From an uncultured Clostridia bacterium (lineage in GTDB: Bacteria; Bacillota; Clostridia; Oscillospirales; Oscillospiraceae): 60,474 nucleotides of DNA. The notes beneath the pieces are model-generated. The model was not told the DNA's origin. It was given only the letters and a program-made list of their open reading frames with translations, and ran no database searches. The position numbers and the translations under genes were made by a program. Below, one piece after another: positions 1-60,474 of this stretch. How positions within the stretch are numbered: the stretch's first letter is position 1; each line of letters opens with the position of its first letter. The stretch is taken from contig CAMUYE010000002.1 of assembly GCA_947164825.1 (NCBI GenBank), positions 1 to 60,474 on the forward strand, read 5' to 3'.

Positions 1-588
1 GCGGCGCACATTGTGCGCCACGGGTTCCCCGCACGGACGAGGCAACAGGCAACAGAGGAAAACGCCGTAGGGGCGGCCATTGGCCGCCCGCCCAAGGCAG
101 ACGCTTCCGACGAGGCAACAGGCATCAGGCAACAGGCAACAGGGGACGGGGGACGCGAGGGATCAGGCATTAGGGGACGGGGGACGCGAGGCAACAGGCA
201 ACAGGGGACGGGGGAGCGAGGCAACAGGCAACAGGCATCAGGCATCAGGCAACAGGCAACAGAGGAAAACGCCGTAGGGGCGGCCATTGGCCGCCCGCCC
301 GAGTCAGACGCTTCCGACGAGGCAACAGGCATCAGGCAACAGGCATCAGACCCGCCCGTAGCGGCGCACATTGTGCGCCACGGGTTCCCCGCACGGACGA
401 GGCAACAGGCAACAGAGGAAAACGCCGTAGGGGCGGCCATTGGCCGCCCGCCCAAGGCAGACGCTTCCGACGAGGCAACAGGCATCAGGCAACAGGCAAC
501 AGGGGACGGGGGACGCGAGGGATCAGGCATTAGGGGACGGGGGGAGCGAGGCATCAGGGATCAGGGGTCAAGGATCAGGGATCATGGG
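1..588. repeat. Composite repeat block (heptamers plus GTAG palindromes)
   Basis: This stretch holds no credible gene. It consists of 7-bp tandem units (CAACAGG, CATCAGG, GATCAGG and GGGGACG) alternating with palindromes headed by GTAG at 67-89, 274-296, 358-381 and 427-449. Bases 1-180 recur at 361-540 as a direct repeat with a 360-bp period that I read as identical. One long frame stays open through the block, but its translation (RQQATG..., AAIGRPP...) simply follows the repeat and has no ribosome binding site, so I do not call it coding. The end of the vanZ-like gene runs into the last heptamers. Confidence 0.9.
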
Positions 589-1032
589 TCAGGGATCGGG
601 GGTTCGGAAGCGGCCGCCCCTGCGGCGGAATACGGAAATAAACAGCGCTGTGAGAGCAAACCCCAGGACAGCGCCGAGGGTGTTGAGGATCAGGTCGTCC
701 AATTCCGAGACGCCGGAGCCGAGGACAAATTGCATCGTTTCCACGAACAGGGAAAGCCCCAGGCCTGCCAGGGCCGCCTGCCAGAGCTTCCCGCCCCGGA
801 GCCGCACCAGCACACCCGCAGGAGCAAACCAGATCAGATTGCCCACGAAGAGATAGATAAAGTATCGCCAGTACCCGATCCGGGCCAGTTTCAGGTAATA
901 GGCGAAGGCGTCCCACTCGATCCGGCCGGAGAAGAGACCGTGGGAGAAGCAGCCGTTCCGGAACACGGTGATCCGGAGCAGGACGGCGAGCCAGATTACG
1001 ATCAGGATCCCCTTTATGATTCGTTTTTTCAT
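589..1032 (-). CDS. VanZ-like family membrane protein
   Basis: A 147-aa hydrophobic protein with about four membrane segments (roughly residues 5-22, 53-72, 83-103 and 117-135). The spacing of helices and the acidic motif SELDDLILNTLGAVLG near residues 109-124 are typical of the VanZ-like family, whose founder gives low-level teicoplanin resistance. The biochemical role of most members is unknown, so resistance should not be assumed. It is the last gene of the comM-thiI-cinA-vanZ strand. The last codons (...RTPDP, then TGA) are written by GATCCCTGA-type heptamer sequence, so the repeat supplies the C-terminus and stop. Confidence 0.82.
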   Translation of the reverse strand: MKKRIIKGILIVIWLAVLLRITVFRNGCFSHGLFSGRIEWDAFAYYLKLARIGYWRYFIYLFVGNLIWFAPAGVLVRLRGGKLWQAALAGLGLSLFVETMQFVLGSGVSELDDLILNTLGAVLGFALTALFISVFRRRGGRFRTPDP

Positions 1033-1053
1033 ATCGGCTCCCTTCGGGTAAGA

Positions 1054-1095
1054 GCAGAACGAACAAAAAATGCGGGCATTTTTTGTTCGTTCTGC
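1054..1095. terminator. Perfect 20-bp hairpin, bidirectional terminator-like
   Basis: Arms 1054-1073 and 1076-1095 are perfectly complementary around a 2-base loop and contain an A6/T6 block. It lies between cinA and the vanZ-like gene and could attenuate read-through in either direction. Confidence 0.55.
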
Positions 1096-1099
1096 ATAG

Positions 1100-1132
1100 C
1101 ATTCTCAATTCTCAACGCTCAATTCTCAATTA
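1100..1132. repeat. Heptamer array, family AATTGAG
   Basis: Tandem copies of ATTCTCA-type units (AATTGAG read on the minus strand) with a 7-bp period. The array overlaps the end of cinA and supplies its final codons and TGA stop. The same family ends the arsR gene at 6329-6360. Confidence 0.8.
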
Positions 1133-1598
1133 GCATCAGCGCCAGCTCCGCTGCGGCCTCGGCGGCCTGGGCGCGGACGGCGGCGCGGTCGCCGTCGAAG
1201 CGGCATTCCCGGACCAGGGTGGTCTCCCCGTCGGAGGCGGCGACGTACACCAGGCCAACGGGCTTGCCGCTGTCGTCGGAGTCGGGCCCGGCGATGCCGG
1301 TAATGCCGATCCCCAGGTCCGCGCCGATCACCCGGCGCACGCCCTCAGCCATCTGCCGCGCCACAGGCTCCGAGACGGGGCCCAGCGTGTCCAGGTCGTT
1401 TTGATCCACGCCCAAAATCTCATGCTTGATCCGGCTGCAGTAGGAGATCACGCCGCCGGGATAGACCGCGGAGCTGCCCGGCACGTCGGTGATCAGCTTA
1501 CCCAAAACCCCCCCGGTGCAGGACTCGGCGGTGGCGACGGTCATCCCGACATCCTTTAATGTCTGCACCAGCATATAAACAGAATCGACGTTTTCCAT
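1119..1598 (-). CDS. CinA C-terminal domain protein, nicotinamide-nucleotide amidase type
   Basis: A 159-aa protein matching the stand-alone CinA C-terminal (PncC) family, which deamidates nicotinamide mononucleotide in NAD recycling. Motifs seen: TAESCTGGVLGKLI near residue 23, PGSSAVYPGGVISY near 40, and ITGIAGPDSDDSGKPVG near 98. The N-terminal CinA domain is absent, as usual for stand-alone forms. The gene begins directly after an AGAAGTA heptamer array, so its 5' untranslated region is repeat sequence and no normal AGGAGG site is visible. The C-terminal IEN and stop come from another heptamer array. Confidence 0.88.
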   Translation of the reverse strand: MENVDSVYMLVQTLKDVGMTVATAESCTGGVLGKLITDVPGSSAVYPGGVISYCSRIKHEILGVDQNDLDTLGPVSEPVARQMAEGVRRVIGADLGIGITGIAGPDSDDSGKPVGLVYVAASDGETTLVRECRFDGDRAAVRAQAAEAAAELALMLIEN

Positions 1599-1683
1599 AC
1601 TTCTTACTTCTTACTTATTCCTTTACGGGAGTCGGACAAGCAATGCTTGTCCCTACAGCGCAAAATCCCCTGATCCTTGATCC
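1599..1683. repeat. Heptamer arrays and a GTAG palindrome between thiI and cinA
   Basis: From left to right: ACTTCTT-type units (1599-1620), a palindrome with core GGACAAGCAATGCTTGTCC ending in CTAC (1634-1656, a GTAG element on the minus strand), and CCTGATC heptamers (1666-1683) that touch the thiI stop codon. The whole 85-bp gap is built from repeat material. Confidence 0.75.
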
Positions 1684-2862
1684 CTACCCCTGGTAGCGGA
1701 TCTTCACCAGCTCTGTGTTCTCGATGGCGCGCTGAATCAGGGCCTCCACGTCCAGCTTTTGCTCAATCTTCTCCGCCTCGCTAAGTTTGGGCTTGGTCTT
1801 GGGGTGCTTGGGGGTGAAGACGGTGCAGCAGTCCTCGTAGGGCAGGATGGAGGTCTCCAGGGTGTCGATGCGGCGGGCGATGGTGACGATCTCCTCCTTG
1901 TCCATGCCGATCAGGGGGTGGAAGACGGGCATGTCCACCACCGCGTGGGTGACGGCCATGGCCTGCATGGTCTGAGAGGCCACCTGGCCCAGGTTCTCGC
2001 CGGTGACCAGGCACTCGCAGCCGTGGTCCCGGGCAATGCGCTCGGCGATCCGCATCATAAACCTACGCATGATGATGGTGAAGTATTCCTCGGGGCAGTT
2101 GTCCCGAATGGCCTCCTGGATCTCGGTGAAGCCCACCACGTCCACGGTCATGCGGCCGCAGTAGCGGGCCATTTTCCGGGCTAGCTCCAGAACCTTGTCC
2201 TTTGCCAGCTCCGAGGTGTAAGGGTAGGAGAAGAAGTGGATGGCCTCCAGCTCCACGCCCCGCTTGGCGATCATATAGCCCGCCACGGGGGAGTCGATGC
2301 CGCCGGAGAGCAGCACCGCCGCCCGGCCGCCCACGCCGGTGGGCAGGCCTCCGGCCCCGGGCTCCGCCGGGCCGTGGACGTAGGCCGCGAAGTCCCGGAC
2401 CTCCACGTAGACGGTGTAGTCCGGGTGGTGAACGTCCACGGGGACGTCGGGATAGGCCTCCGCCAGCCGTCCGCCGATGGCCTGGGAGATCTGGATGGAG
2501 TTCAGGGGGAAGCGCTTGTCGGAGCGCTTGGACTCCACCTTGAAGGACCTGGCCGCTGCCAGGTCGTCGCCCAGATAGTTGACAACAGCCTCAAAGATGG
2601 CGTCCTCGCTTTTCTCGCAGGGACGGCAGCGGCAGAGAGAAATGGCCCCGAAGATGGTATGGCAGGCTTCCCAGGCTCCGTCCAGGTCGCAGAGCTCGTT
2701 TTCCGGCTCCACGTAGACCGTGGACTGGAGGATGGAGACCTTGAAGTCTCCGAAAGGCCGCATCCGCCGGGCCACGTTGGTGCGGAGCTTGTTCTCGAAC
2801 ATCTTCTTGTTCGCGCCCTTCAGGACGATTTCGCCTAATTTCAGTAAAAAGATTTCGTTCAT
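1684..2862 (-). CDS. thiI: tRNA 4-thiouridine synthase ThiI
   Basis: A 392-aa ThiI. It adenylates U8 of tRNA and transfers sulfur to make s4U, and in many species also helps thiamine thiazole synthesis. Order of domains: N-terminal ferredoxin-like and THUMP region (about 1-170, with KGANKKMFENKL and SIQISQAIGGRL), then the PP-loop ATPase with SGGIDSPVAGYM near residue 185, then EDCCTVFTPKHPKTKP near 344. The C-terminal rhodanese domain of the enterobacterial enzyme is absent, the normal Firmicutes form that relies on a partner cysteine desulfurase. It follows comM with a 3-bp gap, so the two are probably co-transcribed. Confidence 0.96.
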   Translation of the reverse strand: MNEIFLLKLGEIVLKGANKKMFENKLRTNVARRMRPFGDFKVSILQSTVYVEPENELCDLDGAWEACHTIFGAISLCRCRPCEKSEDAIFEAVVNYLGDDLAAARSFKVESKRSDKRFPLNSIQISQAIGGRLAEAYPDVPVDVHHPDYTVYVEVRDFAAYVHGPAEPGAGGLPTGVGGRAAVLLSGGIDSPVAGYMIAKRGVELEAIHFFSYPYTSELAKDKVLELARKMARYCGRMTVDVVGFTEIQEAIRDNCPEEYFTIIMRRFMMRIAERIARDHGCECLVTGENLGQVASQTMQAMAVTHAVVDMPVFHPLIGMDKEEIVTIARRIDTLETSILPYEDCCTVFTPKHPKTKPKLSEAEKIEQKLDVEALIQRAIENTELVKIRYQG

Positions 2863-2865
2863 ATC

Positions 2866-4383
2866 TTAATTCCTTCCGATTTTATACGTGCGGTACTGGA
2901 TTGCCTCTGCGATATGAGCCACGCCGATTTCTTCGGCCCCCTCCAGGTCCGCGATGGTGCGGGCTACCTTCAGGATCCGGTCGTAGCTCCGGGCGGTGAG
3001 GCCCATGCTGTCGAAGGCCTCCTCCATCAGGGCGGCGCACTCGTCACTGAGGGTGCAGATCCTGTGGAGCTGCTCCGGCGTCATGCGGGCGTTGGAGTTG
3101 GTACTTGTTCCGGCGAAGCGCTTGTGCTGGATGGCCCGGGCGGCGTCCACCCGTGCCTTGATGGTGGCGGAGGGCTCGCCCTCCTTCCGGTCCACCAGCT
3201 CCTCGAAGCTGACGGCGGGCACCTCGATGATGATGTCGATGCGGTCCAGCAGGGGGCCGGAGATCCGGCTGACGTAGTTCTGGACGCTCTGTTCCGTACA
3301 GGTGCAGCGGCGGGAGGGATCCCCGTACCAGCCGCAGCGGCAGGGATTCATGGCGCAGACCAGCATAAACTGGCAGGGGTAGGTTTCCGAGCCGGAAGCC
3401 CGGGTGATGGTGACGACGCCGTCCTCCAGGGGCTGGCGCATGACCTCCATGGTCTCCTTGCGGAACTCCGGCAGCTCGTCAAGAAACAGGACGCCCCGGT
3501 GGGCCAGGGAGACCTCTCCCGGCCGGGGCATGGAACCGCCGCCCACCAGGCCGGGGGGCGTGACCGTGTGGTGGGGGCTGCGGAAAGGCCGCACCGTCAC
3601 CAGGGGGCTCTCCGGGTCCACCAGACCCATGATGGAGTGGATCTGGGTGACCTCCAGAGCCTCGGCCCGGGTCATATCCGGCAGGATGGAGGGCAGACGT
3701 TTGGCCAGCATGGACTTGCCGGAGCCCGGGGGGCCCACCATGAGGACGTTGTGGCCGCCGGCGGCGGCGATCTCCAGGGCCCGCTTGGCGTTCTCCTGGC
3801 CCATGACGTCCTTGAAGTCCGGGACCTTGCGGCGGCTTTCCCCCTGGACCCAGGCGGGCTGGGGCTCGATCCTCGGGCCGCCGCGCAGGTGGGCCATGAG
3901 CTGGCTGACCGAAAAGACCGGGATCACCTCGATCCCATCGGCCAGAGTGGCCTCGGGGGCGTTCTGGATGGGGACGTAGAGGGTTTTGACCCCGCATTTC
4001 GCCGCGGCGATGGCCATGGGCAGGACCCCGGGCACGGGCCGCAGCTTGCCCTCCAGGCTGAGCTCGCCCAGGAAGGCGTGGGTTTCGTCGGGGAGCTTCA
4101 CCTGGCCGAAGGCGGCCAGGATGCCCAGGAGAATGGGCAGGTCGTAGACCGTGCCGCTCTTTTTCGTGTTGGCGGGGGCCAGATTCACCGTGATCCGGGA
4201 GGGCGGGAACTTAAAGCCCGAGGTCTTCACCGCGGCCCGGACCCGCTCCCGGGCCTCCTTCACCGAGGCGTCGGGCAGGCCCACGATCTCAAAGCTCGGC
4301 AGACCGCCGGAGATGAAGCACTCCACCGAGATCTTGTAGCCCTCGATGCCGTTGAGCCCGAGGGTGGTGAGACGGCTGATCAT
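2866..4383 (-). CDS. comM: YifB/ComM family Mg-chelatase-like AAA+ ATPase
   Basis: A 505-aa protein. An N-terminal Lon-protease-like fold (about 1-170, EIVGLPDASVKEARERVRAA) is followed by an AAA+ core with Walker A GPPGSGKSMLAKRLPSI near residue 217, Walker B LFLDELPEF near 298, and a cysteine-containing CAMNPCRCG segment near 345. In transformable bacteria ComM is a hexameric helicase aiding branch migration during homologous uptake; here the role is inferred from family. A good AAAGGAGG site lies upstream of the ATG at 4383. First gene of the minus-strand comM-thiI-cinA-vanZ set; no strong promoter was recognised upstream. Confidence 0.93.
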   Translation of the reverse strand: MISRLTTLGLNGIEGYKISVECFISGGLPSFEIVGLPDASVKEARERVRAAVKTSGFKFPPSRITVNLAPANTKKSGTVYDLPILLGILAAFGQVKLPDETHAFLGELSLEGKLRPVPGVLPMAIAAAKCGVKTLYVPIQNAPEATLADGIEVIPVFSVSQLMAHLRGGPRIEPQPAWVQGESRRKVPDFKDVMGQENAKRALEIAAAGGHNVLMVGPPGSGKSMLAKRLPSILPDMTRAEALEVTQIHSIMGLVDPESPLVTVRPFRSPHHTVTPPGLVGGGSMPRPGEVSLAHRGVLFLDELPEFRKETMEVMRQPLEDGVVTITRASGSETYPCQFMLVCAMNPCRCGWYGDPSRRCTCTEQSVQNYVSRISGPLLDRIDIIIEVPAVSFEELVDRKEGEPSATIKARVDAARAIQHKRFAGTSTNSNARMTPEQLHRICTLSDECAALMEEAFDSMGLTARSYDRILKVARTIADLEGAEEIGVAHIAEAIQYRTYKIGRN

Positions 4384-5041
4384 GGCTTGGCCTCCTTTGT
4401 CTGTTGGTATATCTTTTATATTTTACAGCAAAAGTCGGGAAAAAACAATCCTAATCCTCATAATACGGATCATTTTTTCATTTCAAGCAAATGCCCCGGC
4501 AGGTTTCGGCGGCGTCTGCCTCGGGTGGACGGCCAATGGCCGCCCCTACGGGCGTTTGCGTTTTGGAAAGCTTGGCGCAGGGGGCGGGCGGCCAATGGCC
4601 GCCCCTACGGGTCTTTGCGTTTGGGGCAGCTTGGCGCGGGGGGCGGACGGCCAATGGCCGCCCCTACGGCGGTATCTCCTGTTGCCTGATCCCTGTTGCC
4701 TGTTGCCTCACGTCTCCCGTCCCCTGATCCCTGATCCCTCGCGGCCCCCGTCCCCTGATGCCTGATGCCTGATGCCTGATGCCTGTTGCCTGTTGCCTCG
4801 CGTCCCCCGTCCCCTGATGCCTGATGCCGGATGCCTCGCTCCCCCCGTCCCCTGATCCCTGATGCCTGATGCCTGTTGCCTCGTCGGAAGCGTCTGCCTC
4901 GGGCGGGCGGCCAATGGCCGCCCCTACGGCGTTTTCCCCTGTTGCCAGTTGCCTGTTGCCTTATACTACGAACAAAGCGTGATTCCGTCGCATAAGATGT
5001 ATCGAAAGCACGATGCTTTCAGGTATCAAGGAGGGATCACT
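4384..5041. repeat. Composite repeat block, inverted relative to the block at 1-588
   Basis: Bases 4384-4500 are AT-rich upstream sequence of comM. Bases 4520-4670 carry three near-identical modules ending in palindromes whose CTAC tails lie at about 4546, 4605 and 4664. From 4680 to 4960 there are CCTGTTG, CCTGATG and CCTGATC heptamers and GTCCCC units, with one further palindrome at 4905-4927. The module at 4864-4948 is the reverse complement of modules in 1-588. I see no gene here. Confidence 0.9.
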
Positions 5042-5812
5042 ATGCCGGATCAAGCCAATTCTGCCGGACGGCCCGCTGCCGAGGCGCGGGAGACGGTCCG
5101 GATCCATACCAAACGCATCGAGGACGCCTGCATTGACAAGGACTGCGTCGAGGATCTTCGAGTCTGGCTCACCCAGAGTTCCCAGACGGCCCTGGAAAGC
5201 GCCGTCAACGCCCGCGCCAGGAGCGCGGAACTGCTTCACGTCTACATAGACGTGGAACCCATTGCCTACAATCCGGGCCGCTTCACGGCGGACCTGACCT
5301 TTTTCTACCGGATCACCGGCGAGGCTGCGACGGGAATTACCCGGCCCGCGGCTCTGGAGGGCCTGGCCGTTTTCTCCAAGCGGGTCGTGCTCTATGGAGG
5401 CCGGAACCAGACCAAGGTCTTCTCCAGTACCGACAACGCCCTGATGCCCGACGCCCTCTACCGGACCCACGTGCCCGACTGCGTGGTGGAGGCCGTGGAC
5501 CCCATGGTCCTCTCGTCCCGGGTAGGGGAGGCCCAGGAGGGACCCGGTTCCGTCATTCCGGAGATCCCCCAGGCCGTCCGGGCCCTTTTCCCCGAGGAAC
5601 CGGTGCTGAGCGGCGGGCGGCAGCTCTGGGTCAGTCTGGGCCAGTTCTCCACGGTACGGCTGGAGCGCAGCACCCAGCTCCTGGTCCCGGCCCTGGCCCA
5701 GCCCATGCCGGACCGGAGCTGCACCGACGACCCCGGGACCCCCGACGAGCCCTGCGACCTTTTTGCCAGAGTGGATTTCCCGACCCAGGCGTTTTATCCC
5801 GGAAACCAATAA
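5042..5812 (+). CDS. Conserved uncharacterised protein
   Basis: A 256-aa soluble protein I recognise only as a type seen in Clostridia, with the N-terminal motif RIHTKRIEDACIDKDCVEDLRV (residues about 20-41) containing paired cysteines. No signal peptide or membrane segment is visible. The middle (ELLHVYIDVEPIAYNPGRF, TADLTFFYRITG) looks like beta-rich sequence. The C-terminus holds two more cysteines (RSCTDDPGTPDEPC). The start at 5042 follows an AAGGAGGG site. A hairpin with a following T-rich stretch lies at 5821-5855. No neighbour suggests a function. Confidence 0.75.
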   Translation: MPDQANSAGRPAAEARETVRIHTKRIEDACIDKDCVEDLRVWLTQSSQTALESAVNARARSAELLHVYIDVEPIAYNPGRFTADLTFFYRITGEAATGITRPAALEGLAVFSKRVVLYGGRNQTKVFSSTDNALMPDALYRTHVPDCVVEAVDPMVLSSRVGEAQEGPGSVIPEIPQAVRALFPEEPVLSGGRQLWVSLGQFSTVRLERSTQLLVPALAQPMPDRSCTDDPGTPDEPCDLFARVDFPTQAFYPGNQ

Positions 5813-5820
5813 CGCACGCG

Positions 5821-5855
5821 CCGGACGCGGCCTTTTGCGGGCTGCGTCCGGTTTG
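5821..5855 (+). terminator. Rho-independent terminator
   Basis: CCGGACGC at 5821-5828 pairs with GCGTCCGG at 5844-5851, with GC pairs extending inward, followed by TTTGTT. It closes the gene ending at 5812 and separates it from the metal operon promoter. Confidence 0.75.
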
Positions 5856-5867
5856 TTCATTTTCCTC

Positions 5868-5896
5868 TTGACAAACGCTGTTTGCCGTGCTACACT
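5868..5896 (+). promoter_or_regulatory. Promoter of the arsR-HMA-cadA operon
   Basis: TTGACA at 5868-5873 and TACACT at 5891-5896, spaced 17 bp. It is followed at once by a typical ArsR/SmtB operator. Confidence 0.8.
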
Positions 5897-5904
5897 GCAA
5901 ATAG

Positions 5905-5920
5905 TTGAACAATCATTCAA
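5905..5920 (+). promoter_or_regulatory. ArsR/CadC-type operator
   Basis: TTGAACAATCATTCAA is an inverted repeat with the TGAA-N6-TTCA core typical of metal-responsive ArsR/SmtB repressors. It lies just downstream of the -10 box, where a bound repressor would block initiation; an extra half site TTCAA follows at 5924-5928. Confidence 0.8.
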
Positions 5921-5959
5921 CTGTTCAACCTTTCAATCTTCCGGGAGGGAGGACACCCT

Positions 5960-6340
5960 ATGAAATTCTACGACATCGAGCTGGACCGGACCGACTGCAC
6001 GGTGATCCACCAGGAGGTGGTGGACGCGGTGCGGGAGAAGATGCCAGACGACGATCTACTGCTGGACCTGGCGGACTGCTTCAAGCTCTTCAGCGACTCC
6101 ACCCGGCTCAAGATCCTCTACGCCCTCATGGAGGCCGAGATGTGCGTCTGCGACATCTCCGTGCTGCTGGGCATGACAAAGTCCTCCGTGAGCCATCAGC
6201 TCCGGGTGCTGAAGCAGTCGAACCTGGTGAAGTACCGGAAGGCGGGGCGGGTCATTTACTACTCCCTGGCCGACGACCACGTACGGACCATCTGCCGCAT
6301 GGGCATGGAGCACGTGCGGGAGGACGAAATCGAAAATTGA
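5960..6340 (+). CDS. ArsR/SmtB family metal-sensing repressor (CadC-like)
   Basis: A 126-aa winged-helix repressor. The motif EMCVCDISVLLGMTKSSVSHQLRVLK (about residues 72-97) contains the CXC metal-ligand pair of CadC/ArsR alpha-3 sites followed by the recognition helix. Such proteins release DNA when Cd, Pb, Zn or As(III) binds. It heads an operon with an HMA protein and a CadA-type ATPase, and a matching operator lies upstream, so autoregulation is likely. The C-terminal IEN and TGA stop are written by the AATTGAG heptamer array that follows, so the native C-terminus may have been replaced. Confidence 0.93.
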   Translation: MKFYDIELDRTDCTVIHQEVVDAVREKMPDDDLLLDLADCFKLFSDSTRLKILYALMEAEMCVCDISVLLGMTKSSVSHQLRVLKQSNLVKYRKAGRVIYYSLADDHVRTICRMGMEHVREDEIEN

Positions 6341-6360
6341 GAATTCAGAATTGAGAATTT
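6329..6360. repeat. Heptamer array, family AATTGAG
   Basis: ATTGAGA, ATTCAGA and ATTGAGA units with a 7-bp period. The array overlaps the last codons of arsR and ends just before the HMA gene ribosome binding site (GGGAGGAG). Confidence 0.8.
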
Positions 6361-6374
6361 GGGAGGAGAATACC

Positions 6375-6596
6375 ATGAAAAAGAAATTCAAGATGGAGAA
6401 CCTGGACTGCGCCAACTGCGCCGCGAAGATGGAAGCGGCCATCAAAAAGATCCCCGGCGTTGTGGACGCCAACATGAACTTTATGACCCAGAAGCTGACC
6501 CTGGAGGCCGAGGACGCGCGCTTCGAGGCCGTTCTGGCCGAAGCGCAGAAGTGCTGCGACCGGGTGGACAAGGGCTGCCGCATCGTTGTGGAGTAA
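6375..6596 (+). CDS. Small heavy-metal-associated (HMA) domain protein
   Basis: A 73-aa ferredoxin-like metallochaperone domain with the N-terminal motif MENLDCANCAAKMEAAI, in which the CXXC pair (DCANC) binds the metal. Two further cysteines (QKCCDRV) lie near residue 57. The adjacent ATPase lacks an N-terminal metal-binding domain, so this protein may act as a detached one or as a feeder chaperone (inference). The ATG at 6375 follows GGGAGGAG. Confidence 0.93.
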   Translation: MKKKFKMENLDCANCAAKMEAAIKKIPGVVDANMNFMTQKLTLEAEDARFEAVLAEAQKCCDRVDKGCRIVVE

Positions 6597-6604
6597 GGAA
6601 GAAG

Positions 6605-6635
6605 TTAAAAATAAGAAGTAAGAAGTAAGAAATAA
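6605..6635. repeat. Heptamer array, family AGAAGTA
   Basis: AAGTAAG and AGAAGTA units with a 7-bp period fill the gap between the HMA gene stop and the ATPase start. Confidence 0.75.
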
Positions 6636-6658
6636 TTGCGGAATCGCAGGTGAGCGTA

Positions 6659-8521
6659 ATGACGAAAAAACAAAAACGGACCTTGTTCAGAATCATTCTG
6701 GCGGCGGTGCTGCTGGCCGCGCTGATCGTGCTGGACAAGCTGGGGGTGCTGGAGCCCCTGCCCTGGTGGGGGAAGCTGGGCTGTTATCTGATTCCGTATC
6801 TGATCATCGGCCTGGACATCCTCTGGGAGGCCGTGGAGCACATCTTCCACGGCCAGGTCTTCGACGAAAACTTCCTGATGGCCGTGGCCACCGTGGCCGC
6901 CTTCGGCATCGGGGAATACCCCGAGGCCGTGGCCGTCATGCTGCTCTATCAAGTGGGCGAGCTCTTCCAAAGCTGCGCCGTGGACAAGTCCCGGCGCTCC
7001 ATCTCGGCCCTCATGGACATCGTCCCGGAGTACGCCAACCTGGAGACCCCGGAGGGGCTGGCTGAGACGGATCCCGAGGAGGTCCCCGTGGGCTCCGTCA
7101 TCGTGGTCAAGGCCGGCGAGCGGATCCCCCTGGACGGGGTGGTGCTGGAGGGCGAGTCCCTGATCGACACCGCCGCCCTGACCGGCGAGTCCGTCCCCCG
7201 GACGGCACGGCCGGGCAGCGAGCTGATTTCCGGCTGCGTCAACGGGCAGGGGACCCTGCGGGTCCGCACCACCAAGGCCTACGCCGACGCCACCGTGACC
7301 CGGATCCTGGAGTTGGTGGAGAACGCCTCCTCCCGGAAGGCGCGGACCGAGAACTTCATCACCCGCTTTGCCAAATGGTACACCCCGCTTGTCACCGTCG
7401 GCGCGGTGCTGCTGGCGGTGCTTCCGCCCCTCTGCTTCGGGCAGGACTGGGGTGAGTGGATCCGCCGGGCCTGCATCTTCCTGGTGGTCTCCTGCCCCTG
7501 CGCCCTGGTGATCTCCGTGCCCCTGGGCTTCTTCGGGGGCATCGGCGCCGCCTCCCGCAAGGGCATCCTGGTGAAGGGCAGCAATTATCTCGAGGCCGCC
7601 GCCCGGCTCTCGGCCCTGGTCTTTGACAAGACCGGCACCCTGACCCGCGGCGAGTTTAAGGTCAGCAAGGTCCTGCCCGCTGCGGGCAGCGAGGCGGAGC
7701 TGCTGGAGATGGCCGCCCTGGGCGAGAGCTATTCCAATCATCCCATCGCCGCCTCCATCCGGGAGGCCTGGGGAAAAGAGCCCGAGCCGGCCCGGATTCA
7801 GGCCGTCCAGGAGCTCGGCGGTCAGGGCGTCGTGGCCGAGCTGGACGGGAAGCAGCTGCTGCTGGGCAGCGCCCGGCTCCTGCGGGAGCACGGCGTGTCC
7901 GTCACCCCCTCCGACGAGGCCGGAACCCTGGTCTACGCCGCCTGGGGCGGGGAGTATCGGGGGCTGATCCTCATCGCCGACGGCCTGAAGGAAGGGGCCG
8001 CGGAGGCCATCCGGGCTGTGAAGGCCGCGGGGGTGGAGAAGACCTATATGCTCTCCGGCGACCGGCGGGAGGCTGCCGAGGCCGTGGGCCGGACCCTGGG
8101 CCTGGACGGCGTGAAGGCGGAGCTCCTGCCCCAGGATAAGGTCAGCGCCCTGGAGGAGCTGCTGGAGACCCGGCCCGCAGGCCGGACCCTGGGCTACGTG
8201 GGCGACGGCCTCAACGACGCCCCGGTCCTGGGCCGGGCGGACCTGGGCATTGCCATGGGCTCCCTGGGCTCCGACGCCGCCATCGAGGCGGCGGACCTGG
8301 TCATCATGGACGACGACCTGCGCAAGCTCCCCACCGCCATCCGCATCGCCCGGAAGACCCTGCGGATCGTCCGGCAGAACATCGCCTTCGCCCTTGTCGT
8401 CAAGTTCGCGATCCTGGTTCTTGGCGCCCTGGGCCTGGCCAGTATGTGGCTGGCCGTGTTCGGCGACGTGGGCGTGTCCGTCATCGCCATTCTCAACTCC
8501 ATGCGCACCCTCCGCGAGTGA
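6659..8521 (+). CDS. cadA: Heavy-metal P1B-type ATPase, CadA/ZntA class
   Basis: A 620-aa efflux ATPase for Zn, Cd or Pb. Visible: membrane helices in the first 100 residues, the actuator TGES motif near residue 178, the transmembrane metal site CPC (SCPCALVIS) near 279, the phosphorylation motif DKTGTLT near 322, and the hinge GDGLNDAPVL near 518. It is shorter than full-length CadA because the N-terminal HMA domain is missing and is encoded separately upstream. I chose ATG 6659 because AGGTGA precedes it by about 5 bp; GTG at 6650 is an alternative. Expression should follow metal release of the ArsR-type repressor. Confidence 0.94.
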   Translation: MTKKQKRTLFRIILAAVLLAALIVLDKLGVLEPLPWWGKLGCYLIPYLIIGLDILWEAVEHIFHGQVFDENFLMAVATVAAFGIGEYPEAVAVMLLYQVGELFQSCAVDKSRRSISALMDIVPEYANLETPEGLAETDPEEVPVGSVIVVKAGERIPLDGVVLEGESLIDTAALTGESVPRTARPGSELISGCVNGQGTLRVRTTKAYADATVTRILELVENASSRKARTENFITRFAKWYTPLVTVGAVLLAVLPPLCFGQDWGEWIRRACIFLVVSCPCALVISVPLGFFGGIGAASRKGILVKGSNYLEAAARLSALVFDKTGTLTRGEFKVSKVLPAAGSEAELLEMAALGESYSNHPIAASIREAWGKEPEPARIQAVQELGGQGVVAELDGKQLLLGSARLLREHGVSVTPSDEAGTLVYAAWGGEYRGLILIADGLKEGAAEAIRAVKAAGVEKTYMLSGDRREAAEAVGRTLGLDGVKAELLPQDKVSALEELLETRPAGRTLGYVGDGLNDAPVLGRADLGIAMGSLGSDAAIEAADLVIMDDDLRKLPTAIRIARKTLRIVRQNIAFALVVKFAILVLGALGLASMWLAVFGDVGVSVIAILNSMRTLRE

Positions 8522-8604
8522 GCTCGCGGCAGCCATACAGCCAAAACGCGTAAACCCGGAAGAAAAGCAACAAACGCGAAAACAGCCTGAAAGGAGAAGC
8601 AATC

Positions 8605-9186
8605 GTGGGAGTATTTGATTTTCTGAAAAAAGAGGGGCAGAGCGCCGCGGACGCAGCGACTTGGGCGAAAGCGGAGCCGACGCCCCAAAACGAGACGAAG
8701 AGCTTCGTCTTCTCCGCACTGCCGAAGACGCTTGCGGAGCTCCGGGCCTTTCCGGAGGCAAGCCTGCAATCCCCGTATCAGACTGCTGCCCTGACCGTGG
8801 CCGCGCTGTGCCGCTACGGAGAGGATCGGGAGGCGGTCTATGAAATGCTGAACTTTCTGAAGGGGCCGGAGCCCCTGTCCAACTACGAGAAGCAGTTTCT
8901 CAACGATCGGCTTGCCGGCAAGCTCTATAAGCCCTTCTCGTTCTTCGACGGTGCCACGCCGGGCAATGGTTACGCCCCCGCCGCGCCCTGCCGGATTACG
9001 GTCAGCTCCACCCCCTATTCTTTTTCGACGGAGAACTGGGCGACGTTGTACGTCCGCAGCAGCGGCGCGGACGCGCCAAGACCCATCAAGCTGCGGAAAA
9101 AGCCCTCCACGGGCCAGTGGTTCCTGAACGAAATTCAGTGCCTGTCCGATATCCGCGTTCCAGAAGCGGAGGACCCCTGGGCTTGA
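8605..9186 (+). CDS. Hypothetical protein
   Basis: A 193-aa protein starting with GTG at 8605 after AAGGAG. The N-terminus MGVFDFLKK is seen on many small soluble proteins. There is no signal peptide or membrane helix. The C-terminal half (ITVSSTPYSFSTENWATLYVRSSGADAPRPIKLRKKPSTGQWFLNEIQCLS, about 130-183) looks like a compact beta-rich domain ending in an IRVPEAEDPWA tail. I do not recognise the family firmly. It lies 83 bp after cadA on the same strand and could be read from that operon, but no functional link is visible. Confidence 0.7.
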   Translation: MGVFDFLKKEGQSAADAATWAKAEPTPQNETKSFVFSALPKTLAELRAFPEASLQSPYQTAALTVAALCRYGEDREAVYEMLNFLKGPEPLSNYEKQFLNDRLAGKLYKPFSFFDGATPGNGYAPAAPCRITVSSTPYSFSTENWATLYVRSSGADAPRPIKLRKKPSTGQWFLNEIQCLSDIRVPEAEDPWA

Positions 9187-9234
9187 ATTCTGCGGGCGGC
9201 CGTAAAAGCGGAACCCGATCCCGAAGCCTCATTC

Positions 9235-9276
9235 AAGGACGAAAAAGCGGTGCTGCGGCGCCGCTTTTTCGTCCTT
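9235..9276. terminator. Strong bidirectional terminator
   Basis: Perfect 16-bp arms at 9235-9250 and 9261-9276, with a GC-rich top, a descending A-run and an ascending T-run. It insulates the metal operon from lepA. Confidence 0.85.
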
Positions 9277-9303
9277 TACAAAGCACAAATTCTCTGCTAT
9301 AAT
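9275..9303 (+). promoter_or_regulatory. lepA promoter
   Basis: TTTACA at 9275-9280 and a perfect TATAAT at 9298-9303, spaced 17 bp. Confidence 0.75.
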
Positions 9304-9349
9304 ATACGCTGAATAAAAGGGTAATTCTGCCCGCACAGAGGTTTCAAAC

Positions 9350-11155
9350 ATGACTGAACTATCCAAGATCCGCAATTTCTCCATCGTGGCCCACATCGAC
9401 CACGGCAAATCCACCCTGGCGGACCGGCTCCTGGAGGAGACCAACACCGTGGACAAGCGGGAGATGGAAGAGCAGATTCTCGACAATATGGAGCTGGAAC
9501 GGGAGCGGGGCATCACCATCAAGGCCCGGGCTGTGAAGCTCAACTACCGGGCCGACGACGGGGAGGACTACGTCCTGAACCTGATCGACACCCCGGGCCA
9601 CGTGGACTTCAACTACGAGGTCTCCCGCTCTCTGACCGCCTGCGAAGGCGCGGTGCTGGTGGTGGACGCCTCCCAGGGCATCGAGGCCCAGACCCTGGCC
9701 AACACCTATCTGGCCATCGACGCCGGGCTGGAGGTCCTGCCCGTGGTCAACAAGATCGACCTGCCCGCGGCCCGGCCCGAGGAGGTCAAGAAGGAGATCG
9801 AGGACATCATCGGTCTGCCCGCCATGGACGCCCCGGAGATCTCCGCCAAGAACGGGATCAACATCCACTCCGTGCTGGAAATGATCGTCCGGGACGTGCC
9901 CGCCCCCAAGGGCGACCGGGAGGCCCCCCTCCAGGCCCTGATCTTTGACAGCCAGTACGACAGCTACCGGGGCGTCATCGTCTACATGCGGGTGATGAAC
10001 GGCACGGTCCGGCCCGGCATGGACGTGAAGATGATGGCCTCCGGCGCCGTCTACAAGGTCGTGGAGTGCGGCTATCTCCATCCCAAGGGCATGGTGCCCG
10101 CCGACGCCCTGGGCGCGGGGGAGGTGGGATATCTGACCGCCTCCATCAAGACCATCGCGGATACCCGGGTGGGCGACACCGTCACGGGAGCGGAGAATCC
10201 CGCCTCGGAGCCCCTGCCGGGCTACAAGAGCTGCCAGCCCATGGTCTATGCCGGCGTCTATCCCGCCGACGGCTCCAAGTACGGCGACCTGCGGGATGCC
10301 CTGGAGAAGCTCAAACTCAACGACGCCTCCATGTACTATACCCAGGAGAACTCCATCGCCCTGGGCTTCGGCTTCCGCTGCGGCTTTTTGGGTCTGCTCC
10401 ACATGGAGATCATCATGGAGCGGCTGGAGCGGGAGTTCAATCTGGACCTGATCACCACGGCTCCCAACGTGGTCTACGAGATCGACAAGACCGACGGCAG
10501 CCACATCGAGGTCTACACCCCGCTGAACTACCCGGACCCCATGGAGATCGCCCAGGCCTACGAGCCCTACGTGAAGGCCAGCATCATTGCGCCGCCGGAC
10601 TACGTGGGCAACATCATGGACCTCTGCCAGTTCCGCCGGGGCGAGTTCAAGGACATGAGCTACCTGGACCAGTCCCGGGTGGAGCTCCACTACGAGATCC
10701 CCCTGAACGAAATCATCTACGACTTCTTTGACGCCCTGAAGTCCCGGACCCGGGGCTACGGCTCCCTGGACTATGAGCTCATCGGCTACCGGCCCTCCAA
10801 GCTGGTGAAGCTGGACATCCTGCTCAACGGCGAGATGGTGGACGCCCTGAGCTTCATTCTCTTCGCCGACGAGGCCTATGCCCGGGCCCGGCGGATCTGC
10901 GAGAAGCTGAAGGAAAACATTCCCCGCCAGATGTTCGAGATCCCGGTCCAGGCCGCCATCGGCGGCAAGATCATCGCCCGGGAGACCATCAAGGCCCTGC
11001 GCAAGGACGTCCTCGCCAAGTGCTACGGCGGCGACATCACCCGAAAGAAGAAGCTGCTGGAAAAGCAGAAGGAAGGCAAGAAGCGGATGCGGACCTTCGG
11101 AACGGTGTCCGTGCCCTCCGAGGCCTTTATGGCGGTGCTGAAGATGGACGAATAG
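9350..11155 (+). CDS. lepA: Elongation factor 4 (LepA), ribosome back-translocase GTPase
   Basis: A 601-aa LepA of standard length. G1 [16 protein letters not shown]3 DTPGHVDF and G4 NKIDLPAA are all present in the first 140 residues. The LepA-specific C-terminal domain ends [25 protein letters not shown]. It acts on the ribosome, promoting back-translocation and influencing initiation under stress. In Firmicutes lepA is commonly followed by hemW; here a lipoprotein gene flanked by heptamer arrays lies between them. Confidence 0.98.
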
Positions 11156-11157
11156 AC

Positions 11158-11190
11158 AATGCAAAACGCAAAATGCAAAATGCAAAATGA
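11158..11190. repeat. Heptamer array, family ATGCAAA
   Basis: About four ATGCAAA units (one variant, CGCAAA) begin 3 bp after the lepA stop codon. An inverted copy at 12087-12120 bounds the other side of the inserted lipoprotein gene. Confidence 0.85.
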
Positions 11191-11206
11191 AGGGAGCGGA
11201 AGCGGT

Positions 11207-12049
11207 ATGAAAGCAAACCGGATCCCGTGCGTCGGCATTGCGCTCTTGCTGCTGGCGGCTCTGCTTCTGACTTTGTCCGGCTGCCATCGTCCGATCAAGC
11301 ACCTGGTCTATACGGACGATTATCCCAGTATATACAGAACCGAGCTGCGTCAGATCTTCGGTGATTATACTCTGGGGGAACGCACGGACCTGCATATCGA
11401 GGGTGAGGACTGCAGCTGCGGATATCATCAGGACACGGTGGATTGCTACGAATGGGACGTCACCTATACCGACGCCCTGGGGAAAACCGTACATTGTACG
11501 CTAAACAACCGCGCAAGCCTTTGGGAGCAGCAGGTCGGATGGCTGGAGGATCAGATCGAGAAGCATTTTTATTCCTCCTATGTGCAGCGTTATTATAGCG
11601 GCATGCTGAGCGAATCCGGAAGCTACTGCTTCTGTTTTATCGGCAGAGTATGCGGCAGCATTCGCAATGGGAACGCGGAAGAAGCAGCCAACGTGCAAAC
11701 CGGCACAGACTATCTGGAAGCGCTGAAGAAGAACGAAGAGCCGATCCCGCTGGCCGCCCTCAGCTATCCCGAGCTTTTTGACCGCTATCCGATGCGCCTT
11801 TCCGTCCAGGTCCGACTGCGCGAGGATAATCAAACCGCGGAGCAATACGCGAGCGCGGTGGAGCTGCTGAACAAGATGGCTGCGGAAATGGCCGGGGAGG
11901 TCGGAAACGATCTCAATTTCGATGCATGTGTGTACAGAGACGCAAACCACCAAAAAACCGTTTACTATTTGCGGGGAGAAGCCACGGAAATCAGCGGTTT
12001 TGACTTTGACCACGAAGTATTCCGATCTTATAAAGGGAAATTCTGGTGA
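11207..12049 (+). CDS. Putative lipoprotein of unknown function
   Basis: A 280-aa protein with a lipoprotein signal peptide: MKANRIPCVG, a hydrophobic core, then the lipobox LSGC with the modified cysteine near residue 26. The mature part holds a CSCGYH motif near residue 65 and is otherwise not recognised. The frame can be extended upstream, but that extension only translates the ATGCAAA array (MQNAKCKMQN), so I start at 11207. Codon use is visibly more AT-rich than in lepA and hemW, suggesting a newcomer between these two normally linked genes. Confidence 0.75.
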   Translation: MKANRIPCVGIALLLLAALLLTLSGCHRPIKHLVYTDDYPSIYRTELRQIFGDYTLGERTDLHIEGEDCSCGYHQDTVDCYEWDVTYTDALGKTVHCTLNNRASLWEQQVGWLEDQIEKHFYSSYVQRYYSGMLSESGSYCFCFIGRVCGSIRNGNAEEAANVQTGTDYLEALKKNEEPIPLAALSYPELFDRYPMRLSVQVRLREDNQTAEQYASAVELLNKMAAEMAGEVGNDLNFDACVYRDANHQKTVYYLRGEATEISGFDFDHEVFRSYKGKFW

Positions 12050-12086
12050 CCTCTGATTTTCCGGCGGTCAGCAGAAAACCTCAATA

Positions 12087-12120
12087 CCATTTTGCATTTT
12101 GCATCTTGCATTTTGCATTC
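12087..12120. repeat. Heptamer array, inverted ATGCAAA family
   Basis: TTTGCAT units with a 7-bp period in opposite orientation to the array at 11158-11190; it ends 17 bp before the hemW start. Confidence 0.85.
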
Positions 12121-12136
12121 CGAACCGGAGAGCGTT

Positions 12137-13318
12137 ATGAACGAATTAAAGCCCTTAGGCATCTATATCCACATCCCCTTCTGCCGCAGCAAGTGCCAGT
12201 ACTGCGACTTTTACTCCATCGGCGGCAGCCGGGATCCCCGGCTGGTGGACAACTATATCCAGGCCCTGATGGTCCACTTCAAGGAGACCGGGCCCCGGGC
12301 CGCGGACTACCTGGTGGACACGGTCTACTTCGGCGGCGGCACGCCCTCCTTCTTCGGGGCGGACAACCTGCGCCGGATCTTTGCCGAGCTCCAGCACCGT
12401 TTTCGGGTGGATCGGGACGCGGAGATCACCTTTGAGGCCAACCCGGACTCCGTCTCCTCGGGTCTGCTGAAAAAGCTCCGGGCTGAAGGCTTCAACCGCA
12501 TGTCCCTGGGCGTCCAGTCCGACCGGGACGAGATGCTGAAGAAGCTGGGCCGGCCTCACAGCTACGAGCAGGCCAGAACCGCCGTGCAGCTTGCCCGGGC
12601 CTGCGGCTTTGAGAATATCTCCGTCGATCTGATGTACGGCCTGCCCGATCAGACGGCCGCCCAGTGGGAGGAGACCCTGCGCCACGTGCTGCATCTGCGC
12701 CCGGAGCACATGTCCTGCTACGGCCTCAAAGTCGAAGAGGGGACGCCGCTTTGGACCTGGAAGGACGAGGCCAATCTGCCCTCCGACCAGGTTCAGGCCG
12801 AGATGTATCTGCGCACCGTGGACATTCTCGAGGCGGCGGGCTACCGGCAGTACGAGATCTCCAACTTCGCCAAGCCCGGCTTCGAGTCCCGGCACAATCT
12901 CAAATACTGGATGGGCGACGAGTACATCGGTTTCGGCCCCGCCGCGGCCTCGGACTTTGCCGGCAAGCGCTACACCTACAACGCGGACATCCAGAACTAC
13001 ATCCGGGGCGTGCTCAAACAGGATCTGCCCATCCTCTCCGAGTGCGAGACCATCCCCGCCCGGGAGCGGGCAGGGGAGTACGTCATGCTTCGCCTGCGCA
13101 CCACCCGCGGCATCTCCCCGGAGGAATACGAGAAGAACTACCTCATGCCCTTCGAGCCCCTGCTGGACGCCATTGTTCCCCTGGCTCAGAAAGGCCTCTT
13201 CGTCCAGGACGGCGACCGCTGGGTCCTGACCCCTACGGGCTTCCTGGTCTCCAACCAGATCATCGGCCGCCTCCAGGAGGCCCAGGAAAAGAGCGAGCCC
13301 CTGGCGAAGAAGCGATAA
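12137..13318 (+). CDS. hemW: HemW-type radical SAM protein (coproporphyrinogen dehydrogenase-like)
   Basis: A 393-aa radical SAM enzyme. The N-terminal IYIHIPFCRSKCQYCDFYS carries the CX3CX2C cluster motif, followed by YFGGGTPSF and the HemN-like C-terminal domain. HemW proteins act in heme insertion or trafficking rather than as true HemN oxidases. The ATG at 12137 is chosen over an upstream in-frame start that would translate the heptamer array. Confidence 0.94.
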   Translation: MNELKPLGIYIHIPFCRSKCQYCDFYSIGGSRDPRLVDNYIQALMVHFKETGPRAADYLVDTVYFGGGTPSFFGADNLRRIFAELQHRFRVDRDAEITFEANPDSVSSGLLKKLRAEGFNRMSLGVQSDRDEMLKKLGRPHSYEQARTAVQLARACGFENISVDLMYGLPDQTAAQWEETLRHVLHLRPEHMSCYGLKVEEGTPLWTWKDEANLPSDQVQAEMYLRTVDILEAAGYRQYEISNFAKPGFESRHNLKYWMGDEYIGFGPAAASDFAGKRYTYNADIQNYIRGVLKQDLPILSECETIPARERAGEYVMLRLRTTRGISPEEYEKNYLMPFEPLLDAIVPLAQKGLFVQDGDRWVLTPTGFLVSNQIIGRLQEAQEKSEPLAKKR

Positions 13319-13323
13319 CGCCC

Positions 13324-13358
13324 GTAGGGGCGGCTCTTACCCGCAGGGTGAGCCGCCC
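13324..13358. repeat. GTAG-headed palindrome
   Basis: GTAGGGGCGGCTC with inverted match GAGCCGCCC around a short loop, starting 5 bp after the hemW stop. Confidence 0.7.
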
Positions 13359-13395
13359 GCTCCGCCGCAGGCGGAGCTCGAAACCCCGGGCAATC

Positions 13396-13478
13396 AAGAA
13401 GTAATAAGTAAGAAGTAATAAGTAATAAGTATCCGTATCGATGCCTTTACTTATTACTTATTACCTATTACTTATTCC
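13396..13478. repeat. Head-to-head heptamer arrays forming a long hairpin
   Basis: AAGTAAT and AAGTAAG units (13396-13431) face ACTTATT units (13447-13478) across a 15-bp spacer. The transcript could fold into a roughly 30-bp AT-rich stem between hemW and the LTA synthase-like gene. Confidence 0.75.
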
Positions 13479-13511
13479 TTAAATGATTTTCTAACCGAAG
13501 AAGGCAAACAA

Positions 13512-15416
13512 ATGGCAAAAAAGAAGAAAACGGAACGCCAGGACGCCCCGCTGGTCCTGAGAAAGAGAATGCCGGAACGGAAACGGTTTTGGTTCGTTCT
13601 CTGGAATCTGTTCCTGCTCCTGATCGCCTGCGGGGCGCTGACCTACTTTACCCTGCGGCTGTCCTACAGCAACCTCAACCCGGCCATCTGGCTGGGCTAT
13701 TGGGAGGATCTCTGGATCCCGGCCATGAATCTGGCCCTGATCCTCGGCCTCTGCCTGCTGCTCTTCGCCCTGCTTGGGCGGGCCTGGCTGGCCTATCTGC
13801 TGACGGCTCTGGTCGCCCTGGGCATTGCCCTCGGCAACTATTACCTGATCATCATCCGCTCCGACGCTCTGCAGTTCCAGGATATTACCTGCCTGCGGGA
13901 GGCCCTTGCCATTACCGGCACCCAGGGCTACGAGCTGAAGCTGACCCCGCTGATCCTCTGCGCCGTCGCTTCCGCCGCGGGCTTTACCGCCCTGCTGGCG
14001 GTGCTGAGCCGCTGGAAGCCCCGCTGGGGCTTCGGGCGTGTGACCGGCCTGCTCCTGGCCGCGGCAGCTCTGACGGGCGCCATTTTCTGCGGCAACACCT
14101 TCATGGTCAGCTGGACCAAGAATTACGAGCACGTGAATACCTGGTCCGTCACGGAAATCTATGCCTCCCGGGGCGTGATCTACTCCTTCACCCGTTCCGC
14201 CTTTACCGCCAGCGGCAGACCCACCGGCTACTCTGAGAAGAACGCCGAAGCTCTGCTGGCGGCATACAGCGACGAGGATATCCCCTCGGATCGGAAAGCG
14301 GACGTTTTCGTGATCATGCGGGAGAGCTATTCGGATCTGTCTGAACTGAGCTGCGATCAGGACGCGCTGGATTTCTCCTGCTATCTGGACTACCACAGCC
14401 TGGTGGACGAGTCCGTTCTCATGGGCAATCTGGTGACCAACGGCTTCGGCGGCAACACCAAGGATGCCGAGCGCTGCTTTATCACGGGCAGCTATACCAC
14501 CAGCGACTGGCGCAAGCCCGCCAACTCCTACGTCTGGTATCTGCGGCAGCAGGGCTATCGCACGGAAGGCGCCCATCCCTTCAACGGCTGGTTCTACAAC
14601 CGGCTCAACGTGAACCGCTACCTGGGCTTCCAGAGCTATATGTTCCGGGAAGACGGCTTCGACGAGCTGGTGGGAGCTGACAATATCGCGGACGACGACG
14701 TCCTGTACGACTGCATCTGGGAGCAGTATCAGAAGCATCTGGAGTCCGACGGCGGCCCCTACTTCAACTTCTCCGTCACCTACGAGGGCCACGGCCCCTA
14801 CAATTACAGCAGCAATCTGTACCCCGGCCGCTACGTCCTCCGGGACGCCGCCTCCGCCGACGGCATCGCCATGAACAACTACCTGGGCTGCATCGCCAGG
14901 CGGGACCGGGAGCTGCTGGCGCTGGTGGAGCGCTTCCGTCAGAGTGAGCGGCCCATCGTGCTGCTGACCTTCGGCGACCACAAGGCGACCCTGGGCAAGG
15001 ACGTCAACAACTATACCACCTCGGCCTATGCGCGCTTCGGCATGGACGTGGACCTGTCCACGGAGCAGGGCTTCTTCAACTACTACTCCACGGACTACGT
15101 GATCTGGATGAACGACGCCGCCCGGGAGCTTCTGGGCTATTCCGGCAAAGGTCTGGAGACCGGTCCGGTCATCTCCCCCTGCTACCTGATGAACCTGCTC
15201 TTCGACACCCTGGGCTGGGGCAAGGGCCCCGATTATCTCCAGGCTATGGCAGAAATGATGGAGACCTTCCCGGTCTATTCCACCAAGGGCCGGGTCGGCG
15301 TCGATGGCAGCCTCAGCACCACCATTCCCGGCAAATGGGTAGAGAAATACCATCAGATGCAGGAGATCAGCTACTACTGGAGAACCAACTGCCGCTTTGA
15401 AGCGGAAGACGAATAA
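13512..15416 (+). CDS. LTA synthase family sulfatase-fold membrane enzyme
   Basis: A 634-aa protein with four or five membrane helices in residues 25-200 and an extracellular sulfatase-fold domain from about 255. Visible catalytic features of the LtaS family: VIMRESYSDLSEL (metal-binding Glu), TNGFGGNTKDAE with the nucleophile Thr near residue 320, TYEGHGPYNY and LTFGDHKATLG. LtaS enzymes polymerise glycerol phosphate from phosphatidylglycerol onto a lipid anchor; relatives modify other glycans, so the exact substrate is not settled. An ATTCCGG-type leader is absent and the gene follows a repeat-rich spacer. Confidence 0.9.
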   Translation: MAKKKKTERQDAPLVLRKRMPERKRFWFVLWNLFLLLIACGALTYFTLRLSYSNLNPAIWLGYWEDLWIPAMNLALILGLCLLLFALLGRAWLAYLLTALVALGIALGNYYLIIIRSDALQFQDITCLREALAITGTQGYELKLTPLILCAVASAAGFTALLAVLSRWKPRWGFGRVTGLLLAAAALTGAIFCGNTFMVSWTKNYEHVNTWSVTEIYASRGVIYSFTRSAFTASGRPTGYSEKNAEALLAAYSDEDIPSDRKADVFVIMRESYSDLSELSCDQDALDFSCYLDYHSLVDESVLMGNLVTNGFGGNTKDAERCFITGSYTTSDWRKPANSYVWYLRQQGYRTEGAHPFNGWFYNRLNVNRYLGFQSYMFREDGFDELVGADNIADDDVLYDCIWEQYQKHLESDGGPYFNFSVTYEGHGPYNYSSNLYPGRYVLRDAASADGIAMNNYLGCIARRDRELLALVERFRQSERPIVLLTFGDHKATLGKDVNNYTTSAYARFGMDVDLSTEQGFFNYYSTDYVIWMNDAARELLGYSGKGLETGPVISPCYLMNLLFDTLGWGKGPDYLQAMAEMMETFPVYSTKGRVGVDGSLSTTIPGKWVEKYHQMQEISYYWRTNCRFEAEDE

Positions 15417-15464
15417 GAGCAAATAAAAGGGAACAAGAAAACCAAACGATAAAGGGAGGATATC

Positions 15465-16310
15465 ATGGAAAAACTGTACGGAAAAGACCTGGCTGTCATG
15501 GCCTACAAGGCAAGGCTCCTGGCGGTGGAGGCGGTGCATCGGGCAGCCTCCGGCCACCCCGGCGGCTCGCTGTCCTGCGCGGACGCGCTGACGACCCTAT
15601 ACTTCAACGAAATGAACGTCAACCCCAACGACCCCAAGTGGGAGGAGCGTGACCGTTTCGTTCTGTCCAAGGGTCACTGCGCCCCCGCGCTCTACGCGGT
15701 GCTGGCCCTGCGGGGCTTCTTCCCCGTGGAGGAGCTGCAGCAGCTCCGCTCCATCAAGTCCCATCTCTCCGGCCACCCCGACATGAAGTACATTCCCGGC
15801 GTCGATATGTCCACCGGCTCCCTGGGCCAGGGCCTGTCCACCGCCGTGGGTATGGCGCTGACGGCCAAGATCACCGGCAAACGCTGGCGCACCTACGCCA
15901 TCTGCGGCGACGGCGAGGTCGCCGAGGGTCAGATCTGGGAAGCCATCATGTCCGCCGCCAAGTGGGATCTGGACAATCTCTGCGCCTTCATCGACGTTAA
16001 CGGCCTGCAGATCGACGGCGCCACCAAGGACGTCATGCCCACCGAGCCCCTGGATAAGAAGCTGGAGGCCTTTAACTGGCACGTCATCAAGATCGACGGC
16101 CACGACTTCGCCCAGATCCTGGCCGCCCTCTCCGAGGCCCGCCGGATCAAGGGCAAGCCCACCGCCATTCTGATGAGCACCGTCAAGGGCAAGGGCGTCT
16201 CCTTCATGGAGAACCAGGCCGGATGGCACGGAAAAGCCCCCAACGCCGATGAGTTCGCCATCGCCAAGGCCGAGCTCGAGGCCAAGATCAAAGAACTGGA
16301 GGAGAACTGA
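15465..16310 (+). CDS. Transketolase, N-terminal (TPP-binding) subunit
   Basis: A 281-aa subunit of a split transketolase. Motifs: SGHPGGSLSCADALTTLYF near residue 24, DRFVLSKGHCAPALYAVL near 62, and the thiamine pyrophosphate motif GDGEVAEGQIWEA ending in IDVNGLQIDG near 147-185. It moves two-carbon units in the pentose phosphate pathway together with the next gene. A GGGAGGAT site lies upstream. Start of an operon running to 19694. Confidence 0.96.
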   Translation: MEKLYGKDLAVMAYKARLLAVEAVHRAASGHPGGSLSCADALTTLYFNEMNVNPNDPKWEERDRFVLSKGHCAPALYAVLALRGFFPVEELQQLRSIKSHLSGHPDMKYIPGVDMSTGSLGQGLSTAVGMALTAKITGKRWRTYAICGDGEVAEGQIWEAIMSAAKWDLDNLCAFIDVNGLQIDGATKDVMPTEPLDKKLEAFNWHVIKIDGHDFAQILAALSEARRIKGKPTAILMSTVKGKGVSFMENQAGWHGKAPNADEFAIAKAELEAKIKELEEN

Positions 16311-16311
16311 T

Positions 16312-17259
16312 ATGGCAGGAAAGATCGCCACCCGCGGCGCCTACGGCAAGGCGCTGGTTGAATTTGCCGAGAAGTACCCCAAGCTGGTGGTCCTGGACGC
16401 CGATCTGGCCAAGGCCACCATGACCAAGGATTTTGCCGCCGCCTATCCCGAGCGCTTCTTTGACTGCGGCATCGCTGAGAACAACATGACCGGCATCGCC
16501 GCCGGCATGGCCGCCGCCGGGCTCAAGCCCTTCGCGAATACCTTTGCCATCTTTGCCGCCGGCCGTTCCTACGAGCAGGTCCGCAACTCCATCGGCTATC
16601 CCCATCTGAACGTCACCGTCGTGGGCTCCCACGGCGGCGTCTCCGTGGGCGAGGACGGCGCCACCCATCAGTGCACCGAGGACTTCGCCCTGATGCGGCA
16701 GATCCCCGGCATGCTGGTGCTCTGCCCCTGCGACGGCAACGAGATGCGTCTTGCCGTGGAGGCTCTGCTGAACTATGAGGGCCCCGCCTATCTGCGTCTG
16801 GCCCGCCCCGCCACGGAAATCTTTACCGATGAACTGCCGGACTACAAATTTGAGCTGGGCAAGGGCGTCACCGTCGCCGAGGGCTCCGACGTGAGCATCA
16901 TCGCCACGGGCATCATGGTGGGCATGGCCCTCAAAGCCCGGGAGATCCTGGCGGCGGAGGGCATCTCCGCCCGGGTCATCGACATGCACACCATCAAGCC
17001 CCTGGACGAGGAGCTGGTGCTGAAGGCCGCCCGGGAGACCGGCGCCGTCGTCACTTCCGAGGAGGCCTCCGTGCTGGGCGGCCTGGGCGGAGCCGTGGCC
17101 GAGCTGCTGGCGGAAAACTGCCCCGTCCCCGTGATCCGCCACGGCGTCAACGATACCTTCGGCCGCAGCGGCACCGCCAACGCCGTGCTGGAGTACTACG
17201 GCCTGACCCCCGAAGTCCTGGCCGACAAGTGCCGCAAGGCCGTCGCCATGAAGAAGTAG
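16312..17259 (+). CDS. Transketolase, C-terminal subunit
   Basis: A 315-aa partner of the preceding subunit, starting 2 bp after its stop. It carries the pyrimidine-binding domain (FDCGIAENNMTGIAAGMAAAG near residue 55, with the Glu that activates TPP) and a C-terminal transketolase domain (VIDMHTIKPLD, SEEASVLGGLGGAVAELL). The split arrangement is normal for Firmicutes. The start at 16312 replaces an upstream in-frame start lying inside the previous gene. Confidence 0.96.
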   Translation: MAGKIATRGAYGKALVEFAEKYPKLVVLDADLAKATMTKDFAAAYPERFFDCGIAENNMTGIAAGMAAAGLKPFANTFAIFAAGRSYEQVRNSIGYPHLNVTVVGSHGGVSVGEDGATHQCTEDFALMRQIPGMLVLCPCDGNEMRLAVEALLNYEGPAYLRLARPATEIFTDELPDYKFELGKGVTVAEGSDVSIIATGIMVGMALKAREILAAEGISARVIDMHTIKPLDEELVLKAARETGAVVTSEEASVLGGLGGAVAELLAENCPVPVIRHGVNDTFGRSGTANAVLEYYGLTPEVLADKCRKAVAMKK

Positions 17260-17266
17260 GAAAAAG

Positions 17267-18433
17267 ATGTTCAACCACCCTGACATCTCCCGCGACGCCT
17301 GCATGCTGCACGGCCCGCTGCGCCATCTCGGCTACGACTGGTGGTGGCATTCCTTCACCGCCCAGGACGCCGAGACCGGGGCCGATAAGCCGTTTTTTAT
17401 TGAATTTTTCCTCTGCAACCCCGCCCTGGCCGAGGACGAGCCCGTTCTCGGACAGCTCCCGGCCAACCGGGAGGCAGGCAAGCGGCCCTCCTATCTGATG
17501 GTCAAGGCCGGCGCCTGGGGCGAGGACGCCTGCCAGCTCCACCGCTTCTTTGCCTGGAAGGACATAAAGCTCCAGGCTGAGGCATCCTACCGCGTGGAGG
17601 CTGCAGACTGTCTGGCCAGCGAAACCGCCCTGCGGGGCAGCGTCCGCATCACGCCGGAGCAGGCCGCGGCCCATCCCGAGTGGATGTGTGACGCCGGGGA
17701 GCTGTCCTGGGATCTGCGGCTGGACAAGCAGATCGCCTTCAACGTGGGATACGGAGCCAGCAAGCCCCTGCGGGACGCCGAGGCCTTTGCCATGTACTGG
17801 CACGCCGAGGGCATGAAGACGGCCTATGCCGGAGAGCTCTGCTTCAACGGGCGGCGCTACACCGTCAGCCCGGAGCGAAGCTTCGGCTACGCCGACAAGA
17901 ACTGGGGCCGGGACTTCACCAGCCCCTGGGTCTGGCTGGCCTCCAGCGACCTGATCAGCAAAAAGACCGGAAAGCGGCTGGAAAACTCCGCCTTTGACAT
18001 CGGCGGCGGACGTCCGAAAATCTATTTCGTCCCGCTGGACCGCCGTCTGCTGGGGGTGCTTTGCTACGAGGGCAAGGAGTACGACTTCAACTTCTCCCAC
18101 CTCTGGCTGAACGTCAAAACGGAATTCTCCTTCGCCGAGGAGGACGAGCTGGTCCACTGGAAGGTCCGGCAGGAGAACCTTCACGCGGTGATGGAGACGG
18201 AAATCTTCTGCCGCAAGCGGGAGATGCTGCTGGTCAACTATGAGGCCCCGGACGGGAGCAAGAAGCACAACCGTCTCTGGAACGGCGGCAGCGGCTGGGG
18301 CACGGTCCGGCTTTATGAGAAGGAAGACGGGAAGCAGGTCCTTGTCGACGAACTCGAAACCGCCCACGTGGGCTGCGAATACGGCGAATATGATACCGAA
18401 CAGGCAGGAGAGAAAGACCATGAAGCACTGTGA
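17267..18433 (+). CDS. Tocopherol cyclase-like family protein
   Basis: A 388-aa protein whose opening HGPLRHLGYDWWWHSFTA and later RSFGYADKNWGRDFTSPWVWLASSDL resemble the tocopherol-cyclase-like (lipocalin-type beta-barrel) family found in many Clostridia. Those bacteria do not make tocopherol, so the substrate is unknown. No signal peptide. It starts 7 bp after the transketolase subunit and overlaps the next gene by 14 bp, so translation is probably coupled. Family assignment is from memory of the motifs. Confidence 0.72.
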   Translation: MFNHPDISRDACMLHGPLRHLGYDWWWHSFTAQDAETGADKPFFIEFFLCNPALAEDEPVLGQLPANREAGKRPSYLMVKAGAWGEDACQLHRFFAWKDIKLQAEASYRVEAADCLASETALRGSVRITPEQAAAHPEWMCDAGELSWDLRLDKQIAFNVGYGASKPLRDAEAFAMYWHAEGMKTAYAGELCFNGRRYTVSPERSFGYADKNWGRDFTSPWVWLASSDLISKKTGKRLENSAFDIGGGRPKIYFVPLDRRLLGVLCYEGKEYDFNFSHLWLNVKTEFSFAEEDELVHWKVRQENLHAVMETEIFCRKREMLLVNYEAPDGSKKHNRLWNGGSGWGTVRLYEKEDGKQVLVDELETAHVGCEYGEYDTEQAGEKDHEAL

Positions 18434-19694
18434 TCCCTGTTACGAACAGTACGTCAGCATCCTCAAGGAGGAGCTCCGCCCCGCCATGGGCTGTACCGAA
18501 CCCATTGCCATCGCCTACGCCAGCGCCAAGGCCCGTTCCGTCCTGGGCGCGGTCCCGGAGCGCCTGCTGATCGAGGTCAGCGGAAACATCATCAAGAACG
18601 TCAAGAGCGTTGTGGTGCCCCACACCGGCGGACTGCGCGGGATCCCTGCCGCTGCCGCCGCCGGTGCTGTGGCGGGCGACGCGGAGGCGGAGCTGGAGGT
18701 CCTCTCCCGGGTGACCGAGGCGCAGATCGCCGCTATAGCGGCCTATTTGAAGGCGGCGCCCATCGAGGTCCGCTGCGCGGATACGCCCCACATTTTCGAC
18801 ATTCAGATCACGGCCTTCGCCGGAGACCACAGCGCCTTCGTCCGCATCGTGGACTACCACACGAACCTGGTCTGCGTCCGGCGGGACGGCGAGACTCTGC
18901 TGGAGAAGGAATGCGTCACCAAAGAGGACGGGCTCACAGACCGGAGCTGCCTTTCGGTGGAGGGCATCGTCGACTTTGCCGCCTCCGTGAACCTGGAGGA
19001 CGTGCGGGAGACGCTGGAGCGGCAGATCGAATACAACATGGCCATCGCCGCCGAGGGCCTGCGGGGCAATTACGGCGCCAACATCGGAAAGACCGTCCTT
19101 CGAGGCCGGGAATACGATATCAATTATAAGATGCGCGCCTGGGCTGCCGCAGCCAGCGACGCCCGGATGAACGGCTGCGAACTGCCCGTGGTCATCAATT
19201 CCGGCTCCGGCAACCAGGGCATCACGGCCTCCGTCCCGGTCATCGTCTATGCCCGGGAGATGGGCTTCTCCCACGAGGAACTGCTGCGGGCCCTCTGCGT
19301 GTCCAACCTGATCACGACCCACCTGAAAACCGGCATCGGCAGATTGTCCGCCTACTGCGGCGCGGTCAGCGCCGGCGTCGGCGCGGGGGCGGGCGTGGCC
19401 TGGCTCAAGGGCGGCCGCTTCGAGATGATCGCCCACACGGTGGTCAACGCCGTGGCCGTCACCTCCGGGATCATCTGCGACGGGGCCAAGGCCAGCTGCG
19501 CCGCCAAGATCGCCGCCGCGGTGGACGCCGGGCTTCTGGGTCTTGCCATGTACGAGGACGGCAACCAGTTCTTCGGCGGCGACGGCATCGTCAAGAAGGG
19601 CGTGGAGAACACCATCGCCACCGTGGGCCGCCTGGCCCGCTGCGGCATGGAGCAGACCGACAAGGAGATCATCAATCTGATGATGGAGCAGTAG
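18420..19694 (+). CDS. L-cysteine desulfidase family protein (UPF0597, CdsB/YhaM-like)
   Basis: A 424-aa protein of the UPF0597 family, whose members include Fe-S dependent L-cysteine desulfidases that give pyruvate, ammonia and sulfide. Conserved blocks: MGCTEPIAIAYASAKAR near residue 21, GGLRGIPAAAAAGAVAGD near 72, NSGSGNQGITASVPVI near 259, and cysteine blocks AYCGAVSAG and ICDGAKASCAAKI that are likely cluster ligands. The ATG at 18420 sits inside the end of the previous gene. A strong terminator follows 10 bp after the stop. Confidence 0.88.
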   Translation: MKHCDPCYEQYVSILKEELRPAMGCTEPIAIAYASAKARSVLGAVPERLLIEVSGNIIKNVKSVVVPHTGGLRGIPAAAAAGAVAGDAEAELEVLSRVTEAQIAAIAAYLKAAPIEVRCADTPHIFDIQITAFAGDHSAFVRIVDYHTNLVCVRRDGETLLEKECVTKEDGLTDRSCLSVEGIVDFAASVNLEDVRETLERQIEYNMAIAAEGLRGNYGANIGKTVLRGREYDINYKMRAWAAAASDARMNGCELPVVINSGSGNQGITASVPVIVYAREMGFSHEELLRALCVSNLITTHLKTGIGRLSAYCGAVSAGVGAGAGVAWLKGGRFEMIAHTVVNAVAVTSGIICDGAKASCAAKIAAAVDAGLLGLAMYEDGNQFFGGDGIVKKGVENTIATVGRLARCGMEQTDKEIINLMMEQ

Positions 19695-19704
19695 AAATGC
19701 GCAA

Positions 19705-19757
19705 ATCCCCCCGACCGCCTTCTCCCTTATGGGAAGGCGGCCGGGGGGATGTTTTTT
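19705..19757 (+). terminator. Rho-independent terminator
   Basis: ATCCCCCCG...CCGCCTTC pairs with GAAGGCGG...CGGGGGGAT (19705-19722 with 19731-19750), then T6. It ends the transketolase operon and faces the convergent gene at 19762. Confidence 0.92.
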
Positions 19758-19761
19758 CGCC

Positions 19762-20604
19762 TTATTGAGCGGTGCCGGGGATGGGGATCGGTTCTTTGAT
19801 CACCGTCGAATCGATTTCGATCGTTCCGGTCTCTTTGCTGATTTTCGTAACGGTTTTTATCAGGCCGACCGTGTCTTCTATGCCCCAGTCTCCGCCGGAC
19901 CCATTCAACTTGTACTGGGTATAGAAATACGCGCGGTCCGTTTCTTCAAAACAGCGGAAAAAGGCGTTGGGGTTCTCCAGATCCATTACGGTCAGAACGG
20001 TTTCATAGTCGAGCTTCTGAAAAACAACGTCCCGGAAGGAATAGTGCGTTTTTCCTCCGTAGTAGTCGGAATCACCCTTTGTGAATTTGATCACGCTGTC
20101 CTTATAGAAATTGATCCGATACGCGAAGGGGCCCTGGACGACCCGGAACTGATAGTACAGATCGTTCTCCCCGATATATTCCACGTGATACTCGGAATAG
20201 GAGTCGGATCCTGCAAAATCCCAGGCGATTTCCTCCGCCTGTTCCAGAGAAGAGACGGAGCCCGACAGCCAGATATTGCCCTCATACCACATTTCGCCGG
20301 GATAGCCGTTTTCACCCTCCAGAAAATCCACGGAGAAGCTGTCGAATTCCCGCCGATCCCGGGTCAGCTGCAGCTTTGGCTGGTTTGCGAGCTCGATCAA
20401 TTGTTCGTCCGTGATCTGCTCGAGGGCCGCGATCAGCTCCTCCTGCGTCATGTTTTTCATGTGCTGAAAGGCTGCGCTGGATTCGGTTTCAGGCGCGGAG
20501 GGGGCCTCCGTTTTGAGCGATTGCTTCACGATGAAGAAGACCACGGCGGCAAGAAGCGCGGCAGCGCAAAGCGCATAGCACACGATCCGTTTTTTCGACA
20601 TCAT
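19762..20604 (-). CDS. Hypothetical protein with N-terminal membrane anchor
   Basis: A 280-aa protein with a signal anchor at about residues 5-25 and a Ser/Thr/Glu-rich linker, then an acidic outside domain. A MTQEELIAALEQITDEQLIELANQ segment near residue 52 suggests helical hairpins. No family recognised. Two ATG codons are adjacent at the start; the GGGAGG site sits slightly better for the second. It lies 11 bp after the alpha/beta hydrolase gene and is probably co-transcribed with it. Confidence 0.72.
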   Translation of the reverse strand: MMSKKRIVCYALCAAALLAAVVFFIVKQSLKTEAPSAPETESSAAFQHMKNMTQEELIAALEQITDEQLIELANQPKLQLTRDRREFDSFSVDFLEGENGYPGEMWYEGNIWLSGSVSSLEQAEEIAWDFAGSDSYSEYHVEYIGENDLYYQFRVVQGPFAYRINFYKDSVIKFTKGDSDYYGGKTHYSFRDVVFQKLDYETVLTVMDLENPNAFFRCFEETDRAYFYTQYKLNGSGGDWGIEDTVGLIKTVTKISKETGTIEIDSTVIKEPIPIPGTAQ

Positions 20605-20615
20605 GTTCCTCCCTT

Positions 20616-21383
20616 TCAGAGTCCGGACGCGCCTGCGGAATCCCGATCACGGGCTTCGAGCCAATCACGGACCGCGGCGCACATCTTCTCCAAATGCCGG
20701 TCGAAGCAGTGGGTGTCCCCCTCCACGGGGACCAGGGTGCAGTGCTTGTAGAGGGCCGCGGCCTGCTCCGCAAAGGGGTAGGGGACGGTTTCGTCTGCGG
20801 TGCCCTGGACGATCAGCACCGGGCCCTCGTAGGCCCGGATCGCGGGCTCCACTTCGATGGACTGGGCCACGCGGAAATAATTGCCGCTCAGGCTCACGCC
20901 GCTGCCCAGGGGGACCTCCTCGGGAATGTTGTCGGGGTCGAAGGGCTGGCCCAGCATGTTGCCCATCCGGGTCATGGCGGGGATCACCCAGGCAGGGGAG
21001 AGGGGGATCAGCCCCGCGACGGCGTCCTTCCGCTCCGCTGCCGCCAGCATGACGGCCAGACCGCCCTGGGAGTGGCCCGAGAGGTAGATCTTCGATACGA
21101 AGTCCAGCCGCCGCATCCGGTCGATGATCGCGGTCAGCTCTTCCACCCAGATCCGGATATTGTGGTCGCGGAAGCTGCCGCCGCTGTGGCCGTGGCCGTA
21201 GAGCTCCACCCGGAGCACGGCGTATCCCGCCTCCCGGGCCGCCTTCGCCGCGCCGAGAATATGGGGCTCCTCCATGTGGCCCGTGAAGCCATGGGTGAGG
21301 ATCAGCAGGGGACTTTTCTCCTCCTCATTGTCCGGCGTTTCCAGCTTGGCGTTCAGCCGAACGCCGCCGACGTCAAAGAACAT
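20616..21383 (-). CDS. Alpha/beta hydrolase, feruloyl/acyl esterase-like
   Basis: A 255-aa alpha/beta hydrolase. The oxyanion region is ILTHGFTGHMEEPHI, the nucleophile elbow is LSGHSQGGLAVML (Ser near 102), and the acid and base are probably QGTADETVPYP and VEGDTHCFDRHLEKM (His near 230). The pattern resembles cinnamoyl/feruloyl esterases, but the substrate is not fixed by sequence. Start at 21383 with GGAGGTG just upstream; the frame extends further but would translate an ATGCAAA array. Confidence 0.88.
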   Translation of the reverse strand: MFFDVGGVRLNAKLETPDNEEEKSPLLILTHGFTGHMEEPHILGAAKAAREAGYAVLRVELYGHGHSGGSFRDHNIRIWVEELTAIIDRMRRLDFVSKIYLSGHSQGGLAVMLAAAERKDAVAGLIPLSPAWVIPAMTRMGNMLGQPFDPDNIPEEVPLGSGVSLSGNYFRVAQSIEVEPAIRAYEGPVLIVQGTADETVPYPFAEQAAALYKHCTLVPVEGDTHCFDRHLEKMCAAVRDWLEARDRDSAGASGL

Positions 21384-21403
21384 AGCGGACACCTCCGAGA
21401 ATA

Positions 21404-21442
21404 GAATGCAAAATGCAAAGCGCAAAATGCAAAATGCAAAAC
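21404..21442. repeat. Heptamer array, family ATGCAAA
   Basis: AATGCAA and GCGCAAA units with a 7-bp period, directly upstream of the hydrolase ribosome binding site. Confidence 0.8.
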
Positions 21443-21470
21443 GGTTCGTGGGATTGTGTAAATCGGGATT

Positions 21471-21580
21471 TGTAGCGCCGTAGGGGGCGGCGTCCCCGAC
21501 GCCCCGAACATGCCGTTATCTGATACGTGCGGGCCGTCGGGGACGCCGGCCCCTACGGCGAGAGCTCTACAAATCCGAAT
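21471..21580. repeat. Long nested GTAG inverted-repeat element, copy 1
   Basis: Two facing GTAG palindromes (21480-21504 and 21531-21556) are enclosed by an outer inverted pair, TTTGTAG and CTACAAA. About 110 bp recurs at 52264-52373 with one mismatch that I can see. The layout resembles a bacterial interspersed mosaic element made from two REP units. The rest of 21384-21699 is the heptamer array and the promoter of the next gene. Confidence 0.85.
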
Positions 21581-21632
21581 TTGTGTTTCTGTTCTCAGTA
21601 TACCATAGAGCAGAAAAAAAGCAATACAGTTC

Positions 21633-21661
21633 TTGTAATTCCCCGCGGAAAACTGTATAAT
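21633..21661 (+). promoter_or_regulatory. Promoter of the DUF523 operon
   Basis: TTGTAA at 21633-21638 and TATAAT at 21656-21661, spaced 17 bp. Confidence 0.7.
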
Positions 21662-21699
21662 AAAAACAATAGGCCCAACAGAGAGAGGGGGACGTCCGT

Positions 21700-22134
21700 G
21701 TGATCCTGATCAGCGCCTGCCTTGCAGGGATCCCATGCCGGTATGACGGCGGGGCCAACACCGTTACGACTCTGACGGAGCTGACGGCCCGGGGCGAGGC
21801 CCTGCCCGTCTGCCCCGAGGTCCTGGGCGGCCTGCCCACGCCCCGGATCCCCAGCGAGCGCCTGCCCGACGGGCGGGTCGTCAACGCGGCGGGGGAGGAC
21901 CTGACCGAGGCCTTTCGCCTGGGCGCGGAGCGAGCCCTGGAGCTCTGTCGGATTCACGGCTGCAGCTGCGCCGTACTCAAAGCCCGCAGCCCCTCCTGCG
22001 GCAAGGGCGTCATCTACGACGGAAGCTTCACCCACACCCGGGTTCCCGGCGACGGCGTCTTCGCCGCCCTGCTCCGGGAAAACGGCGTCCGGATCCTGAC
22101 CGAAGAGGAATACCTGAACACACTTCAACCATAG
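21700..22134 (+). CDS. DUF523 family protein (YbbK-like)
   Basis: A 144-aa protein starting with GTG at 21700. The family pattern is clear: ILISACLAGIPCRYDGG at the start, CPEVLGGLPTPRIPSE near 46, and CAVLKARSPSCGKG near 88. The conserved cysteines suggest a metal or cluster site. The function of DUF523 is not established. First gene of a three-gene operon with DUF4298 and DUF2804 members. Confidence 0.9.
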   Translation: MILISACLAGIPCRYDGGANTVTTLTELTARGEALPVCPEVLGGLPTPRIPSERLPDGRVVNAAGEDLTEAFRLGAERALELCRIHGCSCAVLKARSPSCGKGVIYDGSFTHTRVPGDGVFAALLRENGVRILTEEEYLNTLQP

Positions 22135-22146
22135 GAGGCAAACACC

Positions 22147-22443
22147 ATGACACAGACGGAACGAATTGAGAAGTTTGAAATTCTGTTGGACCGGGCGGAC
22201 AAGACCAACGAGATCCTGGCCCGGGCCCTGGAGGCCTTTGAGAAGGCGGCGCCCCTCTGCGCCGAGCTGGACGAATATCTGAGCGGCGAGGATTGGAAAC
22301 AGGATTTTGAGGACGACGAGGCGGGACGCCTGCCCGCCGAGCTCAAACGGGGTGTCCTCTCCGAGGACGGGATCTTCAACGTCCTGGAGGAGCGGCGGCA
22401 GCTCATGGCCGAGATGCTGGAGCTGGTGGCCCGGAGCCTGTAA
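22147..22443 (+). CDS. DUF4298 family protein
   Basis: A 98-aa acidic, helical protein starting MTQTERIEKFEILLDRADK, with YLSGEDWKQDFEDDEAGRLP in the middle and LKRGVLSEDGIFNVLEERRQL near the end. This order matches DUF4298, a small family of unknown function. It follows the DUF523 gene by 12 bp after AGGAGG. Confidence 0.82.
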   Translation: MTQTERIEKFEILLDRADKTNEILARALEAFEKAAPLCAELDEYLSGEDWKQDFEDDEAGRLPAELKRGVLSEDGIFNVLEERRQLMAEMLELVARSL

Positions 22444-22455
22444 TTGGTGAGAAGT

Positions 22456-23529
22456 ATGAACCGTACCTACAAAAGCTGGCTGGAAACGGACTTCCGCTCT
22501 GAACAGCGGGAATACAAGGAACCCGCGGAGCTGCTGGGGCCCGATGGACGGCTCCTGGCCGCGGGCTGGGCCCGGCACAACGTCTTCGACTACGACCGGA
22601 GCCGGGTCCGCCATCCCCTGCGCCGGAAGGAGTGGGACTTCTACCAGATCTCCGACGGACATTACATGGTGCAGATCAGCTTCGCCAACATCTCCCTGGG
22701 GGGCTACGCCTCGGCGGTGCTGGTGGACCTGAAAGAGGGGAAGACCCTCTGCTCCAAGATGGCCCCCTTCCTGGGCGGCAAGGACAAGTACGTCCTGCCC
22801 TCCAAGGGCGACGTGCCCGGCAGGGTCCGCATGGAAGTCGGAAAGTCCGTCTTTGAGACCGTCACGGAGCCGGAGCGCAGGAGCCTGCGCTTCGAGCTTG
22901 GGGACGTTTCCGCCGCGTTTACCATGGACATCCTTCCGGAGCAGGAAAATATCACCACGGTTTTGCCCTTCGAGGGAAGGCCGGACCGCTATTTCATGAC
23001 CACCAAGCAGAACTGCATGCCCACCGAGGGCGTCTTCCGCATGGGGGAGCAAAGCTGGTCCTTTGAAAAGACCGATACCTTCACGGTTTTGGACTGGGGC
23101 CGGGTCTGCACGCCCTACCGCCTGGTCTGGTACTGGGGCAACGGTTCCGGCCGGGTCCCCGGCCCTGACGGCAGGGAACACCTGTTCGGATTTGAGATCA
23201 CCTGGGGCATCGGCGACGAGTCCAACGCCACGGAGACCTGCGTGTTTTATGACGGCAAGGCCCACAAATTCGGCCCGGTGGACGTGAAGACTTTCCCCAA
23301 GCCCGACAAATACATGGAGCCCTGGGAATTTGCCTCCCAGGACGGACGCTTCCGGCTGACCATGCGCCCCTTTTTCGACCACCACACGGATCTCAATATC
23401 CTGGCCATGCGGATGCACTCTCACCAGGTCCACGGCCTATGGAGCGGATCCGTGACCCTGGACGACGGGACGGTGCTGGAGATCCGGGATCTCTACGCCT
23501 TCTGCGAATACGTGGAGAACCGCTGGTAG
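22456..23529 (+). CDS. DUF2804 family protein
   Basis: A 357-aa protein with the DUF2804 pattern: LLGPDGRLLAAGWARHNVFDYDR near the start, ISFANISLGGYASAVLVDL, CTPYRLVWYWGNGSGRV near 220, and HQVHGLWSGSVTLDDG near the end. The family appears distantly related to lipocalin-like hydroxyneurosporene synthase folds and has no assigned role. I use ATG 22456; GTG 22447 is possible. Likely part of the DUF523 operon. Confidence 0.82.
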   Translation: MNRTYKSWLETDFRSEQREYKEPAELLGPDGRLLAAGWARHNVFDYDRSRVRHPLRRKEWDFYQISDGHYMVQISFANISLGGYASAVLVDLKEGKTLCSKMAPFLGGKDKYVLPSKGDVPGRVRMEVGKSVFETVTEPERRSLRFELGDVSAAFTMDILPEQENITTVLPFEGRPDRYFMTTKQNCMPTEGVFRMGEQSWSFEKTDTFTVLDWGRVCTPYRLVWYWGNGSGRVPGPDGREHLFGFEITWGIGDESNATETCVFYDGKAHKFGPVDVKTFPKPDKYMEPWEFASQDGRFRLTMRPFFDHHTDLNILAMRMHSHQVHGLWSGSVTLDDGTVLEIRDLYAFCEYVENRW

Positions 23530-23531
23530 AT

Positions 23532-23580
23532 TAGTTAACATAACGCAAAATAGTTGACATAAACAAGATAGTTTACATAA
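23532..23580 (+). promoter_or_regulatory. Three direct repeats TAGTTNACATAA upstream of the exporter gene
   Basis: TAGTTAACATAA (23532), TAGTTGACATAA (23551) and TAGTTTACATAA (23569) are spaced 19 and 18 bp, close to two helical turns, so a regulator could bind them on one DNA face. The middle copy contains TTGACA. Confidence 0.5.
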
Positions 23581-23603
23581 CATAAATCAGAGGAGGGAGC
23601 TCC

Positions 23604-24371
23604 GTGATCAACGGCTATCCTCTTTGGGTCGTCCTGCTCATCGGCCTGGGCGTCTTTGCCGCCGGTTTCGTGGACGGGATCGGCGGAGGCGGCGGCATCA
23701 TCTCGGTGCCGGTTTACCTGCTGACGGGGCTTCCCGCCCACTTTGCCCTGGGGACCAACAAGATGTCCTCCTGTATCGGCACCGCCGTCTCCACTGCCCG
23801 CTATCTCAAAAAAGGCTATGTGGATTGGAGCCTTGCGCTCCCCTCGGCGCTTCTGGCCATTGGGGGAGCGTTTGTCGGCACGAAGCTCCAGCTCCTGGTG
23901 GATGAGCGCATCCTGAAATACGTGCTGCTCCTGGTCCTGCCGCTGGCCGCGGCGGTGCTGCTGCGAAAGAAGAGCCTCCCGGAGACCCGGGGCGAGCTGT
24001 CCCTCCCGAAGCGTCGGCTGGCGGTCTGGGGTTCCTCTCTGGTGATCGGGGTCTACGACGGCTTCTACGGGCCGGGCACCGGGACCTTCCTCCTGCTGGC
24101 CTTCTGCGCCTTGGGCAAGTTAGACGTGCGCACCGCATCGGGCAATGTCAAGATTGCCAATCTCTCCTCCAATCTCAGCGCGCTGGCCACCTCTCTGCTG
24201 GCCGGGAAAGTGCTCATCGGCGTGGGCCTGATCGCCGCGTGTTTTTCCATTGCCGGGCATTACCTCGGCTCAGGTCTTGCCATCAAAAACGGTGCGAAGA
24301 TCGTCCGCCCCGTGATTCTGATCGTGATCCTGCTTCTGACCGTAAAAATCATCATAGAACTGATCGGCTGA
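23604..24371 (+). CDS. TauE/SafE family anion exporter (TSUP)
   Basis: A 255-aa membrane protein with about eight helices and two internally similar halves. The N-terminal GFVDGIGGGGGIISVPVYLLTGLP and the middle GVYDGFYGPGTGTFLLLAF are the paired family signatures. TSUP proteins move sulfite, sulfoacetate or other small anions; the substrate is not evident here. GTG start at 23604 with AGGAGGG upstream, behind three direct repeats that look regulatory. Confidence 0.92.
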   Translation: MINGYPLWVVLLIGLGVFAAGFVDGIGGGGGIISVPVYLLTGLPAHFALGTNKMSSCIGTAVSTARYLKKGYVDWSLALPSALLAIGGAFVGTKLQLLVDERILKYVLLLVLPLAAAVLLRKKSLPETRGELSLPKRRLAVWGSSLVIGVYDGFYGPGTGTFLLLAFCALGKLDVRTASGNVKIANLSSNLSALATSLLAGKVLIGVGLIAACFSIAGHYLGSGLAIKNGAKIVRPVILIVILLLTVKIIIELIG

Positions 24372-24416
24372 CCTCGCGCCCGCGCAGCCCGATCCCCCGA
24401 AAAGGAGACGCCCGCC

Positions 24417-26258
24417 ATGAAAAAAGGAAAACGTCCGAGGACCGTTGGGTTCTGGATCTTCTTCGTTCTGATCACCCTTCTCTCCCTGGTCCTCTTTGAA
24501 CTGGGAAAAAACACCCTCTGGGGCTGGGCCCTGCTGCTGATCCTGCTGATCGGCTGGGTCCTGCTGCGGATCAGGATCCTGCCTGAGGCCCGCTTTCTGC
24601 CCCGATTGGGCGTCTTCCTGGCCGGGATCTGCCTTATCGGCGTGTTGTTCAAGCTTTCCGGCCCTCCGGAGCGCTGCGTTCCCGCCGTGACAGGGAAGAA
24701 TCTTGTGATCACCGGCGTGGTCACGGTGGAAGAGGGACAGCTCACCGGCGTCTGCACCGAAGACGGGGAAGTGGAGGTTTATGCGGGCATCCCCTACGCC
24801 AAGCCCCCCGTGGGAGCGCTCCGCTGGAAAGAGCCCGAGCCCCCGGAGCACTGGACAGGCGTCCGGGCCTGCAATACCTTCGCGCCCATGTCCATGCAGC
24901 CCCGGAACCATCCGGTCATAAACTCCCTGATGCAGATCTTCGGCTATCACACCTACGAGTTCAGCCTCCGGGACAACTGGATCGAGGCCATGAGCGAGGA
25001 CTCCCTCTACCTCAACATCTGGAAACCCGCGGGAGACGTATCCGGTCTGCCGGTTCTGGTCTATATCCACGGCGGCTCCCTGACCTCCGGCCAGCCCTCC
25101 TACAGCGAGTATAACGGCGAAGCCCTGGCCCGGGAGGGGATCGTGGTGGTGAACCTGGGCTATCGGCTCGGCGTTTTCGGCTTCCTGGCCGGGGAAGAGC
25201 TGGCTGCCGAGTCTCCCAACGGGACTACCGGCAACTACGGCCTGCTGGATCAGATCCGGGCCCTGGAATGGGTGCGGGACAACATTTCCGCCTTTGGCGG
25301 CGACCCAAAACAGGTTACGGTGGCCGGAGAATCCGCCGGCGCCTCCTGCGTCAACGCCCTCTGTGTTTCTCCCCTGAGCCGGGGGCTGTTTGTCCGGGCG
25401 ATTGCCGAGTCCAGCGGCGTCACCGCAAAGACGCCGTACCACAGCTTCCGCCCCCTCTCCGAGGCGCTGAAAACCGGCGCGGCCATTCGCGCCGAATTCG
25501 GAGCTGACGACCTCGCCGAACTCCGGCTTGTCCCGGCGGAGAAGCTGGTCCATACGAAACACAGCAATGATTCCCTGACGGCAGACGGCTGGGCCATCCC
25601 GGAGCAGCCGTACCTGACATACCAAAAGGGCGAAAACCACGAGACCGCCCTGCTCCAGGGCTTCAACGTCCACGAGGCGGACTTCTTCTGCATGATGACC
25701 AAGGTGGACGCGGAAAACTACGTGGAGAAGCTGCGCAAGCTCTACGGCAGCCAAGCCGAGGCCGCGGCGGCCGCCTTCCCCCCGGCAGAACAGGTTCCGT
25801 ACTACAAGTACCTGATCGACGCCGGCGGCACGGCCAAAGGCTCCTACGATCAGGCGGTCTCCGCTGCTTGGTTTGCCTACAGCCACTACAACTGGGCCAG
25901 GCTGCTGCAGGCTCAGGGCGTGCCGGTCTATTCCTATTACTTCACCAAGGACAACTGCGGTCTGGGCTCCAACCACGCCGGGGAGCTGCCCTATTTCTAC
26001 GGCAACCTGGATAAGCATCCCAAAAACTACGACGCGGAGGACGCCGCGCTGTCCCGGACGATGATGAAATATTATGTAAACTTCATCCGCACCGGAGATC
26101 CCAACGGCGAGGGCCTGCCCGCCTGGCCCGAGGCCGCCGAGGCTCCGGATCAGATCCTGGAGCTCGGCGCGGAGATCCGCCCCGTTCCGGATCCCTACCT
26201 GGCCCTCTATCCACTGATTGACATCTTCATGGAGGAAAGCGGGGAGGAGACGAACTAA
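24417..26258 (+). CDS. Type-B carboxylesterase with N-terminal membrane domain
   Basis: A 613-aa protein. Three hydrophobic segments (about residues 10-30, 35-52 and 60-78) precede a full carboxylesterase domain with SEDSLYLNIWKP near 198, the oxyanion segment VYIHGGSL, the nucleophile elbow VAGESAGASC (Ser near 306), and a late NHAGELPYFYGN with the probable catalytic His. It cleaves esters; the substrate is unknown. The membrane-anchored form is unusual for this mostly soluble family. A chromate transporter pair starts 4 bp downstream. Confidence 0.9.
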   Translation: MKKGKRPRTVGFWIFFVLITLLSLVLFELGKNTLWGWALLLILLIGWVLLRIRILPEARFLPRLGVFLAGICLIGVLFKLSGPPERCVPAVTGKNLVITGVVTVEEGQLTGVCTEDGEVEVYAGIPYAKPPVGALRWKEPEPPEHWTGVRACNTFAPMSMQPRNHPVINSLMQIFGYHTYEFSLRDNWIEAMSEDSLYLNIWKPAGDVSGLPVLVYIHGGSLTSGQPSYSEYNGEALAREGIVVVNLGYRLGVFGFLAGEELAAESPNGTTGNYGLLDQIRALEWVRDNISAFGGDPKQVTVAGESAGASCVNALCVSPLSRGLFVRAIAESSGVTAKTPYHSFRPLSEALKTGAAIRAEFGADDLAELRLVPAEKLVHTKHSNDSLTADGWAIPEQPYLTYQKGENHETALLQGFNVHEADFFCMMTKVDAENYVEKLRKLYGSQAEAAAAAFPPAEQVPYYKYLIDAGGTAKGSYDQAVSAAWFAYSHYNWARLLQAQGVPVYSYYFTKDNCGLGSNHAGELPYFYGNLDKHPKNYDAEDAALSRTMMKYYVNFIRTGDPNGEGLPAWPEAAEAPDQILELGAEIRPVPDPYLALYPLIDIFMEESGEETN

Positions 26259-26261
26259 GCC

Positions 26262-26837
26262 ATGAAACGCTCAAAACTGCTTTGGCAGCTTTTCACCGTC
26301 TTTTTCAAGGTGGGCCTCTTCACCTTCGGCGGCGGCTACGCCATGATCTCCATCATTGAAGACGCCTGCGTGGATCGGCGCGGCTGGATCACCCGGGATG
26401 AGATGGACGAGCTTGTGGTGGTGGCGGAATCCACCCCCGGCCCCATCGCCATCAACTGCGCCACCTTCGTTGGCGCCCGGCAGGGGGGACTTCCCGGGGC
26501 GATCATCGGCACCCTGGGCATGGTCCTGCCGTCCTTCCTGGTCATCTTTGCCATTTCCCGCTTCCTCGACCGCTTTCTGGAGATCCGGGCCGTTGCCAGC
26601 GCGTTTCAGGGCATCAAGCTCGCCGTCAGCGTCCTGATCCTTGACGCCGGTCTGCGGCTGCTGCGCCGCCTGCCCCGGAAGCCCCTGCCCCTGGCGATTC
26701 TCCTTGTCAGCCTGGCAGTGATGCTGCTGGTCAATTTCGGAGCCCTCCGCCTGTCCTCCGTGGTGCTGATGCTCGCGGCGGCGGCGGTCAGCCTCGCGGT
26801 CTTTGCCGCGCAGCGGAGAGGGGAGGGAAAGCGATGA
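26262..26837 (+). CDS. Chromate transporter family protein, first half
   Basis: A 191-aa single-domain ChrA-type protein with KVGLFTFGGGYAMI near residue 15 and ESTPGPIAINCATFVG near 60, then hydrophobic helices. Single-domain members occur in pairs and probably form a heteromeric transporter. Many such pairs have not been shown to move chromate. It overlaps the next gene by 4 bp. Confidence 0.92.
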   Translation: MKRSKLLWQLFTVFFKVGLFTFGGGYAMISIIEDACVDRRGWITRDEMDELVVVAESTPGPIAINCATFVGARQGGLPGAIIGTLGMVLPSFLVIFAISRFLDRFLEIRAVASAFQGIKLAVSVLILDAGLRLLRRLPRKPLPLAILLVSLAVMLLVNFGALRLSSVVLMLAAAAVSLAVFAAQRRGEGKR

Positions 26838-27388
26838 TCCTGCTGGAACTCTTTCTCGGCTTTCTGCGTGTGGGCTGCTTTTCCTTCGGCGGCGGCTACG
26901 CGGCGGTGGCCCTGATCCGGGAAGTGGTCCTCTCCCATGGTTGGATGACGGAGGAGATGCTTTCCTACGTCATCGCAGTCAGCGAAAGCACGCCGGGCCC
27001 GATTATGGTAAACCTGGCGACTTACATCGGCAGCAGCCAGGCCGGCGTCCCCGGGGCCATTGTCGCCACCTTCGCCGTGGTTCTGCCCGCCTTTTTGATC
27101 ATCCTGGCCCTGATGGCCGTCCTCCGGCGCTTTACGGAGAATCCCTGGGTCAAGGCGCTGCTGCTGGGTCTGAAGGCCTGCGTCACCGGCCTGATCCTCG
27201 CCACAGCGCTGGAGATGCTGGCGTCCAACTGCCTGAAGGGCGGAACGCCGGATCTTACGGCTGTTCTCCTGACCCTGGCGTTGGGAGGGATCTACTTCGG
27301 CTTCAAGCCGGTCTTCAAAAAGAAGCTGTCGCCCATCGCCCTGATCGCCATTGCCGCCGCGCTTGGCATGGCGGTCTACGGCGTCTGA
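26834..27388 (+). CDS. Chromate transporter family protein, second half
   Basis: A 184-aa partner of the preceding gene with RVGCFSFGGGYAAVALI near residue 9 and ESTPGPIMVNLATYIG near 54. The ATGA overlap implies coupled translation in equal amounts. Confidence 0.92.
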   Translation: MILLELFLGFLRVGCFSFGGGYAAVALIREVVLSHGWMTEEMLSYVIAVSESTPGPIMVNLATYIGSSQAGVPGAIVATFAVVLPAFLIILALMAVLRRFTENPWVKALLLGLKACVTGLILATALEMLASNCLKGGTPDLTAVLLTLALGGIYFGFKPVFKKKLSPIALIAIAAALGMAVYGV

Positions 27389-27424
27389 GCGCATCAACGC
27401 ATCAAACGGAAGGGAGGCGCGGCC

Positions 27425-28192
27425 ATGACCGCCTTCGTCCTCAAGATCATCGCGGTGATCACCATGCTGATCGACCACACGGGCATTCTGCTCCACGATC
27501 ACAAGCTCATCAGCGGGGACCTCTACATCCTCATGCGGACCCTGGGCCGCTTCGCGTTCCCGATCTACGCCTTCCTGCTGGCCGAGGGCTTCCGCCACCT
27601 CCGGAACGATCCGGAGCGGGTGAAAAAGCACCTGGTTCTGCTGGCGGCCCTGGCTGTTTTCAGCGAGCTCCCCTTCGATTTTCTCGATCACGGCACGTTT
27701 GTTTATCCCGAATACCAGAGCGTCATCTTCACCCTGCTCTTCAGCTTCCTGGGCCTCTGGCTTTCCGAGTCCTACCGCGTCAGGCCGCTGCTGCGCTGCG
27801 GGATCTGGCTGCTTGCCATGGCCTTGGCCGGGTTTGTCAACACCGACTACGGCCCGGCCGGTGTGCTGATGGTTCTTGCCAGCTCGGTCTATCTGGAGCG
27901 CTGCGAGACCTGGGACTACGGCGGGCGGTTTTTGGGCGTCCTGGCCGTGATGTGCGTCTACTATGGTTTTTACATGTGGGCCCGCGCCGATTTCGGCAGT
28001 CCGGCCGCGAGCTGGAGCATGCTGCGCGCCATGAAGTGGTATAATATCCCTCACGCGATCCTGATCCCCCTCCTCGCGGCTTATCATGGGGGGCGGGGGC
28101 CGAAAAACCGCGTCCTGCACCGCTGCTATCAGTGGTTTTATCCGGCCCATCTGGCCATCCTGTGCGGCATCGGCCTGCTGCTTGGGCAGTAA
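27425..28192 (+). CDS. TraX family membrane protein
   Basis: A 255-aa multi-helix protein matching TraX: KIIAVITMLIDHTGILL at the start, RTLGRFAFPIYAFLLAEGF near 40, then SELPFDF. Plasmid TraX acetylates F pilin; chromosomal relatives in Firmicutes are probably membrane acyltransferases with unknown substrates. GGGAGG lies upstream. No conjugation genes are nearby. Confidence 0.9.
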   Translation: MTAFVLKIIAVITMLIDHTGILLHDHKLISGDLYILMRTLGRFAFPIYAFLLAEGFRHLRNDPERVKKHLVLLAALAVFSELPFDFLDHGTFVYPEYQSVIFTLLFSFLGLWLSESYRVRPLLRCGIWLLAMALAGFVNTDYGPAGVLMVLASSVYLERCETWDYGGRFLGVLAVMCVYYGFYMWARADFGSPAASWSMLRAMKWYNIPHAILIPLLAAYHGGRGPKNRVLHRCYQWFYPAHLAILCGIGLLLGQ

Positions 28193-28222
28193 TCAGATCC
28201 TATCCGATAAAGAGGCCTTTCT

Positions 28223-29398
28223 ATGCAAACTTTGATTGAGCTCTACGACGAGCGGCCGCTGGAAAACGTCATCGGCGCGGAGACCTTCCGGCCGGAGCGG
28301 GTGGTCTATGTCTGCCCGAAGCGGGTGGCGCGGGATCACGCGCTGCAAAAGCGGCTGCGGGACTATTTCACCCATCGGGGCCAGGAGATTGAGCTGCAGT
28401 TCGTCAAGGCGGACGTCTACCAGGCCGACGCCATCCTCAGGACCCTGCGCCGGATCGCGGCGGCCAACCCGGACTGCGCCGTGGACATCACCGGCGGCAC
28501 CGACGCGGTGCTCTACGCGGCGGGACTTCTCGGCGCCGAAAGCGGCATCCCGGCCTTCACCTACAGCCGCCGGAAAAACTGCTTTTTCAATATCCGCAAC
28601 GCCGCCTTCGCCGACAGCCTGCCCTGCTCGCTGGTCTACTCGGTGGAGGACTGCTTCCGCATGGCGGGCGGCGCGGTCCGGCCCGGCCGGGCGGACAACG
28701 CGGTCCTGCCTGCCTATCGGTCGGATGCGGAACCCTTCTTCCGCCTGTACCTGGCGCATCGCAAAAACTGGGTCCGGATCGTGGGCTATATCCAGCGCCT
28801 GTCCCCCACGGAGCCGGACGCTGTTCCCTCGCTGAACGCCAGCGGCCCTTACAGCGTCAAAGGAGAGCGGGGGAGCATGATCGACGCCCCGGAAAAGGCG
28901 CTGCGCGATCTGGAGCGGATCGGCTTCCTCTCGGAGCTGTCCATCGACCGGGAGTCCGGCGTCCGCTTTTCCTTCCGGGACGCCCAGATCCGCCAGTGGC
29001 TGCGGGACGTGGGCAGCGTGCTGGAGCTCTACGTCTGGAAGAGCTGCCTCGATACCGGGCTGTTCGACGACGTGCGGCTCAGCGCCGTGGTGGACTGGGA
29101 GGGGAGCGCCAAGCGCGACGCCGTCTCCAACGAGCTGGACGTCATGTGCACCCGGGGCGTCACGCCCGTGTTCCTGAGCTGCAAAACCGGAGAGCTCAAG
29201 ACCGAAGCCCTCAACGAGCTTGCCATCCTGCGGGACCGCTTCGGCGGCGGCATCGCCCGGGCCGCCGTCATCACGGCCGAGCGCGCCGGCGCCGCTGTGC
29301 GCAACCGCGCCGGAGAGCTGCAGATCCGGGTCATCGACCTGGACGACCTCGCCGCCGGACGCTTGGTCAAATCCATCCGAAAACTGATGAATCCTTGA
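28223..29398 (+). CDS. CARF-domain nuclease of the DUF1887 family (Card1/Can2-like)
   Basis: A 391-aa protein. The N-terminal part (about 1-150) is CARF-like: RVVYVCPKRV early and DITGGTDAVLYAAG near 88-101, the ligand-loop motif of CARF folds. Residues about 200-270 look like a winged-helix linker. The C-terminal domain carries NELDVMCTRG near 302 and FLSCKTGEL near 316, matching the acidic and Lys motifs of the PD-(D/E)XK nuclease in DUF1887. Card1/Can2 proteins are nucleases activated by cyclic tetra-adenylate from type III CRISPR systems. No CRISPR array or cas gene is in this window, so it is either an orphan or acts with a distant locus. It follows the TraX gene by 30 bp. Confidence 0.85.
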   Translation: MQTLIELYDERPLENVIGAETFRPERVVYVCPKRVARDHALQKRLRDYFTHRGQEIELQFVKADVYQADAILRTLRRIAAANPDCAVDITGGTDAVLYAAGLLGAESGIPAFTYSRRKNCFFNIRNAAFADSLPCSLVYSVEDCFRMAGGAVRPGRADNAVLPAYRSDAEPFFRLYLAHRKNWVRIVGYIQRLSPTEPDAVPSLNASGPYSVKGERGSMIDAPEKALRDLERIGFLSELSIDRESGVRFSFRDAQIRQWLRDVGSVLELYVWKSCLDTGLFDDVRLSAVVDWEGSAKRDAVSNELDVMCTRGVTPVFLSCKTGELKTEALNELAILRDRFGGGIARAAVITAERAGAAVRNRAGELQIRVIDLDDLAAGRLVKSIRKLMNP

Positions 29399-29418
29399 TT
29401 GAACCAGGAGGAACGAAC

Positions 29419-30315
29419 ATGAAACGTCTGTATGCCATCACCTGCACCCTGCTGGCCGTGCTGCTGCTGTTTACGGCCTGCGGCCTGTTTTCTGACACGC
29501 CCGTCGAGACCGAGGCGCCTGCAACCACAACCGCGGAGATCGCCCCGGTGCCCAGCGTTTCCGCCGACGGCCCCGGCCCCGCCGACTGGTCCTCTCTGAC
29601 CGGCCGGGGAAAGGTCGGCTTCACCCTGCCGGACTTTTCCGTGGAGACCGCCAACCACGGTACGTTTATCCTCTCCGAGGCTCTGAAGGATCACGAGCTG
29701 GTCCTGATCAACCTCTGGGCCAGCTGGTGCCCTCCCTGCAACATGGAGTTCCCATTCCTGGAGCAAGCCTATCGGGAGTACGGCGATCGGGTGGAGATCC
29801 TGGCCCTCTCCGTGGAGAACGAGGATACCCTGGCAGTGATTCGGGGGATCGCCAAGGAGAAAAGTCTCAGCTTCCCCATGGGCCGGGACGAGAAAAACAA
29901 TCTTGCCGCGACCTTCAGCGTTTCCGCCATCCCCACCAGCATCCTGGTGGACCGCAGCCGGACCGTGTTGTGGATGACCGTGGGTTCCATGGATTCCGTG
30001 CAGGAGGCCAGGGAGGTCTTCGATACCTATCTCGGAGGTCAAAGCACTGAGGAGAAGGCTGTTTATAAGGTTGTCATTACCGACCAGAACGGAAAGCCCG
30101 TGCCCGGCTGCGTGCTGAATTTCTGCACGGAGGAGGCCTGCGCTTCCGTGATCTGCGACGACCAGGGCAAGGCCGAATTCCGGGGCGAGCCCTATGCCTA
30201 CCGGGTCCAGGTCCTTTCTCTGCCCGAGGGGTACGACTTTGAGGGCGGCGACGAGATCTTCGTCAAGGCCGAAGGCGACGAGATCTCCATCACCGTCACG
30301 AGGCTGGACGGATGA
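29419..30315 (+). CDS. TlpA-like thioredoxin-fold lipoprotein with C-terminal extra domain
   Basis: A 298-aa lipoprotein: signal peptide with lipobox FTAC (Cys near 21), a Thr/Ala/Pro linker, then a redoxin domain with WASWCPPCNMEFPFLE (C104, C107) and the cis-Pro segment SAIPTSILVD. After about residue 212 a small beta-rich domain follows (ITDQNGKPVPGCVLNFCTEEAC), resembling carboxypeptidase-regulatory-like folds and adding two cysteines. It probably exchanges disulfides outside the membrane. It overlaps the next gene as ATGA and forms a redox operon with it and the Fe-S fusion gene. Confidence 0.9.
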   Translation: MKRLYAITCTLLAVLLLFTACGLFSDTPVETEAPATTTAEIAPVPSVSADGPGPADWSSLTGRGKVGFTLPDFSVETANHGTFILSEALKDHELVLINLWASWCPPCNMEFPFLEQAYREYGDRVEILALSVENEDTLAVIRGIAKEKSLSFPMGRDEKNNLAATFSVSAIPTSILVDRSRTVLWMTVGSMDSVQEAREVFDTYLGGQSTEEKAVYKVVITDQNGKPVPGCVLNFCTEEACASVICDDQGKAEFRGEPYAYRVQVLSLPEGYDFEGGDEIFVKAEGDEISITVTRLDG

Positions 30316-30452
30316 ACCGCGCCGTTCTGCTGCGGGGCGGACTGCTGCTTCTGGCCCTGGCGCTGATCGTTCTCGGCGTTCTCAACGGCGGCCTGCGGGA
30401 CGTCTTCGTCAAGGCCGCAAACATCTGTACGGAGTGTATCGGCCTTGGATAA
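30312..30452 (+). CDS. CD1871A family CXXC-motif peptide
   Basis: A 46-aa protein, MNRAVLLRGG then one membrane helix, ending KAANICTECIGLG. This C-terminal CXXC motif is characteristic of the small CD1871A family found next to Fe-S and thioredoxin-like genes in Clostridia. Its ATG overlaps the stop of the lipoprotein gene and its end overlaps the TTG start of the next gene, so all three are translationally coupled. It may serve as a membrane-bound thiol relay (inference). Confidence 0.88.
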   Translation: MNRAVLLRGGLLLLALALIVLGVLNGGLRDVFVKAANICTECIGLG

Positions 30453-31959
30453 ACGCGAACGTAAGCGGCTCCGCCGCCCCACCACCCGCCGCCTGGTCCA
30501 GCTCTACGCGGCCCTGCTCTATAACGCCAACCTGAAGGGCTTCGTCAAAGGCGAGATCTATACGGGGAAGACCAAGGGCCTTTGCGTGCCGGGGCTCAAC
30601 TGCTATTCCTGTCCCGCCGCCGTGGGAGCCTGCCCCCTGGGAGCCCTGCAAAACGCCGTGGCGGCCTCCGCCAAGCGTCCGGCCTTTTACGTGATCGGCG
30701 TTCTGCTGCTCTTTGGCCTGACCCTGGGCCGGACGATCTGCGGCTGGCTCTGTCCCTTCGGGCTGATCCAGGAGCTGCTGCACAAAATCCCGTCTCCCAA
30801 GCTGAAAAAAGGACGCCTCACCCGGGCCCTGAGCTGGGTGAAATACGTCCTTCTGGCCGTTTTGGCACTGGGGATCCCCCTGTATTTTGCCTTCCGGCAG
30901 ACGCCGCTGCCTGCTTTCTGCAAGTACGTCTGTCCAGCCGGGACCCTGGAGGGCGCGCTTGCTCTGATACTCCACCCGAACAACGGGGCGCTCCGGGTTA
31001 TGCTCGGCCCGCTTTTCGCGGGCAAGCTGACGATCCTGATCCTGACCCTGATCGCCTGTGTGTTCATCTATCGGCCCTTCTGCCGCTTCCTCTGTCCCCT
31101 GGGGGCGCTCTACAGTCTGATGACCCGCCTGGCTCTGGTGGGCGTGAAACTGGATCGGGAGCGCTGCACCGACTGCGGCGTCTGCCGGGCCGTCTGCCCC
31201 GTGGACATCCGCCGGGTCGGGGACCGGGAGTGCGTCGCCTGCGGCAAATGCATCGACAGATGCCCCGAGGCCGCCATCCGCTTCCGGGCCGGGAGCTATG
31301 TGTTGGCGGGAATGCAAAATGCAAAATGCAAAGTGCAAAATGAGGCGTCCGTTGTCGAAACGGCCGTAGGGGGCGGCGCCCTCGACGCCCCGCAAGCTGC
31401 GCAAACGAAACGCTCCCGGCGACGGAGACTCGTTGCCTGGGCTCTCGCTCTGGCGATTTTAGCCGGGGCGCTGATTTATTTCAACTTCCTGGATCCCGGT
31501 GCGCCCGCGCCCGCCCCGGCTGAAACCCAGAGCGCCGAGCTTGGGAACGCCGTGGGCCGGACCCTGCCGGACTTCTCGATCGAAACGCTTGACGGCGCGG
31601 CCTTCACCCTCTCGGAGCACCGGGGGAAAGTCGTGATCCTGAACGTCTGGGCCACCTGGTGCGGCCCCTGCGTGAAGGAACTTCCCATTTTCGAAACCTT
31701 TGCCGCCGCCCACCCGGACGCCGCCGTCCTGGCGATCCACGGCCCCATGATCACCGAGGACGTCCCCGCCTGGCTGGCGGAGACGGACTTCGACCTTCCC
31801 TTCGCCGTGGACGGGGACGGGACCGTGAGCGCCCTGCTGGGCGCCTCCAACGTGCTGCCCCACACGGTGGTCCTGGACCGTAACGGGACAGTGATCTACA
31901 ACGCCCCCGGCTCCGTCACCGCCGAACTGCTGGAGGAGCTGTACGCCTCCGCGCCGTAG
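30445..31959 (+). CDS. Membrane 4Fe-4S protein fused to a TlpA-like domain
   Basis: A 504-aa fusion starting with TTG at 30445. Residues 1-240 hold several helices and cysteine motifs (GLNCYSCPAAVGACPLGAL, CGWLCPFG, CKYVCPAGT, CRFLCPLG) like NapH-type electron carriers. Residues about 241-275 form two 4Fe-4S sites (CTDCGVCRAVCP and CVACGKCIDRCP). A linker (about 290-322) is written by an ATGCAAA array and a GTAG palindrome. One more helix follows, then a TlpA domain with WATWCGPC (C406, C409). It could pass electrons across the membrane to the TlpA thiols. The TAG stop lies in the GTAG of another palindrome. Confidence 0.9.
   Translation: MDKRERKRLRRPTTRRLVQLYAALLYNANLKGFVKGEIYTGKTKGLCVPGLNCYSCPAAVGACPLGALQNAVAASAKRPAFYVIGVLLLFGLTLGRTICGWLCPFGLIQELLHKIPSPKLKKGRLTRALSWVKYVLLAVLALGIPLYFAFRQTPLPAFCKYVCPAGTLEGALALILHPNNGALRVMLGPLFAGKLTILILTLIACVFIYRPFCRFLCPLGALYSLMTRLALVGVKLDRERCTDCGVCRAVCPVDIRRVGDRECVACGKCIDRCPEAAIRFRAGSYVLAGMQNAKCKVQNEASVVETAVGGGALDAPQAAQTKRSRRRRLVAWALALAILAGALIYFNFLDPGAPAPAPAETQSAELGNAVGRTLPDFSIETLDGAAFTLSEHRGKVVILNVWATWCGPCVKELPIFETFAAAHPDAAVLAIHGPMITEDVPAWLAETDFDLPFAVDGDGTVSALLGASNVLPHTVVLDRNGTVIYNAPGSVTAELLEELYASAP
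31312..31390. repeat. Heptamer array plus GTAG palindrome inside a coding region
   Basis: ATGCAAA units at 31312-31342, then a GTAG element at 31366-31390. The reading frame of the Fe-S/TlpA fusion passes through both. Confidence 0.88.
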
Positions 31960-31977
31960 CGGCGCACAGCGTGCGCC
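31956..31977. repeat. GTAG palindrome supplying a stop codon
   Basis: GTAG followed by a GGCGCAC...GTGCGCC inverted repeat. The TAG at 31957-31959 is the stop of the upstream gene. Confidence 0.85.
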
Positions 31978-31985
31978 AAAAAAAC

Positions 31986-32027
31986 GCAAACGCGGCAATT
32001 TCCATTTCCGGAAATTGCCGCGTTTGC
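31986..32027. terminator. Bidirectional terminator-like hairpin
   Basis: Perfect 18-bp arms at 31986-32003 and 32010-32027 between convergent genes. Confidence 0.75.
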
Positions 32028-32039
32028 ACGTTGTTTCAT

Positions 32040-33155
32040 TCAGCCTGTCGTGTCGCCGCCCAGGAGCTCGCCGGTGTAGCAGTCCACCAGGACGTAAGTC
32101 ACCGTGTTGAACTCCCCGTGATCCTTTTCAAAGGTCACCTTCCAGCACAGTCGGCTCACGTCGGAGGCCTGGAGACCGACGTCGGCGTGGTCCGTGAACA
32201 TCCAGTTGGGCAGGCCCACTACCTTTTCGACGGTTACCGAGTCGCAGCCGTCCAGGTCGAAGCCCTTTTCCCGGACCTTCTCCACGGCCTCCTCCCCGGT
32301 CAGCGGGACGTCGTCGGGCTCGTGGTCGTCCAGCAGAGGGACGTAAAATACCACGCAGTCCTCCAGGGTCCCGGCCACGGGATTGATAGAGACCCGGACG
32401 CACTCGTACCAGGAGTACAGCCCCGGCTCCACCTCCCGGCAGAAGTCGTAGGACCAGAACTGCTCGTCGTACTTCTCGCAGGAGGTCATCACGTAGCCCT
32501 GCTCCACGGGCAGGGATTCGTAATAGCGCCGGGCCAGTTCGTCGGCCTCCGCCTGGGTCCGGCAGGCCGCCGTATCGGAGAGGACCCAGCGGATCCCGGT
32601 CATCCCCAGGAAAACGCCGCGCTCGGCGTCAAACACGACCTCGATCCCGTCTTCCCCGTCGGGATAGGAGACCTCGACCTCCTCCCGATTCCAGTACAGA
32701 TGCTTCTGCCGCCGGACCGTGACGGCGTCGTCGGTGATCGCCTCGATCCCGGCCTTTGCAAGGATCTCCCGGCCTCGCTGGATAAACCAGGCGTCGGAGA
32801 GCGTTTCGGTCCCGGGCTCCGGGGTCTGTGTCGCAGGGGCGCCGTCCTCCGTCGGGACGGCGGGATAGATCTGCTCCGTGTGCACGGAAATGTTGCCGTG
32901 CTCCGGGTCAAGCGTATAGGGTTCCGGCTCCGGCAGCTTCCACTTTTCGTAGGCCGCGTAGCCTGCCGTCACCAGACCCGCCAGCAGGGCCACGCAGGCC
33001 GCCGCCAGCAGGGCACGCCGCAGAACGGGGTGCCGCTTTGTGCTCCGCGCCTCCGTCCGCTCTGCAGCCCGGGCTACTTCGGCCCAGATCCGGGCTTCGG
33101 TCTGCAAGTCCGGCGCGGCCCTGTCATAGGCTTGTACGATTTTATCGTTTTTCAT
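32040..33155 (-). CDS. Putative anti-sigma factor, single-pass membrane protein
   Basis: A 371-aa protein. Residues 1-45 are cytoplasmic (MKNDKIVQAYDRAAPDLQTEARIW), one helix spans about 46-66, and a large outside domain follows. The position directly after an ECF sigma gene with a 4-bp overlap is the main evidence for an anti-sigma role. The C-terminal part (ETVNT, YVLVDCYTGELLGGDTTG) resembles PepSY-like sequence and may sense something outside. No zinc anti-sigma HXXXCXXC motif is visible. Confidence 0.75.
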   Translation of the reverse strand: MKNDKIVQAYDRAAPDLQTEARIWAEVARAAERTEARSTKRHPVLRRALLAAACVALLAGLVTAGYAAYEKWKLPEPEPYTLDPEHGNISVHTEQIYPAVPTEDGAPATQTPEPGTETLSDAWFIQRGREILAKAGIEAITDDAVTVRRQKHLYWNREEVEVSYPDGEDGIEVVFDAERGVFLGMTGIRWVLSDTAACRTQAEADELARRYYESLPVEQGYVMTSCEKYDEQFWSYDFCREVEPGLYSWYECVRVSINPVAGTLEDCVVFYVPLLDDHEPDDVPLTGEEAVEKVREKGFDLDGCDSVTVEKVVGLPNWMFTDHADVGLQASDVSRLCWKVTFEKDHGEFNTVTYVLVDCYTGELLGGDTTG

Positions 33156-33625
33156 GTTGAACTCCTTTCCAGCAGCTTTTTCAGGGCTGCCCGGCCCCGG
33201 CGGAGGTCGCTGCGGACGGTGCTCTCGCGCCGGCCCAGCAGGCGGCTGATCCGTTCCACGGGCAGGCCCTCGTAGTAGTACAGGTAGATCGCCGTCCGGT
33301 ACTTTTCCGGCAGGCTTCGCAGGGCGGTCAGGGTCTCGTCGATCTCCGGGGCGGGGGCGGCGGCGTTCCGGGCCTCGTCCAGGGGAAGCTCCCGCCGCCG
33401 ATGCCGCCGCAGTTCATCGCGGCAGACGTTTTTCGCGGTGTGGATGAGCCAGGCCTTGACGTGTTCGCCGTCGGTAAAGACCCGGTCCTCCCGGGCCAGC
33501 CGGAGAAAACTCTCCTGGACCGTGTCCTCCACGTCCGCCGGGTTTTTCAGAAAGCTCAGGCAGACGTTCCAGACCGTTCGGAAATTGTCGCGATACCACT
33601 GCTCCAATAAAGCTTTGTCCTGCAA
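33152..33625 (-). CDS. ECF-type RNA polymerase sigma factor
   Basis: A 157-aa sigma-70 family factor with region 2 (NVCLSFLKNPADVEDTVQESFLRLARE, about 19-45) and region 4 (LPEKYRTAIYLYYYEGLPVERISRLLGRRESTVRSDLRRGR, about 104-145). I set the start at TTG 33625 because GGAGGTGAT lies 5-12 bp upstream; longer frames add unrelated sequence. It overlaps the anti-sigma gene by 4 bp. Confidence 0.9.
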   Translation of the reverse strand: MQDKALLEQWYRDNFRTVWNVCLSFLKNPADVEDTVQESFLRLAREDRVFTDGEHVKAWLIHTAKNVCRDELRRHRRRELPLDEARNAAAPAPEIDETLTALRSLPEKYRTAIYLYYYEGLPVERISRLLGRRESTVRSDLRRGRAALKKLLERSST

Positions 33626-33669
33626 GCGATCACCTCCGTGTCCCAGCCCGTCTGAGCCAGCGTCTTGCC

Positions 33670-33696
33670 GACGCTGCAGGCGGGCCGTTTGTTTCC
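33670..33696 (-). promoter_or_regulatory. Possible ECF-type autoregulated promoter
   Basis: On the minus strand GGAAAC (33696-33691) and CGTC (33673-33670) are separated by 17 bp, the layout of many ECF promoters, and point into the sigma gene. Confidence 0.4.
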
Positions 33697-33735
33697 TGCG
33701 CAGGTACCCTATATACGCCTGAAGCCGGAAAAAAG

Positions 33736-33764
33736 TTGCAAGCGATTGCGGTATATGATATAAT
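33736..33764 (+). promoter_or_regulatory. Promoter of the hydantoinase gene
   Basis: TTGCAA at 33736-33741 and TATAAT at 33759-33764, spaced 17 bp. Confidence 0.8.
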
Positions 33765-33792
33765 ATTTTTATGATAAACGGGAAAAGGAGCG

Positions 33793-35169
33793 ATGTCAAT
33801 GAAAACGCTGTTCCGAAACGCCACCGTCGTCAACGCCGACGGCTCCCGGACCGCCGACGTACTGATCTGCAGCGACAAGATCAAACTCATCGCCGATCAC
33901 ATCGAGAGCCCGGACGCCCGGGTCGTGGACTGCACGGGCCTGCTGCTGTTCCCGGGAGCCATCGACGCCCATACCCACTTCGACCTGGACGTGGCCAACA
34001 CCACCACCGCCGACGATTTCCGCACCGGCACCCGGGCGGCCCTCCGGGGCGGCACCACCGCCGTTGTGGACTTCGCCTGCCCCAACAAGGGCGAGAGCCT
34101 TCAGCACGGCCTGGAGCTCTGGCACCGAAAGGCCGAGGGCCGCGCCGCCTGCGACTACGGCTTCCACATGACCATCGACGACTGGAATCCGGCCATCCGC
34201 GCCGAGCTCCCGTCCATGATCGCCCAGGGCGTTACTTCTTTTAAGATGTATCTGACCTATCCCGCCATGATGATCGGCGACGGCCCGGTCTACGAGGCCC
34301 TCCGCGCCCTGCGGGAGCTGGGGGCCATCGCGGGGGTCCACTGTGAAAACGCCGGGGTCATCGACGCCTTGATCGCGGATCGGAAGGCCGCCGGAGAGCT
34401 GGGCCCCGCCTCCCATCCCCGCTGCCGTCCCGCTCTGGCGGAGGCCGAGGCCGTGGGCCGGCTTCTGAAGCTGGCCGCTCTGGCCGACACGCCGGTGATC
34501 ACCGTCCACACCACCTGCGTCCCGGCCCTGGCCGAGATCGCCGCCGCCCGGGCCCGGGGGCAGAAGGTTTTCGTGGAAACCTGCCCCCAATACCTGCTGT
34601 TGGAGGATCGCTGGTACAGCCTGCCCGACTTCGAAGGGGCCCGCTACGTCTGCGCCCCGCCTCTGCGGAAGCCCGCGGACCAGGCCGCTCTCTGGCGGGG
34701 GCTGGCCGCCGGGGAGATCCAGACCGTCAACACCGACCACTGCTCCTTCACCCTGGCCCAGAAGGACATGGGCAGGGGAGACTTCACGAAGATCCCCGGC
34801 GGTCTCCCCGGCGTGGAGACCCGCTTCGGGCTCATGTACAGCTACGGCGTGGCCGCGGGCCGGATCACGAAGGAAAAGCTTGCCGAGGTCCTCAGCGCCA
34901 ACAACGCGAAGCTCTACGGCCTTTGGGGCCGAAAGGGCGCGATCCGGGAGGGCTTCGACGCCGACCTGGTCCTCTACGATCCAAACGGCGAACACGCGAT
35001 CCATGCCGCCGAGCTTGTGACCAACGTGGACTACAACCCCTATGAGGGCTTTCCCGTCAACGGCTCCATCAGGCAGGTCTGGCTCCGGGGCCGCCTGGCC
35101 GTGGAGAACGGCGAGATCCTGGACGATCACAGCGGCGAATACCTGCCCAGAGCGCTTCCCCTGCTGTAG
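33793..35169 (+). CDS. hydA: Dihydropyrimidinase / D-hydantoinase
   Basis: A 458-aa amidohydrolase of normal length. Metal ligands: DAHTHFDLDV near residue 58, the carbamylated Lys in TSFKMYLTYPAMM near 150, HCEN near 183, VHTTC near 236 and NTDHCSF with the catalytic Asp near 315. It opens cyclic ureides such as dihydrouracil or hydantoins. No other pyrimidine-degrading gene is adjacent. The stop TAG is part of a GTAG palindrome. Confidence 0.93.
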   Translation: MSMKTLFRNATVVNADGSRTADVLICSDKIKLIADHIESPDARVVDCTGLLLFPGAIDAHTHFDLDVANTTTADDFRTGTRAALRGGTTAVVDFACPNKGESLQHGLELWHRKAEGRAACDYGFHMTIDDWNPAIRAELPSMIAQGVTSFKMYLTYPAMMIGDGPVYEALRALRELGAIAGVHCENAGVIDALIADRKAAGELGPASHPRCRPALAEAEAVGRLLKLAALADTPVITVHTTCVPALAEIAAARARGQKVFVETCPQYLLLEDRWYSLPDFEGARYVCAPPLRKPADQAALWRGLAAGEIQTVNTDHCSFTLAQKDMGRGDFTKIPGGLPGVETRFGLMYSYGVAAGRITKEKLAEVLSANNAKLYGLWGRKGAIREGFDADLVLYDPNGEHAIHAAELVTNVDYNPYEGFPVNGSIRQVWLRGRLAVENGEILDDHSGEYLPRALPLL

Positions 35170-35187
35170 CGGCGCACAGCGTGCGCC
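35166..35187. repeat. GTAG palindrome supplying a stop codon
   Basis: Same 22-bp element as at 31956; TAG at 35167-35169 terminates the hydantoinase gene. Confidence 0.85.
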
Positions 35188-35235
35188 ATAATTCGCTCCG
35201 CCCATGCTGTTTTCGGTCAAAAGTGGAGGAAAAAA

Positions 35236-35281
35236 CACAAAATATGCGGGTTTTTGTCGAGAAAAACCCGCATATTTTGTG
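35236..35281. terminator. Bidirectional terminator hairpin
   Basis: Perfect 20-bp arms at 35236-35255 and 35262-35281 with T5 inside the ascending side. Confidence 0.75.
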
Positions 35282-35289
35282 ATTTATGC

Positions 35290-35318
35290 TTGAAAGTTAA
35301 AAAAACCTGTGGTATAAT
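35290..35318 (+). promoter_or_regulatory. Promoter of the dCMP deaminase gene
   Basis: TTGAAA at 35290-35295 and TATAAT at 35313-35318, spaced 17 bp. Confidence 0.8.
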
Positions 35319-35351
35319 GAGCAAAACTTTTTGATTTAGGAGATTCAAGCC

Positions 35352-35846
35352 ATGGCACGGATCGACAAGGAAAACTATTATCTCGACATCGCCGAGACGG
35401 TGATGGAGCGCTCCACCTGCGGCCGTTCGCAGTACGGAGCCATCATCGTCCGCAACGATGAGATCGTATCCACGGGCTACAACGGCGCGCCCCGGGGCCG
35501 GGACAACTGCATCGACCTGGGCTACTGCATCCGGGACAAGCTGAACGTCCCCCACGGCCAGCGCTACGAGCTTTGCCGCAGCGTCCACGCGGAGATGAAC
35601 GCCATCATCTCTGCCCAGCGCAGCGAGTGCATCGGCGGGACGCTCTTCCTGGCCGGCCGCAGCGCCAAGACCGGCGAATACCTGGAGAGCGTGGAGCCCT
35701 GCTCCATGTGCCGCCGGGTGATCATCAACGCCGGCATCAAGCGTGTGGTCATGCGTACCGGCAAGGACACCTACGAAGCGGTCAACGTGCAGGAATGGGT
35801 CATCAACGACGATTCCATCCGCGGCGAAGACTTCACCTTGGATTAA
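35352..35846 (+). CDS. Deoxycytidylate (dCMP) deaminase family protein
   Basis: A 164-aa zinc deaminase. Substrate loop GYNGAPRGRDNC near residue 40, zinc motif SVHAEMNAI near 77 (His and catalytic Glu), and PCSMCRRVI near 117 (two Cys ligands). It converts dCMP to dUMP for thymidylate synthesis; ComE-type relatives share the fold. Own promoter and terminator, so a single-gene unit. Confidence 0.93.
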   Translation: MARIDKENYYLDIAETVMERSTCGRSQYGAIIVRNDEIVSTGYNGAPRGRDNCIDLGYCIRDKLNVPHGQRYELCRSVHAEMNAIISAQRSECIGGTLFLAGRSAKTGEYLESVEPCSMCRRVIINAGIKRVVMRTGKDTYEAVNVQEWVINDDSIRGEDFTLD

Positions 35847-35896
35847 GGGAAAAAGACAAAAAGAACTTGGATTAAGAATAAATAAGAAAAAGAGAT

Positions 35897-35937
35897 AAGC
35901 CTCTGCGGGAAGCCAAAGCTTCTCGCAGAGGCTTTTT
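35897..35937. terminator. Rho-independent terminator between convergent genes
   Basis: AAGCCTCTGCG...CGCAGAGGCTT stem followed by TTTTG; it can serve both flanking genes. Confidence 0.88.
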
Positions 35938-35938
35938 G

Positions 35939-36307
35939 TCAGAAGACGTTCTCCAGGGTCAGCCGCTCCATCTCCGCCAGCTCCCGCACGGCCTTCAGGA
36001 GCCGCGCCAGTCGGCTGCCCAGCTCCTCGCCCGGGGAGAGCTCCAGCTCCGCCAGGGCTTCGGCGACGCCGTTGGTGTGATCGTGGCTGATAAAAGAGGC
36101 CAGAATGCCCTCGTGCCGTGTCCACTCCGCCGCGGCCTTGTCGGCAAGCTCCCGCGCCCGGGTCTCGTCCCCGGCCCGCAGGGCGCGCAGCGCCTCTTCC
36201 AACGGCGCGGCCACGGCCCCGGCCCGTGCGTTGATCGTGCGCTGGCTCCAGAAGCAGCCGCCGATCAGCAGTGCGGCGATGAGCAAACCAATCCAGAGAT
36301 ATTTCAT
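35939..36307 (-). CDS. DUF4363 family membrane-anchored protein
   Basis: A 122-aa protein with one N-terminal helix (MKYLWIGLLIAALLIGGCFW) followed by a helical outside domain (LEEALRALRAGDETRARELADKAAAEW). The length and layout match DUF4363, a family often encoded next to DUF421/YetF proteins, as here. Function unknown. The ATG at 36307 follows AGGAGG. Confidence 0.82.
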   Translation of the reverse strand: MKYLWIGLLIAALLIGGCFWSQRTINARAGAVAAPLEEALRALRAGDETRARELADKAAAEWTRHEGILASFISHDHTNGVAEALAELELSPGEELGSRLARLLKAVRELAEMERLTLENVF

Positions 36308-36541
36308 AAAGACCTCCTTTTTTGCGCGGCGGCGTGGCGCACACTGTGCGCCGCTGCTTGCGGAAGGCAGTCTCCTCCGTAGGGGCCGAACTCGAAGAGT
36401 CACGGAGTATGCCCACATCGGCCCGCCCCCCCGTAGTGGCCGCTCACCTGAGCGGCCATTGCTGCGCGGCCCGGGCCGTAGGGGCCAATGCCCACATCGG
36501 CCCGCTTCACCCCCATAGGGCGGCCTGACCCCAGGCCGCCG
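36308..36541. repeat. Cluster of GTAG-type palindromes
   Basis: At least four elements: 36334-36357 (minus strand, tail mutated to CTGC), 36433-36457 (core GGCCGCTCACCTGAGCGGCC), 36478-36506 (weaker) and 36518-36545 (minus strand, core GGCGGCCTG...CAGGCCGCC ending CTAC). The last overlaps the DUF421 stop codon. Confidence 0.8.
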
Positions 36542-37216
36542 CTACGCACGCTCTTTCCCGACGAACCGCAGCTCCCCGGCCTCGCTGGCGGCCAGCAGAA
36601 ACACGTCCTTTGCCCGGACGCCCCGGCGGGCCAGCTCGGCCCGCAGCCAGGCCTCGTCCAGTCCGGCGGAGCGCAGGTTGTTCCGCAGTACGACTCCGTC
36701 CTCGATGACGTTATAATAGAGCCGGGCAGGGGAGAGCTCCGCTCCGACGTCGCTCTTTTCGGCGCTCTGGTGTTGGGAGCGGAGCAGGACGGTCAACTCC
36801 CCGTCGGTTTCCAGGATCGCGAATGCGACCTCCGCGCAGTCGAAGACGTCCTTCTCCCGGAGCTTCTGCTCCAGCTCGTCGAGGCTGACGCGGGAGCTGG
36901 CGAGGGCTTTCTGGTCGATGCGCCCGTCGCGAATCAGAAGGGTCGGAACGCCGTTGAGCATCCGCCGGAAGGGGAGGACCTTCATCGCCAGCACGGCCAG
37001 GATCAGTTCCAGGGCCAGCACCGTGAGGATCGGCACCACGCCGGAGAGCAGGGGCAGGCCGTTGTCCTGCATGGGGACGGCGGCGAGGTTGGCCAGCAGC
37101 ATGGTGACCACGAACTCGGCGGGCTCCATTTCGGCCACCTGCCGCTTGCCCATCAGCCGCACGGCCAGGATCAGCAGCCCGTACAGCACCGCCGTTCGGA
37201 TCACTGTGATGCTCAT
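36542..37216 (-). CDS. DUF421 (YetF/YcaP) family membrane protein
   Basis: A 224-aa protein with three N-terminal helices (about 5-80) and a soluble domain. Family motifs: LILAVRLMGKRQVAEMEPAEFVVTMLLANLAAVPM near 18, and LIRDGRIDQKALASSRVSLDELEQKLRE near 100. YetF-type proteins have been linked to spore membrane and germination assembly in Bacillus; the role here is inferred only. Start at 37216 with GAGGTGAT upstream. The stop TAG comes from a GTAG palindrome. Confidence 0.9.
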   Translation of the reverse strand: MSITVIRTAVLYGLLILAVRLMGKRQVAEMEPAEFVVTMLLANLAAVPMQDNGLPLLSGVVPILTVLALELILAVLAMKVLPFRRMLNGVPTLLIRDGRIDQKALASSRVSLDELEQKLREKDVFDCAEVAFAILETDGELTVLLRSQHQSAEKSDVGAELSPARLYYNVIEDGVVLRNNLRSAGLDEAWLRAELARRGVRAKDVFLLAASEAGELRFVGKERA

Positions 37217-37540
37217 ACGATCACCTCTTTGCCCGGAGTATGCCCCAATCCCCGCCCGCTTATTCGCCGCCTGCGCCGTAGGGAGCGATGCCCACATCGC
37301 TCCGTCCACCCGCAGCGCAGGCAAGCCGCCCGCCGTTTCCCCGTCCCCCTGATCCTTGATCCCTGATCCCTGACGTCCCCCCCTGTAGCGGCGCACAGTG
37401 TGCGCCACGCGCCCCCCGTCCCCCTGCTCCCTCGCGTCCCTCGTCTCCTGTTGCCTGTTGCCTGTTGCCTTGCGTCTCCCGTCCCCTGCTGCCTGTTGCC
37501 TGCTGCCTCACGTCCCCCTTTCTCTGCCCCACATCTTGTG
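37217..37540. repeat. Composite repeat block
   Basis: GTAG palindromes at 37278-37303 (core GGAGCGATG...CATCGCTCC) and 37385-37408, with CCTGATC, CCTGTTG and CGTCCCC heptamers between and after them up to about 37520. No gene seen. Confidence 0.85.
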
Positions 37541-37555
37541 CCTTGTTGACATAAC

Positions 37556-37699
37556 TTTTCTACATCTGCTTTCATGTTCGTTATAATTTACAATTATTCC
37601 GCACCATGAAACCCCTGCCTTGTAGGTTCTGCCTAATCATGAACTATTGTTAAAAAATTTTGAAAAAAGTTCTTGAAAAATCACCGTGAGTGATATAAA
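37556..37699 (+). promoter_or_regulatory. Candidate promoters and long leader of the SLH protein gene
   Basis: TTGACA (37556) with TATAAT (37582) at a long 20-bp spacing, and TTGAAA (37673) with TATAAA (37694) at 15 bp. Neither is ideal. The AT-rich leader up to 37767 contains no gene; AAAGGGG precedes the start codon. Confidence 0.4.
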
Positions 37700-37767
37700 A
37701 TTATCATGATTATTAATGTCCATCTCTATGCGCATTAAGAATACAAGCAAGAAAGGGGAACATTCAA

Positions 37768-40700
37768 ATGACTCACAAGCTCACCCGACTGTTAGCTCTG
37801 ATGCTTGCCGTCATTATGGCCTTCTCCATGCTCCTGGTCCCGGTCCAGGCAGCGTCCTTCACGGATGTGAAAGACGGCGCCTGGTACGAGGCTGCCGTGG
37901 AGTATGTCACTGAGAGAGGCTGGATGGCCGGCGTCAGCGAAAGCTCCTTCGCGCCCAATACGGACGTCACCCGCGGCATGATGGTCACGGTCCTGGCCCG
38001 CATTGCGGACGTGAAGACCGACAACGATACTGCTGCCTTCGCGGATACCGCGGCCGGCAAGTGGTACACCGGCGCCGCGGCCTGGGCCGCAGAGAACGGG
38101 ATCGTAGCCGGTGTCGGAAACGGTAAATTTGCCCCCAACCGCGCCATCACCCGGCAGGATCTCTGCCTCATGCTCTATGGCTATCTCAACGCTATGGGCA
38201 TCGAACTGAAGGATACGAACATCGACCGTACCTTCTCCGACATGGACAGCGTGGCAAGCTATGCCCGCGAGGCCGTGATCTACTGCCTGTCCAGAGGCCT
38301 GATTTCCGGCTTTGAGGACGGCAGCTTCCGTCCCAAGAACACCGCCACCCGCGCCCAGCTCGCCCAGATCCTCATGCGTCTGGATCTGCTGATCAAGGGA
38401 GAGGAGGCCCCCACCGATCCCATGCCCGCCCAGAGCTTCGACGGCGAAGCCGGCGAAGACATGAGCGTCTCCGTCAACGCCCCCGAGGGCGCCCTGCCGG
38501 AGAACACCAATATGACCGTCAGCCGCGTCACCGACGAGGCCGCTTTGGCTGCCATCGCGGAGAAAATCAACGGCCGGGTCTATGCCGCCGCGGATATCAG
38601 CTTCTCCAAGGACGGCACCGAGCTGGAGCCCGAGAAGGCGGTCGAGGTCCAAATCTCCCTGGACGGCCTGGAGAACTTGAAGAACCCCACCGTCTATCAC
38701 GTGAATGCTGACGGCAGCGTGGAGCGCGTCTCCTCCGAACTGGTTTCCGTCAACCGTGACGGCAGCGTCAAAGCCCTGCGCTTCTACGCCAACAGCTTCT
38801 CCGTCTACATCATCGGCGAAGGCAGCACAACCCCCCTGCTGACCGTCGAGTTCCGCAACAAAGACAACACGATCATCAGCCTGCAGGCGCTTCGAATCAG
38901 CACACTGAACAATGATGCTTATGTAACGGGCGGCAAGGATTATATCTATGACCCCGGCGTTCCTGCCATTACCGCAACACAGTCCTTTGAGGGCTGGGCA
39001 GACAAGCAGAACTACAGCGAGACCGACCACGGCTACTCCGTGGAAGAGATCAACAAGCTCATCAAGGACAACCGTCAAACCTATATTGACGGTAATCAAG
39101 ATGTTACCCTGACCTACTACGCCAAGGTCTATGACGTCCGTTACGTGGTCTACCACGACCAGGCAGGCGCCGTTCTGATGACCCAGTCCTACCACATCCA
39201 CGAAGGCAACGACGTCGAAACCGTCGAGATCAACTGGCCCTACGTCGGCTTCAAGGGCGAGCAGAACTTTGCCGGCTGGGTCAAGGAGGACAAAGTCGAT
39301 GTCGCGGGCGACTATCCCCTGTACAAGGACAGCCTCAACACGGCTGAGGCTCCCACCGGCGACGTCTACAAGAACGGCACGACCTACTCCTTGAACGACA
39401 CCCTGCAGCTCTATCCCTACCTGAACACCGGTCACTGGCTGGTCTTCGACACCTATAAGGATCAGGACGCTGACTCCACCAGCACCAGCTACATCGGGCC
39501 CGTGTTCTATGAAGAGGGCAAGAACACCGTCGCCCCCACCAAGCCTACCCGTACCGGTTACGAGTTCAAGGGCTGGTATAAGGACAAGCAGTTCACCAAC
39601 CGCTTCATCTTCGGCAGTCCCATCAGCGAAGATACCACCATCTACGCCAAATGGGAAGCCCAGGGCACCACCTATCATGTGGTCTTCTGGACACAGAAGA
39701 TCACGGACACTCCCACAACCTTGGACGCCGACAAGGAATACGACTTCTTTGATTCCGTTCTCCGTACCGCCACGACCGGCGATACGGTGAGCATTCAAAC
39801 CGCCACCTCCGGCACCACGGCCGATAACCGTCTGGGCTACAACGAAAACGGCGACGACGGCAGACTGGGCTACTATTTCCTCTACAACGGGACCAACACC
39901 GATACGGACTCCAAGACGGTTAAAGGCGACGGCTCCACCACTCTGAACGTGTACTACGACCGCAAGGTCATCACGTACAATTTCTATACGGATTCCAGCC
40001 TCTCCACCTTGTGGACCCCCACCGGCGGTTACGTGGAAGCCGAGAACGGCGACTACTACTATTACAATGAGATGTTCGAAACCGGCTATTATCTGATCGG
40101 CTGGCCGGATGGTCCTCTTCCCTCCTATCAGCCCGTCATCGGAGACACCGTATACTATTACGACTCCTACAATGCCTCCAGTGCTTCCAGTTATCCGTTG
40201 CCTTCTTATTCGGATGTAACCAAATACTCTGCCACCCTTGTTACCACGTACGGCGGCTCTCATACGATGAGCGATAGCAATGACTACGTTTATTATACGG
40301 CAAACGAAGACACCTGGATCTGGAATGCAGGAAGCAGCGCCAGCTATCCCTACCGCCCCCTGTATTACAAATATACTGCTCAGGAAAGCGGATACTACCC
40401 TGTGGGAACCGGCCCCGATCCCGATGCGGCCGGAACCCATAACCTCTCCGGTGGCGTAGGCTCCAACCCCATTTCCGGGATCTACGGCGCCCAGCTCACA
40501 GCCAACGAATGGCCTAAATCTGGCAGCGGTTACGTGTGGTCCTGCAATGTCGGCTCCGATGTATATGACTATCCTCTTGGCGTGACGGAGTTCGTTCCGG
40601 TCCTTGCTGAGGGCGAGGCGGATAAGGTGGAGATGAATTATTATCTCAAATCCGACTCGGGTGCTATTATGAAAATCTTCTACGTCGGACAGGATCTGGA

Positions 40701-43700
40701 CGGGGAAGATTACTCCACGGTGCTTCTCAGCGGCAACAACACCGTCGACTCTAACGGCGGAAACTGGTACCCCAACGAGACGATCCTCGGCTATACCGTA
40801 TACGGCTACCGCTGGTCGAACTTGAGTGATACCTGGACTGAGTGCACAACGGCGACGGCAATCAGTCTCCCCACGTCCGCCACCCAGATCTCTACCCGGG
40901 GCGACCTGTACATTGCTTTCAAACGGAACACCCATAAGTTCTCCTTCTACTCCAACAACCAGGAAGTGACCCCCGACAACATCCCCGCTGGCACCGACCT
41001 CGAGGCAGTGCCCTACGGAACGGAGCTGTCCGCGTTTATGAGCGCCGAGCCCACCAATGGCCCCGAGGGCACCTATTTCGACGGTTGGTATGCTGACCCC
41101 GCCTTTGATACGCCGTTTGACTTCAACACTTCCATGCCGGACAACAACATCCGTATCTATGCCAAGTGGACCGTGATGCGTTTCCGCGTGGTGCTGGATC
41201 CCACCGGCGGTGAAAGCGGTGTGAACCCCTCCGACATCACCTTCCCCGGCAACCAGGCCACCACCTTCCGCGTGGACTACGGCGAACTGGTGCAGGCCTC
41301 CTCCATCAACAACGCCCAGCGCGAGGGCCATACGCTCCTCGGCTGGTTCCTGGATAAGGACTACAAGACCCCCTTCAATTTCGGCAACCCCGTCACCGAC
41401 GCCATCGCCGATATGACTTACGCTGACGCCGACGACGCGGATCGCCGCGGCAGCGACCCCTGGAATATCGATTCTGATACGAACTTACCCAAGACGTATG
41501 ACGACGCAGACGGCGCGCACGACGACGTGGTGGGCAAGGTCACCATCTACGCTCACTGGCGCGAGGATCCCGACGGCGTCATCGGCATCAACGTTGACTA
41601 CCTCGCCAACGATAAGAATAACAAAACCGGCAAGTTCTCCGATAACTCCACCGAGTGGGAGGATCCCAATATCTACGCCGACCAGGCCATGGCTTTCGGC
41701 CAGCCCGCCTCCACGCCCGACGACAACACTCTCCAGTTCCTGTACTGGGAGATCCTCGACAAGGACGGCAGCACGGTCGTTGGCAAGGCTTACCCCGGCC
41801 AGCTGTGGAAAGTCGATTTCAAGTACGCCAAGGAAGTGACCCTCAATTCCGGCACTGCGGGCGGCGAGAGCACCGAGGACGGTCTCTACACCTTTGAGCA
41901 GTATCTGTCCGGCGTGACGGCGCAGGACGCCCTCCAGGCGGAGCCCCAGAGCGAGCCCACCCGTGCGGCGAACACCTACAAGAAGGTCACGACCCTTACC
42001 GAAGGCAAGCAGTACCTGATCACCTACACCTCCGGCAGCACGGCGTATATCGTGGGCAATTCCTATTATGACACGTCGTATAATGACTCACCGCTGGGCG
42101 TTAGGGCTACTGTCTCCAGCAACACCATCACCGGCGACTACGATCAGTATCTGTTCGGCGTGGATATCAACTCTAATGGACAGTATCAATTTGGCAGCCT
42201 GAACCGCCTTGCATATCTCGGTACACGCGGCACTACCCGGTATGTTAACTTCGGAAGCAATAACGAATATTGGGAGATTACTTCTCAAGGCTACTTGCAT
42301 AACGTCGAGAAGGATAATACTATCAGTAATAGCCATGAGTATTTGGAGTATTATTCGAACTATAACTATTTCAGAGGAAATAGTTCTGGTCAAGTCATCA
42401 CCTTCTACGAACTGCAGGAGCCCGAAGTTACCGGCGAGACCTTCGACGTCACCACCGAGCTGGCCGTCGGCAACACGTACATCATCGCCATCGGCGACTA
42501 CGCCGTGGGCAATCAGCCTCTGAACAGCTCCTCCAACGACCACTTCATCAAGGGCGTCCGCGGCAAGGCAAACACATCTTCCTTTACCCTGCCCGCCGCC
42601 GACGTGGATACCGCCACCTGGGAGATCGTCTCCGGCGACGCGACCAACGGCTTCGTCTTCAAGAACAAGGGCAACGGCACCTACCTGGGTATGAGCTCCG
42701 ATGGTCAGTGCTATCTTGCTGCCACAACGGAGTCTCTGGCCAGCCACTGGACCTACGACAACGGCACCGAACTGAACAACCATGTGGAGGAAGAAAATAA
42801 CGCTTCCGGCAGCACCTTCTTCTACTACCTGTCCTTTGCCGGGTCGTTCCTGGATTTCACCACCGCGACTTATACCGGCCAAAACGTGAAGCTTTATGCT
42901 GCGTCCAAGTCCTACACCGTTACCTTCAAGGACGGCTACACCAACACCGTCATTGCAACCCAGACCGTGCAGGAAGGCGAAGCTGCAAATGCTCCCGATG
43001 CTCCCGACCACAGCGACGTCGGTATGATCTTCAGCGGCTGGGATACCGACTACTCCAACGTCACGGCGGATATCACCGTTACCGCGCAGTACGTAGACAA
43101 GAGCACGCTGTCCTACACCGTGACCTTCCGCTACATGAACAGCAGCGGCGAGTGGGTGTCCGAGTCTCAGACCGTGCAGCACGGTCAGGCTGCGACAGAG
43201 CCCAACATTCCCACCCCGCCCACCGGCTACACCTTCAACTCCTGGGATAAGAAGTTTAACAACATCACCTCCAACCTGACCATCAACGCGGTGTATAAGC
43301 AGGTGGCCACCAAGAAATACACCATTACCCTCCGTGCGGTGTACGGCCTGAAGACCACCGAAGCCCTGACCCACATCAACTGGTATGCCAACAATGGCGG
43401 CACTGCCAACAACGGCGCCGGCGACTGCTATGCGCAGACCCGTGTGGAAATCAATGCGCCGGTTGCAATCCCGACCCCGACCACCTGGACTGCCGGCACC
43501 TGGGAGTACAACACCTCCTCCACGGGCCTCCCGAATCCCACCGGCCTGTCCTGGCCCGGACACACCTTCCTGGGCTGGGCCAGAGTTGACAGTATAACCG
43601 GTTCCGACCAGAAGGCCCATCCCGAGCTTGCTACCGAGGCCGACTGCTGGCTGATCTGGCACGAGGATGCGTCCGTGTCCGGCGGCGGCTACTACACCGT

Positions 43701-45099
43701 CAACCTGGAGAAGGATACCGAATACGCGGCAGCTGGCGGCAGTGCTGATACGCATCAAACAAACGTCGGCGCCGACGAAATGCGTCCTTACCACGATATG
43801 TATGCGGTCTGGAGCTCTCACGTCTTCTACGTCTACCACTCCTCTAACGGCAAGCTGCAGGCCTTCGATCTGCCCATCAGCACCGCCGGCTCCGGATCCA
43901 TGATCGGTACCTTCAACATCACCAAGCTGGTTGAGCCCGGCTACCTCTACGGCGGCTACTACTCCACCTACGGCGGCGTCAACATGACCGAGCTGCAGAA
44001 GCAGACTCTCTCTGTCGGCTCCACCGGCTGGACTGCCGGAACACTGATCTCCCCCAACTGGAACGAGATTGCTGAGTTGAACACCGCCGACATCACGGCT
44101 GTCAACTTCGACAAGTATGACGGCAGTTCTTTGAAGAGCACGAAGAACAATAACGCCAGGTTCTGGACCAAGGCCGACGCCTACAACGTCGACGCTCTTC
44201 CGGAAGGCATGACCGTTGCCGACGTCAACGGCGAAACCATGAAGCCCAAGGCGGACACCATCTACTACCTGAAGGAAGTCCCCGACACCTATCTGCATTC
44301 CAAGTACGCCTTCGTTTACACGACAGACGGCGTCACTGTCCCGAATCCCGAGCCCGGCACGGACGGCGCCCTTAAGCTGGACCAGTTCTACTACCTGACT
44401 GCCGTGGACGATACCGCCTACAAGTCCGTGGGATTCCGCACCGGCAACGATTACACCGCCGCCGCTGCGCTGACCTCCTGGGAAAACAGCGCGACCCTGA
44501 CGCCCAAGTTTACTATCATCCAGAAGGAATGCGCGGCTCTGAATATTCCCGCAAGAACCGTGACGATCACACCGACGAGCTTTACCGGCCTGACCCGTGG
44601 TTATGTCGGCGTTCTCCGGGATGACTCCGTTGTTGCGACTGCCGGAACCAGGACGATGCTGCCCTCCTGGCTGACCCTGGACGGCGTCGTCGTCGGCAGC
44701 ACCGCCCCACTGAAAATCACCATTGAAACCAACAACGTGACTTCTACCAATGCCACCGTCCCGGCAGCGCCTAAGATGCTGTATGTGAATGTCAATGCGA
44801 TTGAATGGTGGACAAACGACGGTGCTGAGACTCGCGTTAAGTTCAGCAACAATCAATCTGATCCAAATGCTGGTGTCCAGGTTGAAACGACACAGGTCGG
44901 TACCTCAAAATATTACTGCTGTGCGGTTCCGGACGGATATCAATATGTCAGGTTGCAGCGTTATGTCAATGGAACCTTCCAAAACGAAAGTGTTTGGATT
45001 GATTTGAACGAGAACAGAAACTGCATCGAAACCTACTGGCCGCAGGAAAACAATAACCCTGCCAACGGTGGTGTCACCTGGAAGACCTACATTCCCTGA
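37768..45099 (+). CDS. Giant S-layer-homology surface protein with InlB-type repeats
   Basis: A 2443-aa secreted protein. Signal peptide about 1-29 (cleavage after VQA). Three SLH domains follow (about 31-75, 92-140, 152-200), which anchor to pyruvylated wall polymers. A ZU5-like region lies at about 222-355. Then come many Listeria-Bacteroides (InlB B-type) repeats with the GWYxDxxFxxxF and IYAKW patterns, for example near 590-630, 1090-1130 and 1180-1220, and MucBP-like stretches (TVTFKDGYTN, TVTFRYMNSSG) near 1710-1850. No LPXTG ends the protein, consistent with SLH anchoring. Likely an adhesin or envelope protein. The region 42050-42420 is more AT-rich than the rest. Confidence 0.93.
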   Translation: MTHKLTRLLALMLAVIMAFSMLLVPVQAASFTDVKDGAWYEAAVEYVTERGWMAGVSESSFAPNTDVTRGMMVTVLARIADVKTDNDTAAFADTAAGKWYTGAAAWAAENGIVAGVGNGKFAPNRAITRQDLCLMLYGYLNAMGIELKDTNIDRTFSDMDSVASYAREAVIYCLSRGLISGFEDGSFRPKNTATRAQLAQILMRLDLLIKGEEAPTDPMPAQSFDGEAGEDMSVSVNAPEGALPENTNMTVSRVTDEAALAAIAEKINGRVYAAADISFSKDGTELEPEKAVEVQISLDGLENLKNPTVYHVNADGSVERVSSELVSVNRDGSVKALRFYANSFSVYIIGEGSTTPLLTVEFRNKDNTIISLQALRISTLNNDAYVTGGKDYIYDPGVPAITATQSFEGWADKQNYSETDHGYSVEEINKLIKDNRQTYIDGNQDVTLTYYAKVYDVRYVVYHDQAGAVLMTQSYHIHEGNDVETVEINWPYVGFKGEQNFAGWVKEDKVDVAGDYPLYKDSLNTAEAPTGDVYKNGTTYSLNDTLQLYPYLNTGHWLVFDTYKDQDADSTSTSYIGPVFYEEGKNTVAPTKPTRTGYEFKGWYKDKQFTNRFIFGSPISEDTTIYAKWEAQGTTYHVVFWTQKITDTPTTLDADKEYDFFDSVLRTATTGDTVSIQTATSGTTADNRLGYNENGDDGRLGYYFLYNGTNTDTDSKTVKGDGSTTLNVYYDRKVITYNFYTDSSLSTLWTPTGGYVEAENGDYYYYNEMFETGYYLIGWPDGPLPSYQPVIGDTVYYYDSYNASSASSYPLPSYSDVTKYSATLVTTYGGSHTMSDSNDYVYYTANEDTWIWNAGSSASYPYRPLYYKYTAQESGYYPVGTGPDPDAAGTHNLSGGVGSNPISGIYGAQLTANEWPKSGSGYVWSCNVGSDVYDYPLGVTEFVPVLAEGEADKVEMNYYLKSDSGAIMKIFYVGQDLDGEDYSTVLLSGNNTVDSNGGNWYPNETILGYTVYGYRWSNLSDTWTECTTATAISLPTSATQISTRGDLYIAFKRNTHKFSFYSNNQEVTPDNIPAGTDLEAVPYGTELSAFMSAEPTNGPEGTYFDGWYADPAFDTPFDFNTSMPDNNIRIYAKWTVMRFRVVLDPTGGESGVNPSDITFPGNQATTFRVDYGELVQASSINNAQREGHTLLGWFLDKDYKTPFNFGNPVTDAIADMTYADADDADRRGSDPWNIDSDTNLPKTYDDADGAHDDVVGKVTIYAHWREDPDGVIGINVDYLANDKNNKTGKFSDNSTEWEDPNIYADQAMAFGQPASTPDDNTLQFLYWEILDKDGSTVVGKAYPGQLWKVDFKYAKEVTLNSGTAGGESTEDGLYTFEQYLSGVTAQDALQAEPQSEPTRAANTYKKVTTLTEGKQYLITYTSGSTAYIVGNSYYDTSYNDSPLGVRATVSSNTITGDYDQYLFGVDINSNGQYQFGSLNRLAYLGTRGTTRYVNFGSNNEYWEITSQGYLHNVEKDNTISNSHEYLEYYSNYNYFRGNSSGQVITFYELQEPEVTGETFDVTTELAVGNTYIIAIGDYAVGNQPLNSSSNDHFIKGVRGKANTSSFTLPAADVDTATWEIVSGDATNGFVFKNKGNGTYLGMSSDGQCYLAATTESLASHWTYDNGTELNNHVEEENNASGSTFFYYLSFAGSFLDFTTATYTGQNVKLYAASKSYTVTFKDGYTNTVIATQTVQEGEAANAPDAPDHSDVGMIFSGWDTDYSNVTADITVTAQYVDKSTLSYTVTFRYMNSSGEWVSESQTVQHGQAATEPNIPTPPTGYTFNSWDKKFNNITSNLTINAVYKQVATKKYTITLRAVYGLKTTEALTHINWYANNGGTANNGAGDCYAQTRVEINAPVAIPTPTTWTAGTWEYNTSSTGLPNPTGLSWPGHTFLGWARVDSITGSDQKAHPELATEADCWLIWHEDASVSGGGYYTVNLEKDTEYAAAGGSADTHQTNVGADEMRPYHDMYAVWSSHVFYVYHSSNGKLQAFDLPISTAGSGSMIGTFNITKLVEPGYLYGGYYSTYGGVNMTELQKQTLSVGSTGWTAGTLISPNWNEIAELNTADITAVNFDKYDGSSLKSTKNNNARFWTKADAYNVDALPEGMTVADVNGETMKPKADTIYYLKEVPDTYLHSKYAFVYTTDGVTVPNPEPGTDGALKLDQFYYLTAVDDTAYKSVGFRTGNDYTAAAALTSWENSATLTPKFTIIQKECAALNIPARTVTITPTSFTGLTRGYVGVLRDDSVVATAGTRTMLPSWLTLDGVVVGSTAPLKITIETNNVTSTNATVPAAPKMLYVNVNAIEWWTNDGAETRVKFSNNQSDPNAGVQVETTQVGTSKYYCCAVPDGYQYVRLQRYVNGTFQNESVWIDLNENRNCIETYWPQENNNPANGGVTWKTYIP

Positions 45100-45115
45100 T
45101 CAAAACTGAACAAGT

Positions 45116-45142
45116 CCGGCGGGGAGGATTCCTCCCCGCCGG
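45116..45142. terminator. GC-rich hairpin after the SLH gene
   Basis: CCGGCGGGGAGG pairs with CCTCCCCGCCGG around ATT. No T-run follows, so it may be an mRNA-stabilising hairpin or a weak terminator. Confidence 0.55.
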
Positions 45143-45172
45143 CGGAAAAGCCCGATTTGGAGCTTACGAACA

Positions 45173-45493
45173 ATGAAGAATTTTTTTACATTTTGTCTGC
45201 TGTTTGCCCTGGTCTGCGCCGTCCTCGCAGGTTGTACGCCGCCCGAGGCTGACAGCGAAACGGACGTCAGCCTGCCTTCTCTGGAGAATCAGACCGATTC
45301 TGCCGCGACACAGACTGACAACAGCAATGAAACTCTGAATTCCATCGCGGATTCCGAAGCGATGAACACAACAAGCGAAAGAACAGACGCTTCCTCCGAG
45401 GCCCCGGTGGTCTCCGAGGAGGATCCCGAGGCGGAATCCATGTCCGAGATCATCGTAGACGGCGGAGACGGCTTCGGAGTCGGCGGGAATTAA
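45173..45493 (+). CDS. Small acidic lipoprotein
   Basis: A 106-aa protein: signal peptide with lipobox LAGC (Cys near 23), then a low-complexity Ser/Thr/Glu/Asp tail with no hydrophobic core, ending IIVDGGDGFGVGGN. It looks like an unstructured surface tail rather than an enzyme. No family recognised. It lies 73 bp after the giant SLH gene. Confidence 0.75.
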   Translation: MKNFFTFCLLFALVCAVLAGCTPPEADSETDVSLPSLENQTDSAATQTDNSNETLNSIADSEAMNTTSERTDASSEAPVVSEEDPEAESMSEIIVDGGDGFGVGGN

Positions 45494-45509
45494 CAAGGAG
45501 GATATGAAT

Positions 45510-45776
45510 ATGAACTACGGTACAGAGTATTGGTTTTTAACGGAAAGTGATTACGCGGATCTTGTTAATGCCTGCCAGGCGGCAGGCGCCACGTACGCGC
45601 TGACGGCTTTTGGCACCGCTCATCATGTATCCGAGGGTGACTACAAAGGATATTACTTTGATATGGATGAGATTGACACCGAAGAGATGGAATGGCTCGG
45701 CGAAACTTTTATGTCCTTTGATCTGCGGGTTGTGAACCTGTCTGTTCAGGCCGGTTGGTCACCCGTCGTTCCCTGA
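45510..45776 (+). CDS. Small protein of unknown function, possible substrate of the adjacent cassette
   Basis: An 88-aa acidic protein starting MNYGTEYWFLTESDYADL and ending VNLSVQAGWSPVVP. I chose ATG 45510 because AAGGAGGAT sits 7 bp before it; ATG 45504 is too close. It has no signal peptide or transmembrane helix. It lies just upstream of a PqqD-like gene, so it could be a leader-type precursor or a partner protein, but no core motif proves this. Confidence 0.6.
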   Translation: MNYGTEYWFLTESDYADLVNACQAAGATYALTAFGTAHHVSEGDYKGYYFDMDEIDTEEMEWLGETFMSFDLRVVNLSVQAGWSPVVP

Positions 45777-45825
45777 ACCGGGATCGAAGCGTGAAGCTTG
45801 ACGGACTTCTGAGGTGGAACTGCAG

Positions 45826-46119
45826 ATGAACTACCAACCGCGCCCGGGCATCGTTAAGACAACGCTTTGCGGAATGCAGGTGTTGATCCCAAGCCGTGAG
45901 GCGTCTGCCTACTGCGGCTCGATCCAAAGATTGCCGCTGATTTGGTCGGTCGCCTGGGAAGCCTTTAGCAATGGTATGACAGTGGAGAACTTTATTCCGA
46001 TCTATGCGGCGTTCACCAAAAAAGGGACGGAGGCATGCAGGGAGAATCTGGAGCTCTTCTGCCGGACAATGGTGGAACGGGGCTTTATGCTGGAAGTCCC
46101 TGAGGAAGCAGAAGCATAA
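45826..46119 (+). CDS. PqqD family protein, copy 1
   Basis: A 97-aa PqqD-like (RiPP recognition element type) protein starting MNYQPRPGIVKTTLCGMQVLIPSREA, with ENFIPIYAAFTKKGTEACRENLELF and VERGFMLEV at the end. The winged-helix fold of this family binds leader peptides of ribosomal peptide substrates. It is a paralogue of the gene at 47291 (both begin MNYxxRPGIV and share VLIPSR). Start at ATG 45826 behind GAGGTGG. Confidence 0.8.
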   Translation: MNYQPRPGIVKTTLCGMQVLIPSREASAYCGSIQRLPLIWSVAWEAFSNGMTVENFIPIYAAFTKKGTEACRENLELFCRTMVERGFMLEVPEEAEA

Positions 46120-46252
46120 AGCTTTTACGTATTTCGGTTGAGAAGCTTTCGCATTCTCTTTAGATTTGAATCCCATATAGGATTTCTATAACCTTATACA
46201 GGATAAGTTTGCCCTCCTTGCGCAAATGATCTTTGCTGCGAGAGACGGAATT

Positions 46253-46295
46253 GCAAGCCCGTCAAAACTCCGTTCAGTCGGGTTGACGGGCTTGC
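46253..46295 (+). terminator. Rho-independent terminator-like hairpin
   Basis: GCAAGCCCGTCAA and TTGACGGGCTTGC form a 13-bp stem, followed by a weak T-rich stretch. Confidence 0.7.
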
Positions 46296-46331
46296 CTCTG
46301 TTTCGTACGTTTTTGATATTTTACTTGCGGA

Positions 46332-46360
46332 GTGACAGCTTAGCCTGATAGCTCTATGAT
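46332..46360 (+). promoter_or_regulatory. Promoter very close to the kinase start
   Basis: GTGACA at 46332-46337 and TATGAT at 46355-46360, spaced 17 bp. The ATG at 46370 is only 9 bp after the -10 box and no ribosome binding site is seen, so a leaderless mRNA is possible. Confidence 0.55.
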
Positions 46361-46369
46361 AATTTCAAT

Positions 46370-47263
46370 ATGAAACACTTAATTGACGTTACCTTTGCAG
46401 GGCTGACCTTCCCCTGCGCACTGCGCTATCCTGAGACAGCCAGATATTTCCCGGCGCCGGACCCCGCCGCGTCCCGCGTCGAGGGCGAATCTGTTTGCCT
46501 GACTGAAAAAGACTGGCAATTTTATCTGGACACCGACATGGAGGACTGCGCTCACACCGAATTCAGCCTTCTCACCGCGGCCTTTTCTGACGCTCTCATG
46601 GATCACGACAGAATGATCCTTCATTCTGTGGCCCTCCGTTGGCGGGACAAGGCATATCTGATTGCCGCACGGAGCGGTGCGGGAAAGTCGACGCAGGCTC
46701 GCTGCCTGCAGGAGCTCCGTCCCGGAGAGTTTGGAATTATTTGCGGCGACCGTCCGATCCTCGAATTCCGTCATTCTGAGCGCAGCGAAGAATCCGTTCC
46801 CATCCCTGTAGCGGCGCACAGTGTGCGCCACGCGGCCATCGCATGTCATTCTGAGCGGAGCGAAGAATCCGCATCCCCGTCCTGTAGCGCGGGCAACCTG
46901 CCCGCCCGTTCCCCCGTCCCCAAGCCTTCCCCCCTGGGGAAGGTGTCGCCGCAGGCGACGGATGAGGTAATCGTCCACCCCTCCCCCTGGAACGGCAAGG
47001 AAAACTGGTACGGCGCGGAAGCCGCGCCTCTGGCGGGTTTGATTCTCCTGGAGCGCGGCGACGAAAACCGCCTTGCCGCCCTCTCTCCTCGGGAGGCTGC
47101 TATCCGTACGTATGCCCAACTCATCCAGCTTTGCAGCGATTCTGCCAAAATCAAGAAAGCTGCCGAGCTGACAACCCGTTTGTTGAACAGCGTCCCGATC
47201 TGGCAGCTCACGACCTTCCAGGTTCCGGACTCCACAAAGCTGCTGCTGGAGTCGGTTTTCTGA
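46370..47263 (+). CDS. HprK-like kinase of a PqqD/nucleotidyltransferase cassette
   Basis: A 297-aa protein. The P-loop AARSGAGKSTQARCL near residue 101 and the IICGDRPILEF segment near 124 match HprK-related serine kinases that, in lasso peptide clusters, phosphorylate peptide substrates. After GDRPILEF an extra stretch of about 66 residues (RHSERSEES... to ...PQATDE) is written entirely by dispersed repeats, after which the family sequence resumes with HPSPWNGKENWYG. The insert keeps the frame, but it lies beside the active site and may inactivate the enzyme or form a loop. No HTH or regulatory domain of true HprK is present. Confidence 0.82.
   Translation: MKHLIDVTFAGLTFPCALRYPETARYFPAPDPAASRVEGESVCLTEKDWQFYLDTDMEDCAHTEFSLLTAAFSDALMDHDRMILHSVALRWRDKAYLIAARSGAGKSTQARCLQELRPGEFGIICGDRPILEFRHSERSEESVPIPVAAHSVRHAAIACHSERSEESASPSCSAGNLPARSPVPKPSPLGKVSPQATDEVIVHPSPWNGKENWYGAEAAPLAGLILLERGDENRLAALSPREAAIRTYAQLIQLCSDSAKIKKAAELTTRLLNSVPIWQLTTFQVPDSTKLLLESVF
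46771..46968. repeat. Stack of four dispersed repeat families inside the kinase gene
   Basis: TCATTCTGAGCG...GAAGAATCC at 46771-46795 and again at 46846-46870; a GTAG palindrome at 46808-46831; a second GTAG element (GGGCAACCTGCCCGCCC) at 46884-46909; and CCTTCCCCC...GACGGATGAGG at 46924-46968. Together they are about 198 bp, a multiple of three. Confidence 0.85.
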
Positions 47264-47290
47264 CATTCTGCCATGAAAGATGGTGCAACT

Positions 47291-47596
47291 ATGAACTATA
47301 CAGCCCGTCCCGGGATCGTCACCGCCCAGCTGTGCGGCATGAACGTCCTGATCCCATCCCGGATTACCGGCGACGCCTGCAAGACGATCCTTCCCCTGAC
47401 TCTGATGGGCGCCATCGTGTGGACCGGCATCCAGAAGGATTATCCCATCGAAAAGGTTCTGGAGGCCTTCCGAATCTTTTCCAAAAAGCCCGATGAGGAG
47501 TTCATCGAAAAAATCGATTCTTTCTGTGAAAAGCTCTATCAAAAAGGATTCATCATTCCAAAAGAAGCTCCTACCGTAGAGGTGAGCCCATCATGA
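47291..47596 (+). CDS. PqqD family protein, copy 2
   Basis: A 101-aa PqqD-like protein (MNYTARPGIVTAQLCGMNVLIPSR, VLEAFRIFSKKPDEEFIEKID, KLYQKGFIIPKE). It lies 27 bp after the kinase gene and overlaps the nucleotidyltransferase gene by 4 bp, so it is translationally coupled to it. I start at 47291 by alignment with copy 1; 47273 is an alternative. Confidence 0.82.
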   Translation: MNYTARPGIVTAQLCGMNVLIPSRITGDACKTILPLTLMGAIVWTGIQKDYPIEKVLEAFRIFSKKPDEEFIEKIDSFCEKLYQKGFIIPKEAPTVEVSPS

Positions 47597-48996
47597 AGCG
47601 GACAGAGGAGTTCCTTTTAGAGTTGCTTCGTGCCGGCCTTCACACCGAAAAACCTGCCGATCCGGCACTGAACCCGGAGGAATGGAAAGAGCTGCTGCGT
47701 CTCGCGGAGGCCCACAAGCTGCTGCCGCTGATCCTCGACGCCGCCTGGTCTCTGCCCTCCTGCCGCGCAGCCCTCCGACAAAGCCTTCCCCCTGGGGGGA
47801 AGGTGTCACGGCCGGAGGCCGTGACGGATGAGGGGGCGGAACGACAAGCAGCGGTATCGACCAACGGCAGCAAGTGCGGAGAGCCGCCTCATCCGTCCTC
47901 CGGCTTCCGTGAGACGCCGGAGTCCACCTTCCCCTCACGGGGAAGGCTTAACAGGGAGTACCCTGACTGGAAAACCGCCGCCTTGGCCCAAGTCTCCCGG
48001 CAGGCCATCCAGGAGAACGAATTTCTGAATCTGATTCTGGCGCTCCGGGAGCGCGGGCTGGAGCCTGTCGTGGTGAAAGGCGCGGTCTGCCGCGCGCTAT
48101 ATCCCAAGCCCCTGCTCCGCCCCTCTGTAGACGACGATCTCCTGATCCCCGCAGATCAGGCTCCCGCCTTCCACGCCGCTCTGCTGGAGCTGGGCCTGAC
48201 CGCCGACGACCCCGCAGCGGATCCCGAGAAGGCCTGGGAGCTGAGCTACCACAAGCCAAACAGCCCCCTCTATATCGAGCTGCACAAGTGCCTGTTCGAT
48301 CCGGATTCCGAGGTTTTCCGGAGCTTCAACGAGCCCTTCGACGGCGCTCTGGACCGAACGGTCCCGGTGCAGATCCAGGACGTGACGCTCCGCACCCTTG
48401 CTCCGACGGATCATTTGCTGTTTCTGATCCTCCACGCCTTCAAGCACTTTCTGCACAGCGGCTTCGGCCTGCGGATCGTGTCAGACGTCTGCCTCTATTC
48501 CCGGCAGCACGCAGAGCAGATCGACTTTGCAAGAATTGTCGCCGTCTGTGCGGCCCGGCGCTGCGATCGTTTTACAGCAGCGCTGTACCGGATCGGGGAG
48601 AAGCAGCTCGGGATTCCTGCGCCTGCTCCGTTCGCTGCTATCGAGACGGACGAAACCGCTTTGCTGGAGGACGTGCTCGCCGCCGGACTGGTAGGCGCGG
48701 AGATCGATCGGCTCCACAGCGCGAACATCACGCTCGGCGCCGTGTCCGACCAGAACACGGGCCGAAGCAGCGGCGGCGGCCTGCGGAAGAGCCTCTTTCC
48801 GTCGGCAAAGCAGCTTGCGGGCCGTTATCCCTGGCTGGAGAAGCGCCCCTGGCTCCTGCCCGCCGCCTGGGCCGCCCGCGTCGCGAGCTATCTGAAGAAC
48901 CGCGGCAAATACGGCGCCGAGAACCCCACGGCATCCCTCCGCATCGGCAAGGAGCGCGTGGAGCTGTTGAAAAGCTACGGCGTCATTGATAATTGA
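47593..48996 (+). CDS. Nucleotidyltransferase family protein (NTP_transf_5-like)
   Basis: A 467-aa protein. The core VVKGAVCRALYPKPLLRPSVDDDLLIPA near residues 158-185 has the DDD metal motif of the uncharacterised nucleotidyltransferase family often linked to HprK-like kinases in peptide clusters; YIELHKCLFDP near 226 and HLLFLILHAFKHFLHSGFGLRIVSDVCLYSR near 275 fit the same family. Residues about 64-120 are an insert of about 57 aa written by an inverted-repeat element (47781-47949). The insert is N-terminal to the catalytic core, so activity may survive. The C-terminus (LLKSYGVIDN) is intact. Confidence 0.82.
   Translation: MKRTEEFLLELLRAGLHTEKPADPALNPEEWKELLRLAEAHKLLPLILDAAWSLPSCRAALRQSLPPGGKVSRPEAVTDEGAERQAAVSTNGSKCGEPPHPSSGFRETPESTFPSRGRLNREYPDWKTAALAQVSRQAIQENEFLNLILALRERGLEPVVVKGAVCRALYPKPLLRPSVDDDLLIPADQAPAFHAALLELGLTADDPAADPEKAWELSYHKPNSPLYIELHKCLFDPDSEVFRSFNEPFDGALDRTVPVQIQDVTLRTLAPTDHLLFLILHAFKHFLHSGFGLRIVSDVCLYSRQHAEQIDFARIVAVCAARRCDRFTAALYRIGEKQLGIPAPAPFAAIETDETALLEDVLAAGLVGAEIDRLHSANITLGAVSDQNTGRSSGGGLRKSLFPSAKQLAGRYPWLEKRPWLLPAAWAARVASYLKNRGKYGAENPTASLRIGKERVELLKSYGVIDN
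47781..47949. repeat. Inverted-repeat element inside the nucleotidyltransferase gene
   Basis: AAGCCTTCCCCCTGG (47781) faces CACGGGGAAGGCTT (ending 47949); inside, GACGGATGAGG faces CCTCATCCGTC, and GGCCGGAGGCC forms a small palindrome. The left half is the same family as 46924-46968 in the kinase gene. Confidence 0.85.
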
Positions 48997-49011
48997 TGGC
49001 GCTTCCGTACC

Positions 49012-49048
49012 AAGAACCCACAGGGAATCTGCTTCCCTGTGGGTTCTT
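49012..49048. terminator. Terminator hairpin after the cassette
   Basis: Perfect 16-bp arms, AAGAACCCACAGGGAA and TTCCCTGTGGGTTCTT. Degenerate ~26-bp repeats of its right arm continue to about 49158. Confidence 0.75.
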
Positions 49049-49216
49049 CGGGTATTGATGTTCCTGTGTGTTCTCGGAAAGCTGCTTTCCTGTGGATTTT
49101 TTGAAGCTGTTTTGCTGTGGGCTTTGGGAAATCTGTTGCTTCATGGGGTTTCCGCTTGACCCCTGCCGCTTCTTGTGGTAAAATCCAGTCGATACATCCG
49201 CATAGGAGGAACAGCT

Positions 49217-49822
49217 TTGAAGATCCTGTTGATCTCCGACCAGGAGGATCCCTTTCTCTGGGATTATTATAAACCCGGCCGCTTGGCGCCTTACGATCTG
49301 ATCCTCTCTGCCGGGGATCTGAAGCCCAGTTACCTGCGCTTCCTGGTGACGATGGCCCGGGCGCCTCTGTTCTACGTCCACGGCAACCATGACGTCTGCT
49401 ACGAGACCGACGTTCCCGAGGGCTGCGACTGCGTGGACGGCCGCTTTACGGTCTGTCAGGGCCTGCGCATCCTGGCGTTCGGCGGCTGTATGTGGTACAA
49501 CGGCAAGCCCTTTCAGTATACGGAAAAACAAATGGAACGTCAGATCCGCAAGACCCGCCGCGCCGTCAGAAGAGCCGGCGGCGTGGATATCATCCTGACC
49601 CATGCCCCGCCCCGGGGCTTTGGAGACGGAGACGATCCGGCGCACCGCGGCTTTGAATGCTTCACACACTTGATCGAGGAGTACCACCCGAAATATTTCA
49701 TCCACGGTCATCAGCACCTGAATTACAGTTCCTTCTCCAAGCGAATCCATCAATGCGGCGAAACCACTATCGTCAACGCCTGCGGCCGCTATGAGCTGGA
49801 AGTAACACTTGCGAGACCATAA
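49217..49822 (+). CDS. Metallophosphoesterase
   Basis: A 201-aa calcineurin-type phosphoesterase starting with TTG at 49217 behind AGGAGGA. Visible metal motifs are LSAGDLKP near 36, YVHGNHD near 57, LTHAPPRG near 131 and IHGHQH near 168. The usual N-terminal DXH is replaced by SDQED, as in some clostridial relatives, so one metal site may be altered. Substrate unknown. The gene end is part of a hairpin that precedes the arcA promoter. Confidence 0.88.
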   Translation: MKILLISDQEDPFLWDYYKPGRLAPYDLILSAGDLKPSYLRFLVTMARAPLFYVHGNHDVCYETDVPEGCDCVDGRFTVCQGLRILAFGGCMWYNGKPFQYTEKQMERQIRKTRRAVRRAGGVDIILTHAPPRGFGDGDDPAHRGFECFTHLIEEYHPKYFIHGHQHLNYSSFSKRIHQCGETTIVNACGRYELEVTLARP

Positions 49823-49845
49823 GCAAAGCTTATGTTCTCGCAAGT
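49807..49845 (+). terminator. Hairpin overlapping the phosphoesterase stop
   Basis: ACTTGCGAGA...CATAAGC faces GCTTATG...TCTCGCAAGT with one mismatch and an AAA loop; the stop codon lies within the stem. Confidence 0.65.
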
Positions 49846-49854
49846 TGTTCAATA

Positions 49855-49883
49855 TTGACAAAAACGAGCTTTGGGAATATAAT
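49855..49883 (+). promoter_or_regulatory. Consensus promoter of arcA
   Basis: TTGACA at 49855-49860 and TATAAT at 49878-49883, spaced 17 bp: a perfect sigma-A consensus. Confidence 0.9.
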
Positions 49884-49926
49884 AGTAGCTGTGAAAAAAC
49901 GGCCATGAACGGCAAAGGAGCTTCTT

Positions 49927-51144
49927 ATGCCTATCTATGTCAAAAGTGAGATTGCGCAGCTCAAACGCGTGATGCTGCATCGCCCCGGCCAGGAGCTGGA
50001 GCACCTGACTCCCGGCACCCTCGACCGTCTGCTTTTCGATGACATTCCCTATCTGGAAGTCGCCCAGCAGGAGCACGACCGCTTCGCGCAAACCCTGCGT
50101 GAAAACGGCGCCGAGGTCGTCTATCTGGAGGATCTGGCCGCCGAGACCCTGAAGGCCAATCCCGGTCTGCGGGAGGAATTCCTCAAGGAGTTCGTCACCT
50201 TCTCTCCCAACGTGGACTATCGCCAGGAGCTCTACGAGTACCTGCTCTCCATTCCTGACGACAAGGATCTGATTCTCAAAACCATGGCCGGCGTCTCCTT
50301 CCGGGAGCTGGGGGCTTCTCCCAAGTTTTCCCTGCCCGCCATGCTCAACCGGCAGAACAACTTCGTCCTGGAGCCCATGCCCAACCTCTACTTCACCCGG
50401 GACCCCTTTGAGTCCATCGGCGAGGGCGTGGCCATCAACCGGATGTACTCCGTCACCCGCTGCCAGGAGACCATCTTTGCCCGCTACATCTTCAAGTATC
50501 ACCCCGAGTTCGGCGGCAAGGTCCAGCTCTACGCCAACGGGGACGAGCATTATTCCCTGGAAGGCGGCGACGTGCTGAACCTCTCGCCCGAGGTCGTGGC
50601 CATCGGCATCTCCCAGCGCACCACCCCCGAAGCCATCGAGAACCTGGCCAAGCGGCTCTTTGCCGACGAGCAGGCCACCATCCGCACGGTGCTGGCCCTG
50701 GAGATCCCCTGCATGCGGGCCACCATGCATCTGGACACGGTTCTGACCCAGGTGGATCACGACAAGTTCGTGGTTTTCCCGGACATGCTGGACTCCCTGC
50801 GCATCTTTGAGATCAAGCCCGGCGCCAAAGGCAGCCTCCAGATCCGCGATATGGGCGGCAACCTCCGGGAGGCGCTGGAGTATCATCTGCATATCGCGCC
50901 CATCGAGCTCATCTTCTGCGGCGGCGGCGACAACGTAGCCGCCCAGCGGGAGCAGTGGAACGACGGCTCCAACACCCTCTGCGTGGCACCCGGCAAGGTC
51001 GTGGCCTATAACCGCAACGTGGTGACCAACCGGATCTTCGAGGAGCACGGCGTCACCGTGCTGAAGATCCCCTCCGGCGAGCTCAGCCGCGGCCGCGGCG
51101 GCCCCCGCTGCATGTCCATGCCCCTCAACCGCGAAAAACTGTAA
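49927..51144 (+). CDS. arcA: Arginine deiminase
   Basis: A 405-aa enzyme that converts arginine to citrulline and ammonia. Motifs: NLYFTRDPFESIG near residue 155, EGGDVLNLSPE near 210, HLDTVLTQVDHDKF near 268, and GRGGPRCMSMPL at the end with the catalytic Cys near 397. First step of the arginine deiminase pathway, with arcB next. AAAGGAG lies upstream and the promoter is strong. Confidence 0.97.
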   Translation: MPIYVKSEIAQLKRVMLHRPGQELEHLTPGTLDRLLFDDIPYLEVAQQEHDRFAQTLRENGAEVVYLEDLAAETLKANPGLREEFLKEFVTFSPNVDYRQELYEYLLSIPDDKDLILKTMAGVSFRELGASPKFSLPAMLNRQNNFVLEPMPNLYFTRDPFESIGEGVAINRMYSVTRCQETIFARYIFKYHPEFGGKVQLYANGDEHYSLEGGDVLNLSPEVVAIGISQRTTPEAIENLAKRLFADEQATIRTVLALEIPCMRATMHLDTVLTQVDHDKFVVFPDMLDSLRIFEIKPGAKGSLQIRDMGGNLREALEYHLHIAPIELIFCGGGDNVAAQREQWNDGSNTLCVAPGKVVAYNRNVVTNRIFEEHGVTVLKIPSGELSRGRGGPRCMSMPLNREKL

Positions 51145-51203
51145 GCTGCGGTCGCTGACGACCGTGCATATATCCAACTGAAAACAAAAAAGGAGAATGA
51201 ATC

Positions 51204-52196
51204 ATGCCTGTCAATCTCAGAGGACGCAATTTCCTGAAGCTGCTCGACTACACTCCCGAGGAGATCCGCTATCTGCTGGACCTCGCCCATGAATTCAAGC
51301 GTATGAAGATGGCCGGTGTGCCTCACCGCTATCTGGCCGGCAAGAACATCGTTCTGCTGTTCGAGAAGACCTCTACCCGTACCCGCTGCTCCTTTGAGGT
51401 GGCCGGCATGGATCTCGGCTGCGGCGTGACCTACCTGGATCCCGGTTCTTCCCAGATGGGCAAGAAGGAATCCATCGCCGACACCGCCCGTGTCCTGGGC
51501 CGCATTTACGACGGCATTGAGTACCGCGGCTTTGACCAGAGCATTGTCGAGGACATCGCCAAGTACGCCGGCGTTCCCGTCTGGAACGGCCTGACCAACC
51601 AGTTCCATCCCACCCAGATGCTGGCCGACGTCATGACCGTCGAGGAGAACTTCGGCCATCTGAAGGGCATCAACTTCACCTTCGTCGGCGACGCCCGCAA
51701 CAACGTCGCCAACTCCCTCATGGTGGTCTCCGCCAAGATGGGCATCAACTTTACCGCCTGCGGCCCCAAGGAGCTGTGGCCTGAGGAAGGTCTGATCGAG
51801 ACCTGCCGGGAAATTGCCAAGGAGCACGGCTGCACCATCCGTATGACCGACGACGTCAAGGAAGGCACCACCGGCGCCGACGTCATCTACACCGACATTT
51901 GGCTGTCCATGGGCGAGCCCGACGAGATCTGGGCCAAGCGTATCGCCCTGCTGAAGGACTACCAGGTCAATAAGGAACTCATGGCCAACGCCAAGCCCGA
52001 GGCCATCTTCCTGCACTGCCTGCCCTCCTTCCACGACACCAACACCACCATCGGCGCGGACATCGCCAAGAAGTTCGGCGTCAACGAGATGGAAGTTTCC
52101 GATGAGGTCTTTGAGTCCAAGCAGTCCAAGGTCTTCGACGAGGCCGAGAACCGCATGCATACCATCAAGGCTGTCATCTACGCCACCCTCTGCTAA
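51204..52196 (+). CDS. arcB: Ornithine carbamoyltransferase (catabolic type by context)
   Basis: A 330-aa carbamoyltransferase with [15 protein letters not shown] near 53 (carbamoyl phosphate site), [12 protein letters not shown] near 131 and LHCLPSFHD near 270. After arcA it would split citrulline to carbamoyl phosphate and ornithine. Carbamate kinase and an arginine/ornithine antiporter, the usual partners, are not in the window. A terminator follows at once. Confidence 0.96.
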
Positions 52197-52208
52197 TCGT
52201 TCCAACCA

Positions 52209-52245
52209 GCGGCCCGACCTGTCCCCAGGCCGGGCCGCGGTTTTT
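52209..52245 (+). terminator. Rho-independent terminator of arcAB
   Basis: GCGGCCCG-A-CCTG pairs with CAGG-C-CGGGCCGC, then GG and T5. Confidence 0.88.
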
Positions 52246-52263
52246 CAGCGGTATATCGGGGTT

Positions 52264-52373
52264 TGTAGCGCCGTAGGGGGCGGCGTCCCCGACGCCCCGA
52301 ACATGCCGTTATCTGATACGTGCGGGCCGTCGGGGACGCCGGCCCCTACGGCGAGAGCTCCACAAATCCGAAT
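52264..52373. repeat. Long nested GTAG inverted-repeat element, copy 2
   Basis: Same element as 21471-21580 with one visible difference (CTCC for CTCT near the right end). It sits between the arcB terminator and the next gene ribosome binding site. Confidence 0.88.
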
Positions 52374-52390
52374 TCTCGGAGGTGAACACG

Positions 52391-53128
52391 ATGAAGGAAT
52401 ATGCCGCATATTTGTTTGATCTCTACGGTACGCTGGTGGATATCCACACCGACGAGAACAAGCCCGCTTTTTGGAAGCAGATCGCGTCATATTACACCGC
52501 CCACGGCGCGGCCTGGGACGCTGCCGGCCTCCGTGAGACCTACCGCCGCCTCTGCGCGGAGGAGACCGCCCGACTGGAGGCCCGGACCCCCGGCGCGGCG
52601 GTGGAGATCGACCTGTTCCGGGTCTTCCGGGGGCTCTATACGGCGAAGAACGTCAGCCTCGACGCCGGTCTCCTGGCGGACACCGCCTGGTTCTTCCGGC
52701 AGCGCTCCACCACCCATCTGCGGGCTTACGCCGGAGCAGGGGAGCTGCTGACGGCCCTTCGCGCCGCGGGCCGGACCGTGATCCTCCTCTCCAACGCGCA
52801 GAGCTGCTTTACCCGGCCGGAGCTCAAGCGCCTGGGTCTGGCGGACTGCTTTGACCGGATCTATATCTCCTCGGAGCTTGGGTTTCAAAAGCCGGATCCC
52901 CGCTTTTTTTCCGCGCCTGTGCGGGATCTGGGCCTGGATGCGGCGGACTGCCTGATGATCGGCAACGACCCCATCTGCGACGTCAGCGGTGCGGCAGCCG
53001 TTGGAATGGACGCGATCTATCTTCACACCAAGCTTTCTCCGAAGGATGTCCCGCCGCCCGATGCTGCCGTTCTGACGCTCCCGGGCATGGATCTCCGGAC
53101 GCTCTGCCGAATTCTCCTCCCACGATGA
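52391..53128 (+). CDS. HAD superfamily hydrolase, YjjG-like
   Basis: A 245-aa HAD phosphatase. Motif I is FDLYGTLVDI (nucleophile Asp near 10), motif II is VILLSNAQ near 135, motif III KPDPRFF near 168, and motif IV IGNDPICDVSGAAAVGM near 191. The helical cap (about 18-95) suits small phosphorylated metabolites or nucleotides. Start at ATG 52391 behind GGAGGTG. Confidence 0.9.
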   Translation: MKEYAAYLFDLYGTLVDIHTDENKPAFWKQIASYYTAHGAAWDAAGLRETYRRLCAEETARLEARTPGAAVEIDLFRVFRGLYTAKNVSLDAGLLADTAWFFRQRSTTHLRAYAGAGELLTALRAAGRTVILLSNAQSCFTRPELKRLGLADCFDRIYISSELGFQKPDPRFFSAPVRDLGLDAADCLMIGNDPICDVSGAAAVGMDAIYLHTKLSPKDVPPPDAAVLTLPGMDLRTLCRILLPR

Positions 53129-53192
53129 CAGACCACGATGTCAGGGGCGAACGGCGCGCACTGCGGTCCGTCCTGCGTTGTTCCTGCGGAAG

Positions 53193-53227
53193 GCTGTGTT
53201 TTTCTTATCAAAAACACAGCGCTTTTT
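53193..53227 (+). terminator. Rho-independent terminator
   Basis: GCTGTGTTTTT pairs with AAAAACACAGC, followed by GCTTTTT. Confidence 0.85.
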
Positions 53228-53238
53228 CCCCGAAAGGC

Positions 53239-53267
53239 TTGTATTTATTTTCGCTTTCGTGTATGAT
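53239..53267 (+). promoter_or_regulatory. Promoter of the MscS-type channel gene
   Basis: TTGTAT at 53239-53244 and TATGAT at 53262-53267, spaced 17 bp. Confidence 0.65.
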
Positions 53268-53301
53268 GTATGCAGAGTAAATAAAGAAAGGAAGCGATCC
53301 C

Positions 53302-54171
53302 ATGAACCGTACCAAGCACCTGGTCAAGTTTATCCTGTTCGCCGTTCTTGCCGGCGTCCTGATTATAGTGGGAGCGGGCAAAAAACTGGATATCGGCCAC
53401 TGGTCCCTGGACTGGGCCGACGCGCTGAAAATCCTGCTCGTCATTTCGACTGTCCTGGCGGTGGAGCATCTGATCCTTCTGCTGCTCAGCTTCATTCACA
53501 CGGAAAACCACCGCTTCCGCACCGTCCTGACCCTGACGATGAATCTGATCCGCTACGTCACCGTGCTTGCCATCGTCATCAGCGTGCTCTCCCTGCTGAA
53601 GGTGGACATTGCGACGATTCTGGCCGGCTTAGGCGTCATTGCGCTGATCATCGGCTTTGGCGCCGAGAGCCTGATCACCGATGTGGTCACCGGCTTCTTT
53701 ATTCTGGTGGACAATCAGTACAACGTGGGCGATATCATCGAGGTCAACGGCTTCCGCGGCACGGTCTCCGAGATCGGCATCCGCACCACCAGCCTCACGG
53801 ATGCCGGCGGCAACGTCAAGATCGTCAACAACTCCGACATGAAGAACATCCTCAACCGCTCCGACAACAGCTCCAAGGCGGTGGCGGACTTCTCCATTCC
53901 CTACGAGACGGATCTCGTCAAATTAGAGGAGAAGATTCCCGCTCTGATGAAGGAAATCTACGAGAAGCATCCGGAGGTCTTTAAGTCCGAGCCGATCTAT
54001 CTGGGCGTCCAGACGCTGAACAACAGCTCTGTAGATCTGCGCTTCGTGGCGGAGGTAGGGGAATCCGATATCTACTCCGGCGCCCGGATCCTGAACCACG
54101 ACCTCTTTGTGGGCTTCCGCAGCCTGGGCGTAGAGTGCCCCTTCCCCCAGGTGGACGTCCACTCCAAGTAA
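53302..54171 (+). CDS. Small-conductance mechanosensitive channel (MscS family)
   Basis: A 289-aa channel of normal MscS size with three helices (about 10-27, 46-68, 80-130) and the TM3/beta-domain signature GLGVIALIIGFGAESLITDVVTGFFILVDNQYNVGDIIEVNGFRG near 112-155, then the cytoplasmic vestibule. It releases solutes on hypo-osmotic shock. AAAGGAAG precedes the ATG. Confidence 0.95.
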   Translation: MNRTKHLVKFILFAVLAGVLIIVGAGKKLDIGHWSLDWADALKILLVISTVLAVEHLILLLLSFIHTENHRFRTVLTLTMNLIRYVTVLAIVISVLSLLKVDIATILAGLGVIALIIGFGAESLITDVVTGFFILVDNQYNVGDIIEVNGFRGTVSEIGIRTTSLTDAGGNVKIVNNSDMKNILNRSDNSSKAVADFSIPYETDLVKLEEKIPALMKEIYEKHPEVFKSEPIYLGVQTLNNSSVDLRFVAEVGESDIYSGARILNHDLFVGFRSLGVECPFPQVDVHSK

Positions 54172-54195
54172 GGCGCGATCCTGGGAGGAACGGCC

Positions 54196-55914
54196 ATGGA
54201 ATTCAAAAAGCATCCTCCGGAGCTTGCAGCCCCGCCTCCGGAACTGGAGCTGCTGCCGGAGCGGGAGCAGGCAGTCCTGCCCCCGGAATTCGGCCAGAAA
54301 ACCGCGCCTGCGGCCGAGGCGACAACGCGTCGGCGGAACCGATTGCTGGCGATCCCGGCGGTTTTGCTGTTCAGTCTGTTGTGCCTGCATACGACGAAGC
54401 CGGTGCTGGACCCCGATCTGCCCACAGAGCCCATCCCGACGGCAGAAACCGTGCCTGCGGAGACGCTGCCCATCGAAACTGCCACCGAGGCCCCGGATCT
54501 GCCCCAGGGCAGCGTGATCCTGGACGTGCTCTACGCCGTCCGTCAGGGCGACGCGGTCCTGTACAGCTACGAGCTCTATTCGCCCATACCCAGCCTGGAC
54601 GCCAGCCAGGAGCAAATCGACGCCTACAAGGGAACGCCCTGGCCCATCTCCGTCTACGCCCAGGTCTCTGACGGAAGCGGCGCTACCGTCCATCGGGAGG
54701 ACGACCCGGACGTCTGGGAGGACTACCGTGACCGTACCGAGTACGCTGTCAACGCCGCCGGCCTGGAAGGCGAGCTGACTCTGACCCTCACCGCCGTCTA
54801 CGAGGAGGAAGGGGAGGAGCGCAGCACCGTCTGGACCGGAGTCCTGGACGAGCTTCCGCCCGAGCCCATTCTCTCCGCGACCCTGGAACGCATCCCCGGT
54901 ACCGACGATATCGAATTCAACGCCGGGTTCCGGCCCCAGCCCGGAGATCCTCACGACTATCAGCTCGAGGTCTGGAACATAGGCCAGATCGTCTACGACG
55001 GGGAGGAGCCCATGGGCATGTCTCTGGGAGCGGATCCCACAGCCGATACCGTGGAGGGCAGCAAAGAGACCGGCTATACGGTCCACTACAGCGGCGGCTC
55101 CGCCTTGGGCCTTGTGCCGGAGGGGCTGGAGCTCAGCGTCTATGTGTCCCTGCGGGACGCTGCCACTGGCTACATCTACACCATCGAGTCCAACCGGGTG
55201 GAAACGGGAGCGGCCCTGCCCAGCTATCCGCTGGAGAGCGGCACCGTCGTTATTACCGTCTACAACGACACCACCATGTTCGAGTACCCGAGCCAGGTGG
55301 AGGATGACGACGGATATCTGACCCTGCTGACGGTGGAGGCCTTCGACGCGGCGGAGTTCAGCAGCTACGAGCTGCCGGATCCCCTGACTCCCTCCGGCTT
55401 TACCTTTGCGGGCTGGGTCATCCACGTCAACGATCCCTTTGACTACGGCTCCGACGCCACGCTCTTTGAGGATTACGAAGGCGAGCCGCCCCGGGAGGCC
55501 ATGCTCAACGAGACCAACTACGCCTTCCCGGTGGAGGCGACTCTGACCCGGGAGGATCTGGAAAAGGTCCCGCCCGACGCGGACGGCAACCGCTTTGTCA
55601 ACGTCCACGCTGTCTGGATCAAGGAGAACCCCACCGGCCTTCTGGTTATGGATGACGGAATCAGCGATATCATCATCTACGACACGGAGATTCCCATGGC
55701 GTCCGAAGGCTATCTCTATCTCTGCCGCTATCCCGTCCCGACCCATCCGGACGGTCTGAACTTTGCAGGCTGGTACGATGCGGAAGGGAACCGGGTGGAT
55801 ATGCTGATCGGCTTCTTCTCCTTCTACAGTGAACTCCGCGATGAAGACGGCAATTTCACCGGCTACGACTGGAACAGCCCGGAGACGGTTCATCTCACCG
55901 CCCACTGGCGCTGA
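54196..55914 (+). CDS. Membrane-anchored surface protein with InlB-type repeats
   Basis: A 572-aa protein. A Pro/Glu-rich cytoplasmic N-terminus (about 1-50) precedes one helix (about 51-66), then a Thr/Pro/Glu linker and a large outside region. The C-terminus holds two InlB B-type repeats (FTFAGWVIHVNDPFDYG near 408, LNFAGWYDAEGNRVD near 525, with HLTAHWR at the end), as in the giant SLH protein. No enzyme motif seen. It follows the MscS gene by 24 bp. Confidence 0.75.
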   Translation: MEFKKHPPELAAPPPELELLPEREQAVLPPEFGQKTAPAAEATTRRRNRLLAIPAVLLFSLLCLHTTKPVLDPDLPTEPIPTAETVPAETLPIETATEAPDLPQGSVILDVLYAVRQGDAVLYSYELYSPIPSLDASQEQIDAYKGTPWPISVYAQVSDGSGATVHREDDPDVWEDYRDRTEYAVNAAGLEGELTLTLTAVYEEEGEERSTVWTGVLDELPPEPILSATLERIPGTDDIEFNAGFRPQPGDPHDYQLEVWNIGQIVYDGEEPMGMSLGADPTADTVEGSKETGYTVHYSGGSALGLVPEGLELSVYVSLRDAATGYIYTIESNRVETGAALPSYPLESGTVVITVYNDTTMFEYPSQVEDDDGYLTLLTVEAFDAAEFSSYELPDPLTPSGFTFAGWVIHVNDPFDYGSDATLFEDYEGEPPREAMLNETNYAFPVEATLTREDLEKVPPDADGNRFVNVHAVWIKENPTGLLVMDDGISDIIIYDTEIPMASEGYLYLCRYPVPTHPDGLNFAGWYDAEGNRVDMLIGFFSFYSELRDEDGNFTGYDWNSPETVHLTAHWR

Positions 55915-55975
55915 CCCCCTAATTCTCCCCGGCAAATCCCGATCCGTGAAACAATCCTGTATAGAGGACTTTCCC

Positions 55976-56533
55976 ATGAAACGAAATCGCCTTACGGCCT
56001 TTGCCCTTGCAATACTTTGCCTGTTCTTCCTCTTTGTCGGCTGTTCCGGCGCTTCGCCGGAGGGACGCCATTCTCCCGTGAACGCGGAGGCCGCGACCGG
56101 TACGACCCTCCAAACGAGGGAAAGCGATTCCCGCCCGACCACGGACACGACGGCGGAAGCGACGACGGCTCCCGCTCCGTCAACGACGGAAATCCAAACG
56201 GAAGCTCCCCCGGAAACCGCGCCGACGACCAGCGCCGAGGAGCCGGAACCGGTTGTGACGGAGCCCGCTGCGGAGAACGATACGACGGAACCGTCCGGTA
56301 CGGAAGAAATCCCGGACAGAGCTTCCCCGCCGCCGGAAACGGAGGAAGTGCCGGAGACGGAAGAGACAGAGCCGGAGGTCCGGTACATCGCGAACACCAA
56401 CACCAAAAAGTTCCACTATCCCAGCTGCAGCTCGGTGAAGGACATGAAGGAGAGCAACAAGTGGTACTTCACCGGCACCCGGGAAGAGCTGATCGAGCAG
56501 GGCTACGAGCCCTGTAAGCGCTGCGATCCCTGA
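55976..56533 (+). CDS. Lipoprotein with C-terminal Cys-rich YHPxC-type domain
   Basis: A 185-aa lipoprotein: signal peptide with lipobox FVGC (Cys near 23), a long Thr/Glu/Pro-rich linker (about 30-135), and a compact C-terminal domain ANTNTKKFHYPSCSSVKDM...GYEPCKRCDP. The spaced PSC and CKRC cysteines form a probable zinc site, like the Ada-type domain often appended to secreted nucleases. No nuclease domain is present here. A terminator follows. Confidence 0.85.
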   Translation: MKRNRLTAFALAILCLFFLFVGCSGASPEGRHSPVNAEAATGTTLQTRESDSRPTTDTTAEATTAPAPSTTEIQTEAPPETAPTTSAEEPEPVVTEPAAENDTTEPSGTEEIPDRASPPPETEEVPETEETEPEVRYIANTNTKKFHYPSCSSVKDMKESNKWYFTGTREELIEQGYEPCKRCDP

Positions 56534-56558
56534 TCCGGCCCTTGCGTAACCCCGTTCC

Positions 56559-56606
56559 GCAGCGCCCGCTTCCGGCTCCGGCCAGAATCGGGCGCTGCCG
56601 TTTTTT
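56559..56606 (+). terminator. Rho-independent terminator
   Basis: GCAGCGCCCG pairs with CGGGCGCTGC (loop 20 bases), then CG and T6. Confidence 0.9.
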
Positions 56607-56728
56607 GAAGCGGACAACGCCGGGATAATAGAGCGAGCCCCGCCGGTATTTTAATGCGAGCGATGCCGATATTATGAACCGGGTCGTCGCCGTGATTTTT
56701 GAAGCTGGCCGTTGCCGTGATTTTCTTC
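56607..56728. repeat. Degenerate ~23-bp tandem array after a terminator
   Basis: GCCG followed by a T-rich or A/T box recurs at 56597, 56619, 56642, 56665, 56689 and 56714 (steps of 22, 23, 23, 24 and 25 bp). The first unit is the right arm and T-run of the terminator. No gene seen. Confidence 0.55.
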
Positions 56729-56757
56729 TTGATTTTCCGCCGCGTCCCTGCTATAAT
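56729..56757 (+). promoter_or_regulatory. Promoter upstream of the tRNA-Ser region
   Basis: TTGATT at 56729-56734 and TATAAT at 56752-56757, spaced 17 bp, just before the truncated tRNA copy. Confidence 0.7.
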
Positions 56758-56772
56758 AGGGGCGTTCTGAAT

Positions 56773-56832
56773 GGAGCGGTATCGAAGTGGTTATAACGGC
56801 CCTGACTCGAAATGCGCGTTGGCTCTGGCCGT
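56773..56832 (+). pseudogene. Truncated tRNA-Ser copy (5' half)
   Basis: GGAGCGGTATCGAAGTGG and the following D-arm and anticodon loop (CTCGAAA) match the intact tRNA-Ser at 56954, but the sequence diverges after the anticodon stem and no T-arm or CCA follows. A T-run follows. It lies between the promoter and the intact gene. Confidence 0.7.
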
Positions 56833-56953
56833 TTTTTCCGCTGAAAATCCTTGATTTATAAGGGTTTTCGCCGGATCAAATTTCAAAATTTCATATTGTT
56901 CTTGCCTGTTTTTCTTGCATTTTCTCAGCGCACGGAAAACAGTTGAGATATAC

Positions 56954-57045
56954 GGAGGGCTATCGAAGAGGTCATAACGAGAACGACTCGAAATCGTTTG
57001 ACGGCCAAAAACCGTCCGTGGGTTCGAATCCCACGCCCTCCGCCA
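56954..57045 (+). tRNA. tRNA-Ser (anticodon CGA)
   Basis: 92 nt including an encoded CCA. Acceptor GGAGGGC pairs with GCCCTCC; the anticodon loop is CTCGAAA inside AACGA/TCGTT; the long variable arm is GACGGCCAAAAACCGTC; the T-arm contains GGTTCGAATCC. Anticodon CGA reads UCG. Confidence 0.96.
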
Positions 57046-57053
57046 GCGAAAAA

Positions 57054-57102
57054 CCCAGTCATATCAAGGCTTTGCGCCCATATGACTGGGCTTTTCTTTT
57101 TT
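57054..57102 (+). terminator. Terminator of the tRNA-Ser gene
   Basis: CCCAGTCATAT pairs with ATATGACTGGG, followed by CTTTTCTTTTTT. Confidence 0.9.
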
Positions 57103-57140
57103 CTAATCTGCCATAGCTGCACATGATTTTCGGCAAGAAA

Positions 57141-57776
57141 TCACGTTTGCCATCCGACGGCCTCGGTTTCCGGCAAGGTCAGAACGCTGTCCATGACGTT
57201 TGCGGACGTAAGCTTGGACTTATAGTCCAAATGGCTGTAGATGTTTGCCGTGGTGCTGATATCGCTGTGACCCAGCCACTCTTGGATCTGCTTCATGGGC
57301 ACGTCGTTTGCCAGCAGCAGCGAGGCACAGCTGTGCCGGAGATCGTGGAAACGGATATGCCGCAGGCCTTTCATTTCCAACAGCTTGCTGAAATTGCTGC
57401 TCAGATTCCGGGGATTGAAAATGTTTCCCATCGCATCCACAAACACATAACCGTCATATTCCCGGTTGTAACAGTTGCCGCAAATCCGCTTGTTTTCCTT
57501 CTGCTGCTCCTTCAAGGCCAGCAGCTTTTCCCGGATGTTGGCGACCAGAGGAAGAGAGCGCAGACTGGATTTGGTTTTGGCGCGATCCGCACAGACGATC
57601 TCACACTTGCCGTCGATCTTGGCATTTGTCACGATGTGTCTGATGGTGATGGTGTTGCGCTCAAAGTCGATAGCGTTCCATCTCAGGCCCAGAGCCTCGC
57701 TGCGCCGCAGTCCGTAGAACGCGGTGATCTGAATTAGCAGAGAATATTGAAGCGGCTTGCACCATACTGCGAGACT
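57141..57776 (-). pseudogene. Tyrosine recombinase (phage-type integrase), N-terminally truncated
   Basis: About 211 codons of the catalytic half of a Tn916/phage-type integrase. The first active-site Arg lies in AFYGLRRSEALGLRW (about 57715-57671), HXXR is FHDLRHSCASLLL, and the nucleophile region is WLGHSDISTTANIYSHLD. The reading frame meets a TAA at the left junction near 57777 with no start, so the DNA-binding N-terminus is missing. It sits beside the tRNA-Ser with its C-terminus toward the tRNA, the usual arrangement for an element integrated at a tRNA. Confidence 0.88.
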
Positions 57777-58128
57777 GGATTAGTTAATCATGAAGCTTTT
57801 TATTGATTATATTTCTTTCTCTGAACAAGTAAATATCAAAAATGATTCTTCAGACAAGAAAAGCTGGCAGGCGTTTTATTCTTTCCTTTGTGACTATCTC
57901 CCAGTTACTACGATTTCTTTTTCTGAATGGAGCATATCTTTCCCCTGGCGATATTTCTTGTCGACAAGAGGTATTATCAGTCAGTATATCAAAGCACATC
58001 GCGATCAGATATGTGTTTGGCTTCAACGCAGGGGCGCCCGGCGACGTCAAGGCAACCGATGCCATGCAGAAGGCATTTGAAATGGGAAAGAACATCTGAC
58101 TGCCATATAAAAACAGGAGGAAACGACC
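57777..58128. other. AT-rich junction with decayed gene remnants
   Basis: Short open frames occur here, but none has convincing coding features across its length. The last part (58013-58099) reads as the end of a flavodoxin-like protein and is given separately. The base composition is clearly more AT-rich than the main chromosome segment. Confidence 0.6.
58013..58099 (+). pseudogene. C-terminal remnant of a flavodoxin/NADPH-FMN reductase-like gene
   Basis: The last ~28 codons, FNAGAPGDVKATDAM then KAFEMGKNI and stop, resemble the end of small flavodoxin-fold reductases. Upstream sequence does not continue the fold. Weak assignment. Confidence 0.4.
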
Positions 58129-58626
58129 ATGAAGAATCTGGGCTTTGGCATGATGCGGCTTCCGGTGCTTTCCGGGCCGACGGATTTTGACTATGAGCAG
58201 CTGAACCGGATGGTGGACGCCTTTCTGGAGGCGGGGTACACCTACTTTGACACCAGCTTTGTCTATCATAACGGGAAAAGCGAAGAAGCGACCCGGAAAG
58301 CGCTTGTGAAGCGGCATCCGAGAGACAGCTTTACCGTTGCGACGAAGTTCCCGACGTTCATGCTGATTCCGGAGGAGAAAATTGAAGAGACCTTCCAGAG
58401 TCAGCTGGACAATCTTGGGGTGAACTATATTGATTACTATCTGCTCCATAACATCCAGACCGTCTACTACGACGGCTATGACGGCAAGGGCGGCATTGTG
58501 AAGACGACGCACCTCTTTGACCACGCGAAAAAGTGGAAGAAGGACGGAAAGATCCGTCACCTGGGCATCTCCTTCCATTCGTCTGCAAAGCTGTTGGATT
58601 CACAAATGCAGCCCCGATGCAGATAG
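58129..58626 (+). pseudogene. Aldo/keto reductase, C-terminally truncated
   Basis: 165 codons starting behind AGGAGG. The N-terminal half of a clostridial aldo/keto reductase is clear: LGFGMMRLPVL, the catalytic region YFDTSFVYHNGKSEEATRKAL (Asp and Tyr), VATKFPTFML and YYLLHNIQTV. After HLGISFHSSAKLLD the sequence leaves the family and stops; members with the Fe-S tail are usually more than 350 aa. The break lies near 58600. Confidence 0.8.
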
Positions 58627-58649
58627 AGAAATTTCTTTTTGAAAATTTT

Positions 58650-58688
58650 GATGTAACTATTGACATTACATCGTGGATGTGCTATACT
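58650..58688 (+). promoter_or_regulatory. Promoter with overlapping Rrf2-type operator (site 1)
   Basis: TTGACA at 58660-58665 and TATACT at 58683-58688, spaced 17 bp. GATGTAA (58650-58656) and TTACATC (58666-58672) form an inverted repeat around the -35 box. A further TTACATC half site lies at about 58713. Confidence 0.75.
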
Positions 58689-58745
58689 GCAGTCAAGATG
58701 AAACCGCGGAGGTTACATCAAATGAATTTTCGGAGGTATCTCACT

Positions 58746-59516
58746 ATGACAAACAAAGAAAAAGCCCTGGCTCTGATCGGCACATTCGTATCCGGTGATC
58801 TGGAACTGGCGAAGTCTCTGCTCGCCCCCGAGTACAAGCAGCACAACCTCGCTTTCGGCACCGGCGCTGACGCATTTGTGGCTGCTGTCGCTGGACTCCA
58901 GCAGGCACCCGTAAAGACAACGGTAAATAACATCCGCGCTTTCGAGGACGGTGACTGCGTTTTCCTTCAGACCGTTTACAATTTCGCCGGAGCGGGCGAA
59001 CAGGTAGCGTTTGACGTGTTCCATTTCAACGCCGATGGCAAAATCGATGAGCATTGGGACAATCTTCAGAATGTTGCCGCCCCCAATCCTTCCGGTCACA
59101 CCCAGATCGACGGTACGCTTGAAAAGAAAGACGTCGATAAGGAAGAGACCCGCCGCATCGTTGCGGGATTCGTAGGCGACGTGCTTCGCGGAGAGCATCC
59201 TGAAAAGCTGACTTCCTACTACGACGGCGACAAGTACATCCAGCACAATATCTCCATCGCTGACGGTCTTTCCGGACTCGGTGCTGCGCTTGCGGCTATG
59301 GCGGAACAGGGCATCTCGATGGTCTATGACAAGACGCATATGGTTCTTGCCGACGGCGACTATGCGCTCGCCTGCAGTGAAGGCTCCTTCGGCGGCGTGC
59401 CCACCACCTATTACGATCTCTTCCGCGTGGAAAACGGCTTTATCGCGGAGCACTGGGACGTGATGGAGACGCTTGCCGACAAAGATACTTGGCAGAATAA
59501 TAACGGAAAGTTTTAA
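58746..59516 (+). CDS. Tandem NTF2/SnoaL-like domain protein
   Basis: A 256-aa protein with two similar NTF2-like halves: about 1-115 (KALALIGTFVSGDLELAKSLLAPEYKQHN ... DVFHFNADGKIDEHWDNLQNV) and about 130-250 (RRIVAGFVGDVLRGEHPEKLTSYYDGDKYIQHN ... DLFRVENGFIAEHWDVMETL). Each half ends in the EHWD motif. Such folds serve as small-molecule enzymes or binding proteins; the substrate is unknown. It is paired with the Rrf2 regulator gene, and both promoters share an operator. Confidence 0.88.
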   Translation: MTNKEKALALIGTFVSGDLELAKSLLAPEYKQHNLAFGTGADAFVAAVAGLQQAPVKTTVNNIRAFEDGDCVFLQTVYNFAGAGEQVAFDVFHFNADGKIDEHWDNLQNVAAPNPSGHTQIDGTLEKKDVDKEETRRIVAGFVGDVLRGEHPEKLTSYYDGDKYIQHNISIADGLSGLGAALAAMAEQGISMVYDKTHMVLADGDYALACSEGSFGGVPTTYYDLFRVENGFIAEHWDVMETLADKDTWQNNNGKF

Positions 59517-59553
59517 TGTAACCGTTGAAATTACGACTTCTTTGTGGTATGAT
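59515..59553 (+). promoter_or_regulatory. Promoter with overlapping Rrf2-type operator (site 2)
   Basis: TTGAAA at 59525-59530 and TATGAT at 59548-59553, spaced 17 bp. AATGTAAC at 59515-59522 and TTACGAC at 59531-59537 align position for position with site 1 at 58650. Confidence 0.75.
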
Positions 59554-59573
59554 AACGGGTGGAGGTGAACAGG

Positions 59574-60017
59574 ATGCAAATATCTTCAAGATTCACGATC
59601 GCTCTGCATATCTTCTCCTGCGTTGACGTTTTCGGCGGTGAACGCAAGGTCACGAGCGATTTTCTCGCAGAAAGCATCAATACCAACCCCGTTATCATCC
59701 GCAAGATCCTCACGCAGCTCAAAAACGCGGGGCTTATCACCGTGCAGAGAGGCACGGGCGGCATCGAAGTGACGAGAAACTTACGTGATATCACTTTTTA
59801 CGACGTGTACGAGGCGATCGATCCGGTAGAGAACGGCGACCTGTTCCATTTTCACGAAAGCCCGAATCCGAAATGCCCGGTGGGGCGGAACATCCACGCG
59901 CTGCTGGACGGCAAGCTGAAGGATATACAGAACGCTATGGAAAATGAACTGAAACGTTACACGCTTCTCGATCTGCAAAGCGGCATGGCGGAGCTTCTGG
60001 CAAAGGAAAGCAAATGA
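59574..60017 (+). CDS. Rrf2 family transcriptional regulator
   Basis: A 147-aa regulator: SSRFTIALHIFSCVDVF, then the winged HTH SDFLAESINTNPVIIRKILTQLKNAGLITVQRGTGGIEV (about 30-68) and a C-terminal dimer region. Only one conserved-region cysteine (PNPKCPVG near 103) is present, so an IscR/NsrR-type Fe-S cluster is unlikely; it looks more like YwnA-type thiol or small-molecule sensors. Start at ATG 59574 behind GGAGGTG. Confidence 0.9.
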   Translation: MQISSRFTIALHIFSCVDVFGGERKVTSDFLAESINTNPVIIRKILTQLKNAGLITVQRGTGGIEVTRNLRDITFYDVYEAIDPVENGDLFHFHESPNPKCPVGRNIHALLDGKLKDIQNAMENELKRYTLLDLQSGMAELLAKESK

Positions 60018-60022
60018 TAAAC

Positions 60023-60051
60023 GCCCCGGGAACGAAAACGTTTTCCGGGGC
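60023..60051 (+). terminator. Terminator after the Rrf2 gene
   Basis: GCCCCGGGAA faces TTTTCCGGGGC around CGAAAACG, followed by ATTTT. Confidence 0.75.
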
Positions 60052-60067
60052 ATTTTACGGAGGAACT

Positions 60068-60474
60068 ATGAACGCGGAACAATATTTGAAATATCTCGTA
60101 GAGGAGATCCACACGACCGTCGTCGCAACGGTTGATGACGAGGGGCTGCCCGTCACCGCCGCAATCGATATGATGGACAGCGACGGAAATAGTCTATATT
60201 TCCTGACGGCAAAAGGCAAAAGCCTTTACGACCGCATTGTAAAGCGCGGCTTTATTGCCATGACCGCTGTAAAGGGACAGAATACGATGTCAAGCGTTGC
60301 GGTATCGGTGCGCGGCAAAGTACGAGAACTCGGTTTCGACAAAATACCCGAACTCTTTGAAAAGAATCCGTATATGTGCGACATCTACCCGACCGAAGAA
60401 TCGCGCCGCGCGCTGACCGTTTTTCAGATCTACGAAGGCAGCGGCGAATGGTTCGATTTATCGAAAAAGCCGAT
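60068..60474 (+). CDS. Pyridoxamine 5'-phosphate oxidase-like flavin-binding protein (partial, runs off the end)
   Basis: The first ~135 codons of a split-barrel flavoprotein: YLVEEIHTTVVATVDDEGLPVTAAIDMMDSDGNSLYFLTAKGKSLYDRI, then VAVSVRGKVREL and MCDIYPTEESRRALTVFQIYEG. This pattern fits small PNPOx-like FMN-binding proteins of Clostridia. The C-terminus lies outside the window. It follows the Rrf2 gene after a terminator-like hairpin. Confidence 0.85.
   Translation, partial: MNAEQYLKYLVEEIHTTVVATVDDEGLPVTAAIDMMDSDGNSLYFLTAKGKSLYDRIVKRGFIAMTAVKGQNTMSSVAVSVRGKVRELGFDKIPELFEKNPYMCDIYPTEESRRALTVFQIYEGSGEWFDLSKKP

Follow-up and report, generated by a model that had tools for sequence, protein, structure and literature searches.

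A four-gene cassette of the order RRE (PqqD fold)–HprK-like kinase–RRE–NTP_transf_5 lies directly behind the gene of a giant cell-surface protein in a bacterium related to rumen species. On balance, it probably forms the core of a RiPP system that resembles the linear polyphosphorylated peptide (LPP) pathway and is tied to the cell surface, in which an 88-aa protein would be the precursor, phosphorylated and then exported. The LPP family is the closest known kind (Popov et al. 2026, PMC13381572). The arrangement is not unprecedented, since the LPP clusters published there combine a kinase, an RRE, an NTP transferase and an MsbA-like exporter without a cyclase.

Organisation of the Cassette

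The window is the whole stretch of DNA analysed (60,474 nucleotides). All four open reading frames of the PqqD–kinase–PqqD–nucleotidyltransferase quartet described in the initial annotation were confirmed at the positions given there (Table 1), and the nucleotidyltransferase overlaps the preceding PqqD by 4 nt, the RRE-2 stop and the NTP_transf_5 start sharing ATGA. At the level of sequence, the identity of the NTP_transf_5 enzyme is certain. The small protein has 88 residues when read from the start with the better ribosome-site spacing by eye, while its longest open reading frame has 90. RRE-1 is a second RRE, which among the genus clusters was otherwise seen only in genome G018. Beside the cassette of the window, nothing was recognised as a cyclase, a B2 or an exporter gene, and an Rfam search over 45.0–49.2 kb gave no match.

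Table 1. Features of the cassette and its upstream genes (window positions).
Feature	Position	Strand	Details
Giant surface protein, 2443 aa	37768..45099	+	3 SLH domains and Flg_new repeats; PF00395 E 4.9e-34, PF09479 E 2.5e-29
Lipoprotein-like protein, 106 aa	45173..45493	+	Ser/Thr/Glu-rich stalk, C-terminal tail GVGGN; lipobox read by eye
88-aa candidate precursor	45510..45776	+	no apparent signal peptide; N block YWFLTESDY, C block VVNLSVQAG
Ser codon of SVQA, putative phosphorylation site	45741..45743	+	S.Q[AP] motif
RRE-1 (PqqD fold)	45814..46119 (start taken as 45826)	+	homologues from ATG 45826
HprK-like kinase	46370..47263	+	H85, K106, D127 and W-x-G-K-E motif invariant in family
In-frame repeat insertion in kinase	46771..46968 (approximate limits)	+	two HSERSEES units and a palindromic unit
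RRE-2 (PqqD fold)	47273..47596	+	alternative ATG start 47291
NTP_transf_5 nucleotidyltransferase-fold enzyme	47593..48996	+	PF14907 E 2.3e-45
In-frame palindromic repeat insertion in nucleotidyltransferase	47785..47955 (approximate limits)	+	

The HprK-like Kinase

Sequence models recognise the kinase only weakly (HprK_rel_A at E 0.003, well short of the cut-off), and searches of solved structures with a kinase or a kinase profile returned only chance or generic P-loop matches. A His, the Walker-A Lys and an Asp are nevertheless invariant in 12 of 12 family rows, which accounts for three residues of the catalytic His-Lys-Asp-Asp set. In HprK, a second catalytic Asp immediately precedes the invariant one. 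Gly holds this position in nearly all of the kinases compared here, and in lasso kinases it is again a second catalytic Asp (PMC9266682). The protein models well, with most of its body at a pLDDT over 90 and the insert forming a disordered hairpin loop. Both the kinase and the nucleotidyltransferase contain in-frame repeat DNA, and in 10 of the 15 genus clusters in-frame inserts make the kinase hairpin loop larger, within open frames.

The sampled kinases of the surface type form one clade (13 rows, support 100/99) in a tree built without several rows, such as L038, L043 and L223–L227. Within the genus, this type occurs in 15 loci spread over 13 genomes; a single genome from another genus has it as well. 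A wider search matched 111 of 391 genomes of the class, a figure that is unusable as a count of cassettes because the search probably mixes true HprK with RiPP kinases; 20 regions were taken from it, one of them holding a second kinase of the window genome. The HPr-rel-A (TIGR04352/TIGR04353) and SynChlorMet (TIGR04249/TIGR04248) systems likewise pair an HprK-like kinase with a PqqD-like protein, but the matches to them are weak, scoring far below the cut-offs, and no radical SAM-like frame was noticed in the listed surface-type loci.

RRE Proteins and the Leader Pocket

Neither window PqqD matches PF05402. A PF05402 search over their own genome and the Pfam and NCBIfam searches with the single proteins gave nothing, so that a comparison of profiles was needed. 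The alignment of the genus RREs matched an alignment of other RREs, which contains two PF05402-recognised members (L130 and L070), with an hhalign value of 98.4% (E 7e-15). When 20 rows are combined into one profile, it matches RREs of LPP and lasso systems with solved structures (E about 1e-6), although this match is not independent, as 9 of the 20 rows match PF05402 themselves. In the AlphaFold2 model of RRE-2 (pLDDT 89), strands are followed by three helices. The predicted sheet and three helices, together with the sequence relation to solved RREs, assign the RRE/PqqD fold to the window proteins. In the distant locus L131, the kinase is naturally fused to an RRE (PF05402 at residues 328–384, E 2e-12).

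The pocket that would bind the leader appears remodelled in comparison with the LPP system, whose LppB leader contacts (PMC13381572, section 8) served for the comparison. The leader-binding Asp is gone from 19 of 19 genus RREs and the Asn from 16 of 19; among the 25 surface-type RREs aligned, the Asp, which binds the leader Tyr in LppB, is kept only in L130 and L131. These two distant members also have lasso/LPP-like leaders (YSTPVL in L130, YQSPVL in L131), the only cases of YxxP followed by x-hydrophobic among 16 small proteins, and share the YxxP leader with LPP. The corresponding leader is absent from the small proteins of the genus; the window protein reads YGTEYWFL and does not match the LPP leader YxxPxVLxHQxIxFETxxS. 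The L226 small protein has a YxxP, yet its RRE is without the leader-binding Asp.

Upstream Genes and the Exporter

A giant surface protein, a lipoprotein and a 72–97-aa protein precede the kinase in 11 of 13 genus clusters, and the same genes are found in 12 of 14 clusters when the non-genus one is added (giant homologues by BLAST). These counts require at least 3.8 kb of upstream sequence, which leaves out L223 (0.1 kb) and L225 (1 kb). Since the kinase type recurs across the genus and in another genus with the same upstream genes, the association of these neighbours is more than chance. The genus clusters of G016 and G020 have the kinase, RRE, nucleotidyltransferase and exporter, with no adjacent giant protein, while G010 (72% complete) has the kinase, RRE, giant protein, lipoprotein and small protein, its nucleotidyltransferase and exporter orthologs not being found. 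Among open-licence literature titles, none relevant linked S-layer homology with HPr kinase or PqqD; in the same literature, the name LPP occurs in one paper.

The initial annotation had regarded any of the three upstream proteins as a possible substrate. All three are indeed present, but they are not of equal standing, the 88-aa protein being the best precursor candidate. In 11 genus small proteins, both an N-terminal (z = 5.2) and a C-terminal block (z = 8.2) are conserved (0/40 shuffles each), as is a C-terminal block in 11 genus lipoproteins (z = 6.0, 0/40 shuffles). S.Q[AP] occurs within the last 30 residues of 7 of the 11 small proteins and is absent or altered in L038, L224, L227 and L228; in the first 10 proteins it was observed 7 times, against a shuffled mean of 0.07 and a maximum of 2, for a motif chosen after looking.

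The reported lack of an ABC exporter is true of the immediate surroundings of the cassette only, as a co-occurring exporter exists and is merely unlinked in this genome (G000:C118, on another contig). Its ortholog (58% identity or more) is found in 15 of 17 genomes with a nucleotidyltransferase ortholog versus 0 of 19 without one, and adjoins the nucleotidyltransferase in 7 of the 15; G013 and G015 are without it. Among NCBIfam models, the L034 ortholog matches MsbA_rel best, though below its cut-off, and the limits of the exporter family are made less sharp by an ABC protein of 39% identity in G023, a genome from outside the genus.

A Proposed Pathway and Its Relation to LPP

In the proposed pathway, the RRE protein(s) would hold the N-terminal part of the 88-aa precursor and bring it to the kinase, which would phosphorylate, perhaps polyphosphorylate, a Ser, most likely that of the C-terminal S-x-Q-[A/P] block. 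Kinase-dependent polyphosphorylation of Ser has been published for LPP (PMC13381572) and for lasso systems (PMC9266682). The NTP_transf_5 enzyme may then build on the phospho-Ser with a sugar or nucleotidyl group; in pseudomycoidin, the nucleotidyltransferase PsmN led to a hexose on phospho-Ser (PMC9266682). The linear product would leave through the MsbA-like exporter and act at the envelope together with the lipoprotein and the giant SLH protein.

A discrete RRE, an HprK-like kinase, an NTP transferase, a short precursor candidate and the lack of a macrolactam cyclase are common to the cassette and the LPP clusters of PMC13381572, as is an MsbA-like exporter, though unlinked in the window genome. 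At least L130 also resembles LPP in having polysaccharide genes as neighbours; the authors of PMC13381572 (section 12) note such neighbourhoods and regard the role of LPPs and paeninodins as unknown. The cassette differs in its giant surface protein and lipoprotein, in sometimes having two RREs and in its hosts, which are Clostridia and an Erysipelotrichaceae MAG; Clostridia go unmentioned in the text of PMC13381572. LPP clusters also encode an SpI-like (SipW) leader peptidase. A lax pattern (a stricter one misses known cases) matched in 0/12 and 0/15 surface-type loci (partly overlapping sets) and nowhere between 35 and 55 kb in the window, one antisense chance match (L060/L035) being set aside. 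Homologues of the L093 peptidase are absent from the window genome and present in 8 of 18 genomes, never on a cassette contig.

Alternative Explanations

The kinase (PadeK/PsmK), the nucleotidyltransferase-like PsmN and the PqqD-type B1 of paeninodin/pseudomycoidin-type lasso systems (PMC9266682) have counterparts here, whereas their cyclase, B2 and WxxP leader do not. The lasso cyclase (NF033535) was found in 0 of 24 genomes, 5 of them at least 90% complete; the search was not blind, since the model gave matches below the cut-off in 9 of 14 control genomes. Transglut_core3, sought as the B2 peptidase, occurs in 13 of 24 genomes, in every case inside frames of 516–879 aa and once over the cut-off. 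A remnant or satellite of a lasso cluster with its cyclase in the unassembled part would agree with the shared tailoring enzymes and the 82% completeness of the window assembly, but is most improbable and largely refuted by these counts and by the synteny, which is also conserved in distant loci where no cyclase was recognised. On the cyclase count, the cassette is not a broken lasso cluster, and no lasso cluster elsewhere was found to own its genes. The earlier view of a stand-alone peptide-modifying cassette is thus supported by the lack of a cyclase and the recurrent neighbours.

It is rather unlikely that the lipoprotein or the giant SLH protein is the substrate, modified by the kinase, RRE and nucleotidyltransferase before Sec export via a conserved tail. 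Each of the 11 genus clusters with a giant protein also has a lipoprotein, whose end is its conserved part; a lipoprotein lies elsewhere in the operon in L043, L113, L126 and L132, and L130 has a membrane-anchored look-alike. In further Clostridia, related kinases come after a lipoprotein-like frame (L201, L203, L205) or a long one (L202, L211), both by pattern or eye, or an SLH protein (L198, L212). However, Sec substrates are normally exported unfolded, neither the kinase nor the RRE has an apparent signal peptide, the GVGGN tail has no Ser/Thr, and the exporter that co-occurs suggests a cargo lacking a signal peptide. Decay of the locus, with both enzymes broken by their repeat inserts of roughly 60 aa and the non-adjacent exporter lost, is decidedly unlikely: the inserts are in frame, the kinase body models well with its His, Lys and Asp intact, the same loop is enlarged in 10 of 15 genus clusters and the genome retains an exporter ortholog at another place. 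There is similarly little to be expected of a role as envelope polysaccharide helper, with the enzymes phosphorylating or decorating a sugar carrier. L130 adjoins a polysaccharide tyrosine autokinase gene (TIGR01007), and L043, L113 and L132 have similar-looking neighbours by reading of their frames. Nevertheless, RRE proteins bind peptides, one RRE is fused to the kinase, and the genes next to the window cassette include none recognised as glycan genes.

Biological Implications

Within the LPP-like reading, it is tentatively proposed that the phosphorylated peptide, once exported, is shown on the surface alongside a lipoprotein and a giant adhesin of S-layer type that belong to it, and that it works on the envelope of the producing cell instead of serving as a secreted antibiotic. 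The RRE pocket may have exchanged the Tyr-binding Asp/Asn for mostly Lys/Arg and Pro, and may read a new leader, hydrophobic-[ST]-x-x-[EQD]-aromatic. The cassette also provides a natural experiment on the co-evolution of an RRE pocket with its leader, and it seems to represent a form of the pathway that works without a leader peptidase. Through its syntenic link to genes for a giant surface protein, a lipoprotein and a small peptide, the function of such systems can be approached as a hypothesis about the envelope that is open to testing.

Organization and conservation of the locus

The giant SLH protein, the small lipoprotein and the 88-aa protein that the initial annotation placed upstream of the PqqD–kinase–PqqD–nucleotidyltransferase cassette are all present, and the seven genes lie on a single strand in the order listed below. 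The gene for the nucleotidyltransferase (NTP_transf_5, NTP5), proposed to be translationally coupled, overlaps that of the preceding PqqD-like recognition element (RRE) by ATGA; a gap of 250 nt separates RRE-1 from the kinase. Downstream of the cassette, an ORF at 51204 is taken by us to be an ornithine carbamoyltransferase. A gene of ~650 aa sits between NTP5 and the metallophosphoesterase in loci L032, L033 and L035, and is absent from the window (48996–49175). The closest named relatives of the window are rumen and gut Clostridia and Oscillospiraceae MAGs.

Features of the cassette locus and the unlinked exporter gene
Feature	Position	Strand	Remark
Giant protein, 2443 aa	37768–45099	same as cassette	three SLH domains
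Lipoprotein-like protein, 106 aa	45173–45493	same as cassette	
Small protein, 88 aa	45510–45776	same as cassette	candidate precursor
RRE-1	45814–46119	plus	
HprK-like kinase	46370–47263	plus	
In-frame repeat insert in kinase	46771–46968		two HSERSEES units and a palindromic unit
RRE-2	47273–47596	plus	
NTP_transf_5	47593–48996	plus	
In-frame repeat insert in NTP_transf_5	47785–47955		residues ~66–122
Metallophosphoesterase	49175		3´ of cassette
Arginine deiminase	49927		3´ of cassette
Exporter ortholog	G000:C118:1100–2851		window's genome

Kinases of this surface type were found at 15 loci in 13 genomes of the genus, and in G026, from another genus. The neighbours of the cassette recur across genomes. 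Fourteen clusters (13 from the genus, plus L043 of G026) have 3.8 kb or more of upstream sequence; in 12 of them a giant-protein homolog precedes the kinase (exceptions, G016 and G020), and each of these 12 also carries the lipoprotein and the small protein, with the lipoprotein of L043 coming after the RRE. More distant loci repeat parts of this neighbourhood. L130, from an Erysipelotrichaceae MAG, encodes an exporter, a 1618-aa VWA protein, an 81-aa protein, the kinase, an RRE, a 90-aa acidic membrane-anchored protein and NTP5; L126 and L132 comprise a small ORF, kinase, RRE, lipoprotein, NTP5 and an ORF resembling the exporter; in L131, a small ORF accompanies a kinase–RRE fusion; and the L113 sequence ends at the kinase.

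In other Clostridia, related short HprK-like kinases lie behind an SLH protein (L198 and L212, by Pfam) or a lipoprotein-like or long ORF (L201–L203, L205 and L211), directly so in L198, L201, L203, L205 and L212, most with an RRE and often with an SpI-like peptidase ORF and NTP5. Since this survey covers 20 regions, several without a surface-type neighbour, and has no background rate for comparison, the wider pairing of kinase and surface protein is a lead. In L072, L079, L100 and similar Lachnospiraceae loci, which are apparently other RiPP types, a radical SAM-like ORF (pattern match) adjoins the RRE and kinase, with NTP5 genes close by and, in several loci, SpI-like ORFs in the vicinity.

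Identity of the cassette proteins

The nucleotidyltransferase matches PF14907 (E 2.3e-45). As single sequences, the window PqqD proteins have no Pfam match. The alignment of genus RREs (12 rows) matches that of other RREs (10 rows; PF05402 recognises two of them, L130 and L070) at 98.4% (E 7e-15). The joint alignment has 20 rows, 9 of them with a PF05402 match, and its profile matches the solved RREs LppB (9x8z, E 1.3e-6), PbaB1 (9x90, 2e-6) and TbiB1 (2.4e-6), the first two structures being so assigned in PMC13381572. The predicted RRE-2 structure (pLDDT 89) consists of strands followed by three helices.

His85, Lys106, Asp127 and a W-x-G-K-E motif are invariant in all 12 rows of the kinase family alignment, and the kinase model has a mean pLDDT of 84 (at least 90 at 216 of 297 residues). 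In a tree built without an LPP (linear polyphosphorylated peptide) kinase sequence, the sampled kinases of surface type group together in a single clade (13 rows, support 100/99). The window's genome also encodes a distantly related second short kinase (G000:C22:20470–21144), with no recognised RRE alongside. The fused chain of L131 (3848–5038, 396 aa) joins the kinase to a C-terminal PqqD domain and is followed by a second, free RRE.

Repetitive elements are inserted in frame within two conserved enzymes, the kinase and the nucleotidyltransferase. The kinase hairpin loop has 12–14 residues in five genus clusters and in L043, L126 and L130–L132, and 21–84 residues of differing sequence in 10 of the 15 genus clusters (26 in L224, counted by hand). 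The window insert is disordered in the structure model. The exact DNA of the HSERSEES unit has 7 copies in the window's genome, 156 in G003 and 47 in G018; the reversed control has none in all 18 genomes. The inserts bring to mind Rickettsia palindromic elements.

The small protein as candidate precursor

The genus small proteins (n = 11, 72–97 aa) are alike in two blocks, an N-terminal one that reads approximately [LFI]-[TSP]-x-x-[EQD]-aromatic (z 5.2) and a C-terminal one containing S-x-Q-[A/P] (z 8.2); none of 40 shuffles reached either score. S.Q[AP], a motif picked after inspection, occurs in 7 of the 11 (shuffled mean for the first 10, 0.07). When the first 12 small proteins were searched against one another, a sole pair was reported, the window and G018 (E 3e-5). 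The two blocks establish a genuine family, and fall short of proving a modification site.

According to PMC13381572, the leader Tyr is bound in LppB by Asp70, and its bend at Pro is held in place by Asn33. Among 25 surface-type RREs aligned to these positions (for L131, the free RRE only), the Asp is kept only in L130 and L131, with the leaders YSTPVL and YQSPVL. L126, L132 and L043 have Thr, Gly and Leu there, and their motif begins with Phe. In the genus, the Asp is kept in 0 of 19 RREs (Lys or Arg in 13), and the Asn is replaced in 16 of 19, by Pro in 11. FxxP occurs in two genus small proteins (L032 and L228), and L226 is an exception, with YxxP and no Asp. The retention of Asp alongside YxxP-type leaders fits, in small numbers, the small protein as a putative RRE ligand.

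Exporter, peptidase and relation to known clusters

An MsbA-like ABC protein is encoded directly 3´ of NTP5 in G005, G011, G014, G016, G018, G020 and G026. Its ortholog (at least 58% identity) occurs in 15 of the 17 genomes having an NTP5 ortholog (the exceptions are G013 and G015; the NTP5 match of G011 is partial, at a contig edge) and in none of the 19 without one, where the best match reaches 39% (G023). The absence of an ABC exporter stated in the initial annotation thus holds beside the cassette and not for the genome: since an ortholog lies on another contig, the exporter is unlinked rather than absent.

The cassette is not a lasso cluster. As first noted, it lacks a cyclase, and no complete lasso cluster owning its genes was found elsewhere: the cyclase model matched 0 of 24 genomes, mostly incomplete MAGs, of which 23 (the window's among them) belong to the genus and one to a different genus. 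Transglut_core3 matches in 13 of the 24 all fall within frames of 516–879 aa, one over the cut-off.

With LPP clusters, as described in PMC13381572, the core genes agree, whereas the LPP leader peptidase is unmatched in surface-type loci. An S26-like peptidase pattern was found in 26 of 80 loci, counting an antisense chance match in L060, and in many of them the ORF stands only a few kb away from a related kinase that belongs to another clade. That chance match aside, there was none in the 12 surface-type loci, nor in the remaining ones (where it recurs in L035) or in the window at 35–55 kb. Looking for a homolog of one of these peptidases gave nothing in the window's genome and matches in 8 of 18 genomes, none of them on a contig with a cassette, so a peptidase encoded elsewhere may act on the cassette product. 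Because the core genes agree and the leader peptidase differs, the cassette is kept apart from LPP membership; by analogy, and with all of its chemistry putative, it would work like an LPP system in a form of its own.
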